From assembly GCF_036226925.1 (NCBI RefSeq), contig NZ_CP109031.1, positions 5,890,001 through 5,954,000 on the forward strand: a DNA stretch of 64,000 nt, given 5' to 3'. Below the pieces are notes generated by a model. That model did not search any database. It saw only the letters and a list, made by a program, of their open reading frames with translations, and was not told where the DNA came from. The stretch comes from Streptomyces sp. NBC_00659 (GTDB lineage: Bacteria; Actinomycetota; Actinomycetes; Streptomycetales; Streptomycetaceae). The translations under genes and the position numbers were made by a program. Positions 1 to 64,000 of the stretch are shown in pieces; positions within the stretch are counted from its first letter, which is position 1; each line of letters begins with the position of its first letter.

Positions 1-1314
1 GTCCTCGCGCTGGCCGTGATGGCGGTCCTCGCCCTCCCCGTCCTGTCGCTGCACCTCGGCGCCACCGACCAGGGCAACGACGACAGCACGACGACGACCA
101 GGCAGGCCTACGACCTGCTCGCCGAGGGCTTCGGACCCGGCTTCAACGGCCCCTTGCAGGTGGTCGTGACCGGCGGTGACACCGACGCCCTGGCGAAGAG
201 CATCGGCGGCACGCCCGGGGTGGCCGCGGTCGCCGCGCTGCCGCCCGCCAACGGCGTGACGGTGATCCAGGTGGTGCCGACGACCTCACCGCAGTCGGTG
301 AAGACCGACGACCTCATCGACACCCTGCGGGACCGGGTGATCCCGGACGCCGGGGCGAGCGCCCACGTCGGCGGCGTGACCGCCGTGTCGAAGGACTTCG
401 CCACGATCACCGGCGACCGGCTGCCCTGGTTCGTCGCCACGATCATCGGCCTCGGCTTCCTGCTCCTGCTGATCGCCTTCCGCTCCCTGGTGGTCCCGCT
501 GACGGCCGCCCTGATGAACCTGATCGCGGCCGCCGCGTCCTTCGGCGTCCTGGTCGCGGTCTTCCAGTGGGGCTGGGGCCTGGAACTGCTGGGCCTCGGC
601 AAGGAGGGCCCGATCAACGCCTTCCTGCCCGTCATCATGCTCTCGCTCCTCTTCGGCCTCTCCATGGACTACCAGGTGTTCCTGGTGAGCCGCATGCACG
701 AGGAGTGGGTGCACACCAAGGACAACGCGCGCGCGGTGCGGGTCGGGCTGGCGGAGACCGGCCGGGTCATCAACTCGGCCGCCCTGATCATGGTGTGCGT
801 CTTCCTCGCCTTCGTCCTGAGCGGTGACGCGGGAGCGGCGATGGCGGGCGTCGGCCTCGCGGCCGCGGTCGCCCTGGACGCCTTCATCCTCCGTACGGCC
901 CTGGTCCCCGCCGCGATGCACCTGCTCGGCAACTCCAACTGGTGGCTGCCCGCGGCCCTGGACAAGCGGCTGCCGCATCTGGCGGTGGAGCCCGCCGAGG
1001 AGCCGTCCGGTGACGCGGCTCCGGTCCGGGGCGGGGCCTCGGCCGTGCACGGGTTCGTCCGTGACGCGGAGGGCGAGGCGGTCGACGGGGCAATCCTCAC
1101 GCTGCTGTCCAAGGGAGGCCGCCAGCTGGACCGGGTGACCTCGCTGGCCGACGGTTCCTACATCGTCTCGGTCCCGGCCCCGGGGACGTATCTGCTGTCG
1201 GCGACGGCCCGTTCGTACGGGACGCGGGCACACCACGTCGTCGTCACGGACGAGCCGCTGGTGCACGACGTGGAGCTGGTCCAGGGAGAGGTGGACGCCG
1301 ACGCGGTCAACTGA
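1..1314 (+). CDS. MMPL/RND-family membrane transporter, C-terminal part (5' end outside window)
   Basis: The reading frame is open from the first base, so only about the last 437 residues are visible. They begin in a hydrophobic helix, pass through an extracytoplasmic loop, and then a block of closely spaced membrane helices (about residues 140-315 of the visible part) with the MMPL-type stretch GLSMDYQVFLVSRMHEE. MMPL proteins export lipids or hydrophobic molecules using the proton motive force. After the last helix there is a soluble tail of about 110 residues (VHGFVRDAEGEAVDGAILTL... DGSYIVSVPAPGTY) that resembles a carboxypeptidase-regulatory-like beta-sandwich, an uncommon addition to MMPL proteins. 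The next gene (TetR) converges on it. The family call is firm; the substrate is unknown. Confidence 0.9.
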   Translation, partial: VLALAVMAVLALPVLSLHLGATDQGNDDSTTTTRQAYDLLAEGFGPGFNGPLQVVVTGGDTDALAKSIGGTPGVAAVAALPPANGVTVIQVVPTTSPQSVKTDDLIDTLRDRVIPDAGASAHVGGVTAVSKDFATITGDRLPWFVATIIGLGFLLLLIAFRSLVVPLTAALMNLIAAAASFGVLVAVFQWGWGLELLGLGKEGPINAFLPVIMLSLLFGLSMDYQVFLVSRMHEEWVHTKDNARAVRVGLAETGRVINSAALIMVCVFLAFVLSGDAGAAMAGVGLAAAVALDAFILRTALVPAAMHLLGNSNWWLPAALDKRLPHLAVEPAEEPSGDAAPVRGGASAVHGFVRDAEGEAVDGAILTLLSKGGRQLDRVTSLADGSYIVSVPAPGTYLLSATARSYGTRAHHVVVTDEPLVHDVELVQGEVDADAVN

Positions 1315-1346
1315 GGCCGCCGGACGCCGGATCTTCCCCGGCGCGG

Positions 1347-1372
1347 GGGGCGTCCGCCTCGGCGGGCGCCCC
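1347..1372. terminator. GC-rich hairpin between convergent genes
   Basis: An inverted repeat (GGGGCGTCCGCC paired with GGCGGGCGCCCC, one G-U pair, very short loop) lies directly before the stop codon of the minus-strand TetR gene and 30 bases after the MMPL stop. It could terminate both convergent genes. There is no long T-tract, as is usual in Streptomyces. Confidence 0.5.
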
Positions 1373-2206
1373 TCAGCCCGTTTCCCCCGCCGGGCCGGCC
1401 GGGCCTCGGTCCGTCTTCCTCGCCGGGTCGGGCAGCGCCTTCGTCATCCCCGGCAGGAAGTCCGTGAACAGCTCGTGCACCTCGTGGACGAGGGGCCGCA
1501 GCAGACGGAAGCGGGCCAGGGAGACGCCGCGCGCCGTCAGACGCGCGCCGCGCTCGGCGAGCCGGTAGCTGCGCTCGCGGCTCTCGGTGCGGTCGAAGAC
1601 CCAGTACAGGACGAGCCCCATCTGGGAGAGCCACATCAGCTCGGGCAGCACCTCGCGCAGTTCCTCCGGCACCTTGGTCTTCGCCCCAGCCAGCACTTCC
1701 TTGTGGACGCTGATGGCCTCCGCGCGCGCGTGCTCCGACTCGGGGGAGAAGGGGCTGAGGGGACTGTCCGGGTCGGCGGCGTTCTTGAAGAACTGCACGG
1801 CGAACTCGTGGTACGGCGTGGCGATGTCCAGCCACACCTTCAGGACACCGCCCAGCCGGGCCTCCAGGTCCGTCTCACGGTCCAGTACCTCCCGGACCGC
1901 CTCCCGGTGTTCGGCGGCGATCCGGTCGTAGAAGCCCTGGATCAGGTGTTCCTTGCCGGCGAAGTAGTAGTACGCGTTGCCGACGGAGACCCCGGCCTCC
2001 TGGGCGATGGCGCGCATCGTCGTCTTGTCGTACCCCCGTTCCTGGAAGAGCCGCATCGCGGTCTCCAGGATCAGGGCCCGGGTCTGTTCGCTCTTCGCCG
2101 GGCTCTTCGCCTCCTTGCCCGGGGACTTGGCGGGTTCGGAGGCCGCGGTGGGCTCGTCGGGCTCGGAGGACCCGATGGGGCCGGGGCTGTCTGTCGGTGC
2201 TGGCAC
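1373..2206 (-). CDS. TetR/AcrR-family transcriptional regulator
   Basis: A 277-residue protein with a Pro/Glu/Lys-rich, probably disordered N-terminus of about 40 residues. A TetR DNA-binding domain follows at about residues 42-90: QTRALILETAMRLFQERGYDKT is the first helix region, and MRAIAQEAGVSVGNAYYYF is the helix-turn-helix with the characteristic YYYF end. The rest is the helical ligand-binding/dimer domain. It starts 9 bases after the stop of the DCC gene and on the same strand, so it is probably the last gene of the three-gene operon 3156-1373. The two TTGAAC-N2-GTTCAA palindromes in front of that operon are good candidates for its operators, making it autoregulatory (inference). The start is GTG with a weak ribosome site. 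Confidence 0.88.
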   Translation of the reverse strand: MPAPTDSPGPIGSSEPDEPTAASEPAKSPGKEAKSPAKSEQTRALILETAMRLFQERGYDKTTMRAIAQEAGVSVGNAYYYFAGKEHLIQGFYDRIAAEHREAVREVLDRETDLEARLGGVLKVWLDIATPYHEFAVQFFKNAADPDSPLSPFSPESEHARAEAISVHKEVLAGAKTKVPEELREVLPELMWLSQMGLVLYWVFDRTESRERSYRLAERGARLTARGVSLARFRLLRPLVHEVHELFTDFLPGMTKALPDPARKTDRGPAGPAGETG

Positions 2207-2215
2207 GGGACGAGC

Positions 2216-2752
2216 CTAACGAGTGGGAACGGCCGGACATTCGCCGCTGTCGCAGGCGGGCGGCTCGAAGGTCCATCCGGCGGTCGGGTCGTAGCTCCAT
2301 CCGTCGCCCCACCGGTACGCGCCGCCGCCCCATCGCCGCTGGGACGTCCGGGACGCCTGCGCCTCGCGCCACTTGGCGGCGGCGAGGGTCGCGCCCCTGG
2401 CCAGCCTCGCCCCCGTGGGAGTGCTCAGCCGATGGGCCAGCGCCCGGTACTCGCGCAGCGCCCACAGGGTGACGATCCAGGCGGCGGTTCCCTGGTAGAC
2501 CTGCCCGGCGTCCCCCACGACGGTGATCTCGTCCAGGGTGGCGCGGTGGTCGAGCCCTGGACAGCTCCGGGCGGCCTCCTCCGAACCGGCCGGCACGAAC
2601 CGCAGCGGTACGAGCTGCGCCTGCCCGGCGAGCCACTTCTTCAGGAAGGCGCACAGCGGGCAGTGCGCGTCGTAGAGGACGGTGAGCCCGAGGACCGGGA
2701 CGCGTGCCGCGTCCCGGTCCCGGGTGGCCGGTGCGCCGGTCACCGGTCTCAC
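2216..2752 (-). CDS. DCC-family thiol-disulfide oxidoreductase-like protein (DUF393)
   Basis: A protein of 178 residues starting at a GTG that overlaps the stop of the upstream membrane-protein gene (GTGA), so translation is coupled. Near the N-terminus LTVLYDAHCPLCAFLKKWL carries the DxxCPLC motif typical of the DCC/DUF393 family, which is thioredoxin-related, with a CxxC pair. The C-terminal third is rich in Trp and Tyr (GWSYDPTAGWTF) and ends with a CDSGEC segment. It lies between a small membrane protein and a TetR regulator, so a redox or stress role at the membrane is plausible but not proven. Longer in-frame starts upstream would cover most of the neighbouring gene and are rejected. 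Confidence 0.82.
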   Translation of the reverse strand: MRPVTGAPATRDRDAARVPVLGLTVLYDAHCPLCAFLKKWLAGQAQLVPLRFVPAGSEEAARSCPGLDHRATLDEITVVGDAGQVYQGTAAWIVTLWALREYRALAHRLSTPTGARLARGATLAAAKWREAQASRTSQRRWGGGAYRWGDGWSYDPTAGWTFEPPACDSGECPAVPTR

Positions 2753-3156
2753 GCCCCGGCCGCGGGGGCGGCCCAGTCCGTCGGCCGCACCGGCGGAGTC
2801 TGCTCGCGCTCCATGACACCCCGCCGCCGGATCTTGTTGAGGGCGTAGACGTTGCCCAGGTGCATGACGCCGAGCACCAGCAGGACGACACCCAGCTTGG
2901 TCGACAGGGCCTCGAAGATCTCGCGGGCGTTGGAGATCTCGTCGCTCTGGTGCAGATAGAGCGCGACGAAGCCCAGGTTGACGAGGTAGAAGCCCACCAC
3001 CAGCAGGTGGTTGACGGCGTCGGCGAGCTTCTCGTTGCCGTGCAGGACGTCCGACAGGAAGATCCGTCCGTTGTGGCTCAGCGTGCGCGCCACCCAGACC
3101 GTCAGCGCGATGCTGACCAGCAGATAGATGACGTAAGCGACGACTGTGAGGTCCAT
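2749..3156 (-). CDS. Small integral membrane protein, first gene of TetR-controlled operon
   Basis: A 135-residue protein with three hydrophobic segments at about residues 5-24, 47-66 and 86-106, separated by charged loops. The C-terminus is Pro/Ala-rich and probably cytoplasmic. I do not recognise a named family. ATG 3156 is preceded by a purine-rich AAGGGGTGGGG ribosome site. A clear promoter lies upstream with palindromic operators on both sides of its start point. Overlap with the DCC gene and the 9-base gap to the TetR gene support one operon of membrane protein, DCC protein and regulator. Confidence 0.8.
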   Translation of the reverse strand: MDLTVVAYVIYLLVSIALTVWVARTLSHNGRIFLSDVLHGNEKLADAVNHLLVVGFYLVNLGFVALYLHQSDEISNAREIFEALSTKLGVVLLVLGVMHLGNVYALNKIRRRGVMEREQTPPVRPTDWAAPAAGA

Positions 3157-3170
3157 GTCCCCACCCCTTC

Positions 3171-3184
3171 TTGAACGCGTTCAA
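3171..3184. promoter_or_regulatory. Palindromic operator 1, TTGAACGCGTTCAA
   Basis: A perfect 14-bp palindrome just upstream of the ribosome site of the gene starting at 3156. It lies about 10-24 bases after the predicted transcription start, where a bound repressor would block elongation or initiation. It has the same half-sites as operator 2. Confidence 0.7.
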
Positions 3185-3200
3185 AACGCTGTCTGGGATG

Positions 3201-3229
3201 AATGTAGACCTCTTTTTGAACATGTTCAA
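3201..3229 (-). promoter_or_regulatory. Promoter with operator 2 (TTGAACATGTTCAA, 3216-3229) on the -35 element
   Basis: On the minus strand TTGAAC (3229-3224), a 17-base spacer and TACATT (3206-3201) form a good sigma-70/HrdB-type promoter. The -35 hexamer is the left half-site of a perfect palindrome TTGAACATGTTCAA. Together with the second palindrome 45 bases downstream, this is a textbook arrangement for repression by a dimeric regulator. The TetR gene at the end of the operon is the obvious candidate. Confidence 0.68.
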
Positions 3230-3326
3230 GTCGTATCGGGAGTGGGCGTCGGAGGGCTCGGGCCGCACTGCCTCCGCACGGCGGCCGGGGGTGGGACGCG
3301 AAGGGTCGCCCCGGCTGTCGCCCCCG

Positions 3327-3752
3327 CTATCGCCGGGCTCCGCGGGCGAGTTCGGGCCGCTTGGTGTAGTCCGTCAGCCCGATGACATTGCCCCAGGGGT
3401 CCGCGAACTCGACCGTCCAGCCGGTGGCGCCGGAGAAGGGCCCGTCGAGGGTCGCGATGCCCGCCGCGGCCAGCGAGCGGGCCGCGGCGCGGGCGTCCGG
3501 CACCTCCAGCCACAGCCGCGGCGACGCCCACGGCGGCGGCCGGTGGCTCAGCTCCTCGTCCAGCCGCAGCAGCACCCCGGGCGTCTCCTTGCCCACCTTC
3601 AGTACCGCGATCCCGGCCTCGTCCAGCCGGAACGCCGGCGGAAGCCCGGCGCGCTCGTAGAAACCCACGGCCTCGCCGAGATCCCCGACGGGCAGCAGCA
3701 CGTTGTCGAGCCCGAGCAGCTCGGACATTCCCTGTGACACGTCATCTGACAT
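3327..3752 (-). CDS. VOC-superfamily (glyoxalase/bleomycin-resistance-like) protein
   Basis: A protein of 141 residues with one VOC module. LDNVLLPVGDLGEAVGFYERAG is its first beta-alpha unit, and TVEFADPWGNVIGLTDY is the typical last strand with the DPxGN motif. VOC proteins bind a metal and a small ligand and act as lyases, dioxygenases or resistance binders; the substrate cannot be read from the sequence. An inner ATG at 3728 (MSELLGL) is an equally reasonable start, since neither has a strong ribosome site. It is monocistronic as far as seen, and divergent from the Uma2 gene. Confidence 0.82.
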   Translation of the reverse strand: MSDDVSQGMSELLGLDNVLLPVGDLGEAVGFYERAGLPPAFRLDEAGIAVLKVGKETPGVLLRLDEELSHRPPPWASPRLWLEVPDARAAARSLAAAGIATLDGPFSGATGWTVEFADPWGNVIGLTDYTKRPELARGARR

Positions 3753-3897
3753 GCCATCAGGTTAGGAGCGGGCGACGGGGGGAGGGGGAAGGGCTGACCG
3801 CGGACCGAACATGTGATCACCCGTTGAGGTCAAGCGCCCTGTATTTCCCCTGGGTACGCTGAATCGACAGGCGAGACTCCGGCCCATGGGAGCACTG

Positions 3898-4533
3898 ATG
3901 AGCGCCGCATCCGAGAACGGGCTCGACGACGAGCCGGCGTACCGCTGGCCGATCCCGCCCCTCGAGGGCTGGACCGCGGACGACCTCGACCGGATTCCGG
4001 GCCTCCCGCCGCACACGGAGTTGATCGACGGGAGTCTCGTCTTCATGAGTCCGCAGACCGCTTTTCACGGACGCTGTATGCGTCTGCTGGAGAACACTCT
4101 CCTGGAGCAGGCGCCGGACCATCTCGACGTCGTACGAGAGATGACGATCAGACTCGACGCCAAGAACCGGCCCGAGCCGGATGTCATGGTGTTTCCGGTG
4201 GACGCGAACACGGGGCCGGACCAGACCTGGTACGAGCCCGAGGACATCCTCCTGGCCGTCGAAGTGGTCTCGCCCGACTCTCGCGAACGCGACCGGGAGG
4301 TCAAACTCCGCAAGTACGCCGAGGCCGGGGTCCCGCACTTCTGGCGTGTGGAACAGGACGAGGACAAGGGCCTGCCCGTCGTCTACGTCTACGAGCTGGA
4401 CCCGGCCACCAAGTCGTACGCCCTCACCGGAATCTTCCACGACCGGCTCAAGGTCACCGTCCCCTTCGAGATCGAGATCGATCTGACGGCCGTCGACAGG
4501 CGGAGGGGCGGATCGGAGCCGGTGGCGGACTGA
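3898..4533 (+). CDS. Uma2-family (DUF820) restriction-endonuclease-fold protein
   Basis: A 211-residue protein. The order ELIDGSLVFMSP, PEPDVMVF, LAVEVVSPDSRERDREVKLRKYAEAGVPHFW is the classic Uma2 pattern. The conserved Asp of PEPDV, the Glu of VEVVSP and the Lys of KLRKY form a PD-(D/E)xK-like active site. The family is greatly expanded in Streptomyces and cyanobacteria and its role is unknown; nuclease activity is predicted from the fold only. I chose ATG 3898 rather than ATG 3886 because GGGAG at 3887-3891 is spaced correctly for it. A decayed relative may lie at 24121-24300. Confidence 0.85.
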   Translation: MSAASENGLDDEPAYRWPIPPLEGWTADDLDRIPGLPPHTELIDGSLVFMSPQTAFHGRCMRLLENTLLEQAPDHLDVVREMTIRLDAKNRPEPDVMVFPVDANTGPDQTWYEPEDILLAVEVVSPDSRERDREVKLRKYAEAGVPHFWRVEQDEDKGLPVVYVYELDPATKSYALTGIFHDRLKVTVPFEIEIDLTAVDRRRGGSEPVAD

Positions 4534-4599
4534 GCTGACGGCGGACGACAGATCGGGGCCGGTGACCGATTGTCAGTGGGGGCTCGTACTGTCGTCCGC

Positions 4600-4992
4600 A
4601 TGGGAATGGTGATGTTCGTCGACGAGACGACCAGTGGGAGCCGGGGCGCCGGCTGGGGGCTCGCGATCGACGAGGAGCGGCTCGCGGTGCGCGAGTTGAT
4701 CCGGCGGCGGGTCTTCCAGGAGGTCGCCGAGTACAACGCTGACATGCCGGAGGTGTTCCAGGGGCTCGTGCAGCCCGAGAACACCGAGCGCGTGCTGAAC
4801 GGCTACGCGATGCGCACGCCCCGCCTGATCGACCCGGAGGCACAGACCGAGCTGGCGCTCCGGGCCTTCGCCGGGAACGGCTTCCTGGTGCTCGTGGGGG
4901 AGCGTCAGGTGACCGACCTCGACGAGGAGATCGAGCTGGTCCTGGGCACCGAGGTCACCTTCCTCAAGCTCGTCGCACTGGTGGGGGGATGA
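4600..4992 (+). CDS. Hypothetical protein, partner of the DUF4132 gene
   Basis: A 130-residue acidic, probably soluble and helical protein that I cannot assign to a family. The start at ATG 4600 removes a poorly supported TTG extension. Its last four bases overlap the start codon of the DUF4132 gene (ATGA), so the two are translationally coupled and probably work together. No signal peptide, membrane segment or metal motif is visible. Confidence 0.7.
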   Translation: MGMVMFVDETTSGSRGAGWGLAIDEERLAVRELIRRRVFQEVAEYNADMPEVFQGLVQPENTERVLNGYAMRTPRLIDPEAQTELALRAFAGNGFLVLVGERQVTDLDEEIELVLGTEVTFLKLVALVGG

Positions 4993-7454
4993 CGATGAGC
5001 GGCACCGGGCGATGGGGGCAGCGGATCCGTGAGCGGGTGGCCGAGGGCGACATGGGAGAGCTCGCCACCGAGCTCCTCAAGATCGCCGCGGCCAACAGGA
5101 ACTACTGGGGCGGGGGTTGGGACGAGGTTCTCGACGCGCTGCGGCCGCTGCCCGCCGAGCAGCGGACCAGGCTGGCCGGCGCGCTGGTGGAGCGCTATCA
5201 CTCGGTCGGCAGGAAATCCGTCGCGCAGATCAACGTGCTGACCCTGGTCGGCGTCGTCTCCCGCGGTCTTCCCGGGGACCCGCTCGCCGCCGAACGGCTG
5301 CAGCTGTTGGACGGACTCGGCCGGACGTACGACTACGGGTACGGGGTGCGCATGGACGTACTGGCGGAGGCCGAGCTGGCGGCCGGCCGCCGGCTGGCCC
5401 CCGCTGTCGTCGCGGCGTTCCGCCGCGCGGGCGTGGACGCCTACCGCCCCGAGTACGTCGTGGAGTTGATGAAGAAGGTCACGGAACCCGTCCTCAACGT
5501 CGGTGAGGAATGGGCCGAACAGGCCATGCGGGACGGCTCCGCCCCCGACTGGCAGGCACTGCTCGCGCACTTGACGGGCGCGACCGCCTCCAAGCCCTCC
5601 GCCAGGTGGGACAAGCGGGCCCGACTCCTTGCCGAACCCCTGGGCGTCGACAGTGTCCGCGCCGCCGCGGTGTCCTGGCTCGCCCTCGTCGGCCGCCCCC
5701 GGACGTTCCCGCTGGACGGCCAGGTCTACGGCTCGGACATGAACGACGTCTACGACCCCTACAACGCCAACGCCCTGCGCGGCCTCGCCTGGCTGGTCTC
5801 CCTCCTGCCGCCCCACCCCGACACCGCACGGGTCCTCGGCGCGCTCGTCGAGACTTCCCTGAAGAAGGTCGCCGGACTCGGCCCGCGCAATCCGAAGGTC
5901 GCCAACGCCGCCGTGTTCGCGCTGTCCCGCCTCGGCGGCGAGTCCGCCCTCGCCGAACTGGCCAGGCTCGCCACCCGGGTGACGTACAAGATCACGGCGA
6001 GGCTCCTCGACGGAGCGCTCCAGGCTCGGGCCACCGCTCTCGGGCTCACCCGGGAGGAGATCGAGGAACTGGCCGTCCCGGCGTACGGGCTCACCGACGT
6101 CGGGCGGGCGCGTCACGAGTTCGGCGACAACACCGCGCTCCTCGAAGTCCAGGGCTCACGCGCCGCGCTGAGCTGGCGCAACGCGAGCGGCAAGGCCGTC
6201 AAGAGCGTGCCCGCCGCCGTACGGCGCGACCACGCCGAGGAGCTCAAGGAGCTCAAGGCGGCCCTCAAGGACATCGACAAGATGCTCTCGGCGCAGACCG
6301 AACGCCTGGACCGGCAGTTCCTGGGCCGGCGTACCTGGGCGTACGACACCTGGCGCAAGCGCTACCTCGACCACCCCCTCGTCGGCACCCTCGCTCGCCG
6401 CCTCCTGTGGACGGTCGACGGCACACCGGTCGGCTTCGCGAACGGCGAGCTGTCCACCCTGGCCGATGCCCCGGTGACGTCGGGCCAGGAGGTCACCCTC
6501 TGGCATCCGGTCGGCCGTGAGCCCGCCGAGGTCGTCGCCTGGCGGGACTGGCTGGAGCGGCACGAGATCACCCAGCCCTTCAAGCAGGCCCACCGCGAGA
6601 TCTACCTCCTCACCGACGCCGAGCGCGCGACGGGCACGTACTCGAACCGTTTCGCCGCGCACTTCGTGCGCCAGCACCAGTTCAACTCCTTGGCCGCCAT
6701 CAGGGGCTGGCGCAACAAGCTCCGCCTCTGCGTCGACGACGAGGCGCCCCCGGCCACCCGGGAGCTGCCCCAGTGGGGGCTGCGCGCCGAGTACTGGATC
6801 ACCGGTGACGGCGAGTACGGCGAGGACACCACCGAGTCAGGCAGCTATCTGCGGCTGCGCACCGACCAGGTGCGCTTCTACCCGATCGGCGCCCCGCAGA
6901 ACTCGGCGCACTGCTACGGCGGCGAGTACCGCATGTGGCTGCGCGACGGCCGGGACCCGGTCGAACCCCTGCCGCTCACCGAGATCCCCCCGCTCGTCCT
7001 GTCCGAAGTCCTCCGCGACGTCGACCTGTTCGTCGGAGTCTCCAGCGTCGGCAACGACCCGGCCTGGCAGGACGGCGGCCCCGGCGGCCGCTTCCAGGAG
7101 TACTGGACGTCGTACGGCTTCGGCGATCTGAACGAGACCGCGCAGACCCGCCGCGCCCTGCTCGACCGGCTGATCCCCCGGCTGGCGATAGCCGACCGCT
7201 GCACCCTGGAGGGCCGCTTCCTGCACGTGAAGGGCGAGCGGCACACGTACAAGATCCATCTGGGCTCGGGCAACATCCTGATGAGCCCGAACGACCAGTA
7301 CCTGTGCATCGTCGCGAAGTCCGTCGCGGGAGGACCCCGGGCCGGCTATCTGCCCTTCGAGGGCGACGGGATGCTCGCGGTGATCCTCAGCAAGGCGATG
7401 CTGCTGGCGGACGACCTGCGGATCACGGACCCGACGATCCTGAGCCAGTTGTGA
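4989..7454 (+). CDS. DUF4132 domain-containing protein
   Basis: A large soluble protein of 821 residues. The N-terminal 370 residues are helical and HEAT-like, with many Leu/Ala/Arg helices. The C-terminal half (from about residue 410) matches DUF4132, with LKDIDKMLSAQTERLDRQFLGRRTWAYDTWRKRYLDHPLVG as its opening, and further marks LWHPVG, QPFKQAHREIYLLTDAE and the terminal GNILMSPNDQYLCIV. E. coli MolR/YehI belong to the same family; no biochemical role is established. It is coupled to the small gene upstream through an ATGA overlap, and no further gene follows on the strand for 139 bases. Confidence 0.85.
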   Translation: MTMSGTGRWGQRIRERVAEGDMGELATELLKIAAANRNYWGGGWDEVLDALRPLPAEQRTRLAGALVERYHSVGRKSVAQINVLTLVGVVSRGLPGDPLAAERLQLLDGLGRTYDYGYGVRMDVLAEAELAAGRRLAPAVVAAFRRAGVDAYRPEYVVELMKKVTEPVLNVGEEWAEQAMRDGSAPDWQALLAHLTGATASKPSARWDKRARLLAEPLGVDSVRAAAVSWLALVGRPRTFPLDGQVYGSDMNDVYDPYNANALRGLAWLVSLLPPHPDTARVLGALVETSLKKVAGLGPRNPKVANAAVFALSRLGGESALAELARLATRVTYKITARLLDGALQARATALGLTREEIEELAVPAYGLTDVGRARHEFGDNTALLEVQGSRAALSWRNASGKAVKSVPAAVRRDHAEELKELKAALKDIDKMLSAQTERLDRQFLGRRTWAYDTWRKRYLDHPLVGTLARRLLWTVDGTPVGFANGELSTLADAPVTSGQEVTLWHPVGREPAEVVAWRDWLERHEITQPFKQAHREIYLLTDAERATGTYSNRFAAHFVRQHQFNSLAAIRGWRNKLRLCVDDEAPPATRELPQWGLRAEYWITGDGEYGEDTTESGSYLRLRTDQVRFYPIGAPQNSAHCYGGEYRMWLRDGRDPVEPLPLTEIPPLVLSEVLRDVDLFVGVSSVGNDPAWQDGGPGGRFQEYWTSYGFGDLNETAQTRRALLDRLIPRLAIADRCTLEGRFLHVKGERHTYKIHLGSGNILMSPNDQYLCIVAKSVAGGPRAGYLPFEGDGMLAVILSKAMLLADDLRITDPTILSQL

Positions 7455-7593
7455 TCAGGAAGCCGGTTCGGGGAGTCGGCAACGGCCGATGTGTGCCGAA
7501 CGACCCGGAAAACCCGGACCGAAAGGCCCAAGGACTGGGGACCACCTCCTGTGCTAAAACGCCGGTGCGGTGCATAACGTCGTTGCTGTGCCG

Positions 7594-8433
7594 ATGACAA
7601 TTCCCGCAACCATTGCCGAATCCACCGATCTAGCCGTCAAGAAGTCCCGGCTTGTCCGCTCGCCGGCCCGTTATCTGGTCTCCGCGATGCTCGCCGGCAT
7701 CTACATCGGCGTCGGCGAGATCCTGATGCTCAGCGTTGCGGGGCCACTGGAGGCAAGCCATTCGGGCGTCGTCAGGCTGGTGGAGGGCGCGGTGTTCCCC
7801 GTCGCCCTGCTGCTGGTGCTGTTCGCCGGTGCCGATCTGTTCACGAGCCAGTGCATGACCATGACGTTCGGCGTGCTCAGCCGCCGGACCAAGTGGGCGG
7901 ACCTGGCACGGGTCTGGGTGATGTCGCTGGTCGGCAACCTGGTGGGCGCCGTGGTCTTCGCCCTGTTCATAGGCATGGCCGGGACCCTCAAGTCCGGCCC
8001 CTCCTCCAGCCTGCTGGGCTCTCTGCTGGCCGCGAAGGAATCCGCGTCGGGCGGAGAGCTGTTCGCACGCGCCGTGCTCTGCAACATGCTGGTGTGCCTG
8101 GCCGTGTGGATGTTCACCCGGGCCTCGGGCGACGGCGCGAAGGCCACCATGGTGTGGTGGCCGGTGTTCGCCTTCGTCGCCAGCGGATTCGAGCACAGCA
8201 TCGCCAACATGTCGCTGTTCTCGCTCGGCATCGTCAACGGTCAGGCGGAGGTCGGTGACCTCGCCCGCAACCTCGCGTTCACCGTTCCGGGCAACATCGT
8301 GGGCGGAGCGGTGCTGGTCGCCGCCGCGTACTGGTTCGCGAACGACGGCGGCCGTACGGCCGTCGTCAAAGCCCCCACCGAATCATCCGTCCCGGCCCAG
8401 GACGCCACCCCCCGCACCCTCACCAGGGTCTGA
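7594..8433 (+). CDS. Formate/nitrite transporter (FNT) family channel
   Basis: A protein of 279 residues from ATG 7594 (GTG 7570 is an alternative) with six hydrophobic segments. The family pattern is visible: an N-terminal Lys/Arg-flanked helix (MLAGIYIGVGEILML), the loop FAGADLFTSQCMTMTFG, the segment VWVMSLVGNLVGAVVF, and ASGFEHSIANMSLFS, the FNT signature with the conserved His of the selectivity gate. FNT pentamers carry formate, nitrite, hydrosulfide or lactate; the substrate here is open. It is monocistronic, with a very strong terminator downstream. Confidence 0.88.
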   Translation: MTIPATIAESTDLAVKKSRLVRSPARYLVSAMLAGIYIGVGEILMLSVAGPLEASHSGVVRLVEGAVFPVALLLVLFAGADLFTSQCMTMTFGVLSRRTKWADLARVWVMSLVGNLVGAVVFALFIGMAGTLKSGPSSSLLGSLLAAKESASGGELFARAVLCNMLVCLAVWMFTRASGDGAKATMVWWPVFAFVASGFEHSIANMSLFSLGIVNGQAEVGDLARNLAFTVPGNIVGGAVLVAAAYWFANDGGRTAVVKAPTESSVPAQDATPRTLTRV

Positions 8434-8476
8434 CCCCCGGTCTCTGAACGGTGCCGCGCGGCTGACGTCGGCAGAC

Positions 8477-8518
8477 ACACCGAGGGCCCCGTTCCTGCAG
8501 GAACGGGGCCCTCGGTGT
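8477..8518. terminator. Bidirectional terminator, 21-bp perfect stem
   Basis: A 42-base perfect inverted repeat centred on CTGCAG, between the end of the FNT gene (plus) and the end of sdhB (minus). Its position between two convergent stops and its symmetry fit a shared terminator. Confidence 0.85.
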
Positions 8519-8534
8519 CGTAGCGGAACAGACC

Positions 8535-9314
8535 TCAGAAGCGGCGCGTGATCAGTGCGCGCTTCACTTCCTGGATCGCCTTGGTGACCTCGATACCGCG
8601 CGGGCAGGCGTCCGTGCAGTTGAACGTCGTGCGGCAGCGCCACACACCGTCCTTGTCGTTGAGGATCTCCAGGCGCTGCTCCCCGGCCTCGTCACGCGAG
8701 TCGAAGATGAAGCGGTGGGCGTTCACGATGGCGGCCGGACCGAAGTACTGGCCGTCGTTCCAGAACACCGGGCAGGACGACGTGCACGCCGCGCACAGGA
8801 TGCACTTGGTCGTGTCGTCGAACCGCTCGCGGTCCTCGGCCGACTGCAGACGCTCGCGCGTCGGCTCGTTGGTCTCCTTCGTGATGAGGAAGGGCATCAC
8901 GTCGCGGTACGCCTGGAAGAACGGGTCCATGTCGACCACGAGGTCCTTCAGCACCGTCAGGCCCTTGATGGCCTCGACCGTGATCGGCTTCTCGGGGTTG
9001 AGGTCCTTGATCAGCGTCTTGCAGGCCAGACGGTTCTTGCCGTTGATCCGCATGGCGTCCGAGCCGCAGATGCCGTGGGCGCAGGAGCGGCGGAAGGTGA
9101 GCGTGCCGTCCTGGTCCCACTTGATCTTGTGCAGCGCGTCGAGGACACGCTCCTTGGGGTCGATCTGGAGCTGGAAGTCTTCCCAGACCGACTCCGCCGA
9201 GACCTCCGGGTTGAACCGGCGGATGCGGAACGTGGCGGTGATGTAGGGGGAGTCGGCGAAACCGGGCTCGGGTGTGCCGGCCGCGTCCGCCTTGTCCAGA
9301 GTGGGAGTAGCCAT
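8535..9314 (-). CDS. sdhB: Succinate dehydrogenase iron-sulfur subunit
   Basis: A protein of 259 residues that passes electrons from the flavoprotein to the membrane anchor of complex II. The [2Fe-2S] ligands are C78, C83, D86 and C98 (CAHGICGSD...RLAC), with the Asp ligand also known from E. coli SdhB. The [4Fe-4S] and [3Fe-4S] clusters are held by CILCAACTSSCP and CRTTFNCTDACP in the C-terminal half. Its ATG overlaps the stop of sdhA by one base (TGATG). It is the last gene of the minus-strand sdhC-sdhD-sdhA-sdhB operon. Confidence 0.97.
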   Translation of the reverse strand: MATPTLDKADAAGTPEPGFADSPYITATFRIRRFNPEVSAESVWEDFQLQIDPKERVLDALHKIKWDQDGTLTFRRSCAHGICGSDAMRINGKNRLACKTLIKDLNPEKPITVEAIKGLTVLKDLVVDMDPFFQAYRDVMPFLITKETNEPTRERLQSAEDRERFDDTTKCILCAACTSSCPVFWNDGQYFGPAAIVNAHRFIFDSRDEAGEQRLEILNDKDGVWRCRTTFNCTDACPRGIEVTKAIQEVKRALITRRF

Positions 9315-11068
9315 CAGTACTTACGCTCCATCGGCTGGTAGCGGGTCTGGACGACCGGCTTGTAGTCGAGACGGATGGACTCGGTGCCGTCGTCGCCGAC
9401 CTCGCGGTACGCCATGGTGTGGCGCATGAAGTTGACGTCGTCGCGGTTCGGGTAGTCCTCGCGGTAGTGACCGCCGCGGGACTCCTTGCGGGCGAGCGCG
9501 GAGACGGCCATGACCTCGGCCAGGTCGAGCAGGTTGCCCAGCTCGATGGCCTCGAGGAGGTCCGTGTTGAACCGCTTGCCCTTGTCCTGGACCGAGACGT
9601 TGAGGTAACGCTCGCGCAGCTCCGCGATCTTGTCGACCGCCGTCTTGATCGTCTGCTCGGTGCGGAACACCATCACGTTGGCGTCCATGCACTCCTGGAG
9701 CTCACGGCGGATGTCGGCGACCCGCTCGGTGCCCGTGGAGTTGCGCAGGCGCTCGACCTGGGACACGACCTGGGAGGCCGGGTCCTCGGGCAGCTCGAGG
9801 TAGTCGGCCTTCGCCGAGTACTCCGCGGCCGCGATGCCGGACCGGCGCCCGAAGACGTTGATGTCCAGCAGCGAGTTCGTGCCGAGACGGTTGGCGCCGT
9901 GCACGGAGACACAGGCGACCTCACCGGCGGCGTACAGGCCCGGAACGACGGTGGTGTTGTCCGAGAGGACCTCACCCTGGACGTTCGTCGGGATGCCGCC
10001 CATGGCGTAGTGCGCGGTGGGCTGGATCGGGATCGGGTCCGTGTAGGGCTCGATGCCGAGGTAGGTGCGCGCGAACTCCGTGATGTCGGGCAGCTTGGCG
10101 TCCAGCTGCTCCGGCGGGAGGTGCGTGAGGTCCAGGTAGACGTGGTCGCCCTCGGGACCGCAGCCGCGGCCCTCGCGGATCTCCGTGTAGATGGAGCGCG
10201 AGACGACGTCACGGGACGCGAGGTCCTTCATGACCGGCGCGTACTTCTCCATGAAGCGCTCGCCGTCCTTGTTGCGGAGGATGCCGCCCTCACCGCGGGC
10301 GCCCTCCGTCAGCAGGATGCCCATGCGCCAGATGCCGGTCGGGTGGAACTGGAAGAACTCCATGTCCTCCAGCGGCAGCCCGCGACGGTAGACGGCCGCC
10401 TGGCCGTCACCCGTCAGGGTGTGCGCGTTGGAGGTCACCTTGAAGAACTTGCCGGTGCCGCCGGACGCGTAGATCACGGCCTTCGCCTGGAAGATGTGGA
10501 TCTCGCCGGTCGCGAGTTCGTAGGCGACGACGCCCGCCGAGTGCTTGACGCCGTCGACCTCGACGATCAGCTGGTCGAGGACGTAGAACTCGTTGAAGAA
10601 CTCCACGCCCTCCTTCACGCAGTTCTGGTACAGCGTCTGGAGGATCATGTGACCGGTGCGGTCCGCGGCGTAGCAGGACCGGCGGACCGGGGCCTCGCCG
10701 TGGTTGCGGGAGTGACCGCCGAAGCGGCGCTGGTCGATCGTCCCGTCGGGCGTCCGGTTGAACGGGAGGCCCATCTTCTCCAGGTCGAGGACCGCGTCGA
10801 TGGCCTCCTTCGCCAGGATCTCGGCGGCGTCCTGGTCGACCAGGTAGTCACCGCCCTTGACCGTGTCGAAGGTGTGCCACTCCCAGTTGTCCTCCTCCAC
10901 GTTGGCGAGCGCGGCGGCCATGCCGCCCTGCGCCGCGCCCGTGTGGGAGCGGGTGGGGTAGAGCTTCGTCAGCACGGCGGTGCGGCTGCGCTTCGTCGAC
11001 TCGATGGCGGCGCGCATGCCGGCGCCGCCGGCGCCGACGATGACGGTGTCGTACTTGTGGATCTTCAT
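9314..11068 (-). CDS. sdhA: Succinate dehydrogenase flavoprotein subunit
   Basis: A 584-residue catalytic subunit that oxidises succinate to fumarate. The Rossmann motif GAGGAG is at residues 12-17, [10 protein letters not shown] at about 40-49 includes the His that carries covalent FAD, and [13 protein letters not shown] marks the capping/active-site region. The C-terminal helical domain ends in QPMERKY. I chose ATG 11068 ([12 protein letters not shown]) because the longer in-frame extension reads through sdhD. The size is normal for actinobacterial SdhA. Confidence 0.97.
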
Positions 11069-11091
11069 GAGTGGTTGCCTCAGCCCCGTGC

Positions 11092-11583
11092 CTAGCGGAT
11101 GTTCGGGTCGAAGGTGAAGATCACCAGCGTGCCCAGCAGGATCGTGAACACCGTGGCGGTGTACAGCAGGCCCTTCAGCCACAGGCGCGTGTTGGCGCGC
11201 TCCGCGTAGTCGTTGATGACGGTACGCAGGCCGTTGGAGCCGTGCAGCATGGCCAGCCACAGCATCGCGAGGTCCCAGGTCTGCCACCACGGGCTCGCCC
11301 AGCGGCCCGCCACGAAGGCGAAGCCGATCTTGGAGACGCCGCCGTCGAGGACGAGCTGGATCAGCAGGTGGCCGAGGACCAGGACGACCAGGACGATGCC
11401 GGACAGGCGCATGAAGAGCCAGCCGTACATCTCGAAGTTGCCGCGGGTCGACTTCGGGGTCTTCTTGGTGCGCTTGCGCGGCGCCTCGATGAACGGGGCC
11501 GGGTTGTCGACGCTGTAGGCCGAGTAGTCTCCGGCGCCCTCCACGGGGCCGATGCCGGAAGCGGCGGTGTCAGTAGTGGACAT
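11092..11583 (-). CDS. sdhD: Succinate dehydrogenase hydrophobic membrane anchor subunit
   Basis: A 163-residue protein with an N-terminal soluble stretch of about 50 residues (including the basic [12 protein letters not shown]) and three membrane helices at about 57-77, 97-118 and 135-157. The pattern of [21 protein letters not shown] and [15 protein letters not shown] matches the SdhD/SdhC cytochrome b fold, and the His residues near the helices are candidate haem ligands. It lies between sdhC and sdhA with short gaps. A longer in-frame start at 12045 would overlap sdhC and is rejected. Confidence 0.9.
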
Positions 11584-11588
11584 CTGCG

Positions 11589-11969
11589 TCAGCTCCCGAA
11601 TACTTCGCGGAATGCGTGACCGAGGACGGGGTAAAGCGCCCCGAACATCAGCACGACCCAGATACCGACGACGGACCAGAGCATCTGCTTCTGATAGCGC
11701 GGGCCCTTGGACCAGAAGTCGACGGCGATGACACGCAGGCCGTTGAGCGCGTGGAAGAGAATGGCGGCCACGAGGCCGTACTCCAGCAGCGCGACGATCG
11801 GCGTCTTGTACGTGGCTACGACCTTGTCGTAGGCCTCGGGGGAGACACGGACGAGAGCGGTGTCCAGCACGTGTACGAACAGGAAGAAGAAGATGAGGAC
11901 GCCGGTGACTCGATGAGCCACCCAGGACCACATTCCTTCCCGGCCGCGGTACAGCGTTCCAGCCGGCAC
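11589..11969 (-). CDS. sdhC: Succinate dehydrogenase cytochrome b556 subunit
   Basis: A 126-residue membrane protein with three helices. It has the SdhC-type start (GTLYRGREGMWSWVAHRVTGV) with the conserved HRVTG motif, FVHVLDTALV, and ILFHALNGLRVIAVD, whose His is the likely haem b ligand. It starts at GTG 11969, preceded by GGAGGG. It is the first gene of the sdh operon; the promoter should lie in 11970-12130, but I could not fix it with confidence. Confidence 0.93.
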   Translation of the reverse strand: MPAGTLYRGREGMWSWVAHRVTGVLIFFFLFVHVLDTALVRVSPEAYDKVVATYKTPIVALLEYGLVAAILFHALNGLRVIAVDFWSKGPRYQKQMLWSVVGIWVVLMFGALYPVLGHAFREVFGS

Positions 11970-12136
11970 GGAAGAACCCTCCGGGAGCGGGGATTGGGGC
12001 CGCGCCGGCTTCTCTGTCGGTCGGGCCCGGCCGGGTACGGTCCACCGGCCCCGGCCATCGTAGCGACGTGTTGTCGGAACGCTTACAGCGGCCCTATCAA
12101 TGTGATCAAACTGGCAATCAATCAGGCACGTTCGGG

Positions 12137-12814
12137 CTATTCCGGGCGCCGGATATCGGCGATTCGTGGCTGGTGGGCGAACTGACGGACGAGTCGGGTC
12201 AGCCGGCCGCGGGCCAGTCTGCGCAGCTCGTCGGCGGTGATGACCCGCTCCTCCTCGGGGTCGTTCGCCAGGCGCGACCGGATTCCGACGAGCACCTGGT
12301 CGAGAGCCTCTCCAGGAGTGAATTCGTCCAGACAGATGACGAACACATGTCCGAATCTGCTCTCGTACGCGGCGTGCGCGGCGCTCAGCGCGGTGTGGGC
12401 GGCGGAGTACGCGCCGTCCGGGAGCGGTGCGAGCGATTCGCCGGCCAGGGCTTCCGCCTGGTCGGCGGGGGTCAGGTCGTACGCCGCCTCGTCGGCCGCG
12501 GCCAGCAGTGCGCCGAGGTCCGGGTAGGGGCGGTGGTCGGCCAGACGGTGGACCCAGCGCAGGCTGCGGCAGCAGGTGAGCAGGGCGCGGGTGACCTCTC
12601 CGGCGGGTGCGGAGTTGAACCCGTCGAGGCGGACCGGGGACGGAACCGCGCTCTTCTGCTCGGGGAGGGCGACCTGGCCGGGGAGGCGTGGGAGACGGTG
12701 CGACGTCAGCGTGGGTCCTCGGCGTGGGGGTGGGACGCGCGACGTCCGGTGAGCGTGACGTGCGTGCGATACGTGTGTTTCGGCAGGGGCGTAAGTGAAA
12801 GCTGTGCTGCTCAC
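12137..12814 (-). CDS. OHCU-decarboxylase-like protein lacking the catalytic His-Pro motif
   Basis: From about residue 60 the protein follows the 2-oxo-4-hydroxy-4-carboxy-5-ureidoimidazoline decarboxylase fold of uric-acid breakdown: LDGFNSAPAGEVTRALLTCC at the start and AAHAAYESRFGHVFVICL followed by ANDPEEERVITADELRRLARGRL at the end. The family's catalytic segment, normally ...AHPxIG or HPxL, aligns with AEALAGESLAPLP, so the His is replaced. It may be an inactive or re-tasked paralog. No other urate gene is near. The only usual start codon close to the conserved part is GTG 12814, without a good ribosome site, so the N-terminal 60 residues are uncertain. Confidence 0.68.
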   Translation of the reverse strand: MSSTAFTYAPAETHVSHARHAHRTSRVPPPRRGPTLTSHRLPRLPGQVALPEQKSAVPSPVRLDGFNSAPAGEVTRALLTCCRSLRWVHRLADHRPYPDLGALLAAADEAAYDLTPADQAEALAGESLAPLPDGAYSAAHTALSAAHAAYESRFGHVFVICLDEFTPGEALDQVLVGIRSRLANDPEEERVITADELRRLARGRLTRLVRQFAHQPRIADIRRPE

Positions 12815-13038
12815 GCTATCGAGGTGTGTCCAGACCTGTCCGACGGATGCCCGGATTTCACCCGCACGGGAGAGTTTCGGAGCGTGCGGTGGACGGTCGC
12901 GGTGACGGTCGGGGCAGAGTTTGCGGTGGGAGTGGGGAGCAGGTCCGGTGAGGTGTTCCGGAGGGGTGGAAGAGGTGGACACCTCGCAGGGGGAGTACAC
13001 CTGAAGGGGTTACGGCCCGGTGACGGGCCGTGGAGTGG

Positions 13039-13084
13039 GCGCCGCGAAGCGGGCGCTGTGATGTGAGCGCCGCGAAGCGGGCGC
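13039..13084 (+). repeat. Two 18-bp direct repeats before the hexosaminidase gene
   Basis: GCGCCGCGAAGCGGGCGC occurs at 13039-13056 and again at 13067-13084 (period 28). Each copy is itself nearly palindromic and could fold. They lie 20-65 bases upstream of the GTG start at 13105, so they could affect the leader RNA. The remaining intergenic sequence (12815-13038) shows no feature I can name. Confidence 0.5.
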
Positions 13085-13104
13085 GGTGAGACGAGGGTGG
13101 CGGA

Positions 13105-14739
13105 GTGAGTGGTGGCAGGCGGCGCGCGCCGCGGCGGCGGCGGGCAGGACGGGACGGGCGGGCCAAACTCGTCGCGAGCGGTCTGGCGGTCGCCGGTGTC
13201 GTCGCGGTGGCCGTGGCGGTCTGGCCCGACGGAGGCGGGGGGCCGGCCGGAGCGAAGGTGCCGTCCGGTGACCGGTCGGGGGCCGTGTCCGTCGCCAGCC
13301 CCTCGCCGACACGGAGCTACCCCCTCTCCACGGCGCCTCGCACCATCCCCGCCGTACGTGAGCACGCCGCGGCCCACGGTCCCGGCTGGCGCCCGGCCTC
13401 CGGTGCCCGGGTGGTCGTGAACGACGACAACCTCGCCGACGAGGGCAAGCTGCTCGCCGGCGAGCTCAAGCTGACGTACGCGGGGCGGACCGCCGCCAGG
13501 GCCGGCGACGTGCAGCTCGGCCTCGACAAGGGGAACGCGGGCCCGGAGTCGTACACCCTCACCGTCAGGAACGGCCGGGTCACCGTCACCGGGCCCGCCG
13601 AGGCCGGTGTCTTCTACGGCACGCGCACCCTCAAGCAGGAGGTGTACGGCGGCGGTACGGCGCCGGAGGGCGTGGTGCGCGACCGGCCCGCGAAGCCGGT
13701 CCGCGGGTTCATGCTCGACATCGCGCGCAAGCACTTCACGGCGGCCTGGATCGAGGACCGGGTGCGCGAGCTCGGGGACCTGAAGTACAACCAGCTCGGC
13801 CTGCACTTCTCCGACGACCAGGGCTTCCGCATCGAGTCCGACGCGCACCCCGAGATCGTGTCGGGGCAGCATCTGACGAAGGCGGAGGTGCGCCGGATCG
13901 TCGCCCTCGCGAAGAGCAGGCACATTACCGTCGTGCCCGAGATCGACTCGCCGGGCCACCTCGGAGCGGTCATCGCGGCGCACCCCGATCTCCAGCTCCG
14001 CAATGTGTCCGGTGTTCCCATCCGCGGCGCCGTCGACATCTCCAAGCCCGCCGCGGCGCAGATCGTCGACGACCTGCTCGACGAGTACGCGGGTCTCTTC
14101 CCCGGCACCGACTGGCACCTCGGCGGCGACGAGTACCAGGCCCTGACGGTGGCGAACCCGGCGGCGTCCTTCCCGCAGCTGGTCACCGCGGCGAGGAGCA
14201 AGTACGGGGCGGGCGCGGGCGTCACCGACCTCACGACCGGCTGGCTGAACGACCGCGCCAAGGTGGTCCAGGGTCACGGCCGGACGGCGCGGGCCTGGAA
14301 CGACGGCTTCTTCCGCGGGGGCACCGTCCAGGCCGACGGCGGTCTCCGGGTGGCGTACTGGACCGGCAAGGAGATCGGGGCCCGGCAGCCGGTGGAGTAC
14401 CTGAGCGCGGGCCGCAAGGTCGTCAACTACAACGACGAGTACCTGTACTACGTCCTCGGCGAACCCCAGACCTTCGTCTACCCGACCGGGCAGCGCATCT
14501 ACGAGCAGTGGACCCCCCTCGTCCTGCGCGGAACCACCCCGGTCCCCGCGAAGTACGACCCCCAGATCCTCGGCGGCTCCTTCGCCGTCTGGTGCGACCT
14601 CGCGAACTCACAGACCCAGGACCAGGTCGCGGCGGGCATCCGCATGCCGCTGCGCGCCCTGACCCAGAAACTGTGGGACCCCCGTACGCCGTCCCTCTCC
14701 TGGACCCGGTTCAAGGCACTGGCGGACCAGTTGGGCTGA
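13105..14739 (+). CDS. Secreted/membrane-anchored beta-N-acetylhexosaminidase (GH20)
   Basis: A 544-residue protein. A very Arg-rich N-terminus (residues 1-21) is followed by one hydrophobic helix (about 22-40), which is a signal anchor or Sec/Tat-type signal. Then comes a GH20b-like N-terminal domain (to about residue 190) and the GH20 barrel. WHLGGDEY contains the catalytic Asp342-Glu343 pair typical of substrate-assisted hexosaminidases, and HFSDDQGFRIES is the other hallmark. It removes terminal GlcNAc/GalNAc from chitin or murein fragments outside the cell. It starts with GTG, preceded by GAGGG. No partner genes are near. Confidence 0.9.
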   Translation: MSGGRRRAPRRRRAGRDGRAKLVASGLAVAGVVAVAVAVWPDGGGGPAGAKVPSGDRSGAVSVASPSPTRSYPLSTAPRTIPAVREHAAAHGPGWRPASGARVVVNDDNLADEGKLLAGELKLTYAGRTAARAGDVQLGLDKGNAGPESYTLTVRNGRVTVTGPAEAGVFYGTRTLKQEVYGGGTAPEGVVRDRPAKPVRGFMLDIARKHFTAAWIEDRVRELGDLKYNQLGLHFSDDQGFRIESDAHPEIVSGQHLTKAEVRRIVALAKSRHITVVPEIDSPGHLGAVIAAHPDLQLRNVSGVPIRGAVDISKPAAAQIVDDLLDEYAGLFPGTDWHLGGDEYQALTVANPAASFPQLVTAARSKYGAGAGVTDLTTGWLNDRAKVVQGHGRTARAWNDGFFRGGTVQADGGLRVAYWTGKEIGARQPVEYLSAGRKVVNYNDEYLYYVLGEPQTFVYPTGQRIYEQWTPLVLRGTTPVPAKYDPQILGGSFAVWCDLANSQTQDQVAAGIRMPLRALTQKLWDPRTPSLSWTRFKALADQLG

Positions 14740-15028
14740 ACGGCCCCGACTCGACGGGAACGGGACCGGTCGCGGGGTGTCGTCGTGCTCAGCCGACCCG
14801 GATGCAGGACTGTAAGGCGCAGGCGGACCCGGTCGCGGTCGACGGCTGACGCATGCGGAATGTGTGCCGGTTTCGGTGCGAGTGTTTGGCCGAAAACCTG
14901 TTCATTCGGCTCCTCGACCGGCAGGGTGGGCTCGCACTGTGACACTCCTGGTCCGTTGCACGCAGTAAGGGGAAGTGCGGGCTCCGTAAGGCAAGGGCGC
15001 CCTGTCGAGGCATTTCGAGGGAGTCGCG

Positions 15029-15601
15029 ATGAGTCTGGTGGAACTGATCGCTCGGGCCGACGAGCGAGGTCTGGCAGCCAGTGGTCTGGCTTGTTTGGAT
15101 CGGTGTGTACCGCTGCTCGGCGGTGACGACGACGTCCTGCGGCCCCTTTGGGCCAGCCTGGCGGAGGCGGACACCTGGGCCGAGTGGGGAGCGCGCCTGG
15201 AGGAGGCGCGCGCCAAGCTGGACACGGAGGACTCCGAGCCGGCCGTGACCGACGAGGACCATGCCGCCGAGCTCGCCCGCGGGATGCTCGAATCGGTTCC
15301 CGCGAAGCCCTCCGAGGACGAGCTGCGGGCCTGGTCCGACGCCTGCTCGGTCGCGGCGCTCCAGGTGCACCGGTTCCTCGACCACGCCGACGACGCCGAG
15401 GCGTGCGTGACGGCACGCCGTGAGGGGCGCACCGAGGGCATGTCCCCGCTCGTCGCCGCCGAACTGCGCCGCCAGGTCTCCGTCCTGGAACTGCTCGCCG
15501 AGCACGGCAAGGGCGGACTGAGGTTCGCGCTGGACGCGTCGACGGAGGGGCGACGCGTCCTGCGGGCGGTGGTCTCGCGCAGGGCACGCGGACGGAACTA
15601 G
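15029..15601 (+). CDS. Conserved-looking hypothetical helical protein
   Basis: A 190-residue soluble, acidic, Ala/Glu/Leu-rich protein, predicted almost entirely helical, with a basic C-terminal end (RRVLRAVVSRRARGRN). A family resemblance is not recognised. There is a good GAGGGAG ribosome site before ATG 15029. The stop codon is embedded in a terminator hairpin, so the gene is probably monocistronic. The 288-base gap upstream (14740-15028) shows no other feature. Confidence 0.72.
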   Translation: MSLVELIARADERGLAASGLACLDRCVPLLGGDDDVLRPLWASLAEADTWAEWGARLEEARAKLDTEDSEPAVTDEDHAAELARGMLESVPAKPSEDELRAWSDACSVAALQVHRFLDHADDAEACVTARREGRTEGMSPLVAAELRRQVSVLELLAEHGKGGLRFALDASTEGRRVLRAVVSRRARGRN

Positions 15602-15633
15602 TGCCGCGACAGGGTTGCCTGCCGCGGCACTAG
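15598..15633 (+). terminator. Hairpin overlapping the stop codon
   Basis: CTAGTGCCGCG and CGCGGCACTAG form an 11-bp perfect stem with a 14-base loop. The left arm contains the TAG stop of the preceding gene. Confidence 0.65.
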
Positions 15634-15809
15634 CCCCGGGACGAACGCGCGAGGGTGCGCCGGAGGCGGTATAGCTCCGGCGCATCCCAAACCTTGTTCC
15701 TGAGGGGTTTGTGTGATCGTTCCGGGGCGGAGATGGCGGTCCTGGGCCGGTGTCGCGAACCCCGGCCCGAACGCGTGACGAATCCGGCCGCCGTCGCGCT
15801 CTATCGGGT

Positions 15810-16190
15810 GTGAACGCAACTCAAGCAACGCGGCCCTCGGCTGCGACGAAGCCCGTTCGCTGGGCCGCCGACACGGTCGCGGTCATGCGCGAGGGCGCCC
15901 GGCTGCGCCTCGACTACTCGGCACAGAGCCTGTGGCGCGTGGACCGCGTGATCGACGAGATACGCCGGGACGGTGCCCCGTACGCGGCCGTCGAGAGCGT
16001 GCTGCGCGGATTCGGGGCGTACGCCGGTGAGGTGGTCGCCCGTCACGGCGGCGCCGAGTGGTGGGAGACCGGCGGCGAGCACTGGCTCCGTACGCCCGAC
16101 GGACGGCTGTGGGACCCGATCGAAGAGGCCCGCCGCTGCTACGCGGGCGACGGCTCCCTGCGCCTGCTGTGCCGCGAGGCCACCCGCTGA
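15810..16190 (+). CDS. Hypothetical protein
   Basis: A 126-residue protein from GTG 15810 with an Ala/Thr-rich first 20 residues, then an amphipathic helical part (RLDYSAQSLWRVDRVIDEIRRDG) and a Trp-rich C-terminal part (GAEWWETGGEHWLRTPDG). No signal peptide or membrane segment is present. I do not recognise the family with confidence. It may be expressed alone; the ECF sigma gene starts 194 bases downstream. Confidence 0.65.
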   Translation: MNATQATRPSAATKPVRWAADTVAVMREGARLRLDYSAQSLWRVDRVIDEIRRDGAPYAAVESVLRGFGAYAGEVVARHGGAEWWETGGEHWLRTPDGRLWDPIEEARRCYAGDGSLRLLCREATR

Positions 16191-16383
16191 GGGGTGCCCG
16201 GGGTCCCGTAGGCCGGGCGGCGAGGGCCCGCGGCGTCCGCCGCCGGTGGCCCGGCCGGTCCGGGCAGAGTGTCTGACGCCCTGTGACATTTCCGTGGGGC
16301 CCGACGCTGATGACCATGAGGGTGTCGGCGCGGACGGCCGCGCCGGCAGGCACATTCGGGCGAACTCGGTGCGAACGAGGACA

Positions 16384-17004
16384 GTGTTGGGCCAGGGAGG
16401 GAAACCCCGCCGCGCGCAGCCTTACGACGCGGAACTGGGCGTGGCCGTGGCGCGGGCGCAGGAGGGGGACGAGGTCGCTTTCGCGGCCGCGTACCGGATC
16501 GTGCAGCCCGGACTGCTGGGCTACCTGCGCGGCATCGTCGGCGACGACGCCGAGGACGTGGCGTCCGACGCCTGGCTGGAGATAGCCCGGGACCTGGGAC
16601 GTTTCCGGGGAGACGGCGCGGGGTTCCGCGGCTGGACCGCGACCATCGCCCGGCACCGGGCGCTGGACCATCTGCGGCGGCTGCGAGTACGGCCACGGGG
16701 AACGGCCCTCGAGCAGGACGCGCTGGACCTGCCGGGCAGGCACAGCACACAGGACGAGGCGTTGGAGAGCCTGTCCACCGAGTACGCCCTCGAACTGCTC
16801 GCCGGGCTGCCGCGCGACCAGGCCGAGGCCGTGCTCCTGAGGGTGGTCGTCGGCCTCGACGGGCCGGCCGCGGCGCGGGTGCTCGGCAAGCGCCCCGGCG
16901 CGGTGCGCACCTCCGCCCACCGGGGCCTGAAGCGGCTCGCGCGCCAGCTCGGTGTCGAGGGTGTGACGGATGACGGGCCCCGGACGCTGGGGGAGTCGGG
17001 ATGA
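16384..17004 (+). CDS. ECF-type RNA polymerase sigma factor (copy 1 of a tandem pair)
   Basis: A protein of about 206 residues. Region 2 is visible as LLGYLRGIVGDDAEDVASDAWLEIARDL...FRGWTATIARHRALDHLRR, and region 4 as LAGLPRDQAEAVLLRVVVGLDGPAAARVLGKRPGAVRTSAHRGLKRLARQL. The start is probably GTG 16384 with GAGGA just upstream, although the spacing is short and TTG 16387 is possible. It is closely related to the sigma factor at 18637. Its stop overlaps the next ATG (ATGA at 17001-17004). Like its paralog it is followed by a single-helix membrane protein that may act as its anti-sigma factor, though that partner lacks a recognisable zinc anti-sigma motif. Confidence 0.85.
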   Translation: MLGQGGKPRRAQPYDAELGVAVARAQEGDEVAFAAAYRIVQPGLLGYLRGIVGDDAEDVASDAWLEIARDLGRFRGDGAGFRGWTATIARHRALDHLRRLRVRPRGTALEQDALDLPGRHSTQDEALESLSTEYALELLAGLPRDQAEAVLLRVVVGLDGPAAARVLGKRPGAVRTSAHRGLKRLARQLGVEGVTDDGPRTLGESG

Positions 17005-17339
17005 GCAGGACATCCGGAACGGCCGGCACCGCGCCGTCGTCCGGAACCGTGTTGGCGTACGGCGGAAGGAAGTCGACCGGTGTACGGATGGTGCACGGCG
17101 GACGGCCCTCGTGCGGAGGACGGCTGCCGTACGGCGTCGGGCCGCGGTCCGCGGCCGGGGCGCCGGACGGGGTGTCGTCCCGCGGACGCGGGACGTCGTG
17201 CGGAGCGCGGGCGTTGTACGGCGTGGAGCGCGGAGCGGAGTCCTGGTACGGCGAGGAGTTGCAGGGCGCAGCGGCAGTTGGAGAGGGAACCGGACGTGGA
17301 ACCGCACAGGGAACCGGACGCGCAACCGGGCATGGGTGA
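17001..17339 (+). CDS. Possible low-complexity small protein coupled to the sigma gene
   Basis: An ATG overlapping the sigma stop opens a frame of 112 residues that is Gly/Arg/Ser/Thr-rich and made of loosely repeated CGGAAC- and GTACGGC-like units, with a few Cys. It ends just inside the next gene. The overlap suggests real translation, but the composition suggests expanded repeat DNA rather than a folded protein. The paralogous locus at 19299 has no such insert: there the sigma stop touches the membrane-protein start directly. Confidence 0.35.
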   Translation: MSRTSGTAGTAPSSGTVLAYGGRKSTGVRMVHGGRPSCGGRLPYGVGPRSAAGAPDGVSSRGRGTSCGARALYGVERGAESWYGEELQGAAAVGEGTGRGTAQGTGRATGHG

Positions 17340-18090
17340 ACGGCACGTCGGCGACGGCGCGGCCTTCGGACCTCGCGTCGCTCCTCCGGCGGACCCGGGC
17401 GGCGGAGCGACCCCACTGGAGGGGCTCCTCGCCGCGGCGGTGCGCGGCCGGGCGGACGACGCGGCGGCGCAGACGCAGGCCGTGGCCGCCTTCCGCGCCG
17501 CGCGGGACGGCGGCGCGCACACCGCGCGCACCCGGCGGCGGGACGACTGGCGCCCCAAGGAGCAGGGGCGGCCGAGCCGTTCGCTGCGAGCCGTGTTCGC
17601 TGTACTGCTGGCCGGTCTGACGCTGGGCGGCGTCGCCGTCGCGGCCATCGGGCCGATCTCCCACGACGACGCCGGGCCCCGGGACCGGGCCGTGGCCCGT
17701 CCCTCCGCCGGCGCCTCCGACCGGTTCCCGGAGGCCGCGGCGCCGGTCGGCCCCGGCGCTCCCGGTGCCTTCGCCCCGGGCGGCTCCGTGAGCCGTCCGC
17801 CGTGGGACCGGGACACGGAGGCCCACTGCCGTGCGTACGCGTCGGTGAAGGGCCGGGGCGACGCCCTGGACGCTCGCGCCTGGCAGCGGCTTGTCGCGGC
17901 TGCAGGCGGCGAGGACAGGGTCGAGGCGTTCTGCGCCGAACAACTGACCGCGCACGCCGGGACGAAGGGTGCGCGGGGGGCGGGGAGCGCGGAGAACGCG
18001 AAGGGTACGGGGAAGTCCGGGAAGACGGACGGGACGCCGGTTCCGCGGAGCCCGGCCCCGACGCCGGCGAGGACCAGGAGCGGGCGGTAG
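17332..18090 (+). CDS. Single-pass membrane protein, putative anti-sigma partner (copy 1)
   Basis: A 252-residue protein. The cytoplasmic N-terminal part (about residues 1-85, LLAAAVRGRADDAAAQTQAVAAFRAARD) is followed by Arg-rich sequence, one membrane helix at about 88-107 (AVFAVLLAGLTLGGVAVAAIG) and a Pro/Ala/Gly-rich outside part with CRAYAS...FCAEQL, a Cys pair also found in the paralog at 19299. The first 40 residues of the paralog are missing here, consistent with insertion of the low-complexity stretch at 17001-17331. The role as anti-sigma factor is inferred from position and topology only; no HxxxCxxC motif is seen. The start at ATG 17332 is the best guess (GTG 17296 possible). Confidence 0.62.
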   Translation: MGERHVGDGAAFGPRVAPPADPGGGATPLEGLLAAAVRGRADDAAAQTQAVAAFRAARDGGAHTARTRRRDDWRPKEQGRPSRSLRAVFAVLLAGLTLGGVAVAAIGPISHDDAGPRDRAVARPSAGASDRFPEAAAPVGPGAPGAFAPGGSVSRPPWDRDTEAHCRAYASVKGRGDALDARAWQRLVAAAGGEDRVEAFCAEQLTAHAGTKGARGAGSAENAKGTGKSGKTDGTPVPRSPAPTPARTRSGR

Positions 18091-18272
18091 GCACGGAGCG
18101 GCCGCGACAGGCGGGGCGGGAGGGGCCGGAAGGCCACCGGGCCGGGCGAGGCGGGCTTCGGCGGGGCGGGTCGGCCGCGAGGGCGGCGGGCGTGTCCGCC
18201 GGCCGGCGGCAGGCGTCGCTGCCGATGGCAACGGCCGGGGCCGCCACCCCCCACAGGAGAGGCCCCGACCGT

Positions 18273-18292
18273 CGCGCGGCACGGGCCGCGCG
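18273..18292 (+). terminator. Hairpin after the first sigma locus
   Basis: An 8-bp GC stem CGCGCGGC/GCCGCGCG with an ACGG loop, about 180 bases downstream of the membrane-protein gene. Flanking GTCG/CGAC bases can extend the stem with a one-step slip. Confidence 0.45.
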
Positions 18293-18431
18293 GCGACCCG
18301 TACTCTCTACAGCGCCGTGACTGCGTTTTGTGTCACACCTCGCACGGTCACCACGTAGTTGCACGTTGTACGAACATGGACGGGGAGCTGTTTCAGGCCG
18401 TAACGTGCCTTTCGCGCCGGTGCGGGGAGAG

Positions 18432-18562
18432 GGCGACCGCAACCACGAGGAACCTGGGACCACGACTGTGCGGTCTCGGGAACCACGACCACGTGGGGCC
18501 TGGGACCAGAACCGCGTGGGGCGGCAGACCACGACCACGCGGACCTGAGACCACAACCGTCC
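18432..18562 (+). repeat. Five to six degenerate 19-25-bp repeats upstream of sigma gene 2
   Basis: Successive units share the core GGACCACGACCACG: at about 18432, 18452, 18475, 18500, 18522 and 18544. They vary between GGGACCACGACTGTG, GGAACCACGACCACG, GGACCAGAACCGCG, AGACCACGACCACG and AGACCACAACCG. They end 74 bases before the sigma GTG. They could be a multi-site regulatory array or simply slipped-strand expansion in a leader. No gene is required to explain them. Confidence 0.6.
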
Positions 18563-18636
18563 ATCGAGGAACGCACGACGGCGAGAACCCGGTCCGCGAG
18601 AGCGACACCGGTCGAGGCGCAAAGAGGGGCGCGGGG

Positions 18637-19299
18637 GTGCTGGGGGACGACGCGGAGCTGACCGCCGCGGTACTTGCTGCACAGGACGGGGACGAGACCG
18701 CGTTCCGGACTGTGTACCGAGCTGTGCACCCACGCCTGCTCGGATACGTTCGAACGCTGGTCGGTGAGCCGGACGCCGAGGACGTCACGTCCGAGGCCTG
18801 GCTCCAGATCGCCCGTGACCTGGACCGCTTCAGCGGGGACGCGGACCGCTTCCGCGGCTGGGCGGCGAGGATCGCCCGCAACCGCGCGCTGGACCACATA
18901 CGGATGCGCGGGCGCCGGCCCGCGATAGGCGGCGACGAGACCGAGCTGACCGGCAAGGCGGCCGACTCCGACACCGCGATCGAGGCCATGGAGGCGCTGT
19001 CCACCGGCAGCACCCTCTCGCTCATCGCCCAGCTCCCGCAGGACCAGGCGGAGGCCGTCGTCCTGCGGGTCGTGGTCGGCCTCGACGCCAAGTCGGCCGC
19101 CGAGACCCTCGGCAAGCGCCCCGGAGCCGTGCGGACGGCCGCGCACCGGGGTCTGAAACGGCTCGCGGAGCTGCTCGGCACCGATCCGGAATCCGTCGGC
19201 GCGCTCGACGCCGTTCCCCCGCAACGAGGTTCCCGCACCCGTGCGGTGACGTCCGCCGGTGTGACGCATACGCGTTCGCGGGCGCAGAAGGACATGTGA
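18637..19299 (+). CDS. ECF-type RNA polymerase sigma factor (copy 2 of a tandem pair)
   Basis: A 220-residue protein paralogous to the sigma factor at 16384. Region 2 reads LLGYVRTLVGEPDAEDVTSEAWLQIARDLDRFSGDADRFRGW and region 4 reads QLPQDQAEAVVLRVVVGLDAKSAAETLGKRPGAVRTAAHRGLKRLAELLG. A C-terminal tail of about 35 residues (RTRAVTSAGVTHTRSRAQKDM) is absent from copy 1. It starts at GTG 18637, preceded by AGAGGGG. Its stop overlaps the next start (GTGATG), so it is coupled to the membrane protein. The in-frame extension upstream runs through repeats and is rejected. Confidence 0.87.
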   Translation: MLGDDAELTAAVLAAQDGDETAFRTVYRAVHPRLLGYVRTLVGEPDAEDVTSEAWLQIARDLDRFSGDADRFRGWAARIARNRALDHIRMRGRRPAIGGDETELTGKAADSDTAIEAMEALSTGSTLSLIAQLPQDQAEAVVLRVVVGLDAKSAAETLGKRPGAVRTAAHRGLKRLAELLGTDPESVGALDAVPPQRGSRTRAVTSAGVTHTRSRAQKDM

Positions 19300-20387
19300 T
19301 GGCCGACGAGCAGTACAGGTGGCTGGACCGGGACGCCGCGGAGCGTCTGCTGAACGGGGAGCCGCTGAAAGCCGTCGACCCCGGCACACGTGACCAGGTG
19401 GACCGCCTCGCCGCGGCCCTTGGCGCACTCGCCGCCGAACCCGAGCCGACCAGCGACGAACTCCCGGGCGAGGCAGCCGCGTTGGCCGCGTTCCGCAAGG
19501 CGCGCGCGGACGGCGACGGCGCCGCCGCGCAGCTCGGCCACCACCGCGCGCGCCCCGGAGCGCACGCCGCGGACGCCGGTCTCGTACGGATCGGACGCCC
19601 CGCCGCGCACGGACGCCGGACGCGCTGGGGACGGCCCACCCGGTTCGGGCTCGCCTCGGTGCTGGCCGTCGGGATGCTCGGCGGGGTCGCCGTCGCGGCC
19701 GGAACCGGAGTCCTGCCGACCCCGTTCACCCGTGAACACCCGGGCCCGGCCGCGACGGTCACGGCGGTACGGACCCCGGACCGTCCGCTCGTCTCGCCCT
19801 CGCCCTCGCCGTCACCCGGAGTCTCCGGCGGAAACGGCCCCGTGCTGCCGGTGCCTGACGGTCCGTCGGGCACACCGTCCGGCGACGCCTCCTCGTCCGC
19901 GGGACCCGGCTACGCGAGTGGTCTGCCACGGCCCGACGGCACCGGGAGCGCCGACCGCACCCGCGAGTGGTGGTCCCGGACGCGTTCGTACTGCCGTGAC
20001 ATCCTCGACGGCAAGGACCTCGACGCGGACCGCAGGCGCGTCCTGGAGCATGTGGCGGGCGGCGGCGCCCGGGTGAGGCTGTACTGCTCGGGCGTCCTCG
20101 GCCGCGGATCGGGCGGAGACACCGGCGACGGCGGTTCGGACGGCGGCGGCGAGCAGGGGTCGGGGCACGACTCCGGCCAGGGCGATCAGGGGGACTCGGG
20201 CGGCGGTGACGACGACGGCCACCACATAGGGCCGGGCGGCAACCACCCCCGGGACAACGGTGTCAGCACCCCGTCCGTACGGCGTCCGGGACTGACTCCG
20301 CTCCTGCCGGCCGCTCCGACGCGGCCCCCGCTGCCGAGCGCGACGCCGAGGACGACGCCCGGCCCGTCGGCCGGCACGTCTTCGTGA
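19299..20387 (+). CDS. Single-pass membrane protein, putative anti-sigma partner (copy 2)
   Basis: A 362-residue protein coupled to the sigma gene. The cytoplasmic part (residues 1-115) begins with ADEQYRWLDRDAAERLLNGEPL and includes LAAFRKARADGDGAAAQL, which aligns with the partner of the other locus. A membrane helix at about 118-138 (GLASVLAVGMLGGVAVAAG) follows. The outside part has Ser/Pro repeats, a CRDILDGKDLDADRRRVLEHVAGG...LYCSGVLG Cys-pair module, and a Gly/Asp-rich then Pro-rich tail that should be disordered in the wall. It has no zinc-binding anti-sigma motif. Its function as sigma regulator is inferred from coupling and topology. Confidence 0.68.
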   Translation: MADEQYRWLDRDAAERLLNGEPLKAVDPGTRDQVDRLAAALGALAAEPEPTSDELPGEAAALAAFRKARADGDGAAAQLGHHRARPGAHAADAGLVRIGRPAAHGRRTRWGRPTRFGLASVLAVGMLGGVAVAAGTGVLPTPFTREHPGPAATVTAVRTPDRPLVSPSPSPSPGVSGGNGPVLPVPDGPSGTPSGDASSSAGPGYASGLPRPDGTGSADRTREWWSRTRSYCRDILDGKDLDADRRRVLEHVAGGGARVRLYCSGVLGRGSGGDTGDGGSDGGGEQGSGHDSGQGDQGDSGGGDDDGHHIGPGGNHPRDNGVSTPSVRRPGLTPLLPAAPTRPPLPSATPRTTPGPSAGTSS

Positions 20388-20755
20388 ACGGCCGTTCCCG
20401 CAGGCACTGATCGGGCCACGGGCTTCCCGGCCGACTCGCTGTCGTGCCGTCAGCCCTGTGGCCGACACACTGTCGTGCCGTCAGCCGTGTCGTCCACCCG
20501 TTGTCGCGCCGTCAGCTCCGTGGCGGATGCCCCGTCACGCTGTCGGCCGTCCGGCCCGACGTGCCGCCGCGCTGTCAGATCTCCGGCCCTACGCGCCCCG
20601 AAACCTCGCTGACCTGCGCTTTCGTGTTTCGTTGAAAATTTTATCGGCTGGGTGTGACGTTTTCGGCTGCCACGACGCAGTACGTGATGAGCCGACTGGT
20701 CATCGGCCGTAGCACGGAGCCGGGGTTCCCCCCGTACCCATGGCTCTGTGCAACT
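20388..20755 (+). other. Intergenic region with short repeats
   Basis: There is no supported gene. It holds the CTGTCGTGCCGTCAGC repeats (20439-20516) and an unusually AT-rich patch near 20620-20650 (GTTTCGTTGAAAATTTTATC). Confidence 0.5.
20439..20516 (+). repeat. Three direct repeats of TGTCGTGCCGTCAGC
   Basis: Near-identical copies lie at 20439-20455, 20470-20486 and 20501-20516 (the last is TTGTCGCGCCGTCAGC), with a period of 31 bases. There are too few, and too imperfect, for CRISPR. They lie just after the second sigma-partner gene. Confidence 0.55.
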
Positions 20756-20794
20756 GGCGCGGGCGGGACACGTTCCCCCGGTCCCGCCCGCGCC
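20756..20794 (-). terminator. Terminator of the L,D-transpeptidase gene
   Basis: GGCGCGGGCGGGAC and GTCCCGCCCGCGCC form a 14-bp perfect stem with an 11-base loop, 29 bases downstream of the minus-strand stop. Confidence 0.75.
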
Positions 20795-20822
20795 CCACTC
20801 TCTCCCCTCGCGCAGGGGACCG

Positions 20823-21722
20823 TCACCAGTAGACGACGACCTTGTCGCCCATGCGGACCTGCGCGAACAGCGCCGCCACCTTGCTCTCGTCCCGCACGTT
20901 GACGCACCCGTGCGAGGCGCCGTAGTAGCCGCGGGCCGCGAAGTCCGAGGAATAGTGCACCGCTTGGCCACCGCTGAAGAACATCGCGTACGGCATCGAC
21001 GTGTGGTAGATCGTCGACACATGGTGGCGCGACTTGAAGGAGACGCTGAACACCCCTTCGCGGGTGGGCGTGTACTGCGAGCCGAACCGGACGTCCATCT
21101 CCGAGACCGTCCTGCCGTCGATCATCCAGCGCAGGGTGCGGCTCGTCTTGCTGACGCACAGCACACGGCCCTTCATACAGCGCGGGTCGGGCTTCGCGGC
21201 CGGCTGCCCGCCGTACGGATACAGCTCCCAGGCGGCCGGTTCGTGCGTCATCCTCCGCAGCCGCTGCCAGGTCACGGCGTCCAGAGAACCGGTGCGCGGG
21301 AGCCCCCGCTTGCCCTGGAACCCCTTCACGGCCGCGGTCGTCCGGGCGTCGTACGTCCCCGTCGGCGGGGTGATCAGCCAGGCGACCTGGTGCAGCCGGG
21401 CCTGCGCCCTGCGGACGTCGTCGCCGCGGTCGCCCCGGGACCAGAGGACCTTGGCGGGCTCGGGGGCGGGCCGGTCCTCGTCCTTCCCCGCACCCGTGGA
21501 GCCGGACGTGCCGGATGTGCCGTCCTTGCCGTCCTCGCCCTTCGAGGGGGAGGCGGGCTTGCCGTCGTCCTTCCCCCTCGCGCCGGGAGGCGAGCCGGCC
21601 GAACCGTCGATCCTCACCGGCGACTTCTTCCCCTCCGCGTCCACCGCGTGCGCCGTGCAGCCGCTCACCACGGCGAACACCGCGAGCGCGGCCAGCGATC
21701 TCTTCAAGCCGGTCGTACGCAT
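20823..21722 (-). CDS. L,D-transpeptidase lipoprotein with peptidoglycan-binding domain
   Basis: A 299-residue protein. It has a signal peptide with a lipobox (VVSGC, Cys at about residue 22), a Gly/Ser/Lys/Asp-rich linker to about residue 85, a PG_binding_1 domain at about 90-160 (VLWSRGDRGDDVRRAQARLHQ...GTYDARTTAAVKGFQ), and a YkuD catalytic domain at about 175-299 with HYSSDF and the active-site motif ASHGCVNVR, whose Cys is the nucleophile. It makes 3-3 crosslinks in peptidoglycan outside the cell. I prefer ATG 21722 (MRTTGLKRS) over an 11-residue upstream extension because the signal peptide then begins normally. Confidence 0.92.
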   Translation of the reverse strand: MRTTGLKRSLAALAVFAVVSGCTAHAVDAEGKKSPVRIDGSAGSPPGARGKDDGKPASPSKGEDGKDGTSGTSGSTGAGKDEDRPAPEPAKVLWSRGDRGDDVRRAQARLHQVAWLITPPTGTYDARTTAAVKGFQGKRGLPRTGSLDAVTWQRLRRMTHEPAAWELYPYGGQPAAKPDPRCMKGRVLCVSKTSRTLRWMIDGRTVSEMDVRFGSQYTPTREGVFSVSFKSRHHVSTIYHTSMPYAMFFSGGQAVHYSSDFAARGYYGASHGCVNVRDESKVAALFAQVRMGDKVVVYW

Positions 21723-22019
21723 CCGTACCCCTGTTCCACCCGTCCTGTCGTGCACATCAGGCCCCCGTCCCGCCGTCGTGTCACCTGAGATGCTCCCCGC
21801 GGGTGACCGGTTGCGAACTGGGCGGCATGGTGGAAGAGAACCACGGAACGAGCCGCCGTACGGCGGAAGAGCGGCGGAAAACGAGCTCGCGGACTACTCC
21901 CTGGGCGACGCCCCGGCGCGGGTCCTCCACCGGGTGCGCCCCGGCCGCTACCGGAATCCCTTCGCAGCGCATCGGCCTTCGGGCCGGTGGTGAAGCGAAT
22001 CTGATGGCTGTGGCGCGAA

Positions 22020-22406
22020 GTGTCACGGGCGGTCAAAGGACTGGCGCGCACCAGGCCGGCCAAGAGCGTGCATGACGCGGGCTGGGCACGGTTCGTGCAC
22101 ATGCTGGTGTACAAGGCCGCCCGGTACGGGCGCGTCCTGGTCAGGACCGGCCGGTTCGAGCCGACCTCGCGGACCTGCTCGGCCTGCGGTGTCGAAGACG
22201 GCCCCGAACCTCTGCATGTCCGAGAATGGACCTGCACCGCCCGCGGCGCCGTCCACGACCGGGACCACAACGCCGCGATCAACGTCAGAACGGCCGCCGG
22301 ACTGGCGGTGACAGCCTGCGGAGCGCCGGTAGGACCAGGACTCGTCCCGGCACAGCGCGAAGAAACAGGAAGCCACGGAAGCCCGCCCGACACCCGTGCC
22401 GCATAG
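22020..22406 (+). pseudogene. TnpB (OrfB-type, RuvC/Zn-ribbon) C-terminal remnant
   Basis: About 125 codons that match the end of actinobacterial TnpB: AVKGLARTRPAKSVHDAGW, YKAARYGRVLVRTGRFEPTS, then TCSACGVEDGP...REWTCTARGAVHDRDHNAAINV. The last RuvC Asp (HDRDHNAA) is present. The zinc ribbon has one intact CxxC (CSAC), but the second is CTAR instead of CTAC, so the site has lost a Cys. The N-terminal RuvC part with its other Asp and Glu is absent. No functional nuclease can be made from it. Confidence 0.75.
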
Positions 22407-22436
22407 CGGCACAGAGGCCGAGCGAGCAGGCCGGAA

Positions 22437-22458
22437 TCTCCCTCCTCCGGGAGGGAGA
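22437..22458 (+). repeat. IS200/IS605 right-end stem-loop
   Basis: TCTCCCTCC and GGAGGGAGA pair over 9 bases with a TCCG loop, preceded by CCGGAA and followed by GCAAGTCAA. This is the layout of right ends of Streptomyces TnpB elements, where the same RNA would form the 3' stem of the omega RNA and the following bases would be the guide. Confidence 0.6.
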
Positions 22459-22539
22459 GCAAGTCAAAGTCCGTCGCGCCGAGGTCGTCGGGTCGTCGGC
22501 GTATTCCTGTCATCGGGCCGCTCCACGGGAGGCACAGCA

Positions 22540-24120
<1,581 letters not shown>

Positions 24121-24300
24121 CCTGGGCGATCCTTCATCGTCGCCGACCGCAGGCACGACGGGGTCCTGCTCCACCGGGACCCCGTCGGCGGCAAGTACGC
24201 GGCCTCCGAGCGCTACAAGCGGGGCCAGAGCGTTCCGGTCCCCGAATCCGTCGGCGTCGTTCTCGACCTCTCCGTGGACACGCTCCTCGACGGTGACTGA
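24121..24300 (+). pseudogene. Probable 3' fragment of a Uma2-family gene
   Basis: Directly after the mutase stop, 59 sense codons followed by TGA read FIVADRRHDGVLLHRDP...YAASERYKRGQSVPVPESVGVVLDL. This resembles the last third of Streptomyces Uma2 proteins (ADP..., then a Val/Pro strand and LDL end). It has no start codon or upstream Uma2 motifs. It is probably scar tissue from rearrangement, like the neighbouring TnpB remnant. Confidence 0.45.
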
Positions 24301-24351
24301 CCTGCGAGACACCTCTGCCCGTTGTCGTAGCCGCGTGCGACACTCGCTCTC

Positions 24352-24993
24352 ATGCTTGGTGTCATCGATCTCCCCACCTATCTCGCGGGTCTTGTCCTGA
24401 TCGTCCTCCTGCCGGGGCCGAACTCGCTGTACGTGCTGTCCGTCGCCGCCCGCAACGGCGTCCGTACGGGATATACCGCCGCCGCGGGTGTGTGGTGCGG
24501 GGACACCGTGCTGATGACACTGTCCGCGGCCGGTGTGGCGTCGCTGCTCCAGGCGAACGCGGTGTTGTTCAGCATCGTGAAGTACGCCGGTGCGGGATAT
24601 CTGACCTGGCTGGCGGTCGGGATGCTGCGCGCCGCGTGGGCGATGTGGCAGGCCCGGCGGGAGCCGGTCGCCGAGAGCGCGGAGACCGAGGCGGCGGGGG
24701 AGCGGCCGTTCCGGCGGGCGCTGGTGATCAGCCTGTTCAACCCGAAGGCGATCCTGTTCTTCGTCGCCTTCTTCGTTCAGTTCGTGTCAGAGTCCAACCC
24801 GCTGCTCGGGTTCGTCGTGCTGGGGGCGCTAGCCCAGGTAGCGAGCGTGCTGTACCTGAGTCTGCTGATCTTCAGCGGGTCCCGCTTGGCGGCTGCCTTC
24901 CGCCGACGGCAGAGGCTAGCGGCCGGGGCCACCTCGGCGGCCGGGGCGCTGTTCCTCGGGTTCGCGGTGAAGCTCTCCCTGGCAAGCGTGTAG
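24352..24993 (+). CDS. LysE/RhtB-family exporter, chimeric 3' end
   Basis: A 213-residue protein with six hydrophobic segments and the LysE-family opening (LPTYLAGLVLIVLLPGPNSLYVLSVAARNGVRTGY). It exports amino acids or similar small metabolites. Residues from about 154 onward (VLGALAQVASVLYL...FAVKLSLASV) are repeated in the high-GC stretch at 26506-26682. The copy here uses codons rare in this genome (CTA, GTA, TTG, AGG), so the 3' end appears to have been supplied by an integrating element while keeping the frame intact. The gene should still be functional. Confidence 0.88.
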   Translation: MLGVIDLPTYLAGLVLIVLLPGPNSLYVLSVAARNGVRTGYTAAAGVWCGDTVLMTLSAAGVASLLQANAVLFSIVKYAGAGYLTWLAVGMLRAAWAMWQARREPVAESAETEAAGERPFRRALVISLFNPKAILFFVAFFVQFVSESNPLLGFVVLGALAQVASVLYLSLLIFSGSRLAAAFRRRQRLAAGATSAAGALFLGFAVKLSLASV

Positions 24994-25002
24994 GGGGCTG
25001 GT

Positions 25003-25242
25003 GTGTCTCACGTTGACGATGCTGCGGCCCTGTTCGCCCGCTTGAGCCTCCAGGAGCAACAGGAGGCGCTAGGAGCCTTGGGCCTGCCCGAGAGGCTCCC
25101 GAAGGGGCCCCAGGAGCCTTCCAAGGTCACCCCGTTCTCCGCCCTTGCCAGCACGCCCAGCAGGCGGAAGCGGCAGCCAATCACTGTGAAGGCCGTGGCT
25201 ACCTCCAACTGGCCTTCGGCGCAAGGTGAGTTGAGCCCCTAG
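25003..25242 (+). CDS. Small hypothetical protein on the element
   Basis: A frame of 79 codons from GTG, with GGGGG a few bases upstream and only 9 bases after the lysE stop. It is rich in Leu/Gln/Pro early (FARLSLQEQQEALGALGLPERL) and has no known domain. Codon usage is like the element, not like the host. It may be a phage or plasmid small protein or a truncated gene end. Confidence 0.45.
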   Translation: MSHVDDAAALFARLSLQEQQEALGALGLPERLPKGPQEPSKVTPFSALASTPSRRKRQPITVKAVATSNWPSAQGELSP

Positions 25243-25397
25243 AGGGCGGCCCCTGTAAGGCGGCCACAGAGCAACACCCTTTAGGGGCCCCCGACTTGCT
25301 TCGGGAACGGCCTCTTCTTTGCGTTCCAGGGCCGCCTATAGGCTGCCCGCTAGCGGGCCCTTGCGGGGCCCGTAGTGGCGACGGGAGTACGTGAACG

Positions 25398-25610
25398 ATG
25401 AATCGCTATCAAGCGGGCATACCTGGGGACGTATGGGAGTTCGTGCTAAACGACATCCGCTGGCAAGTGCTGAAAATGGATGACGGGACGTTCATGGTCC
25501 AGGGCGGGGATTTCATGTTCAGCGGGTGTGCCGATGAGTACGTGGCCATGCGCGCCATCATGGTGCGCCTAGCGGCGCTGCAAGGGCAGTCGATAGACCT
25601 CGACTGTTAA
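25398..25610 (+). CDS. Small hypothetical protein on the element
   Basis: A 70-residue acidic protein (MNRYQAGIPGDVWEFVLNDI at the start) with ATG preceded by GGGAG at good spacing. A hairpin (25354-25372) precedes it and a terminator follows. Size and composition suit an accessory phage/ICE protein. I do not recognise it. Confidence 0.55.
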   Translation: MNRYQAGIPGDVWEFVLNDIRWQVLKMDDGTFMVQGGDFMFSGCADEYVAMRAIMVRLAALQGQSIDLDC

Positions 25611-25659
25611 CCCCCAAGGAACGCCACAAAGGCCCCCAGGGGGGCCGGAAACACGAATG

Positions 25660-25683
25660 GGGCCCCGCCTTACGGCGGGGCCC
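25660..25683 (+). terminator. Hairpin after the small element gene
   Basis: GGGCCCCGCC and GGCGGGGCCC pair over 10 bases with a TTAC loop, 50 bases downstream of the stop at 25610. Confidence 0.7.
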
Positions 25684-25827
25684 TTACGCGTGCCCCTGGA
25701 GGCCACACAGACTTAGCTACTTACTTACCTACCGACACCCTTAGTCGGTTAAACAACGACCGGCGGAGCATCCGGCGGGGAGCCGACCGGCCCCAGGTTG
25801 AGAGGCTGCGTAGGGGCGCCGGTATAG

Positions 25828-26474
25828 CTAACTCCAGTTGTCACCCATCCTGATCAGTCGCTTCTTAACATCGTGCGGAATGATCAACTGCCCCAACAGT
25901 TCCCCATCTTCCTGCTTTCCGAGTTCGAAAGTGATTCCGGCACTCAGTAGGTCCTTTTCCATGGCCTCTACGCCACCAGCCTCCCAATGCTGCCTGTATG
26001 TCATGCCGGTGCTTTCGTAGATCCACCTGTCCTTTGTGGATTCCGGGTCGATCTTCGCCAAGTCTTTTTTGAGCGCGACTAGTGTGGCCTCTGCCGTCTC
26101 TCGCATGAACGCAGAGTCAACAAACATCCCCCGGGGCGCCAGTCCAGCCATGTAGTACCTAATGGTGTCTTCCAGCCGCTTGCGCTCTCGCCTGTTCTCG
26201 TCACCTCGGGCGTACTCACGGCGGATCACCTCGTAATCCCCCAGGGCCTCAAAGACGGCCTGCGCCAGAGCCGAGTACACATGCTCAGGGTCCGGTGTCA
26301 CGAATCCGGGCTTCCGACAATCGGGGCACCGCAAGTATCGGTACTCCTTCACTTCGCCAGTAGAAAGGGTCTTGTAGTTATTCGTTTCGTTAACGTTCCT
26401 ACCGCACTGGTGTTTCATGACGCCGAGGAACCTGGTAGGACGACGATTCTTCTCATGATGACGCTTGTTCTTCG
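25828..26474 (-). pseudogene. Large serine recombinase (integrase), C-terminal fragment
   Basis: About 210 codons. KHQCGR...EYRYLRCPDCRKPGF is the recombinase zinc beta-ribbon with its Cys pairs, and a long coiled-coil-rich C-terminal part (RREYARGDENRRERKRLEDTI) ends with PHDVKKRLIRMGDNWS and TAG. The N-terminal resolvase domain with the catalytic Ser and the recombinase domain are missing: upstream the frame runs straight into the antisense of the lysE copy. GC content is low for this genome. It is the best evidence that the lysE duplication came from site-specific integration. Confidence 0.75.
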
Positions 26475-26505
26475 AACGGGTGGCAAGAGCCGCTTGCACG
26501 CTGTC

Positions 26506-26682
26506 ATGCTCGGCGCCTTCGCCCAGCTCGCGAGCGTCCTTTACCTGACCGCGCTGATATTCAGCGGTACGCGCCTCGCGGCCGCCTTCCGCAGGCGCAA
26601 GCGCCTCTCCGCGGGTGCCACGACGGCCGCCGGCGCTCTCTTCCTCGGCTTCGCGGTCAAGCTCACGCTCGCCAGCGCCTAG
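26506..26682 (+). pseudogene. Stranded original 3' end of lysE
   Basis: 58 codons (MLGAFAQLASVLYLTALIFSGTRL...FAVKLTLASA) that match the end of the LysE protein at 24352 almost residue for residue, but with the high-GC third positions normal for this genome. This is the host 3' end displaced by the element. It has no ribosome site and is not expected to be translated. Confidence 0.78.
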
Positions 26683-26703
26683 CCCGCGATCGGGCAGCCG
26701 GCG

Positions 26704-26793
26704 CTCGGCCACCGCGAGGGAGGAGCCGCGGTGGCCGAGCCCGAGTTGCCGGGTCCGGATCCATCGCGGCGGGCCTCGCCGCGATGGATCCGG
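26704..26793. terminator. Two back-to-back hairpins
   Basis: The first, 26704-26739, pairs CTCGGCCACCGCG with CGCGGTGGCCGAG (13 bp). The second, 26755-26793, pairs CCGGATCCATCGCGGCG with CGCCGCGATGGATCCGG (17 bp perfect, 5-base loop). They lie between the lysE 3' end and the convergent methyltransferase gene and probably were the original lysE terminators. Confidence 0.75.
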
Positions 26794-26906
26794 GTGGACA
26801 GGCCGAGCATGCCGACGGCGACGGGGAACCGCTCCGGCGCGGAAACGCTCCGCCGACGGCGTGCGCGGCCGGATCGAGGTTCGCTACCGAATCGGCTGAG
26901 CCGGCG

Positions 26907-27851
26907 TCACAGCGATCCGCCCGGCAGCCGCGCCGTCGTCCGCCGGGAGGCGCGGGCGCCGCGGATCGCGCGGGTGAGGACCGGCGGCAGCACGTCGGCG
27001 GCGATCCGCTTGGTGCGGCGGCGCCAGGTGACCGGACGCCGGGACACCGACGCCCTCCCGGGGCTCGTCCCGCCGCCGTCGGCTTCCCCGGTGTGGTGTC
27101 GCGAGTACGGGAACGGCGGCGCCTCCATGTTCTTGCTCTTGAGGCGGATGATCGGGTGTCCTGCCGCCTGCTGGACGCTCAGGTGGCAGTCCTCCCGTCC
27201 GCGCACCATGCTCAGCAGCTCCTCCTGGACGGCCGAGGAGTCGCCCCAGGTCCCGTAGAGCTTCTGGGTGCTCAGACATATGGGGCGCAGCCCCCGGTTG
27301 AGTACGGCCTCCCACGCGGCTATGGAGACGCCCGGAGTGTGCTCCGAGCGGAAGTCGTCCAGGACGACGATGCCGTCGGGCTGCAGGAGGTCGTGGGCGG
27401 CGCCGATGTCCCCGTACACGTGCTCGTACAGGTGCGAGGCGTCGATGTGGACGAACCGGCAGGAGCGGGGCTCGACTTCGTCCGGCACCCGCGAGCTGGG
27501 GCCCGGCAGGACGCGGGGCAGCTCGTCGTGGAAGGAGAGGTAGTTCTCCTCGAAGGCCCGCTGGGTGAGCGCGCTGTACGACTTCGTCGACTCCGCCCGG
27601 TTGGCGCCGTCGGGCGCGTCGCCTTCGAAGAGGTCGCACACGGTGTACCCCTCTCCGGGCTGCCGATGCTGCCCGAGGAGGATCGCGCTCTTGCCCATGT
27701 ACACGCCGACTTCAAGGAGGTCGCCCCGGATGCCGGCGGCTTTCTGCCGTTCCAGGAACCATGTGAACAGCATCTGATCGAGAACGGGAAACCACCCGGG
27801 GACGTCGTCGAGTCGGCGGGGTGGGCGTTTCGTGTCCTGTGCGGCAGTCAT
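26907..27851 (-). CDS. Class I SAM-dependent methyltransferase (TylF/Methyltransf_24-like)
   Basis: A 314-residue protein. GDLLEVGVYMGKSAILLG is motif I of the Rossmann fold, CRFVHIDASHLYEHVYGDIGAAHDLLQPDGIVVLDDF supplies motifs II/III, and the Asp pair after the fourth strand is typical of metal-assisted sugar/macrolide O-methyltransferases. The C-terminal 60 residues are Arg-rich and probably disordered. It is placed at the start of the wall-polymer locus, so sugar O-methylation of the polymer is a reasonable inference. ATG 27851 has GGGAG at the correct distance. Confidence 0.8.
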   Translation of the reverse strand: MTAAQDTKRPPRRLDDVPGWFPVLDQMLFTWFLERQKAAGIRGDLLEVGVYMGKSAILLGQHRQPGEGYTVCDLFEGDAPDGANRAESTKSYSALTQRAFEENYLSFHDELPRVLPGPSSRVPDEVEPRSCRFVHIDASHLYEHVYGDIGAAHDLLQPDGIVVLDDFRSEHTPGVSIAAWEAVLNRGLRPICLSTQKLYGTWGDSSAVQEELLSMVRGREDCHLSVQQAAGHPIIRLKSKNMEAPPFPYSRHHTGEADGGGTSPGRASVSRRPVTWRRRTKRIAADVLPPVLTRAIRGARASRRTTARLPGGSL

Positions 27852-28396
27852 GAGGAGATCGCTCCCTTGCACTGACGGGCGGAAAGGCGACCCCGGTCTG
27901 TGAGGCGCCTGTGGTTCAGTCGTGAACGTTCAGCATCTGCCCGAAGGGCCCTGGGCAAACCAGGGTCCAAATGAACTGCGGGCCAATTTCAGGTTGAGCG
28001 GAGACGGGCACGGGTCCGGGCCTGGCGGAGGCTCGTTCAGGTTCAGGTTGAGCGGAGATCGGTACGGGCGCATGTCGTCCCTCCTCCCGGCAGCGCGTCG
28101 GAGGAAGTCGGAGGAAGGACGACATCCAGCTCGCCCTGGACCGCCGGTGGCCGTCAGAGGCGCTTCGGGGGCGATGTGTCCGCCCGGGGTGCCGTCCGTG
28201 CCGGGCCGACCGACAGGAAGGTGCTGCGGCCGACCAGCCGGCCGTCCTCCTTGCCGCCCAGCGCGTAGACGCCGGTCTCCAGCAGAAGCGTGGTCTTCGG
28301 GGCGATGACGAGACGGCCGCGCCGGTCGTCGCCGTCCAGCTCGGCGGCCGTTCCGGTCCGTCCCGCGGCGTCCTTTCCGCGGCCGTGGAGATGACG
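27852..28396. other. Intergenic region upstream of the methyltransferase
   Basis: It holds a TGAACGTTCA palindrome (27923-27932), two long direct repeats (27988-28068), a purine-rich patch near 28095-28120, and a doubtful coding remnant (28154-28411). No complete gene is supported. Confidence 0.5.
27988..28068 (+). repeat. Direct repeat, about 27 bp, period 54
   Basis: TTCAGGTTGAGCGGAGA followed by a variable base or two and then an ACGGG-ended tail occurs at 27988-28014 and at 28042-28068. The second copy is preceded by an extra GTTCAG. The function is unknown. Confidence 0.55.
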
Positions 28397-28411
28397 GCCG
28401 CCCCCGGTCAT
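28154..28411 (-). pseudogene. Possible remnant of a larger protein's C-terminus
   Basis: 85 codons ending LVIAPKTTLLLETGVYALGGKEDGRLVGRSTFLSVGPAR look like a real beta-rich C-terminal domain. However, the only ATG lies inside the terminator hairpin at 28397-28428 and no domain precedes it. It could be a relic of a transferase lost from the wall-polymer locus, or chance. Low confidence. Confidence 0.25.
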
Positions 28412-28428
28412 GGGTGACCGGGGGCGGC
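28397..28428 (-). terminator. Terminator downstream of the acyltransferase gene
   Basis: GCCGCCCCCGGTCA and TGACCGGGGGCGGC pair over 14 bases with a TGGG loop, about 90 bases beyond the acyltransferase stop. Confidence 0.7.
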
Positions 28429-28516
28429 TGCGTTCGGAGTGCGGGTGATGTTCAGCCGGGGACGGGCGCCGGACGTTCGGCTGCCACGGGCGCGTCGGCG
28501 GCTGCCGGAGGGCCGG

Positions 28517-29680
28517 CTACGGGCGCGGCTTGGCCAGCGCCGTGCGGAGCTTCGGGGTGAGCCGGTTCTCCACGAACCGGTTGAGCAGCCAGGCGAGCAG
28601 CAGCATCGTGGCGATCGTGGCCAGGAACGTGCCGTACGACGGGAGGTGCAGGGTCCGGTGGTAGGCCTTGATGGCGACCCAGCCGAGGTGTTCGTGGACC
28701 AGGTAGAACGGGTACGTCAGCGCGCCGGCGACCGTCAGCCAGCGCCAGTTCGCCCAGCGCAGCCAGCCCAGCGCGATCGCCGCGACGGCGACGTAGCCGA
28801 AGGTGACGACGAGGATGATGACGTAGGCCGAGCGGGTGGAGAAGAACGCCGGGTTCGGGGCGTGCCACAGGTCCTGGACCGCCTCGTGCTGGCCGATCAG
28901 CCAGCTCACGGCGACGATGCCCCAGGCGTACGCGTCACGCCGGTCGCGGTGGACGAGGTAGAGGCCGACGCCGCCGATGAAGTACGGGGCGTACTCCGGC
29001 ATCAGGACCATGTTGAGCAGCGGCTCGTTCACGCCCTGCGCGATGGCCGCGGCCAGGGTCCAGCCGGCGCAGAACAGGATCACGCGCTGCCGGTTCGCCC
29101 CCGGCAGCACGATGCACAGCGCGAAGAGGGCGTAGAAGCGGACCTCCGCCCACAGAGTCCAGCACACGCCGAGCACCCGGTCGACGCCCAGCGGCTGCTG
29201 GAGCATGGTGAGGTTGACCAGCGCGTCGCTCGGGGAGACCGTCTTGTACGCGACCACGGGCAGGGCGAACACGGCCGTCACGATGATGATCGCGGCCCAG
29301 TACGCGGGCAGCAGCCGCGAGGCGCGGGACGCGAAGAAGGAGCGCAGCGACCGGCCCCAGCCGCTCATGCAGATGACGAACCCGCTGATCACGAAGAAGA
29401 CCTGTACACCCAGGCAGCCGTAGGCGAACAGATGGTGCAGCGTGGGGAACTGATGGCTGGGCGAAGTGCCCCAGGCCTGAACCACCTCGCCGTCCCGGCC
29501 GCCGTAGTGGTACGCCGCGACCATCAGGGCCGCGACGAGCCGGAGCCCGTCGAGGGCGCGCAGCCGGTTCTCCCGGGGTGCCGGGGGCCCGGGCGCGGCA
29601 GTCGTCTCGGCAGGTGGCAGGACGGTACGGACCACGGTGCCGTTCAACGTCCCGCGGGCCTCCTCGGGCGTGTCGATCAC
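28517..29680 (-). CDS. Membrane acyltransferase family 3 (OafA/YrhL-type)
   Basis: A 387-residue protein with about ten membrane helices. RLRALDGLRLVAALMVAAYHYG is the acyltransferase_3 opening with the conserved Arg and the catalytic His of YHY. FFVISGFVICMSGWGRSLRSFFASRASRLLPAYW is the other hallmark. It transfers acetyl or acyl groups to surface sugars. I chose GTG 29680 over GTG 29713 because GAGGGG lies at the right distance. In this locus it probably O-acetylates the wall polymer (inference). Confidence 0.88.
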   Translation of the reverse strand: MIDTPEEARGTLNGTVVRTVLPPAETTAAPGPPAPRENRLRALDGLRLVAALMVAAYHYGGRDGEVVQAWGTSPSHQFPTLHHLFAYGCLGVQVFFVISGFVICMSGWGRSLRSFFASRASRLLPAYWAAIIIVTAVFALPVVAYKTVSPSDALVNLTMLQQPLGVDRVLGVCWTLWAEVRFYALFALCIVLPGANRQRVILFCAGWTLAAAIAQGVNEPLLNMVLMPEYAPYFIGGVGLYLVHRDRRDAYAWGIVAVSWLIGQHEAVQDLWHAPNPAFFSTRSAYVIILVVTFGYVAVAAIALGWLRWANWRWLTVAGALTYPFYLVHEHLGWVAIKAYHRTLHLPSYGTFLATIATMLLLAWLLNRFVENRLTPKLRTALAKPRP

Positions 29681-29861
29681 AAGGTTCCCCTCAATGGGAC
29701 TCAGCTGGCCCACAGCACGTTAGTCCGATAGTCGGGGATTCTTACGGTCTGGCGAGGCCGGTTCGTCGTCTCGCCCACGGGAGTTCATCTCTGTGATGCC
29801 CCCGCGTTGAGGACTCTTCCGAATCGTGACAAATCGCCCTCGTCCGTGAAGGCCTGAAAAC

Positions 29862-29899
29862 GGGGCGGGGCCCGGTCGTGTTCGACCGGGCCCCGCCCC
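29862..29899 (-). terminator. Terminator of the polysialyltransferase-like gene
   Basis: GGGGCGGGGCCCGGTCG and CGACCGGGCCCCGCCCC pair perfectly over 17 bases with a TGTT loop. On the minus strand it is followed by TTTT, so it is a classical rho-independent terminator for the gene ending at 29923. Confidence 0.88.
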
Positions 29900-29922
29900 T
29901 GTGTTCCGCGTGCGAAGCGGCC

Positions 29923-31257
29923 CTAGCGGCCCACCGCCCGCCTCAGCGAGCGCGCCCTCCGGGCGACCCGGCGCACGGTCGCGTTGCGCGGGATGAAGGC
30001 GAGCTGGGCCGGGACCGCGCCGGGCAGGGCCAGCGAGGTCAGGCGCTTGCGCTTGAAGTAGCGCCAGGTGTCCTGGGTGAGCTGGTTCGTCAGATAGCTC
30101 TCGGCCGCCGGACGCAGTTCCGGGTAGATCTTCGGCTGCATCGCGAAGCCGACGGCTCTCAGAAGCCGCGTCAGGTCCTCCACGCCCATGCCGGGGCGCT
30201 GCTCGGTGACCGCCGCGCTGTCCGTCAGCTCGGGCAGCAGCGCGTCGACGATGGTCACCGGGACGCGGTTGCTGTTCTCGTACGGGGTGAGCCGGTCCAG
30301 CAGCGGGCCGGTTCCGACGCGGGCGACCGGCAGGCCGTACAGCGCGGACGCCGTGAGCAGCGCCGTGGAGAAGCAGCCGACGACCAGCGCGGGACGCATC
30401 CGCTGGTAGAGCACCTCCGCGAGGACCGGGGTGTCGAGGACGGTGAGGTCCGCGCCCAGCCTCTCGGCCTCCTTCTCCAGCAGCCGCGACCAGCGCGCCG
30501 GGGCCGAGGGGTGCGGCTTGAACACCACGCGGGTGTGGCCGAGCGCGAGGGCCCCCTTCAGCATGCGTACGTGGAGCTCCTCCTCCTCCTCGGCGGTGAG
30601 GATCTCCAGCGCGGAGAGGTACTGGCCGAGCAGCAGGGCCGGCTCGTCGATCGACGGCAGTTCGTCACCGGTGTCGACGAGTTCGGCGAGCACCTTCACG
30701 AACGCGTCCGTGGGCACGAGCTGCGGCTCGACGTCGAACTCGGTGAGCAGCAGCGGCTTCAGGCCGGGGACCAGGTCCAGATGGAGCAGCCGGGTCACCC
30801 GGGTGCCGACCAGCGGGTCGATCTTGTTGCGGGTGGGGCCGTAGCTCATCAGGCCGTCGGCGTACACCGTGACGGGCGCGCCCATGAAGATCTGGGAGAT
30901 GCCGAGCGCCGGGTTGACCTGGATCGACTCCACGGCCAGTTCGATGTCGTCGTCGCCGAGGTTCCAGGCGAGCCGCAGATGCCGCTCCCACAGGGGGACG
31001 TCGTCCGGACGCGGAGCCCAGCCGCCCGGGTGGAAGGGGGAGATGGTCTCGTTCCACGAGATGACGTCGTCGAAGCGGCCGCGCAGCCGCTCGAAGCCGG
31101 GCATCTCGTCCACCGCGGACGTCGTCTCCGGCGTCGCCGCGTTGTTGGAGACGAGAAGGATGCGCCGGTCGGCGGGCCCGAAGCTGTCGGTGTCGAGGGC
31201 CGCGGCGAGCGTGGCCGTGCCGTACAGCGTGGACGCCATGAAGATCTGGGTGGTCAC
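29923..31257 (-). CDS. Alpha-2,8-polysialyltransferase-like protein
   Basis: A 444-residue soluble protein that starts at GTG 31257, overlapping the stop of the GT2 gene by four bases. The N-terminus QIFMASTLYGTATLAAAL and the later block ELHVRMLKGALALGHTRVVFKPHPSAP...LVVGCFSTALLTASALYGLPV follow the POLYST family pattern (KPHP and the STA motif that bind CMP-sugar). Such enzymes extend polymers of sialic-acid-like sugars on the inner face of the membrane. The gene partners here (NeuB and CMP-transferase types) fit a Kdn-containing wall polymer. The C-terminal 60 residues are basic. Confidence 0.75.
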   Translation of the reverse strand: MTTQIFMASTLYGTATLAAALDTDSFGPADRRILLVSNNAATPETTSAVDEMPGFERLRGRFDDVISWNETISPFHPGGWAPRPDDVPLWERHLRLAWNLGDDDIELAVESIQVNPALGISQIFMGAPVTVYADGLMSYGPTRNKIDPLVGTRVTRLLHLDLVPGLKPLLLTEFDVEPQLVPTDAFVKVLAELVDTGDELPSIDEPALLLGQYLSALEILTAEEEEELHVRMLKGALALGHTRVVFKPHPSAPARWSRLLEKEAERLGADLTVLDTPVLAEVLYQRMRPALVVGCFSTALLTASALYGLPVARVGTGPLLDRLTPYENSNRVPVTIVDALLPELTDSAAVTEQRPGMGVEDLTRLLRAVGFAMQPKIYPELRPAAESYLTNQLTQDTWRYFKRKRLTSLALPGAVPAQLAFIPRNATVRRVARRARSLRRAVGR

Positions 31258-32234
31258 GCGGCCACCCCCGCGGCGGGCGCGGGCCGTCGGCGCAGCCGGC
31301 GCAGCCGGGTGGCGCGCTGGACGTCCATCGAGTCGAGGGCCTCGTCGAGCACGGCCTGGGGCATTCGGCGCAGTGCGACGGCACTCATGGACTTCAGTTT
31401 CCGTGCCACTGCCGGCTCGAACCTTTCGATGGATCCCAGGTGGTGGGAAATAATCGCGCAATAGGTGCGCACGGCCTTGGGCAGGAGTTTGTCCGCGTCC
31501 CGGTCCTCGGCTGTTTCCGCCACGACCTGGTCGAACGCGCGAATGAAATCGAGTTGGCGCACGTCCCCGATCTGGGTGAGGGAGGAGGCGACGCCACGCC
31601 GGTAGAACACGCCGAGCAGGCCCACCGTGGCGAAGGATTCCGCCTCCCGGTGCAGCTTCCAGATCCACGGCCGGTCCTCGGCCGTGCGCAGCCCGTCGGT
31701 GAAGTGGAGCAGGCCCCGGTCGACCAGCCGGCGGTGGTAGATGCCCGCCCAGGCGTAGGCGTAGTCGACAGAGGTGGAGCGGTCGGAGGGGAGGATGGCG
31801 TCACGGGGGTCCATGACGACTCCGCGGCGGCCGTGCGGAACACGGTGGACGCTGCGGGCCCGCGCGGTGCACTGGACATGGTCCGTACGGACGAAGTCGC
31901 AGCCCAGGTCCTCGATGGAGGAGACGAGTTGTTCGTAGTAACCGGGGGCGAGCCAGTCGTCCCCGTCGAGGAACGTGAGGTACTCGCCACGCGCGGTGTC
32001 GATCCCGGTGTTGCGGGCGGTGGCCAGTCCTCCGTTCTTCTCGTGTCTGACATACACCGCACCCGGGAGCTCGCGCTCGGCGCGCGCGAGGATGTCCGGT
32101 GTCTCGTCGCGCGAGCAGTCGTCGACGAGAATGAATTCGAAATCCTGCCGTGCGTTGGCACGCAGGCTCTTCAGGGTGTCGGGCGCGTATTGCTGCACGT
32201 TGTAGAACGGCACGATGACGGAGAGCTTGACCAC
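31254..32234 (-). CDS. Family 2 glycosyltransferase
   Basis: A protein of 326 residues with a GT-A fold. VKLSVIVPFYNVQQYAPDTL opens the domain, FILVDDCSRDET and FLDGDDWLAPGYYEQL give the nucleotide-binding and DxD-type metal sites, and the C-terminal 120 residues are helical and basic. GTG 32234 sits directly before the fold; the longer frame adds 29 residues without family character. Cotranscribed with the polysialyltransferase-like gene (GTGA overlap). Probably adds a sugar to the wall polymer; donor unknown. Confidence 0.85.
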   Translation of the reverse strand: MVKLSVIVPFYNVQQYAPDTLKSLRANARQDFEFILVDDCSRDETPDILARAERELPGAVYVRHEKNGGLATARNTGIDTARGEYLTFLDGDDWLAPGYYEQLVSSIEDLGCDFVRTDHVQCTARARSVHRVPHGRRGVVMDPRDAILPSDRSTSVDYAYAWAGIYHRRLVDRGLLHFTDGLRTAEDRPWIWKLHREAESFATVGLLGVFYRRGVASSLTQIGDVRQLDFIRAFDQVVAETAEDRDADKLLPKAVRTYCAIISHHLGSIERFEPAVARKLKSMSAVALRRMPQAVLDEALDSMDVQRATRLRRLRRRPAPAAGVAA

Positions 32235-32277
32235 CCCTGTGACGTTAGGGGGCGGCCCGGCATTCGTCTTTACCGTT

Positions 32278-32318
32278 GGTGAGATGCAAGGTGAACGACG
32301 CGTGGCGGTACCGTGAAC
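32278..32318 (-). promoter_or_regulatory. PHO-box-like direct repeats in the divergent promoter region
   Basis: Read on the minus strand, GTTCACG (32318-32312), a degenerate middle unit CGCCACG, and GTTCACC (32296-32290) are phased by exactly 11 and 22 bases. The Streptomyces PhoP box is built from 11-nt units beginning GTTCACC. A further partial unit (GGTGAGA on the plus strand) lies at 32278-32284. The site is about 50 bases upstream of the GT2 start and 115 bases upstream of the divergent DUF6716 start, so PhoP could act on both. Confidence 0.55.
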
Positions 32319-32432
32319 CACGTCGTTTTCTCAGCCGATCCCTGGCTGATTCCCCATTCGTCGACGCGCTGTTAACCGTTTGTTGTAGTCAGGTTGGGCC
32401 ACTCCTTGGAATGGCTTCCTAGCGTCTAGGGC

Positions 32433-33767
32433 GTGCCAGCAAGTACCTCGAAGTCGCTGCGAGTGGCCGTCCTCGCGGATTCCGACACCCGGTGGAAGTG
32501 GGGTTCGCTCACCGCGAACCGCGTCTCCCCCGCAGGATCGGACATCCACCTCGACGGATTCCTCCTGCGCGGCCGTGCCACCCCGACCGCCCGCCAGCTC
32601 GAAGAGGTCGGCGTCCGAGCGGACTCCCTCCGCGAGGTCACCGCCCTCGAATTCCTGCGCGAGCTGGGCCAGGAGGACGACGTCTACGACGTGGTCGTCC
32701 TCGCCCTGGTCGGCGGTGCCGTCCAGGCGGTCCTGCACGGCCTCTCCCGCGCCTGGGAAGGACGCGCGAAGCGGCCCCTGGTCGTCACCGGCTATGTCGG
32801 CGTCGTCTACGAGAAGCTCGCCGACGGGCTGCTCCTGCGGCACGGCGCGGACCTCGTCCTCGCCAACTCCCGCCAGGACGCGGACCGCTTCCGGGCCGTG
32901 TACGAGGGGGTCGGAGCCGACGCCGGGTCGGTGACCGAGGTCGCGCTGCCCTTCCTCGGCGGGGCCGCGTACGCGGAGCACGACCCGTCCGAGCGGCCGG
33001 GGCGGCCCTACACGGTCGTCTTCGCCGCCCAGCCCTCCGTGCCGGAGAGCCGCAAGGACCGTACGTACCTGCTGGACCGGCTCATCGGCCACGCGCGGCT
33101 GCACCCGGACCGCGAGGTCCTGCTCAAGCTGCGCTCCAAGCCGGGCGAGCACACCACGCACATCGAGGAGCTGCCGTACCAGAAACTGGTGCAGAAGGCG
33201 GATCCGCCGGCCAACTTCCGGCTGGTGTACGGGCACATGGGTGAGGTCCTCGACCGCACCGACTTGCTCGTCACCATCAGCTCCACCGCCGCCCTGGAAT
33301 CCCTGCACCGGCGCATCCCCACCGTCGTCCTCAGCGACCTCGGGGTGCGCGAGGCGCTCGGCAACCACCACTTCGTGGGCTCGGGCTGCCTCGCCTCCTG
33401 GGACCAGCTCGACACGGGGCACCGGCCGGTGCCCGACCCGGACTGGGTGGCCCGGCAGGGCGTCGCCGCCGACGGATCGTACGAGACTGCCTTCGACGCG
33501 GCACGGCAGCGCATCACCGGACTGCTCGCTGCGGACGAGCTGCCGCCGCTCGCTCCCTACTACACCCCCGTCACCGCGCCCGGCTATCTGCCCGGCATCC
33601 TCGCCCGCCACCACCTCGGCCCGGACGGCAGCCCGCTGCCCGGTGCCCCGGCGGCGGACCGGGAACCCAGCCCCGTACGGCAGTTCGTGCGCCGGGCCGC
33701 CCGCGGCGCCTACCGCCACGGCGTCCAGCGCGTGGCACCGGTGATCCGGCGGATGGGTGAACTGTGA
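32433..33767 (+). CDS. DUF6716-type putative glycosyltransferase
   Basis: A 444-residue soluble protein from GTG 32433. It looks like a GT-B-type enzyme: SLRVAVLADSDTRWKWG at the start, HGADLVLANSRQDADRFR in the middle, and ADPPANFRLVYGHMGEVLDRTDLLVTISSTAALESLHRRIPTVVLSD in the C-terminal half, where STAALES and the Gly-Ile/Val-Pro strand resemble the nucleotide-sugar site of polymer glycosyltransferases. It precedes the CMP-nonulosonate genes on the same strand with a 76-base gap, so it probably uses their product. Specificity is inferred from context. Confidence 0.72.
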   Translation: MPASTSKSLRVAVLADSDTRWKWGSLTANRVSPAGSDIHLDGFLLRGRATPTARQLEEVGVRADSLREVTALEFLRELGQEDDVYDVVVLALVGGAVQAVLHGLSRAWEGRAKRPLVVTGYVGVVYEKLADGLLLRHGADLVLANSRQDADRFRAVYEGVGADAGSVTEVALPFLGGAAYAEHDPSERPGRPYTVVFAAQPSVPESRKDRTYLLDRLIGHARLHPDREVLLKLRSKPGEHTTHIEELPYQKLVQKADPPANFRLVYGHMGEVLDRTDLLVTISSTAALESLHRRIPTVVLSDLGVREALGNHHFVGSGCLASWDQLDTGHRPVPDPDWVARQGVAADGSYETAFDAARQRITGLLAADELPPLAPYYTPVTAPGYLPGILARHHLGPDGSPLPGAPAADREPSPVRQFVRRAARGAYRHGVQRVAPVIRRMGEL

Positions 33768-33843
33768 GCGCCCCGACAGCGGGCAGCCCGCGGACCCCCG
33801 CCCCTCACGCCTCTCTCGCCTCCCTCGTCAAGGAGAACAGCGC

Positions 33844-35151
33844 ATGACCAACTCCGAAGCGGGCCAGGCCGCGCCGGTGCGCCGCGTGCTCGCGGTGATC
33901 CCCGCGCGCGGCGGCTCCAAGGGCGTGCCCGCCAAGAACCTCCTGCCCGTAGGCGGTGTGCCGCTGGTGGCCCGCGCGGTGCGCGAGTGCCGCGCCGCCC
34001 GCCTCGTGACGGACGTCGTCGTCTCCACCGACGACCAGGCCATCGCGGCGGCCGCCCGCCAGGCCGGCGCCGAGGTCGTGCTGCGCCCCGCCGCCATCGC
34101 CGGGGACACCGCCACCTCCGAGGCCGCCGTCCTGCACGCCATGGACACCCACGAGGCGCTGCACGGCTCCCCGGTCGACGTGGTCCTGCTCGTCCAGTGC
34201 ACCAGCCCGTTCATCATCCGCGAGGACGTGGACGGGGTCGTGGACGCGATCGTCTCGAACGGCGCGGACACGGCGCTGACCGTGGCCCCCTTCCACGGCT
34301 TCGTGTGGCGCGACGGCGACGACGATCCCACGGCCTCGGTGGCCGCCGGGACCGAGCGCGCGACCGCCGACGGCGGCACCGGCGTCCTGGTCGCGGAAAC
34401 CGCCGTCAGTGGCGGTTACGGCGTCAACCACGACAAGTCCTTCCGCCCGCGCCGCCAGGACCGCCCCCAGGACCTCCTGGAGACCGGTGCCGTCTACGCC
34501 ATGGAGGCCGCCGGCTTCCGCGTCGCGAAGCACCGGTTCTTCGGCCGCACCGAACTCGTGCGCACCGACCCGGCCCGCGTGCTGGAGATCGACGACCCGC
34601 ACGACCTCGCCCGCGCCCGGGCCCTCGCGCCGCTCTTCGACGCGAACCGGCCCGGCACCCTCCCGACCGCAGCCGACATCGACGCGGTCGTCCTCGACTT
34701 CGACGGCACCCAGACCGACGACAGGGTGCTGATCGACTCCGACGGACGGGAGTTCGTCTCCGTGCACCGCGGGGACGGACTCGGTATCGCGGCTCTCCGC
34801 AAGAGCGGGCTGACGATGCTGATCCTGTCCACGGAACAGAACCCGGTCGTCGCAGCCCGGGCCCGGAAGCTCAAGATTCCGGTCCTGCACGGCATCGACC
34901 GGAAAGACCTCGCACTGAAGCAGTGGTGCGAGGAGCAGGGCATCGCGCCTGAGCGCGTGCTCTACGTCGGCAACGACGTCAACGACCTCCCCTGCTTCGC
35001 CCTCGTGGGCTGGCCGGTGGCGGTCGCGAGCGCCCACGACGTCGTGCGCGGCGCCGCACGCGCGGTCACCACCGTCCCCGGTGGCGACGGCGCGATCCGA
35101 GAGATCGCCAGCTGGATCCTCGGCCCTTCTCTCGACTCCCTCGACAAGTAA
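33844..35151 (+). CDS. Acylneuraminate (Kdn-type) cytidylyltransferase fused to HAD phosphatase
   Basis: A 435-residue fusion. Residues 15-245 are the CMP-sugar synthetase: VLAVIPARGGSKGVPAKNLLPVGG binds CTP, and LLVQCTSPFI and ETGAVYAMEAAGF are family blocks. Residues 275-435 are a KdsC-like HAD phosphatase: VVLDFDGTQTDD has the nucleophile and acid Asp residues, LILSTEQNPVV and YVGNDVNDLPCF complete the site. One chain could thus dephosphorylate a 9-phosphononulosonate and activate the free sugar with CMP. With the synthase next door this suggests CMP-Kdn (or a related nonulosonate) for teichulosonic acid. ATG 33844 has AAGGAGA upstream. Confidence 0.87.
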   Translation: MTNSEAGQAAPVRRVLAVIPARGGSKGVPAKNLLPVGGVPLVARAVRECRAARLVTDVVVSTDDQAIAAAARQAGAEVVLRPAAIAGDTATSEAAVLHAMDTHEALHGSPVDVVLLVQCTSPFIIREDVDGVVDAIVSNGADTALTVAPFHGFVWRDGDDDPTASVAAGTERATADGGTGVLVAETAVSGGYGVNHDKSFRPRRQDRPQDLLETGAVYAMEAAGFRVAKHRFFGRTELVRTDPARVLEIDDPHDLARARALAPLFDANRPGTLPTAADIDAVVLDFDGTQTDDRVLIDSDGREFVSVHRGDGLGIAALRKSGLTMLILSTEQNPVVAARARKLKIPVLHGIDRKDLALKQWCEEQGIAPERVLYVGNDVNDLPCFALVGWPVAVASAHDVVRGAARAVTTVPGGDGAIREIASWILGPSLDSLDK

Positions 35152-35164
35152 GGAACGTTTCACC

Positions 35165-36100
35165 ATGAGCAACTCCCGTCTGCGCAACTTCGGTTCGAAG
35201 ACCGCCGGCCCCGGCCACCCCGTCTACGTCGTCGGCGAGATCGGCATCAACCACAACGGTGAGCTCGAGAACGCCTTCAAGCTCATCGACGCCGCCGCCG
35301 AGGCCGGCTGTGACGCCGTCAAGTTCCAGAAGCGCACCCCGGAGATCTGCACCCCGCGCGACCAGTGGGACATCGAGCGCGACACCCCCTGGGGCCGCAT
35401 GACCTACATCGACTACCGCCACCGCGTGGAGTTCGGTGAGGACGAGTACCGCCAGATCGACGAGTACGCCAAGAGCAAGAACATTGACTGGTTCGCCTCC
35501 CCGTGGGACACCGAGGCCGTCGCCTTCCTGGAGAAGTTCGACGTCCCGGCCCACAAGGTCGCCTCCGCCTCGCTGACCGACGACGAGCTGCTCCGCTCGC
35601 TGCGCGCCACGGGCCGCACGGTCATCCTCTCCACCGGCATGTCGACGCCGAAGCAGATCCGCCACGCGGTCGAGGTCCTCGGCTCGGACAACATCCTGAT
35701 GTGCCACGCCACGTCGACCTACCCGGCGCAGGCCGAGGAGCTCAACCTCCGCGTCATCAACACCCTGCAGGCCGAGTACCCGAACGTTCCGATCGGCTAC
35801 TCCGGCCACGAGACGGGCCTGCAGACCACGCTCGCCGCGGTCGCCCTCGGTGCCGCCTTCGTCGAGCGTCACATCACCCTCGACCGCGCGATGTGGGGCT
35901 CCGACCAGGCCGCCTCCGTCGAGCCGCAGGGCCTGACCCGCCTCGTCCGCGACATCCGCACCATCGAGGCCTCCCTCGGCGACGGTGTCAAGAAGGTCTA
36001 CGACTCCGAGCTCGGCCCGATGAAGAAGCTGCGCCGCGTCACGGGCGTCGTCGCCGAGGCCGAGATCGCCGCGGCCGCGGGCGAGCCCGTCTCGGTCTGA
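35165..36100 (+). CDS. N-acetylneuraminate/Kdn-9-P synthase family protein (NeuB-type, no SAF domain)
   Basis: A 311-residue TIM barrel that condenses phosphoenolpyruvate with a hexose or hexose phosphate. YVVGEIGINHNGELENAFKLIDAAAEAGCDAVKFQ is the NeuB opening, STGMSTPKQI and GYSGHETGLQTTLAAVALGAAFVERHITLDR carry the metal and substrate residues. The C-terminal antifreeze-like (SAF) domain of usual 340-350-residue NeuB proteins is absent: the chain ends soon after the barrel. It starts 13 bases after the fusion gene, with AAGGAA before ATG 35165. The phosphatase domain next door suggests a phosphorylated acceptor such as mannose-6-P. Confidence 0.88.
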   Translation: MSNSRLRNFGSKTAGPGHPVYVVGEIGINHNGELENAFKLIDAAAEAGCDAVKFQKRTPEICTPRDQWDIERDTPWGRMTYIDYRHRVEFGEDEYRQIDEYAKSKNIDWFASPWDTEAVAFLEKFDVPAHKVASASLTDDELLRSLRATGRTVILSTGMSTPKQIRHAVEVLGSDNILMCHATSTYPAQAEELNLRVINTLQAEYPNVPIGYSGHETGLQTTLAAVALGAAFVERHITLDRAMWGSDQAASVEPQGLTRLVRDIRTIEASLGDGVKKVYDSELGPMKKLRRVTGVVAEAEIAAAAGEPVSV

Positions 36101-36138
36101 ACACCCTGAATTCCTTACGACGGGACGGTCGTACGTCG

Positions 36139-37218
36139 ATGAGCCCTCGCGCCGGTTCCGCCGGCTCCACCACTCTCGCCTTCGTCGAGAGTCCGGTACA
36201 GCTCCTGAACGTGCTGGAGTGGGCGCACGCACACGCCCACAACGGTGCGGCGCCCGGCGCGGGGCTCACCCTCGTCGTCCTGTCTCCCAACGACCCGATG
36301 ACCCGCGGTCAGCTCCGCCGGATGGCGGAACTGGCGCGCGACGAGGGTCACACGGTCCGCTGGGAGGAGGCGCGCGGCGGCACCACGGCCCCCTTCCACA
36401 CCATCGGGGGACTGACACCGATGCTGCGCCGGGCCCGGCGCATCGTCATGGGGGACCCGTTCTCCCGCTATGTGCAGCTCCTGCTGACCATCACCAGGGC
36501 GCGCGACCTGGTCGTGGTCGACGACGGCACGGCGACGATGGAGTTCGTCGCCCAGCTCGCCCGCGGTGAACGCCTGGTGCGCTGGCACCGGCGCGGTGGC
36601 CGCCCCGGCCCGCGGGACGTGCTCTTCGCTCCCGTGTCCGCCTCGGCCCGCCGCCGGCTGACGCCCAGCGAGCGCCGTACGGTCGAGGTCTTCTCCTCGA
36701 TGCCGATCGAATCGGCGCCGGACGGCGTCACCATCACCGCCAACGACTTCTCCTGGACCCGGGCCCGGTTCGGCCCGCCGCGCATCACCAAGAGCGCGGA
36801 CATGGTCGGCACCTCGCTGGTCGAGACCGGCGTGGTCGACCCGGACCGCTATCTGGACGCCGTCCGCGCGCTGGCCAAGGCGCACGGCGCGACCCGCTAC
36901 TTCGCGCACCGCCGGGAGAGCTCCGACAAGCTGCACCGGCTGGCCGTCGAGACGGGTCTGGAAATCGTCCGGCCCGACCTGCCGCTCGAACTGATCGCCC
37001 GGCGCGGTCCCATAGGCCGGACGATTCTGAGCTTCCCGTCCACGGTCGTGCACACGCTGCCGCTCGCCCTGGCTGGCACCGAGGTGCGCGTCGCGGTCTG
37101 CGACATCGACCCGAGCTGGCTGACGGAGAACGCCTCTCCGCGCGCCCAGGGTTTCCTGTCCGGGGTCACCGGGACCGCCCGGGACGTCCACCGTCTCTCG
37201 GCGGTCTCCATTATCTAG
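36139..37218 (+). CDS. GT52/sialyltransferase-like protein of the wall-polymer locus
   Basis: A 359-residue soluble protein. TLAFVESPVQLLNVLEWAHAH resembles the opening of GT52-type sialyltransferases (ESP/TP-x-QLLN), and DLVVVDDGTATMEFVAQL resembles their DDG motif; the C-terminal TILSFPSTVVHTLPLALAG is also in place. The family link is by eye only. It is the last gene of the operon beginning at 32433, followed by a terminator. It probably transfers the CMP-activated nonulosonate. Confidence 0.65.
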   Translation: MSPRAGSAGSTTLAFVESPVQLLNVLEWAHAHAHNGAAPGAGLTLVVLSPNDPMTRGQLRRMAELARDEGHTVRWEEARGGTTAPFHTIGGLTPMLRRARRIVMGDPFSRYVQLLLTITRARDLVVVDDGTATMEFVAQLARGERLVRWHRRGGRPGPRDVLFAPVSASARRRLTPSERRTVEVFSSMPIESAPDGVTITANDFSWTRARFGPPRITKSADMVGTSLVETGVVDPDRYLDAVRALAKAHGATRYFAHRRESSDKLHRLAVETGLEIVRPDLPLELIARRGPIGRTILSFPSTVVHTLPLALAGTEVRVAVCDIDPSWLTENASPRAQGFLSGVTGTARDVHRLSAVSII

Positions 37219-37246
37219 TTCAAGCCACAAGTACATTCAGGCGTTC

Positions 37247-37273
37247 AGAGCCCGGCGCACCGCGCCGGGCTCT
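37247..37273 (+). terminator. Terminator of the wall-polymer operon
   Basis: AGAGCCCGGCGC and GCGCCGGGCTCT form a 12-bp perfect stem with an ACC loop, followed by CTCTCC, 28 bases after the last stop codon. Confidence 0.85.
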
Positions 37274-37346
37274 CTCCGTGCATCCGCCACATGATCTACG
37301 CGGATCAATCCGGTCCCTCCGGGCGCATCCTCCACGATGAGCGCAC

Positions 37347-37387
37347 TGAACAGCCGCGCGCTGTTCACCAGTTCTCCATAGTTCACG
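37347..37387 (+). promoter_or_regulatory. Palindrome and PHO-box-like repeats upstream of pstC
   Basis: TGAACAGC (37347-37354) and GCTGTTCA (37360-37367) make a perfect 8-bp inverted repeat with a CGCGC centre. Overlapping its right arm are GTTCACC (37363), GTTCTCC (37371) and GTTCACG (37381). These look like PhoP units, but the spacings are 8 and 10 rather than 11, so the PHO-box reading is tentative. The site lies about 95-120 bases before the start of pstC. Confidence 0.45.
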
Positions 37388-37481
37388 CGTTGGGGGGACA
37401 CGATCCGGCCATTGAATCGCAGCGCGCGGTACCGATCGTGGGCCGCGCGGGGATTCCGTTTCCGGAATGGGGGGACAGCAC

Positions 37482-38621
37482 GTGGCGTCCGCGCAAGAGG
37501 AGTCCGACAGACCGGAGTCCGACAGACCGGGATCCGGAACACCGGAACCGGGAGAGCCGGTATCCGGCATACCGGAGTCCGGTACTTCGGTCTCCGGGGG
37601 ACCGGAGACCGGCGGTGCCGTCTCCGGCCGGACGGAGCTCGAGGAGCTCACCCCCCGGCGGCTCAACGCGGCCCGCGGCCTCGGTGACCGCGTCTTCCGG
37701 TACCAGCTCACCGCCACCGGCATCGCCGTCCTGGCCGTCATGGCGGGGGTCGGACTCTTCCTCCTCCTGCGGGCCGGTCAGGCGCTGCGGGCCCGGGGCT
37801 TCGCCTTCCTCACCACCGCCGCATGGCAGCCGGACGTCCACAACTTCGGCATCGCGGCCGTCATGACCGGCACCATCCTGATCGCCCTGGTCGCGGTGTC
37901 GATCTCCGTGCCGCTCGCCGTCGGAACCGCCCTGTTCATCACCGACGTGGCCCCGCCCGGACTGCGCCGCACTCTGGTGTCGATGGTCGACCTGATGGCG
38001 GCCGTCCCCTCGGTGGTGTACGGGCTGTGGGGGCTGTTCTTCTTCCAGCAGCACGTGATCGGCCTGTCGCGCTGGCTCTCCACCTGGTTCGGCTGGATCC
38101 CCCTGTTCCAGGTGGACGGTGCCCAGCCCGGCGAACCGCTCGCGTCGGAGAGCGTCTACACGGCTTCCACCTTCATCGCAGGGATCGTCGTCGCCCTGAT
38201 GGTCGCGCCGATCCAGTGCTCGGTGATGCGCGAGGTCTTCTCGCAGGCCCCGGCCGGCGAACGCGAGGGCGCCTACGCGCTCGGCGCCACCCGCTGGGGA
38301 ATGATCCGCGCGGTCGTCCTGCCGTACGGCAAGGGCGGCATCATCGGCGGCACGATGCTGGGGCTCGGCCGGGCGCTCGGCGAGACGATCGCGGTGTACA
38401 TGATCATCTCGCCGGTCTTCACCATCCAGCTCCACGTCCTGCAGACCGGCTCGAACTCGGTCTCCTCGCTGATCGCCCTGCACTACGGCGACGCCTCGAC
38501 GTTCGGTATGTCGGCGCTGATGGCGGCGGGCCTGGCGCTGTTCCTGCTCACCCTGGCGGTCAACTTCACCGCCTCCTCCGTGGTGGCCCGCAGCCGCTCC
38601 GGCGCGCAGAGCGAGGCATGA
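37482..38621 (+). CDS. pstC: Phosphate-type ABC transporter permease PstC
   Basis: A protein of about 379 residues. The first 60 residues are a disordered, repeat-like Ser/Pro/Gly/Thr stretch (encoded by CCGGAGTCCG-type repeats), unusual for PstC. Then six membrane helices follow with the Pst features DLMAAVPSVVYGLWGLFFF and the EAA loop GAYALGATRWGMIRAVVLPYGKGGIIGGTMLGLGRALGETIAVYMI, which docks on the ATPase. GTG 37482 has GGGGGGA at good spacing; ATG 37467 is the alternative. It opens an operon whose spacing to pstA is one base. Confidence 0.9.
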   Translation: MASAQEESDRPESDRPGSGTPEPGEPVSGIPESGTSVSGGPETGGAVSGRTELEELTPRRLNAARGLGDRVFRYQLTATGIAVLAVMAGVGLFLLLRAGQALRARGFAFLTTAAWQPDVHNFGIAAVMTGTILIALVAVSISVPLAVGTALFITDVAPPGLRRTLVSMVDLMAAVPSVVYGLWGLFFFQQHVIGLSRWLSTWFGWIPLFQVDGAQPGEPLASESVYTASTFIAGIVVALMVAPIQCSVMREVFSQAPAGEREGAYALGATRWGMIRAVVLPYGKGGIIGGTMLGLGRALGETIAVYMIISPVFTIQLHVLQTGSNSVSSLIALHYGDASTFGMSALMAAGLALFLLTLAVNFTASSVVARSRSGAQSEA

Positions 38622-38622
38622 G

Positions 38623-39918
38623 ATGACCGTCATCGAAGAAACGTCCCTGTCCGGCGTGCGTGACACCGCGCCCGTGCCCGCGGACATCGAGGTGGAGCAG
38701 GCGCCGCACGCGCCGGAGCCCCCCCGGCCGCGCCGCATCGGCGGCGTCAGCCGCTCCGGGGTGCTGGCCCTGTGCGGTGCCGCCGCCTCCGCGCTCTGCG
38801 CCACCGTCCTGCTGTTCGGCCAGCTCGCCCCGTTCTCGGGCGTCCTGGGCTTCACCGTCACCGCCTACCTCGTCTTCCTGGCGATCTACGCGGTGCTGAC
38901 CGGCCTCGAGGAGGACGGCCAGGCCGTACGCGACCGGGTCATGACGGTCGTGCTGTGGACGGCGGCCTCGCTGCTGTTCTCCGGCCTGTTCATGGTCGTC
39001 GGCTTCACCGGCTGGCGCGGCAAGGACGCCCTGCCGCACGGCAACTTCTTCACCGAGGACATGCAGGCCTCGGGCCCGCTCGACCCGCTCACCCACGGCG
39101 GCATCGCCCACGCGATGCTCGGCACCCTCACCATGATCGCCATCGCCCTCGCGATCACCGTGCCGCTGGGCCTCGCCTGCGCCGTGTACCTGAACCAGAT
39201 CCCGGGCCGGTTCTCCCGGTTCGTCCGGACGATCGTCGAGGCGATGACCGCGCTGCCCTCGATCGTCGCCGGTCTGATGGTGTACGCCACCTGGATCCTC
39301 GGCCTCGGCATGCAGAAGTCGGGCCTCGCGGCAGGCTTCGCGATCAGCGTGATGATGCTGCCGATCGTCATCCGGGCCTCCGACGTGGTGCTGCGCCTGG
39401 TGCCCGGCAACCTCACCGAGGCCGCGGAGGCGCTCGGCGCGCCGCGCTGGCGCACGGTGTGGCACGTCGTACTGCCCACCGCCCGCTCGGGTCTGGCCAC
39501 CGCCGTCATCCTCGGCACCGCCCGCGGAATCGGCGAGACCTCGCCCGTCCTGCTCACCGCCGGCTTCACGGCCGCGCTCAACGCGGACCCGACCAGCGGG
39601 CCGATGGTCTCGCTGCCGCTCGCGGTCTTCAACTTCGTCAAGTCGCCCGAGCCCACGATGATCGCCCGCGGGTTCGGCGCCGCCGCCGTCCTGATGGCCC
39701 TCGTCCTGGTGCTGTTCGTCATCGCCCGGGTGATCGGCGGGCGCGGCCCCGGTCACCAGACCAAGCGCCAGGCCCGCCGTACCGCCCGGGCCTCACGGCA
39801 GGACGTACGGCGCTTCGAGGACCTGCACGCGCCCGGCCTGTCCCTGTTCGAGAGCCCCGGGGGATCGCACCCCACGGAAACCGCCCTGTCCGCCCCCGCC
39901 ACCGGAGAGACCGACTGA
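38623..39918 (+). CDS. pstA: Phosphate-type ABC transporter permease PstA
   Basis: A 431-residue protein, longer than usual PstA (about 280-300). An N-terminal Pro/Glu-rich cytoplasmic stretch is followed by three extra hydrophobic helices (about 44-125), then the standard permease core with LTMIAIALAITVPLGLACAVYL, IVEAMTALPSIVAGLMVYATWIL and the EAA loop EAAEALGAPRWRTVWHVVLPTARSGLATAVILGTARGIGETSPVLL. The C-terminal 60 residues are charged. Its stop overlaps the next ATG (TGATG). Confidence 0.9.
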   Translation: MTVIEETSLSGVRDTAPVPADIEVEQAPHAPEPPRPRRIGGVSRSGVLALCGAAASALCATVLLFGQLAPFSGVLGFTVTAYLVFLAIYAVLTGLEEDGQAVRDRVMTVVLWTAASLLFSGLFMVVGFTGWRGKDALPHGNFFTEDMQASGPLDPLTHGGIAHAMLGTLTMIAIALAITVPLGLACAVYLNQIPGRFSRFVRTIVEAMTALPSIVAGLMVYATWILGLGMQKSGLAAGFAISVMMLPIVIRASDVVLRLVPGNLTEAAEALGAPRWRTVWHVVLPTARSGLATAVILGTARGIGETSPVLLTAGFTAALNADPTSGPMVSLPLAVFNFVKSPEPTMIARGFGAAAVLMALVLVLFVIARVIGGRGPGHQTKRQARRTARASRQDVRRFEDLHAPGLSLFESPGGSHPTETALSAPATGETD

Positions 39919-41681
39919 TGCGCAGCCACCTCCACTCCGCCCTCGGGCGCCTTCGGGCACTCGGGACGCTCGGCGCGCTGCTCGGCGTGATCGCCGCGCT
40001 GCTGGCCGGTCCGCTGGCGGCCCCGGCCGCCGCCGACAGCTACACGCCGATATCCGGCGCCGGCTCCACCTGGGCCGAGAACGCCGTCGACGAATGGCGT
40101 CGTGCCGTCAACCAGTACGGCATGCGGATCAGCTACGCCGGCACCGGTTCCTCCGACGGCCGCCGTCAGTTCCTCAGCGGCACCGTCGACTTCGCGGTCT
40201 CGGACATCCCGTTCCAGACCCACCCGACCGACGGCTCGGCCGCCGAACGGCCCGCGTCCGGCTCGTACGCCTACATGCCGATCGTGGCCGGCGGCACCGT
40301 CTTCATGTACCACCTGACCGTCAACGGCAAGCGGGTCACCAACCTGCGGCTGTCCGGCGACGTGGTCACCAAGATCTTCACCGGCGTCATCAAGACCTGG
40401 GACGACCCGGTCATCAAGGCCGACAACCCGGGGCTCCAGCTCCCGCACCGCACCATCGTCCCCGTCGTACGCTCCGACGGCTCGGGCTCCACCGCCCAGT
40501 TCACGATGTGGATGGCCAACCAGCACAAGTCGCTGTGGCAGTCCTACTGCCGCAAGGTCGGCCGCTCCGGAGCCTGCGGGCAGACCTCGTACTACCCGAC
40601 CGTCCCCGGCATGATCGCCCAGTCCGGCGACCTCGGTGTCGCGGGCTACGTCGCCCAGAACTACGGCGAGGGCGCGATCGGGTACGTCAACTACTCGTAC
40701 GCCCTGAACGCGCACTATCCGGTCGCCAAGGTCCTCAACCACGCGGGCTACTACACCGAGCCGACCCCGCAGAACGTCGCGGTCTCGCTGCTCAAGGCGA
40801 AGATCAACACCGACAGGAGCTCCGCGGACTACCTCACCCAGAAGCTCGACGGTGTCTACAACGACTCCGACCGGCGCAACTACCCGCTGTCCAGCTACTC
40901 GTACATGATCCTGCCCCTGAAGGTGCAGGGCACCTTCACCAAGGCCAAGGGCAAGACGCTCGGCGCGTTCTCGTACTACTTCATGTGCCAGGGCCAGCAG
41001 CAGGCCCCCTCGCTCGGCTACTCGCCCCTGCCGATCAACCTGGTGAAGGCGGGCTTCGACCAGATCCGCCGCATCCCGGGCGTGCAGGCCCGGAGCATCA
41101 ACCTCAAGGGCTGCAACAACCCGACCTTCTCCAACGACGGGCACAACAAGCTCGCCGACACCGCTCCCTACCCGGCCGCCTGTGACAAGAAGGGCGCCCC
41201 GGCCTGCACCACCGGCAGCGGCGGCGCCAAGGCGGGCGGCAGCACCGGCGGTTCGGGCTCCACGGGCGGCACGAGCGGCGGCTCCGCCTCGGGCGGTTCC
41301 ACCAGCGGTGGTTCGACCGGCGGCGGCACCACCGGAGGAAGTTCGGGAAGCGGCGGCACAGCCGCGACGGGCGGTACCGGCGGCAGCGCCGAACCGGTCG
41401 TCGACCCGGACACCGGACAGACCCTGTCGCCCGGCACCGGCGGCGGCTCGGGGACCGGCTCCTCGGGCGGCGGCAACGGCGGCACCGGCGCGCTGAACGA
41501 CACCATCGCGCTCGCCCAGCCGGTCTCCGTGGCCGGCAGCCAGGGCTGGACCGGCACCCAGACGCTGATGCTGATCGCGGCCTTCCTGGTCCTCGGGCTC
41601 GTCCTGCTGCCCTCCGTGGTGTCCCGGGCGATCGCCGGGCGCGGCGCGGGCAAGGACGCCGGAGAGGGGCAGAAGCGATGA
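39918..41681 (+). CDS. Membrane-anchored PstS-like phosphate-binding protein
   Basis: A 587-residue protein with a signal peptide (residues 1-38, ending APAAADS). The PstS fold covers about 40-430: SGAGSTWAENAVDEWRR and YAGTGSSDGRRQFLSGTVDFAVSD are the phosphate-contact loops, VPVVRSDGSGSTAQFTMWM the other. A Gly/Ser/Thr linker of about 85 residues follows, then a membrane helix (about 549-569) with a basic tail, so the domain is tethered to the outer face of the membrane through a wall-spanning arm. Normal Streptomyces PstS is a lipoprotein of about 375 residues. It is coupled to pstA on one side and to the 915-residue gene on the other (ATGA). Confidence 0.85.
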   Translation: MRSHLHSALGRLRALGTLGALLGVIAALLAGPLAAPAAADSYTPISGAGSTWAENAVDEWRRAVNQYGMRISYAGTGSSDGRRQFLSGTVDFAVSDIPFQTHPTDGSAAERPASGSYAYMPIVAGGTVFMYHLTVNGKRVTNLRLSGDVVTKIFTGVIKTWDDPVIKADNPGLQLPHRTIVPVVRSDGSGSTAQFTMWMANQHKSLWQSYCRKVGRSGACGQTSYYPTVPGMIAQSGDLGVAGYVAQNYGEGAIGYVNYSYALNAHYPVAKVLNHAGYYTEPTPQNVAVSLLKAKINTDRSSADYLTQKLDGVYNDSDRRNYPLSSYSYMILPLKVQGTFTKAKGKTLGAFSYYFMCQGQQQAPSLGYSPLPINLVKAGFDQIRRIPGVQARSINLKGCNNPTFSNDGHNKLADTAPYPAACDKKGAPACTTGSGGAKAGGSTGGSGSTGGTSGGSASGGSTSGGSTGGGTTGGSSGSGGTAATGGTGGSAEPVVDPDTGQTLSPGTGGGSGTGSSGGGNGGTGALNDTIALAQPVSVAGSQGWTGTQTLMLIAAFLVLGLVLLPSVVSRAIAGRGAGKDAGEGQKR

Positions 41682-44425
41682 GCTCCCGCAGCACGGGACC
41701 CCGCACCCCAAGACCCGTGGCCACGAGCCCGCGGACACGCGGGAGAGCACTGCTCCGCGTGCGACGGCTGCTCCTGCGCGTCGTCGCCGGAGCCGCCGTG
41801 GGAGCCCTCGCCGGCCTCGGCGTGGCCCAGACGGCGGCCCCCGCGTCCGCCGCGGGCAGCGCGGACGCCACCTCCTCGGCCGTCACGGTCTCCGGCCGCG
41901 GCGAGTTCGAGGACCTGAGGTTCACCGTCGACCAGACCACCCACCTGACCAGTCAGGCGATCACGGTCTCCTGGTCCGGCGGCACCCCGACCACCTTCGC
42001 GGGCACGTCGTTCAACACCGACTTCGTGCAGATCATGCAGTGCTGGGGCGACGACGACGGCACGGTGCCGTCCAACCCCGGCCCCGCGCGCACCCAGTGC
42101 CAGTACGGCGCCTCCCCGACCACCGACCGGGGCAGCTGGCCGGGCAACGACTACGACGACACCCGCAAGGTCTTCTACAGCGCCGACCCCGCCAACTACG
42201 GCCAGGACAACCGGTACGGGGCGGCCAACCCCAACGCCCCGGGCGAGGTGCCCTTCAAGTCCGTCGACGGCACGGTGATCACCTCCGGCACCCAGAACAA
42301 CGCCTTCTTCAACCGCAACACCACCAACGAGGTCGACTTCGCCCGCACCGGCGCCGACGGCACCGGCAAGGAGTACTTCGAGGTCCAGACCGCCAACGAG
42401 GCCCCGCACCTGGGCTGCGGTCTGCCGGTCACCGCCAACGGTGGCACCAAGCCCCGCTCCTGCTGGCTGGTCATCGTCCCGCAGGGCCACCTCGACCTGG
42501 ACGGCGAGCCGTACGCCGACCACAGCCAGGTCAACGCCGGCTCCCCGGTCTCCTCCACCAACTGGCAGAACCGCGTCGCGATCCCGCTCGGGTTCAACTC
42601 GGTCGGCAGCAACTGCGCGCTCGGCGCGAAGGAACGCGCCACCACCGGCAGCGAGCTCGCCGCCGACGCCATGACCAGCTGGCAGGCGGCCCTGTGCCCG
42701 ACCGGCACGGTGTACGGCTACACCGAGCTGGGCGAGCCGGACACCCGCGCCCGCCTCACCGACGACGGCTCCTCCGGACTCGCCTTCACCACCCGCGCCC
42801 TCGGAGCCGACACGGGGACCACAGCGCCCTCGGACCCGACCGTGTACGCGCCCGTCGCGCTCTCCGGAACGGTCATCGGCTTCACCGTCGAACGCAGACC
42901 CAAGGCGGGCGCGCCGGACTCCGTCCGCAGACTCGCGGGCACCAAGGTCGAGTCCGTCGACCTCACCCCGCGGCTGGTCGCCAAGCTGCTCACCGAGTCG
43001 TACCGCAACTCGCCCTGGGGAGCGGTGCTCGGCGACAACACGGCCACCGGCTACGGCTGGGCGAGGACCAACCCCGCCGGCCTGGCGAGCGACCCCGAGT
43101 TCATCTCCCTCAACCCCGAGTTCGCGGACCTGTCGGTCTCCGAGACCCCGTCCACCGACACCGACCTGATCACCTCGCTCGGGCACAGCGACTCCGCCCG
43201 CGCGCTGTGGCAGTGGATCCTCGCCGACAAGGACGCCCGCGGCTTCCTGGCCGGTGACGCCGACGACTGGGGCACCCAGGTCAACCCGTACTACAGCACC
43301 ACCGCGTCCCGGAACCCGACCGGCATCGCCTTCGACCCCGCGAGCTCCGACGACTACCCCAAGAGCGACCCCTGGTGCGCGATCCCGCCGGGCACCGACG
43401 CCACGATCAAGCAGTGCATGACCGACTTCCACCCCTACGTGGAGGACATGCACTCCGGCGCCCTGCACACGCGGCGCGCGGACACCCTCTGGAAGTCCAG
43501 CTGGGACGCGCTCGCCAACCCGCCCGCGTTCAAGAGCCCGGGACCCCAGACCGTCGGCTCCCGGTTCGTGATCACGGTCACCGACGCGGCCTCCGCCGCG
43601 CGCTACGGCCTCCAGACCGCCCGGCTGCGCAACACCGCCGGCAAGTTCGTGGGCCCCGCCGCGGCATCCCTGACCGCGGCGTCCGACGGCGCCACCGGCA
43701 CCGGAGCCCCCGAGATCACCCCGGCCACGGCCTCCGCGGAGGGCGCCTACCCGCTCGCCCAGCTCGTCTACGCGGCCGTCCGCCCCGCCGGGATCGACAC
43801 GGCCGCCCGCAAGGACTACGCGGCCCTGCTGCGGTACGCCGCGGGTGACGGACAGACCAGCGGCGCCGACCCGGGCCTGCTCCCGGCCGGCTACGCCCCG
43901 CTCCCGGCAGCCCTGCGCACCAAGGCGACCGAGGCCGCCGACGCCCTCGTCCACTACACCGCCCCCAGCTCGACGCCCTCGGGCGGCTCGGACTCCTCCG
44001 GCGGTTCGAACGGCGGCACCACGGGCGGCAGCGACTCCGCCGGCTCCGACGGCGGAACGGGCGGCACCGGCACCGGAGGCTCCACGGGCGGCGACGGCGG
44101 AAGCGCCGCAGGCGGCGGCAGCGGCGCCACGCCGAGCGCCGGCGCGAGCACGAAGCCGAGCGCCGCGGCGTCCTACGACGGCGGCAAGGCCGTACAGACC
44201 ACCGCGCTGGGCACCACGCCCGACGACCCGGCCAACTCCCTGCGGTATGCCGTCCCGGTCGGTGCCGCGCTCGGCGCCGCCGCCGGCATCGGCGCGCCGT
44301 TCGCCGGCGGCGGCAGGCTGCGGCTTCCGCTGCGCGTCCCGCTGCCCGGCGGCCGTGGAGTGACCATCCCCGCGTTCACCCTGCCCGAGTGGCTGCGCAA
44401 GCGGCTGCCCTCCGGCCGGAGCTGA
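41678..44425 (+). CDS. Large secreted protein of the pst locus, partial PstS-like character
   Basis: A 915-residue protein. A long basic signal peptide (to about residue 59) is followed by about 700 residues rich in Thr/Asp/Asn/Gly with paired Cys (MQCWGDDDG...ARTQCQYG; HLGCGLPV...KPRSCWLV; WCAIPPG...KQCMTDF), suggesting disulfides. Segments such as VALSGTVIGFTVERRPKAG and SLGHSDSARALWQWILADKDARGFLAGD recall substrate-binding-protein loops. A Gly/Ser/Thr linker (about 767-835), a weak hydrophobic stretch and a basic end follow. No LPXTG is present. I do not recognise a full family. Position inside a pst operon with ATGA coupling suggests a surface component that works with the transporter. 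Confidence 0.75.
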   Translation: MSSRSTGPRTPRPVATSPRTRGRALLRVRRLLLRVVAGAAVGALAGLGVAQTAAPASAAGSADATSSAVTVSGRGEFEDLRFTVDQTTHLTSQAITVSWSGGTPTTFAGTSFNTDFVQIMQCWGDDDGTVPSNPGPARTQCQYGASPTTDRGSWPGNDYDDTRKVFYSADPANYGQDNRYGAANPNAPGEVPFKSVDGTVITSGTQNNAFFNRNTTNEVDFARTGADGTGKEYFEVQTANEAPHLGCGLPVTANGGTKPRSCWLVIVPQGHLDLDGEPYADHSQVNAGSPVSSTNWQNRVAIPLGFNSVGSNCALGAKERATTGSELAADAMTSWQAALCPTGTVYGYTELGEPDTRARLTDDGSSGLAFTTRALGADTGTTAPSDPTVYAPVALSGTVIGFTVERRPKAGAPDSVRRLAGTKVESVDLTPRLVAKLLTESYRNSPWGAVLGDNTATGYGWARTNPAGLASDPEFISLNPEFADLSVSETPSTDTDLITSLGHSDSARALWQWILADKDARGFLAGDADDWGTQVNPYYSTTASRNPTGIAFDPASSDDYPKSDPWCAIPPGTDATIKQCMTDFHPYVEDMHSGALHTRRADTLWKSSWDALANPPAFKSPGPQTVGSRFVITVTDAASAARYGLQTARLRNTAGKFVGPAAASLTAASDGATGTGAPEITPATASAEGAYPLAQLVYAAVRPAGIDTAARKDYAALLRYAAGDGQTSGADPGLLPAGYAPLPAALRTKATEAADALVHYTAPSSTPSGGSDSSGGSNGGTTGGSDSAGSDGGTGGTGTGGSTGGDGGSAAGGGSGATPSAGASTKPSAAASYDGGKAVQTTALGTTPDDPANSLRYAVPVGAALGAAAGIGAPFAGGGRLRLPLRVPLPGGRGVTIPAFTLPEWLRKRLPSGRS

Positions 44426-44431
44426 GCTCGC

Positions 44432-44505
44432 GGAGCGCGGGCCCGCCGGGCCCGCGCTCCCCACAGACGGCCGCCCGCCCCGAAAGGCAGTCGGGGCGGA
44501 CGGCC
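44432..44505 (+). terminator. Two consecutive hairpins inside the operon
   Basis: GGAGCGCGGGCCC/GGGCCCGCGCTCC (44432-44460) is a 13-bp perfect stem. GGCCG-CCGCCCCGA/TCGGGGCGG-CGGCC (44469-44505) is a second stem with one mismatch. They separate the 915-residue gene from the 664-residue gene and may partly terminate or stabilise the transcript, allowing different protein amounts. Confidence 0.6.
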
Positions 44506-44562
44506 CGTACCACCCTGCCAGATCCTCCCGACGTCACGTCGCACACCCTCTGGAGACTCTCA

Positions 44563-46557
44563 ATGCGCACGATGCGCCTTTCGGCGGCCATGGTCGCCGC
44601 CGCCGTGGTGTCCGGCACGCTGGCTCTGGCGAGCCCGGCGTCCGCCGACCCCACCCCCGCCGGCACCTTCCGCAAGCTGGTCGGCGTGGGCTCGGACACC
44701 ACCCAGGACGTGCTCAACGCCCTTGCCGGTGACACGGTCAACGGCAAGGCCTACGCCGACACCGCCGTGAAGGCGGTGAGCGGTGCGGGCGTCGCCTCCT
44801 ACGACGCGATCGAGCCCGGCACCGGCTCCACCACCTCGAGCATCCAGACCCGCACGGGCGGCCCGACCTTCCAGCGCCCCAACGGCTCCGGCAAGGGCCG
44901 CCTCGCCCTCAGCATGTCGCTGACCGGCGACAAGTTCCCCGACAGCTCGGGCGTCTCCATCAAGGGCCAGGTCGACTTCGCCCGCTCCTCCAGCGGCCCG
45001 AGCACCTCCGGCACCGCCTTCACCTACATCCCGTTCGCGCGTGACGCGGTCGGCGTCGCGGTCCACGGCCCGGGCCTGAACACGCTGACCGTCGACCAGC
45101 TCCACGACATCTACTCGGGCACGCTGACCGAGGTGAACGGCCAGACCGTGCACCCGAAGATCCCGCAGAGCGGCTCCGGCACCCGCAAGTTCTTCCTCGG
45201 CGCCATCGGCCTCACCGACGCCACGCTCTCCCCGAACGTCGCTGTCGTCCAGGAGAACCAGGCCAACGGCGCCCTCGACGCGGACGGCACGCTCGTCCCG
45301 TTCTCGGTGGGCAGCTGGATCGCCCAGAACAACGGCGTCTCCCCGGACTTCAGCACCACCGCGGCCGCCGCCGGCGCCCACCTGGCCGCCGTGCAGCTGC
45401 CCGGTGACGAGGGAGCCACCACCCCGGTCGCCACCGTGAACGGCAAGCTCGCCCCGGTCGGCGCCTACTACGAGAACGCCACCTTCGGCCGCGACGTCTA
45501 CAACGTCGTCCCGACCCGGGCGATCGACCCGACCGGCATCTTCTTCGACAAGGACCTCTACGACGTCTTCGTCACCAGCGGCACCCACGAGGCGGCCCTC
45601 GCCTCCGACGCCGCCGAGGGCGTCATCGCCAAGTTCGGCTTCGTGAACGAGTCCTACAACGGCTCGGTCAACCCGGCCAAGCACGCCAAGCTGGGCGGCC
45701 TGGAGGAGTCCGGCGTCGACGCCTCGACCCCGGCCGCGCCGGCCCTGAGCGGCACCCGCGGCGACGGCAGCGTCAGGCTCAACTGGACCGCCCCGTCCGC
45801 CACCGGCCTCCCGGTCACCGACTACCGCGTGACGCTGACCGGTTCGGACGGAGCCGTCGTGGCCGTCAAGGACCTCCCGGCCGGCACCCTGACGTACACC
45901 TTCAGCGGTCTGGCCCTCGGCCACTACACGGCCGAGGTCGCCGCCGCCAACCTCAACGGCCTCGGTGCCGTCGGTACCTGGACCGGCGACATCAAGTACA
46001 CGACCGCCCTGAAGGCGACCACCGCGACGACCGCGTACGGCAAGACCCCGAAGGTCGCCGTCACGGTCACCGACACGCACGGTGTCGTCCCGACCGGCAC
46101 GGTCACCGTGAAGGAGGGCACCACCACCCTCGGCACGGGCACCCTGGACAGCACCGGCAAGGTCTCCGTCAGCCTCTCCAGCCACCTCAAGGTCGCCAAG
46201 CACAGCCTCACGGTGTCGTACGCGGGCAACAGCAAGCTGCTGACGTCCAACGGGACCGTCTCGCTGACCGTCTCGAAGGCGACCCCGGCCGTCACCACCA
46301 CGGCGCCGGCCTCGATCAGCCACCTCTCGCAGGCCAAGGTCACCGTCAAGGTCACCGCGACCGGCACCACGCCGACCGGCACGGTCCGCATCTACGAGGG
46401 CTCGCGCGTCATCGCCACCGGCACCCTGAGCGGCGGCAAGGTGACCGTCAAGCTGCCGAAGCTGTCCCGCGGCACGCACACCCTGCACGCCTGGTACGTG
46501 GGTTCCACCACCGTGAACTCGAAGAACGGCGCCAACTTCAAGATCAAGTCCACCTGA
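44563..46557 (+). CDS. Secreted PstS-like protein with FN3 and Ig-like repeats
   Basis: A 664-residue protein with a signal peptide (1-28, ASPASADP). A substrate-binding fold at about 30-385 reads KLVGVGSDTTQDVLNAL, VDFARSSSGPSTSGTAFTYIPFARDAVGVAV and IPQSGSGTRKFFLGAIG, which are PstS-type loops. Then come a fibronectin-III domain (about 390-475) and two Ig-like repeats (about 480-570 and 575-664; TTAYGKTPKVAVTVTDTHG...GNSKLLTSNGTVSLTV). The repeats should extend the binding domain through the wall. There is no membrane anchor or sorting signal. ATG 44563 is preceded by TGGAGA. Confidence 0.85.
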   Translation: MRTMRLSAAMVAAAVVSGTLALASPASADPTPAGTFRKLVGVGSDTTQDVLNALAGDTVNGKAYADTAVKAVSGAGVASYDAIEPGTGSTTSSIQTRTGGPTFQRPNGSGKGRLALSMSLTGDKFPDSSGVSIKGQVDFARSSSGPSTSGTAFTYIPFARDAVGVAVHGPGLNTLTVDQLHDIYSGTLTEVNGQTVHPKIPQSGSGTRKFFLGAIGLTDATLSPNVAVVQENQANGALDADGTLVPFSVGSWIAQNNGVSPDFSTTAAAAGAHLAAVQLPGDEGATTPVATVNGKLAPVGAYYENATFGRDVYNVVPTRAIDPTGIFFDKDLYDVFVTSGTHEAALASDAAEGVIAKFGFVNESYNGSVNPAKHAKLGGLEESGVDASTPAAPALSGTRGDGSVRLNWTAPSATGLPVTDYRVTLTGSDGAVVAVKDLPAGTLTYTFSGLALGHYTAEVAAANLNGLGAVGTWTGDIKYTTALKATTATTAYGKTPKVAVTVTDTHGVVPTGTVTVKEGTTTLGTGTLDSTGKVSVSLSSHLKVAKHSLTVSYAGNSKLLTSNGTVSLTVSKATPAVTTTAPASISHLSQAKVTVKVTATGTTPTGTVRIYEGSRVIATGTLSGGKVTVKLPKLSRGTHTLHAWYVGSTTVNSKNGANFKIKST

Positions 46558-46588
46558 TACAGGGCTTGTCGAGCACCACCGGCAGTAC

Positions 46589-46626
46589 CCCGCCGGGGGG
46601 CGCCCAGCGCGGCGCTCCCCGGCGGG
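46589..46626 (+). terminator. Hairpin between the PstS-Ig gene and the sortase-like gene
   Basis: CCGCCGGGGGGCGCC and GGCGCTCCCCGGCGG pair over about 16 bases with one G-U, about 30 bases after the stop codon. It is likely a terminator or attenuator inside the locus. Confidence 0.6.
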
Positions 46627-46677
46627 ACCCCTTCCCGCCCCACCCGTCCATGAGTTGAGTGAAGGAGACGTGCAGCC

Positions 46678-47586
46678 GTGACGGTCGCCGTACAGACCAC
46701 GCTCGCAACACCCGCGCCGCGGCCGGTCGTCCGGAGCGTCACCGCCGTCCGGCATCTCGCCCGCGGCGGCCTGCTCACCCTCGCGGCTCTGCTGCTCGGC
46801 CTCACCGCGCAGCTCCTGTTCGTCAGCGGTCTCCAGGAACGAGCGGCGCAGCACACCGCGTACGACTCCCTGCGCGCCCAACTGGCCCTGGGCACCGCCC
46901 CGGTGGCCCAGACCGACCAGCAGGGCGACCTGCTCGCCCCCGGCACCCCGGTCGCGATCGTCGACATCCCCGCCCTGCACGTGCGTCAGGTGGTCCTGGA
47001 GGGAACCGACTCCGGCGTCATGACCGACGGCCCCGGCCACCGCAGGGACACCCCGATGCCGGGGCAGGCCGGCACCAGCGTGCTGATGGGCCGCGCCGCC
47101 GCGTACGGCGGTCCCTTCGAGCACCTCGACGAACTCGCCGCCGGCGACACGTTCAGCGTGACCACCGGCCAGGGCAAGGCGAAGTACCAGGTCTTCGGTG
47201 TCCGGCGCGCCGGTGACCCGGCGCCCGCCCCGCTCGACGCGGGCAAGGGCCGCATGGTCCTCCTCACGGCCACCGGGCCGGACTTCATGCCCGGCGGAGT
47301 GCTGCGCGTCGACGCCGAGCTGGTCTCCGCACCCGCGCAGACCCCCGCCGCGGTCATCCGCTCCGGCACGCTTCCCGAGTCCGAACAGCCGCTGGCCAGG
47401 CCCGGCGGAGTGCCGTGGCCGCTGGTGATGTGGCTCCAGGCGCTGATCGCCGTGGCGGTCGCCGCGGTGTGGGCCTGGCACCGCTGGGGCCGCCACCAGA
47501 CCTGGATCGTGTTCGCACCGGTCGTCGCCGTTCTCGGCCTCCAGGTCGCGACCCGCGCCACCGAACTGCTGCCGAACCTGATGTGA
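46678..47586 (+). CDS. Membrane sortase-fold protein lacking the catalytic triad
   Basis: A 302-residue protein with an N-terminal membrane helix (about 30-50), a sortase-like domain (about 85-220) and two C-terminal helices (about 246-268, 276-297), the topology of class E/F-type actinobacterial sortases. [50 protein letters not shown] and [22 protein letters not shown] align with the sortase fold. The catalytic His (normally AGHR) is Arg139, the Cys (normally TCT) is Ala198, and no Arg stands at the usual position (Arg210 is three residues beyond it). It should bind but not cleave. It lies between the secreted PstS-Ig gene and pstB. GTG start, with GAAGGAGA upstream. Confidence 0.82.
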
Positions 47587-47654
47587 CCCCGCCGACCGGC
47601 CCCACCCCCGTGACCCAGCCGAGCCCGACCCGATCCCGCCATGAGGTGCCCGAC

Positions 47655-48629
47655 GTGACCGATGCGACCGCCGCGCGTGACAGCGCCGCGACCGAGACCG
47701 CCCCGACCGGCAGTGTGCCGGCCGCCATCGCCGGGACCGGCCGTGCGCCGGCCGGCGCGACCGCCGTGATCGCCCCGGGGACCGCCGTGGCCGACACCGT
47801 CGCGCTGCCGCCCGTCCCGTCGGACAGGACGTTCCCGGCCCGGCCCGTGGCCGCCCCCGCCGAACTCGACGCGCGCGAGGTGTCGGCCTGGTTCGGCAGC
47901 CACCTGGTGCTGGAGCGCGTGTCCCTCACGATGCCCGCCGGGCAGGTCACCGCCCTGATCGGCCCCTCCGGCTGCGGCAAGTCGACCTTCCTGCGCACCC
48001 TCAACCGGATGCACGAACTGATCCCCTCCGCCGCGATGGCCGGCGAGGTGCTCTTCGAGGGCGAGGACATCTACGCCCCCGAGCGCCGGCTGACCGAGGC
48101 CCGGCGCCGGATCGGCATGGTCTTCCAGAAGCCGAACCCGTTCCCGGCCATGTCGATCTACGACAACGTGGTCGCGGGCCTGCGTCTGACCGGCACCCGC
48201 GCGGGCCGCCGGGAGAAGGACGAGCTGGTCGAGGAGAGCCTGGCCCGGGCCGGCCTGTGGAAGGAGGTCCGGGACCGGCTGCGGCAGCCCGGCGGCGCGC
48301 TCTCCGGCGGCCAGCAGCAGCGCCTGTGCATCGCCCGCGCTCTCGCCGTACGGCCCCGGGTCCTGCTGATGGACGAGCCGTGCTCGGCGCTCGACCCGAC
48401 GTCCACCCGGCGCGTCGAGGAGACCATCCACGAACTCGCCGGCGAGGTGACCGTCGTGATCGTCACCCACAACATGCAGCAGGCGGCCCGCGTCTCGCAG
48501 CAGTGCGCCTTCTTCCTCGCCGAACAGGGCACCCCGGGCGGCATCGTCGAGCACGGTCCCACCACCGACATCTTCGGCACCCCGAAGGACCAGCGCACCG
48601 CGGACTACGTGGCAGGCCGCTTCGGCTGA
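47655..48629 (+). CDS. pstB: Phosphate-type ABC transporter ATPase PstB with long N-terminal extension
   Basis: A protein of 324 residues. The first 70 are Ala/Thr/Pro/Val-rich and disordered, absent from normal PstB. The ATPase core has Walker [10 protein letters not shown] (about 103-111), the PstB stretch [26 protein letters not shown], the Q-loop [17 protein letters not shown], signature [15 protein letters not shown], Walker [13 protein letters not shown] and H-loop [18 protein letters not shown]. It would energise PstC/PstA at the membrane. GTG 47655 has GAGG eight bases upstream; GTG 47646 is possible. No phoU follows. Confidence 0.9.
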
Positions 48630-49236
48630 GCCGCCCGCCCGTCCGCATCGGGCCCGTCCGCACCGACCCCGCCCGTACCGGGGCCGCCCACCCCGACCGA
48701 GCCCGCGCGGGTCCGCCTGCGCCGGTGCGCCCGCGCCGCCCCACGCGCGCGCCGGAGCGGGCCCGCCACCCGGGCGGGCCGGCACGGGTCCGGCACCCGG
48801 GCGGGCCGGCGCGGCTCCCGCACCCGCCCGTGCCGGGAGCGCGAACGGTCCCGCTCGGCCCGGGTCGGTGGCGTCCGCCCGGCACCGGCGCCGACACGGC
48901 GGTCCCTTCTTGACGGAACGTGACTCGAAAATGGCTGGAGACGGGTGTCCTCGCCGGGATCCGGGCGCCTCGGTGTGAGACCGTGGAGACCATGAAGGAG
49001 ACCGAGCCCGGGAACCCCGGGCCTTCTCCGGTGCACATCGGCGGACGCCGCCCGCCGAGTCGGATCACGGCCGGTCACCCGCACCCGTTCAAGATCCAAA
49101 CGCCCGAAGAGCCGGGCGAGTTTACCCATCCTCGTAGCCGACCATGCGCCACGCGGCCAGATTTTCTTCCCCTAACGGGCTGAACTTTTGTTGATCGTGG
49201 GTTAGTTGGCCGCCCGATCGTCCTACCCTTCAAAGG
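48630..49236. other. 607-base intergenic region
   Basis: The first half is a run of CCGGCACGGG/CCCGGGCGGG-type repeats including two 17-bp copies of CACCCGGGCGGGCCGGC (48767-48783 and 48794-48810). The second half (49120-49230) is more AT-rich, with TTCTTCCCC and TTTTGTTGATCG, and probably contains the promoter of the amidohydrolase. An 87-codon frame at 48920-49183 is not convincing. Confidence 0.5.
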
Positions 49237-50496
49237 GTGAACCAACTGATGTCCCGAGAGTCCGAGGCCGATCTCCCCGGGGAGCCGCTGCTCCCGGGCG
49301 CGCTGCCCGAGGCACTGCGCGCCGAACTCGTCGCGTTCCGTCGCGACTTGCACATGCACCCGGAGCTCGGCAACCAGGAGTTCCGCACCACCGCGGCGAT
49401 CAAGGCGCGCCTGGAGCAGGCGGGCCTGAAGCCGCGGGTTCTCTCCATCGGCACGGGACTCATCTGTGACATCGGGGACGCGGACGACGTACGCCCCATG
49501 CTGGCGCTGCGCGCCGACATCGACGCGCTGCCCATCCCGGACACGAAGAGTGACTGCGCGTACCGCTCGACCGTGCCCGACCGCGCCCACGCCTGCGGCC
49601 ACGACATCCACACGACGGTCGTGCTCGGCGCCGGTCTCGTCCTCGCCGACCTGCACGCCCAGGGCCTGCTGCCCCGGCGTGTCCGGCTGATCTTCCAGCC
49701 CGCGGAGGAGGTACTGCCCGGCGGCGCCCCGGACGCGATCGAGTCGGGCGTGCTCGAAGGCGTCGGGCGGATCGTCGGCGTGCACTGCGACCCGAAGGTC
49801 GACGCGGGGCGCATCGGACTGCGCCACGGCGCCATCACCTCAGCGTGCGACCGGCTCGAAGTCGCACTCGACGGCGCGGGCGGCCACACCGCGCGCCCCC
49901 ACCTCACCACCGACCTCGTCACCGCCGCCGCGCGGGTCGTGACCGACGTGCCGGCGCTCGTCGCCCGGCGCGTGGACGCCCGCAGCGGGCTCGCGGTGAC
50001 CTGGGGACGCATCGAGTCGGGGCACGCCTGCAACGTGATCCCCCAGCACGCCGAACTGTCCGGCACGATCCGCTGCCTGGACCTCGACGCCTGGCGGGCC
50101 GCCCCCGACCTCGTCCACGCGGCCATCGACGAGATCGCGAACCTCTACCGCGCCAAGTCCGAGATCAACTACATCCGGGGCGTCCCGCCGGTCGTCAACG
50201 ACCCGGCCGTCACCGAACTGCTCCGCGAGGCCATGGCCGCCCGGCGCGGCGCGCACTCCATCGAGGACACCGAGCAGAGCCTCGGCGGCGAGGACTTCTC
50301 CTGGTACCTGGAGCACGTGCCCGGCGCGATGGCCCGGCTCGGCGTGCGACGTCCCGGCGACCGGACCACCCGCGATCTGCACCGGGGCGACTTCGACGCC
50401 GACGAGCACGCGATCACGGTCGGCGTCGAGATGTTCACCGCCGCCGCCCTCCTGGATCAGCCCCTCCCTCAGGGCGCTGGACCAGCCCTCCCTTAG
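49237..50496 (+). CDS. M20-family amidohydrolase / N-acyl-amino-acid deacylase
   Basis: A 419-residue zinc peptidase-like enzyme of the M20D type. FRRDLHMHPELGNQEFRTT opens the fold, ADIDALP and HACGHDIHTTVVLGAGLVLAD give metal-binding His/Asp, FQPAEEVLPGGAPDAIESG the catalytic Glu-Glu, and LGGEDFSWYLEHVPGAMARLG the last metal site. A central dimer lid (GGHTARPHLTTDLVTAA) is present. It cleaves acyl or peptide bonds of an N-acylated amino acid in the cytosol. Start GTG 49237 or ATG 49249. It is monocistronic; the BMP gene follows after 333 bases with its own promoter. Confidence 0.87.
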   Translation: MNQLMSRESEADLPGEPLLPGALPEALRAELVAFRRDLHMHPELGNQEFRTTAAIKARLEQAGLKPRVLSIGTGLICDIGDADDVRPMLALRADIDALPIPDTKSDCAYRSTVPDRAHACGHDIHTTVVLGAGLVLADLHAQGLLPRRVRLIFQPAEEVLPGGAPDAIESGVLEGVGRIVGVHCDPKVDAGRIGLRHGAITSACDRLEVALDGAGGHTARPHLTTDLVTAAARVVTDVPALVARRVDARSGLAVTWGRIESGHACNVIPQHAELSGTIRCLDLDAWRAAPDLVHAAIDEIANLYRAKSEINYIRGVPPVVNDPAVTELLREAMAARRGAHSIEDTEQSLGGEDFSWYLEHVPGAMARLGVRRPGDRTTRDLHRGDFDADEHAITVGVEMFTAAALLDQPLPQGAGPALP

Positions 50497-50829
50497 GGCG
50501 TAAGGGCGGCGGGACACGGCTGGGTGACTCCAGTCGCGTCCCCCGCCCCCCGGCAGTAGCGTGGGCCGCAGTTCTTCGACAACTCCGTGATGCGGGGACC
50601 ATCCGCTCCGTCACAGGGGGTCCGTCCTGCGGAATCGCCCTGCGGTAGACGTGGTGGGCACTGCGTCCCCGAACACGGCTTTCGGCCGCGTGGTTCACAA
50701 GGACGTAACAGGCCACCGGCACGAATGGATAACGGCCAGGCGGAACCCCGTTCCCTGGACGGTCTACGCGCGTTAATGTGCGCCGAACTCAGCACCCACT
50801 GCGGGGCTTTGGAGAATGGGGAACTTCAG
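50497..50829 (+). other. Upstream region of the first BMP lipoprotein gene
   Basis: No gene is supported here. It contains GGATAAC and the shared GGTCTACGCGCGTTAAT motif (50761-50777) about 50 bases before the ATG. Confidence 0.5.
50761..50777 (+). promoter_or_regulatory. Shared upstream motif, copy 1 (GGTCTACGCGCGTTAAT)
   Basis: This 17-mer is identical to 52144-52160 upstream of the second BMP gene, and its core GTCTACGCGCGT recurs inverted upstream of the ABC ATPase gene. It lies 53 bases before ATG 50830. It could be a promoter element with an operator on it. Confidence 0.6.
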
Positions 50830-51888
50830 ATGCGTCGGATAGCCAACCTGACCCGAATCGCGGTGGGGGTCGCGTCGCTCGCACTCGCCGCCACCGCCTG
50901 CGGCGGGACCAGCAGCGACAGCAACAGCAGCAGCAACAGCAGCGAGAGCGGCGGGGACAAGGGCCTCGCCATCGCGTACGACGTCGGCGGCAAGGGTGAC
51001 CAGTCCTTCAACGACGCCGCGTTCTCCGGCCTGGAGAAGGCGAAGAAGGAGTTCGGCTACCAGACGGCCGACGTCGAGCCCACCGACAACGAGACGGACG
51101 CCGACAAGCAGCAGCGTCTGGAGTCGCTCGCCAAGCAGGGCTACAACCCGGTCATCGGCATCGGCTTCGCCTACGGCCCCGCGCTGGAGAAGGCGGCCGT
51201 GAAGTTCCCGAAGACCACCTTCGGCATCGTGGACTCGGTCGTCGAGGGCAAGAACGTGGCCTCCCTGGTCTTCGCCGAGCAGGAGTCCTCGTACCTCGCC
51301 GGTGTCGCCGCCGCCAAGGCCACCAAGAGCAACACCGTCGGCTTCATCGGCGGTGTGGACGTTCCGCTGATCCACAAGTTCGAGGCCGGCTACACGCAGG
51401 GCGTCAAGGACACCAAGCCCGGCGTGAAGGTCCTCTCGCAGTACCTGACGCAGACCGCCGCCGAGGGTGGCTTCTCCAGCCCCGACAAGGGCAAGGCCGC
51501 CGCCGAGGGCCAGATCGAGAAGGGCGCGGACGTCCTGTACGCCGCGGCCGGCCTCTCCGGTCAGGGTGTCATCGAGGCCGCCTCCAAGGCGGGCGTGTGG
51601 GCGATCGGCGTCGACTCCGACCAGTACAAGCAGGAGGCGCTGGCGGCGTACAAGGACAAGATCCTGACCTCCGCGCTCAAGGACGTCGGCGGCGCGGTCT
51701 ACACGCTGTCCAAGTCGGTTCACGACGGCACGCCGCTGAACGGCACGCAGACCTTCGACCTCAAGGTCAACGGTGTCGGCCTCGCCGACAGCAACCCGAA
51801 GATGGCGGAGATCGCCGGCCTCACCGCCGCCGTGGACAAGGCCAAGGCGGCCATCATCGACGGCAGCATCAAGGTCAAGACCTCGTAG
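50830..51888 (+). CDS. BMP-family nucleoside-binding lipoprotein (copy 1)
   Basis: A 352-residue lipoprotein. Signal peptide with lipobox (LAATAC, Cys24), a Ser/Asn linker, then a BMP/PnrA domain: GLAIAYDVGGKGDQSFNDAAFSGLEKAKKEFGY, GYNPVIGIGFAYGPALEKAA, VFAEQESSYLAGVAAAKATK and GADVLYAAAGLSGQGVIEAASKAGVWAIGVDSDQ are typical purine/pyrimidine nucleoside-binding segments. It captures nucleosides outside the cell for the ABC system at 53517. It is about three-quarters identical by eye to the next gene. A strong terminator follows, so it is transcribed alone. Confidence 0.92.
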   Translation: MRRIANLTRIAVGVASLALAATACGGTSSDSNSSSNSSESGGDKGLAIAYDVGGKGDQSFNDAAFSGLEKAKKEFGYQTADVEPTDNETDADKQQRLESLAKQGYNPVIGIGFAYGPALEKAAVKFPKTTFGIVDSVVEGKNVASLVFAEQESSYLAGVAAAKATKSNTVGFIGGVDVPLIHKFEAGYTQGVKDTKPGVKVLSQYLTQTAAEGGFSSPDKGKAAAEGQIEKGADVLYAAAGLSGQGVIEAASKAGVWAIGVDSDQYKQEALAAYKDKILTSALKDVGGAVYTLSKSVHDGTPLNGTQTFDLKVNGVGLADSNPKMAEIAGLTAAVDKAKAAIIDGSIKVKTS

Positions 51889-51970
51889 TCGTGTGAGCGG
51901 CTGACCGCGGCGGGCCCTGCCCGCCTCCGGACCGCCTCTCCCCGCTCAAGCGGGCCGACACGATCGAAGT

Positions 51971-52015
51971 ACAGCGGAACGGGCGGGCACCCCAGGTGCC
52001 CGCCCGTTCCGCTGT
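51971..52015 (+). terminator. Terminator after BMP gene 1, 21-bp perfect stem
   Basis: ACAGCGGAACGGGCGGGCACC pairs over its whole length with the complementary arm 51995-52015, with a CCA loop. It separates the two BMP genes into independent units. Confidence 0.88.
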
Positions 52016-52143
52016 CCGTTCCCAGGCCGCTCGCGAGGTCACCATCCGCCACTTTTCCTCCGTGATCGGCGTGTCCCGGGCCCGTGGGCACGTGGCGTCG
52101 AGCACAGCCGGATAACAAGGTGGACAGAAGGGGTTTTCTAGTT

Positions 52144-52160
52144 GGTCTACGCGCGTTAAT
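52144..52160 (+). promoter_or_regulatory. Shared upstream motif, copy 2 (GGTCTACGCGCGTTAAT)
   Basis: Identical to the copy at 50761. It lies 61 bases before ATG 52221, and GGATAAC also occurs upstream in both regions. This suggests that promoter and operator were duplicated with the gene. Confidence 0.6.
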
Positions 52161-52220
52161 CTGCGGCGAAGCCAGCGCCGAAGCTGAACCGTCAGGCGCT
52201 GAACGACAGGAGCACATGTA

Positions 52221-53273
52221 ATGCGCCGGGTTACCCGCATCGCGCTCGCAGGCACTGCGACCGCCTCTCTCGCCCTCGCTCTGTCCGCCTGCGGCGGCAC
52301 CTCGACCTCCTCGGACTCCTCGGACTCCAAGGGCGGCAACAAGGGCCTCGCCATCGCGTACGACGTCGGCGGCAAGGGCGACCAGTCCTTCAACGACGCC
52401 GCGTTCGAGGGTCTGAAGAAGGCGAAGGGCGAGTTCAAGTACGACACCGCCGACGTCGAGCCCACCGACGGTGAGACGGACGCGGACAAGACCCAGCGTC
52501 TGGTCTCCCTGGCCAAGCAGGGCTACAACCCGGTCATCGGCATCGGCTACGCCTACGGCCCGGCCGTCAAGGCCGCCGCGGCGAAGTTCCCGAAGACCAC
52601 CTTCGGCATCGTCGACGACTCCTCCGTCGAGGCGGCGAACGTCGCGGACCTGGTCTTCTCCGAGCAGGAGGCCTCCTACCTCGCCGGCGTCACCGCCGCC
52701 AAGGCCACCAAGACCAACACCGTCGGCTTCGTGGGCGGCGTGGACGTTCCGCTGATCCACAAGTTCCAGGCGGGCTTCGAGCAGGGTGTCAAGGACACCA
52801 AGCCCGGCGTCAAGGTCCTCTCGCAGTACCTGACGCAGACCGCCCAGGAGGGTGGTTTCTCCAGCCCGGACAAGGGCAAGGCCGCTGCCGAGGGCCAGAT
52901 CGAGAAGAAGGCCGACGTCGTCTACGCCGCGGCCGGTCTGTCCGGTCAGGGTGTCATCGAGGCCGCCTCCGCCAAGAAGGTGCTGGCGATCGGTGTCGAC
53001 TCCGACCAGTACATGCAGGCAGCGCTGGCCCAGTACAAGGACGCGATCCTGACCTCCGCGACCAAGGACGTCGCCAAGGCGGTCTACTCCCTGGCGAAGT
53101 CTGTCGAGGACGGCAAGCCCGAGAGCGGTATCGTTCGGGGCGATCTGAAGTCCGGTGAGGTCGGCCTGGCCGACTCCAACCCGGCCTACAAGAGCAACAC
53201 CGCGATCCAGGACGCCGTCAAGGCCGCCCAGGAGAAGATCATCAGCGGTGCGATCAAGGTCAAGACCAGCTGA
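52221..53273 (+). CDS. BMP-family nucleoside-binding lipoprotein (copy 2)
   Basis: A 350-residue lipoprotein with lipobox LALSAC (Cys24) and the same BMP domain as copy 1. Differences concentrate in the linker, in the loop DDSSVEAANVADLVFSEQEA and in the C-terminal 60 residues (ESGIVRGDLKSGEVGLADSN), which may alter substrate or partner. ATG 52221 with AGGAG upstream. Separated from the ABC ATPase gene by a hairpin and by a third copy of the upstream motif. Confidence 0.92.
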   Translation: MRRVTRIALAGTATASLALALSACGGTSTSSDSSDSKGGNKGLAIAYDVGGKGDQSFNDAAFEGLKKAKGEFKYDTADVEPTDGETDADKTQRLVSLAKQGYNPVIGIGYAYGPAVKAAAAKFPKTTFGIVDDSSVEAANVADLVFSEQEASYLAGVTAAKATKTNTVGFVGGVDVPLIHKFQAGFEQGVKDTKPGVKVLSQYLTQTAQEGGFSSPDKGKAAAEGQIEKKADVVYAAAGLSGQGVIEAASAKKVLAIGVDSDQYMQAALAQYKDAILTSATKDVAKAVYSLAKSVEDGKPESGIVRGDLKSGEVGLADSNPAYKSNTAIQDAVKAAQEKIISGAIKVKTS

Positions 53274-53400
53274 CGAGCAGTACCTCAGGAGCAGCCAATG
53301 CGGTCCCGGGGAAGTTCGGGCAAGTCTTCGTGCCGGCCGGCACGAAGAGGCGTCTGTTCTGCCCCGGAGCCGCTTGGTAACCGCGGGGTTACGTCCGCTC

Positions 53401-53437
53401 AACGGGATACGAGGAGTGTTGCTCCCCGTATCCCGTT
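53401..53437 (+). terminator. Hairpin after BMP gene 2
   Basis: AACGGGATACG pairs with CGTATCCCGTT (11 bp), and GGAG/CTCC extends the stem beyond one mismatch, with a 5-base loop and TCTCG after the right arm. Confidence 0.8.
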
Positions 53438-53474
53438 CTCGCGAAACGTGGCCCCTTTCGTTGCCGTAGGGGCG

Positions 53475-53488
53475 CTACGCGCGTAGAC
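53475..53488 (-). promoter_or_regulatory. Shared upstream motif, copy 3 (inverted GTCTACGCGCGT)
   Basis: The plus strand reads CTACGCGCGTAGAC: a 12-bp palindrome CTACGCGCGTAG within the motif. It lies 29-42 bases before the putative ATC start of the ATPase gene. The symmetry supports a dimeric regulator common to all three units. Confidence 0.58.
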
Positions 53489-53516
53489 GACCCCCTTTCC
53501 CTCAGGAGAGTGCGCC

Positions 53517-55208
53517 ATCAACGCGTCCAGCAGCCCTCCGGCCGGCGCGGTCAACGGTCAGGCGACCGCTGTCGAACTCGCCGGGATCACGAAGCGATTC
53601 CCTGGCGTCGTGGCCAACCACGACATCCACCTCAGCGTCCGCAAGGGCACCGTGCACGCCCTTGTCGGCGAGAACGGCGCCGGCAAGTCGACGCTGATGA
53701 AGATTCTCTACGGCATGCAGAAGCCGGACGAGGGCACCATCGCCGTCGACGGCGAACAGGTCACCTTCTCGTCGCCGGGCGAGGCCATCGCCCGCGGCAT
53801 CGGCATGGTCCACCAGCACTTCATGCTGGCCGACAACCTCACCGTCCTGGAGAACGTCGTCCTCGGCAGCGAGAAGCTGTACGGGATCGGCGCCAAGGCC
53901 CGCCGCAAGATCGTGGAGCTCTCCGAGCGCTACGGCCTCGGAGCCCGCCCCGACGTCCTCGTCGAGGAGCTCGGTGTCGCCGACCGCCAGCGCGTGGAGA
54001 TCCTCAAGGTCCTCTACCGCGGTGCCCGCATCCTGATCCTGGACGAGCCCACCGCCGTCCTCGTGCCGCAGGAGGTCGACGCGCTCTTCGACAACCTGCG
54101 CGAACTCAAGGCCGAGGGCCTGTCGGTCATCTTCATCTCGCACAAGCTGGGCGAGGTCCTCTCCGTCGCCGACGACATCACGGTCATCCGGCGCGGTACG
54201 ACGGTCGGCACCGCCGTTCCGTCCGAGACGACCCCGCGTCAGCTCGCCGAGCTGATGGTCGGCAGCGAACTGCCGACGCCGGAGACCTCCGAGTCGACGG
54301 TCACCGACCGGGCCGTGATCGAGGTCGAGGACCTGACGGTCTTCGCCAAGGGCACGGTGTCGATGGGCAAGGGCTCGGCGGCCCTGCTCATGGACCAGGT
54401 GGAACGCGGCGAAGTACGGCTCGTGCTCAACCACGTCTCCTTCACCATCCACGCCGGTGAGGTGATGGGCATCGCGGGTGTCGAGGGCAACGGCCAGACC
54501 GAGCTCATCGACGCGCTGATCGGCCTGAAGGCCGCCGACTCCGGTGTCATCCGCTTCGCGGGCGAGGACATCACCGGGCTGTCCACGCGCAAGCGCCGCG
54601 AGAACGGCATCGGCTACATCCCCGAGGACCGCCACCGCCACGGCCTCCTCCTGGAAGCCCCCCTCTGGGAGAACCGCATCCTCGGCCATGTCACCGAGAC
54701 GCCCAACGCCAAGGGCATCTGGATCGACATCAAGGGCGCCCAGCAGGACACCCGCCGCATCGTCGAGGAATACGACGTGCGCACCCCCGGCATCGACGTC
54801 ACCGCGGCCTCCCTGTCCGGCGGCAACCAGCAGAAGCTGATCGTCGGCCGCGAGATGAGCCACAAGCCGAAGTTCCTGATCGCCGCCCACCCCACCCGTG
54901 GTGTGGACGTCGGCGCGCAGGCGCAGATCTGGGACCAGATCCGCGCGGCGCGCCGTGAAGGACTCGCCGTCCTGCTGATCTCCGCGGACCTGGACGAGCT
55001 CATCGGCCTGTCCGACACGCTCCGGGTGATCTACAACGGCAAGCTGGTCGCGGACGCGGACCCGGCCACCATCACCCCGGAGGAACTCGGCTCGGCCATG
55101 ACCGGTGCCGCTTCCGGACACCTGGAGAACGAGGAGCTCGCCGAAGCGGCCGAGCTCGAAGAGCCCGCCGAGAACCCGGCGGACGCCCCGGAAGACGAGG
55201 CCCGCTGA
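53517..55208 (+). CDS. Nucleoside ABC transporter ATPase, twin ABC domains, probable ATC start
   Basis: A protein of 563 residues of the RbsA/NupO type. ABC domain 1: VELAGITKRFPGVVANHDIHL, Walker A GENGAGKST (about residue 51), VADRQRVEIL, Walker B ILILDEPTAVLVPQEVD. Domain 2: degenerate Walker A GVEGNGQTE, signature LSGGNQQKLIVGREMS, AAHPTRGVDVGAQ. The conserved N-terminal strand lies upstream of the first usual start codon (GTG 53610). At the right distance after AGGAGAG there is only ATC (53517, ATCAACGCG), where relatives from memory have ATG. Initiation at ATC, or a mutated start, is therefore proposed. It is coupled to the first permease (TGATG). Confidence 0.88.
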   Translation: MNASSSPPAGAVNGQATAVELAGITKRFPGVVANHDIHLSVRKGTVHALVGENGAGKSTLMKILYGMQKPDEGTIAVDGEQVTFSSPGEAIARGIGMVHQHFMLADNLTVLENVVLGSEKLYGIGAKARRKIVELSERYGLGARPDVLVEELGVADRQRVEILKVLYRGARILILDEPTAVLVPQEVDALFDNLRELKAEGLSVIFISHKLGEVLSVADDITVIRRGTTVGTAVPSETTPRQLAELMVGSELPTPETSESTVTDRAVIEVEDLTVFAKGTVSMGKGSAALLMDQVERGEVRLVLNHVSFTIHAGEVMGIAGVEGNGQTELIDALIGLKAADSGVIRFAGEDITGLSTRKRRENGIGYIPEDRHRHGLLLEAPLWENRILGHVTETPNAKGIWIDIKGAQQDTRRIVEEYDVRTPGIDVTAASLSGGNQQKLIVGREMSHKPKFLIAAHPTRGVDVGAQAQIWDQIRAARREGLAVLLISADLDELIGLSDTLRVIYNGKLVADADPATITPEELGSAMTGAASGHLENEELAEAAELEEPAENPADAPEDEAR

Positions 55209-56332
55209 TGAAGAAGTTCGACAAGGAGCGCGTGCTCCTCGGGGTGGCCGGACCGGTCATCGCGCTCGTCGTCGCCGTGGCGCTGACCTCGATCGTGCTG
55301 CTCGCCTCGGGCAAGAACCCGATCGAGCCGTACACGATCATGTTCCAGCAGGCGACGTACTCCGACATCCAGGTCCTGATCATCAACCAGGCCTCGCTGT
55401 ACTACATCGCGGCGCTGGCGGTGGCCATCGGCTTCCGGATGAACCTGTTCAACATCGGTGTCGACGGTCAGTACCAGCTCGCCGCCATGATGGCCGCGGT
55501 CGTCGGCGCGCACGTCGCGCTGCCTGCCGTGCTCCAGGTCCCGCTGCTGATGGTGACCGCCATCTGCACCGGCGCGTTCTGGGCGGGTATCGCCGGTGTC
55601 CTCAAGGTCACCCGCGGGGTCAGCGAGGTCGTCGCGACGATCATGCTCAACGCGATCGCGACCTCCGTCATCGCCTACCTGTGGCTGCCCGACGTCTTCG
55701 GCGTCAAGCTCGGCAACAACAACACCACCGGCGAGATGCACAAGTCCGGCTGGATCCCCGGCTTCAGCATGGGCGACGCGGGCGAGATCTACGGTCTGGT
55801 CGTCCTCGCCGTGGTCCTCGGCATCGGCTACTGGATCGTCCTCAACCGCACCCGCTTCGGCTTCGACCTGCGCGCCTCCGGCGCCTCCGAGTCCGCCGCC
55901 GCGGCCAGTGGTGTCGACCCCAAGCGCATGGTGCTCACCGCGATGCTGCTCTCCGGCGGCATCGCCGGTCTCGCGGGTCTGCCGATCCTCCTCGGCGACA
56001 CCCACACGTACAGCCTGAACTTCCCGACCGGCATCGGCTTCCTCGGTATCGGTATCGCGCTGCTCGGCCGCAACAGCCCCGTCGGCATCGCCTTCGCGTC
56101 CCTGCTGTGGGCCTGGCTCGACAAGTCCTCGCCCGAACTCGACTTCCACGGGTACGACAAGGAGATCGCGGTCATCATGCAGGGCCTGATCGTGATCGCG
56201 GTCGTGGTCTCGTACGAGGCCGTGCGCGAGTGGGGTCTGCGCCGCCAGCAGCGCCGTGTCGGCGCCGAACTCGCCGCGGGCAACGTCCTCGGCGGAACCG
56301 ACAACACCAAGAAGGAGGTGGCGGGCCGATGA
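55208..56332 (+). CDS. Nucleoside ABC transporter permease (subunit 1)
   Basis: A 374-residue BPD_transp_2-type permease with about ten helices. It has the family stretches YYIAALAVAIGFRMNLFNIGVDGQYQLAAMMAAV and GVSEVVATIMLNAIATSVIAYLW, and GASESAAAASGVDPKRMVLTAMLLSGGIAGLAGLP, the loop that contacts the ATPase. It pairs with the next permease and imports nucleosides delivered by the BMP lipoproteins. It ends in an ATGA overlap. Confidence 0.92.
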   Translation: MKKFDKERVLLGVAGPVIALVVAVALTSIVLLASGKNPIEPYTIMFQQATYSDIQVLIINQASLYYIAALAVAIGFRMNLFNIGVDGQYQLAAMMAAVVGAHVALPAVLQVPLLMVTAICTGAFWAGIAGVLKVTRGVSEVVATIMLNAIATSVIAYLWLPDVFGVKLGNNNTTGEMHKSGWIPGFSMGDAGEIYGLVVLAVVLGIGYWIVLNRTRFGFDLRASGASESAAAASGVDPKRMVLTAMLLSGGIAGLAGLPILLGDTHTYSLNFPTGIGFLGIGIALLGRNSPVGIAFASLLWAWLDKSSPELDFHGYDKEIAVIMQGLIVIAVVVSYEAVREWGLRRQQRRVGAELAAGNVLGGTDNTKKEVAGR

Positions 56333-57594
56333 CCACCGCAACCGACGTCAACCAGCCCACGCTGCAGCCCGGGGCTCCCAAGAGCCGCCGGATGTCGCTC
56401 CCCGTCCTCCTGCTGGTGATCGCGGGCGGCCTGGCGCTGACCTCGATCGTCCGCATCATCACCGGCGCGGACGGCATCACCAACGTCAGCCAGATGTCGA
56501 CCGCGCTCGAACTGGCCGTCCCGATCGGCCTGGCCGGTCTCGGCGGTCTGTGGGCCGAGCGCGCCGGCGTCGTCAACATCGGCCTCGAAGGCATGATGAT
56601 CCTCGGCACCTGGTTCGGCGCCTGGGCCGGTTACCAGTGGGGCCCGTGGACCGGCATCCTGGTCGGCGTCATCGGCGGCGCCGTCGGCGGTCTGCTGCAC
56701 GCGATCATGACGGTCAGCTTCAACGTCAACCACATCGTCTCCGGTGTGGCCATCAACATCCTGGCGCTCGGCGTCACCCGCTACCTCTCCCCGCTCGCCT
56801 TCGTGGGCGTCCCGGGCGGCTCGGCCAAGCAGTCCCCACCGGTCGAGTCCCTCGGCCAGTTCACCGTGCCGGGGCTCTCCGACTGGCTCGCCACCCTGAA
56901 CTCCAAGGGCTGGTTCTTCGTCTCGGACATCGCGGGTCTGCTCGGCGGTCTGGTCACCGACGTCTCCTGGCTGACCCTGATCGCCGTCGCGCTGATCCCC
57001 GCCACCTGGTGGATCCTGTGGCGCACCCCGTTCGGCCTGCGCCTGCGGTCCTGCGGCGAGAACCCGGTCGCCTCCGAGTCGCTCGGCGTGAACGTCTACA
57101 AGTACAAGTACATCGCCGTGATCATCTCCGGCGGTCTGGCCGGCCTCGGCGGAGTCTTCCTCTCCATCGTCGCCAACCCCTTCTACCTGGAGGGCCAGAC
57201 AGCCGGCCGCGGCTACATTGGTCTCGCGGCGATGATCTTCGGCAACTGGATGCCCGGCGGGCTCGCCCTGGGCGCGGTCCTGTTCGGTTACACCGACAGC
57301 CTCAACCTGCGTGGCGGCTCCGAGAACGTCCACGCCCTGCTGCTGCTCGGTGCCATCCTGCTCGCCATCGGCGCGATCTGGCTCGCGGTCAAGAAGAAGT
57401 ACGTGTCCGCCGTCATCACCCTGGTCATCGGCGTCCTCGTGTTCCTCTGGTACGCCACGACCAACGAGGTGCCCAGCCAGATCGTCTCCGCCACCCCGTA
57501 CGTGATCACCCTTCTCGTCCTCTCCCTGTCGGCGCAGCGCCTGCGCATGCCGAAGGCGGACGGTCTGCCGTACCGGAAGGGACAGGGGAAGTGA
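56329..57594 (+). CDS. Nucleoside ABC transporter permease (subunit 2)
   Basis: A 421-residue permease of the same family: LELAVPIGLAGLGGLWAERAGVVNIGLEGMMILGTWF, VSFNVNHIVSGVAINILALGVTRYL and SCGENPVASESLGVNVYKYKYIAVIISGGLAGLGGVFLS. It carries three more C-terminal helices (about 330-415) than the shortest relatives. The start ATG 56329 overlaps the previous stop, and its own stop overlaps the cytidine deaminase GTG (GTGA), so transport and salvage genes form one translational chain. Confidence 0.92.
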   Translation: MTTATDVNQPTLQPGAPKSRRMSLPVLLLVIAGGLALTSIVRIITGADGITNVSQMSTALELAVPIGLAGLGGLWAERAGVVNIGLEGMMILGTWFGAWAGYQWGPWTGILVGVIGGAVGGLLHAIMTVSFNVNHIVSGVAINILALGVTRYLSPLAFVGVPGGSAKQSPPVESLGQFTVPGLSDWLATLNSKGWFFVSDIAGLLGGLVTDVSWLTLIAVALIPATWWILWRTPFGLRLRSCGENPVASESLGVNVYKYKYIAVIISGGLAGLGGVFLSIVANPFYLEGQTAGRGYIGLAAMIFGNWMPGGLALGAVLFGYTDSLNLRGGSENVHALLLLGAILLAIGAIWLAVKKKYVSAVITLVIGVLVFLWYATTNEVPSQIVSATPYVITLLVLSLSAQRLRMPKADGLPYRKGQGK

Positions 57595-58004
57595 CGGCCG
57601 CCGGCGCGGACTCCGCGGACGTCGACTGGGAGGAGCTGCGGGAGGTGGCCCGTACGGCGATGACCCGTGCGTACGCCCCCTACTCGGACTTCCCCGTCGG
57701 CGCCGCCGCCCGCGTCGACGACGGCCGGATCGTCTCCGGCTGCAACGTCGAGAACGCCTCCTACGGCCTCGGCCTGTGCGCCGAGTGCGGTCTGGTCTCC
57801 GAACTGCGGGCCACCGGAGGCGGCCGGCTGACGCACTTCACGTGTGTCGACGGGCAGGGCGAGATCCTCGTCCCGTGCGGACGCTGCCGGCAGCTTCTGT
57901 TCGAGTTCGGCGGCGAGGAACTGATCCTGGAGACACCGGGCGGGCTCGTGCCCCTGTCCGAGATGCTGCCGCAGGCCTTCGGGCCGGGCCATCTCACCAA
58001 GTAA
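57591..58004 (+). CDS. cdd: Cytidine deaminase
   Basis: A 137-residue zinc enzyme that converts (deoxy)cytidine to (deoxy)uridine in the cytosol. AYAPYSDFPVGAAARVDDGRIVSGCNVENASYGLGLCAECGLV contains the CAE motif (zinc Cys and catalytic Glu), and VPCGRCRQLLFEFGG provides the other two zinc Cys, as in the tetrameric CDA class. GTG 57591 overlaps the permease stop. It prepares imported cytidine for the next enzyme. Confidence 0.95.
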   Translation: MTAAGADSADVDWEELREVARTAMTRAYAPYSDFPVGAAARVDDGRIVSGCNVENASYGLGLCAECGLVSELRATGGGRLTHFTCVDGQGEILVPCGRCRQLLFEFGGEELILETPGGLVPLSEMLPQAFGPGHLTK

Positions 58005-58069
58005 TGCCCCGCGGCCCCTCCGACCGGCTGACGCCGGGGAGGGGCCGCTCATCTTTCGGAAGGAACGCC

Positions 58070-59353
<1,284 letters not shown>

Positions 59354-59366
59354 TTGTTACGTCCAG

Positions 59367-59400
59367 GGCGGGGACCGGTGCTGTCGCGCCGGTCCCCGCC
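59367..59400. terminator. Bidirectional terminator between deoA and the AEC gene
   Basis: GGCGGGGACCGG and CCGGTCCCCGCC pair over 12 bases with a 10-base loop between convergent stops (59353 plus, 59412 minus). Confidence 0.82.
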
Positions 59401-59411
59401 GCTTTCACCCC

Positions 59412-60332
59412 TCAGCCGAGCAGGGCCGCGATCACTACGAGTACCGGCACGGCCAGGATCGTCGAGAGCAGGATCGACTCACGGGCCAGGGACTCGCCGA
59501 CCCGGTAGCGCGAGGCGTACGTGAAGAGGTTCTGCGCGGCCGGCAGGGCCGAGGTCACCACCACGTCGAGCAGCGGCGCGCCGCGCAGGCCGAACACGCC
59601 GACGGCCAGCGCCCAGGCGGCCAGCGGTTGGCCCACCGCCTTCAGCGCGACCGACAGCAGTACCGGGCCCCGGTCCGAGCCCCGGCCCGGCAGGGCGCTG
59701 CCGCACAGCGAGATCCCGAAGGCCAGCAGCACCGCGGGCACCGACATACCGCCGATCAGCCGCAGCGGTTCCAGGATCGGACCCGGCACGGTCAGGCCCG
59801 CCGCCGACACCGCCACCCCGCTCAGCGAACCGACCGCGATGGGATTGCGCAGCGGTGTGAGCAGCCGACGCCACAGGGGACCCTTCTCGCCCGCCGCGGA
59901 CAGATCGAGAACGGTCAGGGCGATCGGCGTGACCATGATCTGCTGGAACAGCAGTACGGGCGCCACCAGCGAGGCGTCACCCAGCACGTACACGGCGATC
60001 GGGATACCGAGGTTGCCGGAGTTGACGTAACTGGAGCAGAGCGCGCCGATCGTCGTCCTGCCCAGGCCCCAGCGCCGTACGGCCCCCGCCGCGACGAACA
60101 CCCCGGCCGCTGCGGCCGTGCTCATCGCCGTGACCAGGAGCCGGCTGGAGAAGACGACCGACAGGTCCGCCCCCGCGAGCGTCGTGAACAGCAGCGCGGG
60201 CGAGGCCACATGGAAGGCGAGCTTCGTCAGCACCTCCCGTCCGTTGTCCCCGAGGTGGCCCCGCCGCCCGATGACGTATCCGACGCCGATGACGACGGCG
60301 ATGACCGCGAAGCCCGTCAGCACTCCTCGCAC
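59412..60332 (-). CDS. AEC-family (auxin-efflux-carrier-type) transporter
   Basis: A 306-residue membrane protein with about ten helices in two repeats of five. GRRGHLGDNGREVLTKLAFHVASPALLFTTLA and SSYVNSGNLGIPIAVYVLGD (unwound Gly-Pro region of repeat 1) are family marks, and SALPAAQNLFTYASRY near the end marks repeat 2. Bacterial AEC proteins are thought to export organic acids or other small molecules. It starts at GTG 60332 with GAGGGGG before it. No partner gene. Confidence 0.88.
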   Translation of the reverse strand: MRGVLTGFAVIAVVIGVGYVIGRRGHLGDNGREVLTKLAFHVASPALLFTTLAGADLSVVFSSRLLVTAMSTAAAAGVFVAAGAVRRWGLGRTTIGALCSSYVNSGNLGIPIAVYVLGDASLVAPVLLFQQIMVTPIALTVLDLSAAGEKGPLWRRLLTPLRNPIAVGSLSGVAVSAAGLTVPGPILEPLRLIGGMSVPAVLLAFGISLCGSALPGRGSDRGPVLLSVALKAVGQPLAAWALAVGVFGLRGAPLLDVVVTSALPAAQNLFTYASRYRVGESLARESILLSTILAVPVLVVIAALLG

Positions 60333-60499
60333 GAAGCCCCCTCGGCGGGCGGGGAGCAGGCCGGCAGGCCGTCGCGTATTGCGGGCGGAACCGATTCATG
60401 GGGCATGCACCCAACCCAAGAGGGCGGAGGCGGCGCGGGTCAATGTGATCTTCCGCGCCGTCCGCGATGAGTTCACGGGCGCCGGGCGGTCTACTGACC

Positions 60500-60913
60500 G
60501 TGGACTCCACGAAACCGGCCGTGCTCGTGCTGCCAGGACTCGTCACCCGGGACGAGGTTCCCCGGCTCTGCGAGGCTGTCCGGGCGCTCCTCGGGACGAC
60601 CGGCGCCGGGGTCGTGGTCTGCGATGTCGCGGGCCTCGGGCCACCCGGCCTCACCGCCGTCGACGCACTGGCCCGCATGGAACTGGCGGCCCGCCGGGCG
60701 GGAGGCCGGATACGTCTCGCCGGCCCGGACCCGGCACTGCGCGCGCTACTGGACCTCGTCGGCCTCCGCTTCGAGACCTGCGACGGCGCCTGTCCCGCCG
60801 ACTCCGCGGTCGCCGGGAGCTTCGGGCCCGTCGAGATGGAGGGGGAGTCCGAAGAGCGGGAACCAGCGGGCTGTGTCGAGGAAGAAGTGGAACCCGGAGA
60901 TGCGGCCCTTTGA
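60500..60913 (+). CDS. STAS-domain protein (anti-sigma factor antagonist-like)
   Basis: A protein of 137 residues. VVVCDVAGLGPPGLTAVDALARMELAARRAGGRIRLAGPDPALRALLDLVGL is a STAS core, but the usual phosphorylated Ser region reads GLGPPGLTAVD, where Pro replaces the usual Ser, so phosphorylation control may differ. The last 45 residues are acidic and are read from the strand opposite the 3' end of the sigma gene; the two genes overlap tail-to-tail by about 168 bases. GTG 60500 (MDSTKPAVLVL) is preferred over ATG 60467. Confidence 0.72.
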   Translation: MDSTKPAVLVLPGLVTRDEVPRLCEAVRALLGTTGAGVVVCDVAGLGPPGLTAVDALARMELAARRAGGRIRLAGPDPALRALLDLVGLRFETCDGACPADSAVAGSFGPVEMEGESEEREPAGCVEEEVEPGDAAL

Positions 60914-61813
60914 GATCTCCAGCACCTGCACCGACCAGGGCGTGTGGCCGCCCGCTTCCTCGTCCGGCTTGTACTGCGCGAAGCCCGGCAGGCCGTTGAC
61001 CTCCACCGGGATCAGGCGCGAGTCCGCGCAGGCGGCGCCCAGCGTCGTCATGAAGCCGGTGATGTCCTGCGGGCCCCGCAGCCACAGGTCGAACGGCGGC
61101 ATCGTCATGACCGCGTCCTCGTGCAGGAGTGCCGTCAGAGCCGTCATGTCGTACCCCTCGAACGCCGCCACGTAGCGTTCGAGGAGCTTCTGCTGTTCCT
61201 CGTCGAGCGGGTCGGAGGTCGCGGCGTCCGCGCCCGTCCCGTCGTTCTCCGCGAGGGTGGCGCGGGCCCGCTGGAGGGCGCTGTTGACCGAGGCGACCGT
61301 GGTCCCGAGCAGCTCGGCGACCTCGCTCGCCCGCCACGCGAGGACCTCGCGCAGGATGAGCACCGCCCGCTGCTTGGGCGGAAGCTGCTGGAGGGCCGCC
61401 ATGAAGGCCAGGCGCACGGACTCCTTGGCGACCGCGGCCTCCGCCGGGTCGTCGCTCGCCGGCAGCACACGGCCGTCGGGCATCGGCTCCAGCCAGGTGT
61501 TGTCCGGACGGGGGCTGAGCGCGGCCCGGGCGAGCGGCGAGGGAGCCGTGAGATCCATCGGACGAGCCCTTCGGTTGCCCGCGTTGAGCATGTCCAGACA
61601 CACGTTGGTCGCGATCCGGTACAGCCAGGACCGCATCGAGGAGCGGCCCTCGAACTTGTCGTAGCTGCGCCAGGCCCGGACCATCGTGTCCTGCACCGCG
61701 TCCTCGGCCTCGAAGGACGAGCCGAGCATGCGGTAGCAGTACCCGGTCAGCTCGACGCGGTGTTTCTCCAGCCGGACGTCCAGGTCCGCCGTCGTCGCCG
61801 TACCCTCGCTCAT
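60746..61813 (-). CDS. ECF sigma factor of the SigG type with SnoaL-like C-terminal domain
   Basis: A 355-residue protein. Region 2: LEKHRVELTGYCYRMLGSSFEAEDAVQDTMVRAWRSYDKFEGRSSMRSWLYRIATNVCLDML. Region 4: LQQLPPKQRAVLILREVLAWRASEVAELLGTTVASVNSALQRARATL. The SnoaL-like domain (about 205-325: LLERYVAAFEGYDMTALTALLHEDAVMTMPPFDLWLRG) replaces a separate anti-sigma factor in this group and may sense a ligand. The C-terminal 30 residues overlap the STAS gene. ATG 61813 is used; TTG 61819 is possible. Confidence 0.9.
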   Translation of the reverse strand: MSEGTATTADLDVRLEKHRVELTGYCYRMLGSSFEAEDAVQDTMVRAWRSYDKFEGRSSMRSWLYRIATNVCLDMLNAGNRRARPMDLTAPSPLARAALSPRPDNTWLEPMPDGRVLPASDDPAEAAVAKESVRLAFMAALQQLPPKQRAVLILREVLAWRASEVAELLGTTVASVNSALQRARATLAENDGTGADAATSDPLDEEQQKLLERYVAAFEGYDMTALTALLHEDAVMTMPPFDLWLRGPQDITGFMTTLGAACADSRLIPVEVNGLPGFAQYKPDEEAGGHTPWSVQVLEISKGRISGFHFFLDTARWFPLFGLPLHLDGPEAPGDRGVGGTGAVAGLEAEADEVQ

Positions 61814-61959
61814 CGCCAATCCACCCCTGTGGCCTTTTTGATTCGCGCGTCATCGCGCCGGCACTTCGGAAGCTACCGCAGCCCACTGACAATGGCTGGC
61901 GGAGCGGGGAAAACCACAGGTCACAGGGGGTGTTCCAGAGGGTGGTCCGGGTCTGGTGG

Positions 61960-62018
61960 CAGTCCGGGGCGGGCCTTTGCGGGTCCCGGGCAGGCCTCTG
62001 CGGGTTCCGGACAGGGCC
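61960..62018. repeat. Short degenerate repeats after the MFS gene
   Basis: Three imperfect copies of GGCCTxTGCGGGTxCCGG with a period near 25 bases lie between the MFS stop and the sigma promoter region. The rest of 61814-61959 has no visible gene. Confidence 0.4.
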
Positions 62019-63332
62019 TCAGCGGGCCGGCACGGGCGCGGGCACGCGGCGCGAGGCGGTACGGGCCGCGCGGGAGCCGAACAGGGTGATCGAGACGACT
62101 CCGAGTACCGCGAACAGCCCCATGGCCACCGTGCCGGCCCAGCCCCCCGCGTGGAAGGCGACCGCGCCCAGCGTGCTGCCGGCGCTGGAGCCGATGTAGT
62201 ACGCGGACTGGTAGAGGGCCGAGGCCTGCGCCCGGCCGGTCTTCGCGGTGTGGCTCACCGACGACGACGCCACCGCGTGGCCCGCGAAGAAGCCCGCGGT
62301 GATCAGGACCAGGCCGAGCAGGACCAGCGCCAGGGAACCGGCCAGGGACAGGAGCAGCCCGGCCGTCGTGGTGGCGCCCGCCACGTAGAGGGAGCCGCGG
62401 CGGCCGAGGCGGCCGGCGAGACGGCCCGCCGTCGACGCCGACACCGTACCGACGAGATAGACGAGGAAGACCGAGCCGACGATGCCCTGCGGGAGTGAGA
62501 ACGGCGCCTCGGCGAGGCGGTAGCCGATGACCGTGTAGACCCCGCCGAACACCATCATGAACAGCGCGCCGATCGCGTACAGCCGGCACAGCAGCGGGTT
62601 CGCGAGGTGGTCGCGCACCGTGCGGGCCAGCACCCGGGGCCGCAGTGAACCCCGCGCGAAGTGCCGCGGTGCCGGAAGCAGCATCCGGAAGGCCACCGCG
62701 CAGCCCACGGCGATCAGTCCGATCGTGCCGACGGCCACCCGCCAGCCCCATTCCTGGGCCACCCAGCCGGTGATGATCCGGCCGCTCATCCCGCCGACGC
62801 TGTTGCCCGCGACGAACAGGCCGATCGCGGTGATCAGCGCCTTGGGACGGACCTCCTCCGCCAGGTACGCCGTCGCCGACGCCGGGAGTCCCGCGAGCGC
62901 CGCGCCCTGTACCGCCCGCAGCACCACCAGCGCGCCGATCGACGGCGCGAAGGGCACCAGCAGGCCCAGGGTGACCGCCACCGCCAGGGACGCCGTCATC
63001 AACGTACGCCGTCCGAAGCGCTCCGACAGCGCGCTCATCGGCAGGACGAACAGCGCGAGCCCGCCCGTCGCGGCCGACACCGTCCAGCTCGCCTCGCTCG
63101 CGCTGACCCCGAAGTCCGAGGAGACCAGCGGGAGCAGGGCCTGGGTGGAGTAGAGGAGCGCGAAGGTCGCGACGCCCGCGAGGAAGAGCGCGAAGCTCAT
63201 CCGGCGGTAGCCGGGACCGCCGGGGGCCATGCGGGAATCCGCGGTGGCGGTGGGGACGGAGGCGGAGACGGTGACGGGAGCGGAGGCGGCGGCGCCCGCG
63301 GTGACGGGCGCCCCGGTACTGGCGGAAGGCAT
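62019..63332 (-). CDS. MFS transporter (drug/metabolite exporter type)
   Basis: A 437-residue protein with 12 membrane helices. The first 45 residues are Ala/Val/Ser/Thr-rich. MSFALFLAGVATFALLYSTQALLPLVSSDFGVSASEASWTVSAATGGLALFVLPMSALSERFGRRTLM covers helices 1-2 and the A-motif loop (DRFGRR-like). LAEEVRPKALITAIGLFVAGNSVGGMSGRIITGW is another family block (AraJ/Bcr-type). It is divergent from the LysR gene, which probably controls it. The substrate is unknown. Confidence 0.9.
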   Translation of the reverse strand: MPSASTGAPVTAGAAASAPVTVSASVPTATADSRMAPGGPGYRRMSFALFLAGVATFALLYSTQALLPLVSSDFGVSASEASWTVSAATGGLALFVLPMSALSERFGRRTLMTASLAVAVTLGLLVPFAPSIGALVVLRAVQGAALAGLPASATAYLAEEVRPKALITAIGLFVAGNSVGGMSGRIITGWVAQEWGWRVAVGTIGLIAVGCAVAFRMLLPAPRHFARGSLRPRVLARTVRDHLANPLLCRLYAIGALFMMVFGGVYTVIGYRLAEAPFSLPQGIVGSVFLVYLVGTVSASTAGRLAGRLGRRGSLYVAGATTTAGLLLSLAGSLALVLLGLVLITAGFFAGHAVASSSVSHTAKTGRAQASALYQSAYYIGSSAGSTLGAVAFHAGGWAGTVAMGLFAVLGVVSITLFGSRAARTASRRVPAPVPAR

Positions 63333-63364
63333 GGCTCGAACCTAAGGACCCCGTCCTTCATCCG

Positions 63365-63377
63365 TCCAATGCATGGA
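63365..63377. promoter_or_regulatory. Candidate LysR operator TCCAATGCATGGA
   Basis: TCCA and TGGA flank an ATGCA centre (T-N11-A pattern) midway in the 63-base divergent region between the MFS and LysR genes. Position and symmetry suit LysR control of both. Confidence 0.45.
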
Positions 63378-63395
63378 ATCGCCATAATCGTTCCC

Positions 63396-64000
63396 ATGGC
63401 GCATCAGCAGAGGTCACAGCTTCACCTGTCACCGTTCAGTGACACAGAAGACAGCGCGCACTTCGCGAGGCTGCTCGCCCCGCGCCTGGCGTACTTCGCC
63501 GGTGTCGCCCGCACCGAGCACGTCACCCGGGCCGCGGAGCAGATGGGGGTCCCGCAGTCGACCCTGTCCCGGGCCATGGTCCGGCTCGAACAGGACCTGG
63601 GAGTCGACCTGTTCGCGCGCCGTGGCCGGACCGTGTCGCTGACCCCGGCCGGCCGCACCTTCCTCGCCTCCGTGGAACGGGCCCTCGCCGAGGTCGAGCG
63701 CGCCGCCGACGAGGTGCGCGCGGACGCCGACCCGGCCACCGGCAAGGTCGCCTTCGGCTTTCTGCACACGATGGGATCGGAGACGGTGCCGGGGCTGATC
63801 CGCGCGTTCCGGGCCGACCACCCGGGCGTCCGCTTCAGCCTCGTGCAGAACTACGGGGAGGCCATGCTGGAGCGGCTGCGGTCGGGCGAACTGGACCTGT
63901 GTCTGACCTCGCCCGTGCCGGACGCCCCCGATCTGGTGGGCCGCCGGCTCGACGAGCAGAAACTCCGTCTGGTCGTGCCCGCCGATCATCGGCTCGCCGC
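63396..64000 (+). CDS. LysR-family transcriptional regulator, N-terminal part (3' end outside window)
   Basis: 201 codons are visible. The winged helix-turn-helix is at about residues 28-85: RLAYFAGVARTEHVTRAAEQMGVPQSTLSRAMVRLEQDLGVDLFARRGRTVSLTPAG. The start of the effector domain follows (GKVAFGFLHTMGSETVPGLIRAFRADHPGVRFSLVQNY). ATG 63396 lies 63 bases from the divergent MFS start. By the usual LysR logic it regulates that transporter. Confidence 0.9.
   Translation, partial: MAHQQRSQLHLSPFSDTEDSAHFARLLAPRLAYFAGVARTEHVTRAAEQMGVPQSTLSRAMVRLEQDLGVDLFARRGRTVSLTPAGRTFLASVERALAEVERAADEVRADADPATGKVAFGFLHTMGSETVPGLIRAFRADHPGVRFSLVQNYGEAMLERLRSGELDLCLTSPVPDAPDLVGRRLDEQKLRLVVPADHRLA

Follow-up and report, generated by a model that had tools for sequence, protein, structure and literature searches.

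Gene organization of the locus

The window, by which we mean the whole 64,000-nucleotide stretch of Streptomyces sp. NBC_00659 DNA that was analysed, comes from a genome assembled as one contig of 9,661,321 bases. It contains seven genes in the order pstC-pstA-P3-P4-P5-P6-pstB, all on the + strand between positions 37467 and 48629, preceded by a conserved non-coding block. The features are as follows, in window coordinates.

37338..37437, + strand: putative operator, a non-coding but conserved block ahead of pstC that includes a GTTCACC-like unit at 37363
37467..38621, + strand: pstC, phosphate ABC permease (TIGR02138, 243.8 bits, cut-off 196.45)
38623..39918, + strand: pstA, phosphate ABC permease (TIGR00974, 206.1 bits, cut-off 193.45)
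39918..41681, + strand: P3, PstS with a predicted intact phosphate site, signal peptide, linker and C-terminal helix (TIGR00975, 205.7 bits, cut-off 205)
41565..41621, + strand: P3 C-terminal hydrophobic segment, with GWTxTQTLM just before it (tail pattern, hydrophobic segments)
41678..44425, + strand: P4, 915 aa, with a beta-rich N-terminal region, a PstS-fold domain with an altered-looking pocket, a linker and a tail
42626..43969, + strand: P4 PstS-fold domain, residues 317-764
44216..44257, + strand: P4 tail motif TPxDPAxxLRYAVP, ahead of a hydrophobic stretch (tail pattern in 52/56 rows)
44563..46557, + strand: P5, PBP-like domain with an altered-looking phosphate site and two Big_3_5 arms
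46678..47586, + strand: P6, predicted membrane pseudo-sortase
47092..47094, + strand: P6 codon 139, Arg at the catalytic His position (R in 52/52 rows)
47269..47271, + strand: P6 codon 198, Ala at the catalytic Cys position (of 52 rows, 50 have Ala, one Ser and one Thr)
47583..48629, + strand: pstB, phosphate ABC ATPase (TIGR00972, 345.5 bits, cut-off 343.2)

A sequence-only reading of this DNA had placed four genes between pstA and pstB, and the gene layout is as it described. The tight, overlapping junctions that it described at the front of the locus were also borne out: pstC and pstA are 1 base apart, pstA and P3 overlap as TGATG, and P3 and P4 as ATGA. A further overlap, GTGA, joins P6 to pstB, and wider gaps lie ahead of P5 (137 bases) and P6 (120 bases). 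There is no phoU within the locus, as that reading had said; the phoU of the genome is at C1:4568526.

Upstream of pstC, a GTTCACC-like pattern is present in 20 of the 37 rows examined. A passage of PMC4415409 describes the PHO box as a GTTCACC-type motif with an 11-nt layout, and we scored upstream regions for two such units at 11-nt spacing. The best pair in the window has 10/14 matches (shuffle p 0.15); p falls below 0.05 in 14/50 other loci, and the housekeeping pstS scores 14/14. The match in the window is no better than those of shuffled sequences, and a PhoP box is not established at this position.

A second Pst system

The products of pstC, pstA, pstB and P3 all exceed their curated NCBIfam cut-offs. 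PstC can be aligned to E. coli PstC (9k3s), with GLGRALGET retained, and PstA to E. coli PstA (9k3x). The same genome carries a housekeeping Pst set, with a PBP_like_2 protein at C1:4640681, PstC at C1:4641852, a PstA-like protein at C1:4642985 and PstB in the same stretch. With a classical Pst set and a phoU both present outside the locus, the locus is a second Pst system.

Neither is it a recent copy of the first, since its proteins are far closer to those of Acidimicrobiia clusters (L050, L051) than to their housekeeping counterparts. Identity to these clusters is 68-71% for PstC, 60% for PstA, 75-78% for PstB and 59-63% for P3, versus 41%, 40%, 57% and 31% to the housekeeping set. As homology and structural models demonstrate, PstC, PstA and PstB have the predicted make-up of a normal Pst channel and motor, and form a subfamily separate from that of the housekeeping set. 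The comparison bears out the suggestion that this Pst system is a dedicated one, apart from the housekeeping system, and that it comes with a sortase-fold partner and three secreted proteins of binding type; the set is also conserved (see below).

The high-affinity Pst genes of Streptomyces are listed as SCO4139-4142 in Table 1 of PMC8269224. Relative to such PstSCAB systems (E. coli 9k3s/9k3x; SCO4139-4142), the locus has the same PstC, PstA and PstB and one PstS with a predicted intact phosphate site. It differs in adding two PstS relatives with altered-looking sites and a pseudo-sortase, in anchoring that appears C-terminal rather than lipid, in lacking phoU, and in belonging to its own sequence subfamily.

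One predicted intact and two altered-looking receptor-like proteins

PstS in Gram-positive bacteria is usually a lipoprotein. P3 departs from this form, having no lipobox and a C-terminal hydrophobic segment in its place. P4 and P5 also lack a lipobox, and all three proteins begin with a hydrophobic segment; the C-terminal hydrophobic segment is clear in P3, weak in P4 and absent from P5. For mapping the binding sites we used what we take to be the phosphate-binding residues of E. coli PstS. In nearly all of 56 rows the P3 family retains these columns (T/S52, S79, D97, R186, D188, S190, G191; residue numbers are one higher than in a count that starts with the ATG at 39918). Two of the rows lack the N-terminal part, and one each has Glu at D97 and at D188. 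Residue conservation and modelling together demonstrate that P3 is a predicted PstS that has kept its phosphate site and would be held by a C-terminal helix, not by lipid.

P4 had been described simply as a 915-residue secreted protein. It is present as such, but that description has to be corrected, as P4 is itself a PstS relative by fold (residues 317-764; single-chain model of moderate quality, mean pLDDT 69.3). Where PstS has its phosphate site, P4 has E326, a GEPD-type turn, T372/R373 and HSD505, and the Arg and two Asp are absent; this mapping relies on a sequence-profile match (probability 69%, E 4.5e-5), and its residue-level certainty is moderate, below that for P3. E326, R357 and D505 are invariant (56/56 rows), and one possibility is that the cleft is occupied by a salt bridge. 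Compared with M. tuberculosis PstS-1 (7dm1, 1pc3), P4 carries an additional N-terminal region, an altered-looking pocket and a C-terminal tail. The P4 alignment (A1) comprises 41 of 57 sequences, with L006 and L044 left out. The P4 frames of L006 (613 aa) and L044 (539 aa) look broken. In public records, close relatives of P4 are named "hypothetical protein" or "PBP domain-containing protein".

P5 matches PBP_like_2 (37.9 bits, cut-off 27) and contains two Big_3_5 stretches. These support the Ig-like arms attributed to it earlier; the FN3 arms are weakly supported, there being no Pfam fn3 match and FN3-bearing PDB chains at E 0.008-0.12. By motif, P5 keeps S-G-T and shows Pro, Ser and Ser at the places of the PstS Arg, Asp and Asp; its profile match (5% probability) is too weak to fix this mapping, which is less certain than that for P3. 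Its D45, R105 and R141 are invariant in 51/51 rows. Both P4 and P5 look like PstS relatives with altered phosphate sites. The earlier proposal of phosphate capture by all three is not supported, the site residues being retained in P3 only. A wall-spanning reach of these proteins, judged from their linkers and Ig-like arms, is plausible.

A sortase fold without catalytic residues

P6 matches the Sortase domain (55.5 bits, cut-off 26.6), with three hydrophobic segments around it, and its sortase fold is supported by structure matches; the single-chain model is of moderate quality (mean pLDDT 73.4). To this extent its description as a sortase-like membrane protein stands. However, the catalytic His and Cys are missing from all 52 close rows, and neither occurs in any of eight diverged cluster copies (0/8). 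In three diverged copies Ser takes the place of the Cys, and the P6 of L054, though without a Cys, has a His one residue past the Arg. Of the three catalytic residues, the Arg alone persists, in 51/52 close rows. Both catalytic residues are kept in all 11 other sortase genes of the host genome and in 6/6 P6 relatives from outside the clusters, the database relatives being the best 120 of 1551. The P6 alignment (A2) comprises 24 of 52 sequences and the tree 27 of 32 rows, the motif filter having left out two dead and three active proteins.

The best-scoring NCBIfam sortase model for P6 is class E (NF033747), at 69.4 bits, under its cut-off of 160. With class E sortases (SrtE of Streptomyces; 5cuw, 5go5, 5go6) P6 shares the fold and a family resemblance. 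It differs from them in lacking the catalytic His and Cys, in scoring far under the class cut-off, and in replacing the Tyr of GHY with Arg (GHR in 52/52 P6 rows versus GHY in four active sortases). Residue conservation and modelling demonstrate a predicted membrane protein of sortase fold without catalytic His and Cys. Judged by its residues, P6 cannot be a normal working sortase, and the dead state of this putative pseudo-enzyme is both well controlled and surprising.

The tails of P3 and P4 share the layout of cell wall sorting signals, with a motif, a hydrophobic segment and a basic tail. The P3 motif, of GWxxxQTL type, is found in 45/56 rows. Unlike true sorting signals, these tails lack an LPxTG or LAxTG-like motif, which was found within the last 90 residues in 0/55 P3 and 0/56 P4 sequences, and near the C terminus in 3/50 P5 sequences.

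Conservation and spread of the cassette

A search with P4 recovered 56 loci from Streptomyces, Actinacidiphila, Planotetraspora, Cellulomonas and Acidimicrobiia/Actinomycetota draft genomes. The set is not private to one strain, as 35 of the 56 loci have all seven genes in the order of the window. P5 lies 3' of pstB in 9/56 loci and 5' of pstC in 2. Eleven loci are arranged otherwise: ten end at contig ends, and L043, which is also among the nine with P5 3' of pstB, gave no match for P3. P6 is found in every locus with more than 2,060 bases past P4 (51/51), and the five loci without it have 2,060 or fewer. Conservation so far beyond the strain means that this grouping of genes is not chance. 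P5 is the least fixed in position and has no whole-domain family match in L083, L084 and L086; it is best regarded as not core. Candidatus Microthrix parvicella RN1 is among the genomes with P4 loci, and the combined terms that we searched for Microthrix matched no open-licence paper.

Among 396 genomes drawn evenly across the phylum, 12 match P4, ten with the cassette and two with PstS-like genes alone. In these two (G274, G385) the P4 matches are PstS genes beside Pst genes, with no P6 in 16 kb (L089) and 3.4 kb (L082), so that the cassette count is 10/396. A strong P6 match (at least 157 bits, a threshold set after seeing the list, with at most five candidates scored per genome) occurs in 9/396 genomes, and all nine are P4 genomes. 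The next match below the threshold, at 125 bits, is an active sortase; in G366 a dead P6 scoring 98 bits adjoins P4. A draw within the genus found P4 in 8/41 genomes, the host genome included, and its loci partly repeat genomes of the P4 search (L097/L001, L099/L002, L098/L004). P6 is dead in 7/7 copies from this draw, partly from genomes already counted. In G407 the cassette is split, with P6-pstB more than 1.3 Mb from P3-P4-P5; there P6 is again dead (1/1), and it adjoins pstB as it does in the window.

No flanking gene family is common to more than 8/57 loci, and two strains have two cassettes each (L020/L033, L025/L031). Plasmid carriage was considered and rejected, as P4 had no match in a plasmid collection at E 1e-20. 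The spread of the cassette is patchy but deep, and from these sequences it seems to move and to get lost as a unit.

Genes for NeuB and a cytidylyltransferase lie directly upstream of the cassette in the window, and the same pair lies upstream in five other loci (L001, L002, L035, L037, L038). These neighbours, which the sequence-only reading assigned to a wall polymer, are not conserved: they are not within the fetched flanks, some of them short, of the other 51/56 loci.

A proposed mechanism and its alternatives

We propose, with confidence that is evenly balanced, that the locus encodes a second, specialised Pst importer in which P3 delivers phosphate, a non-cutting P6 holds tails, and P4 and P5 are pseudo-receptors. 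By homology, the channel, the motor and P3 would be sufficient for phosphate import, with P3 delivering its ligand to PstCA. P6 would not cut; its sortase groove, or another face, may hold the tails of P4 and/or P3 beside the channel. The entry 8t8g records a Cys-to-Ala sortase with a bound signal peptide, so loss of the Cys need not abolish peptide binding, and by this analogy P6 has most likely retained a peptide-holding groove or face that would now be an assembly part for the P3 and P4 tails. P4 and P5 would be structural or regulatory pseudo-receptors reaching into or through the wall, with P5, which has Ig-like arms and no C-terminal hydrophobic segment, as the outermost piece. The phosphate-import part of this model is much surer than the tail-holding part. 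The fuller version, in which a dead sortase would grip the tails of pseudo-PstS proteins and of an active PstS beside PstCAB to form a membrane-to-wall receptor relay for phosphate, as an ancient and movable module of Actinomycetota, is possible from the sequences but somewhat doubtful.

An alternative treats P4 and P5 as true receptors, feeding or sensing polyphosphate, phosphate esters, wall phosphopolymers or another oxyanion through PstCA, with P6 a mere scaffold. Both PBP families are strongly conserved, and the invariant polar residues of P4 (E326, R357, D505) and P5 (D45, R105, R141) fall in the presumed clefts. The phosphate-binding Arg and two Asp of PstS are missing at the mapped places, however, and no genes for phosphate-ester use were found in the cassette; we consider this reading unlikely, though it deserves some weight. 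P4, with its fold kept and its ligand residues lost, would also suit a sensing module, in which the role of P4 and P5 is not import but competition with P3 at PstCA or signalling of the phosphate state. Part of PMC7866108 describes Pst systems as known to signal. The cassette has neither a sensor kinase nor PhoU, and PstB keeps its family score, which makes such a module decidedly improbable in our estimation.

The remaining two explanations have far less in their favour. Service to the neighbouring wall polymer, by phosphate recovery or polymer assembly, would account for NeuB and the cytidylyltransferase upstream here and in the five other loci, but this partnership fails on synteny, given the 51/56 loci whose fetched flanks lack the pair and the absence of any widely shared flanking family, and we rejected it as very improbable. 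We give next to no credence to P6 as a working sortase with P3, P4 or P5 as proteins that it would attach to the wall. Its fold, and the public label "sortase" on close relatives, invite that reading, which was rejected on the residues; the class E score and the near absence of LPxTG/LAxTG-like motifs in the would-be substrates also count against it.

Returning to the specialised importer, neither the cassette nor the pseudo-sortase is described, by title or abstract start, among the best-ranked open-licence papers, and pseudo-sortase phrases had no match in the open-licence literature. A term search for "sortase" in the searchable part of PMC7866108, a 2021 review on how Streptomyces transports phosphate, likewise gave no hit. 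The locus encodes a Pst importer variant with a conserved, putative sortase pseudo-enzyme and two receptor-like proteins with altered-looking phosphate sites. With close relatives of P6 publicly named "sortase", and those of P4 named as given above, this transporter variant lies hidden under wrong or empty names. If our proposal is true, P6 would be a natural sortase pseudo-enzyme with a testable set of partners, and the phosphate importer encoded by the locus would break with the one-receptor layout.

Variation in cassette content and arrangement

The cassettes of the Acidimicrobiia (loci L050 and L051) contain additional genes for secreted proteins, which are placed between P4 and P6 and also after P5:

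L051:12484-13227, additional secreted-protein gene
L051:17848-19836, additional secreted-protein gene
L050:12176-13441, additional secreted-protein gene

FN3 domains are present in one of these proteins, no Pfam match was obtained for two, and one ends in LASTG followed by a hydrophobic tail, which resembles a class E sorting signal. Streptomyces sp. DSM 15324 and S. griseoruber DSM 40281 each yielded two differing cassettes (L020/L033, L025/L031), the second type having P5 ahead of pstC. In genome G407 the cassette is in two pieces, with P3-P4-P5 at about 7.43 Mb and a dead P6 adjoining pstB at about 8.77 Mb; neither pstC nor pstA was found in either stretch examined (L094, L136). The source genome of the window encodes another PBP_like_2 protein (100.3 bits; G000:C1:5212200-5212964, locus L069), apart from both of its Pst loci.

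The region upstream of the cassette

Window 33757-37215, genes directly upstream of the cassette, one for a cytidylyltransferase-HAD fusion, one for a NeuB-type synthase, and one more
Window 37338-37437, non-coding conserved block upstream of pstC

The former are presumably wall polymer genes of the sialic/ulosonic-acid type, and the cytidylyltransferase-HAD/NeuB-type group adjoins the cassette in just five other loci. The non-coding block is kept in many Streptomyces loci, whatever genes stand farther upstream, and it closes with a TTGA(C/A)T-like element. This block is probably a promoter region belonging to the cassette itself.
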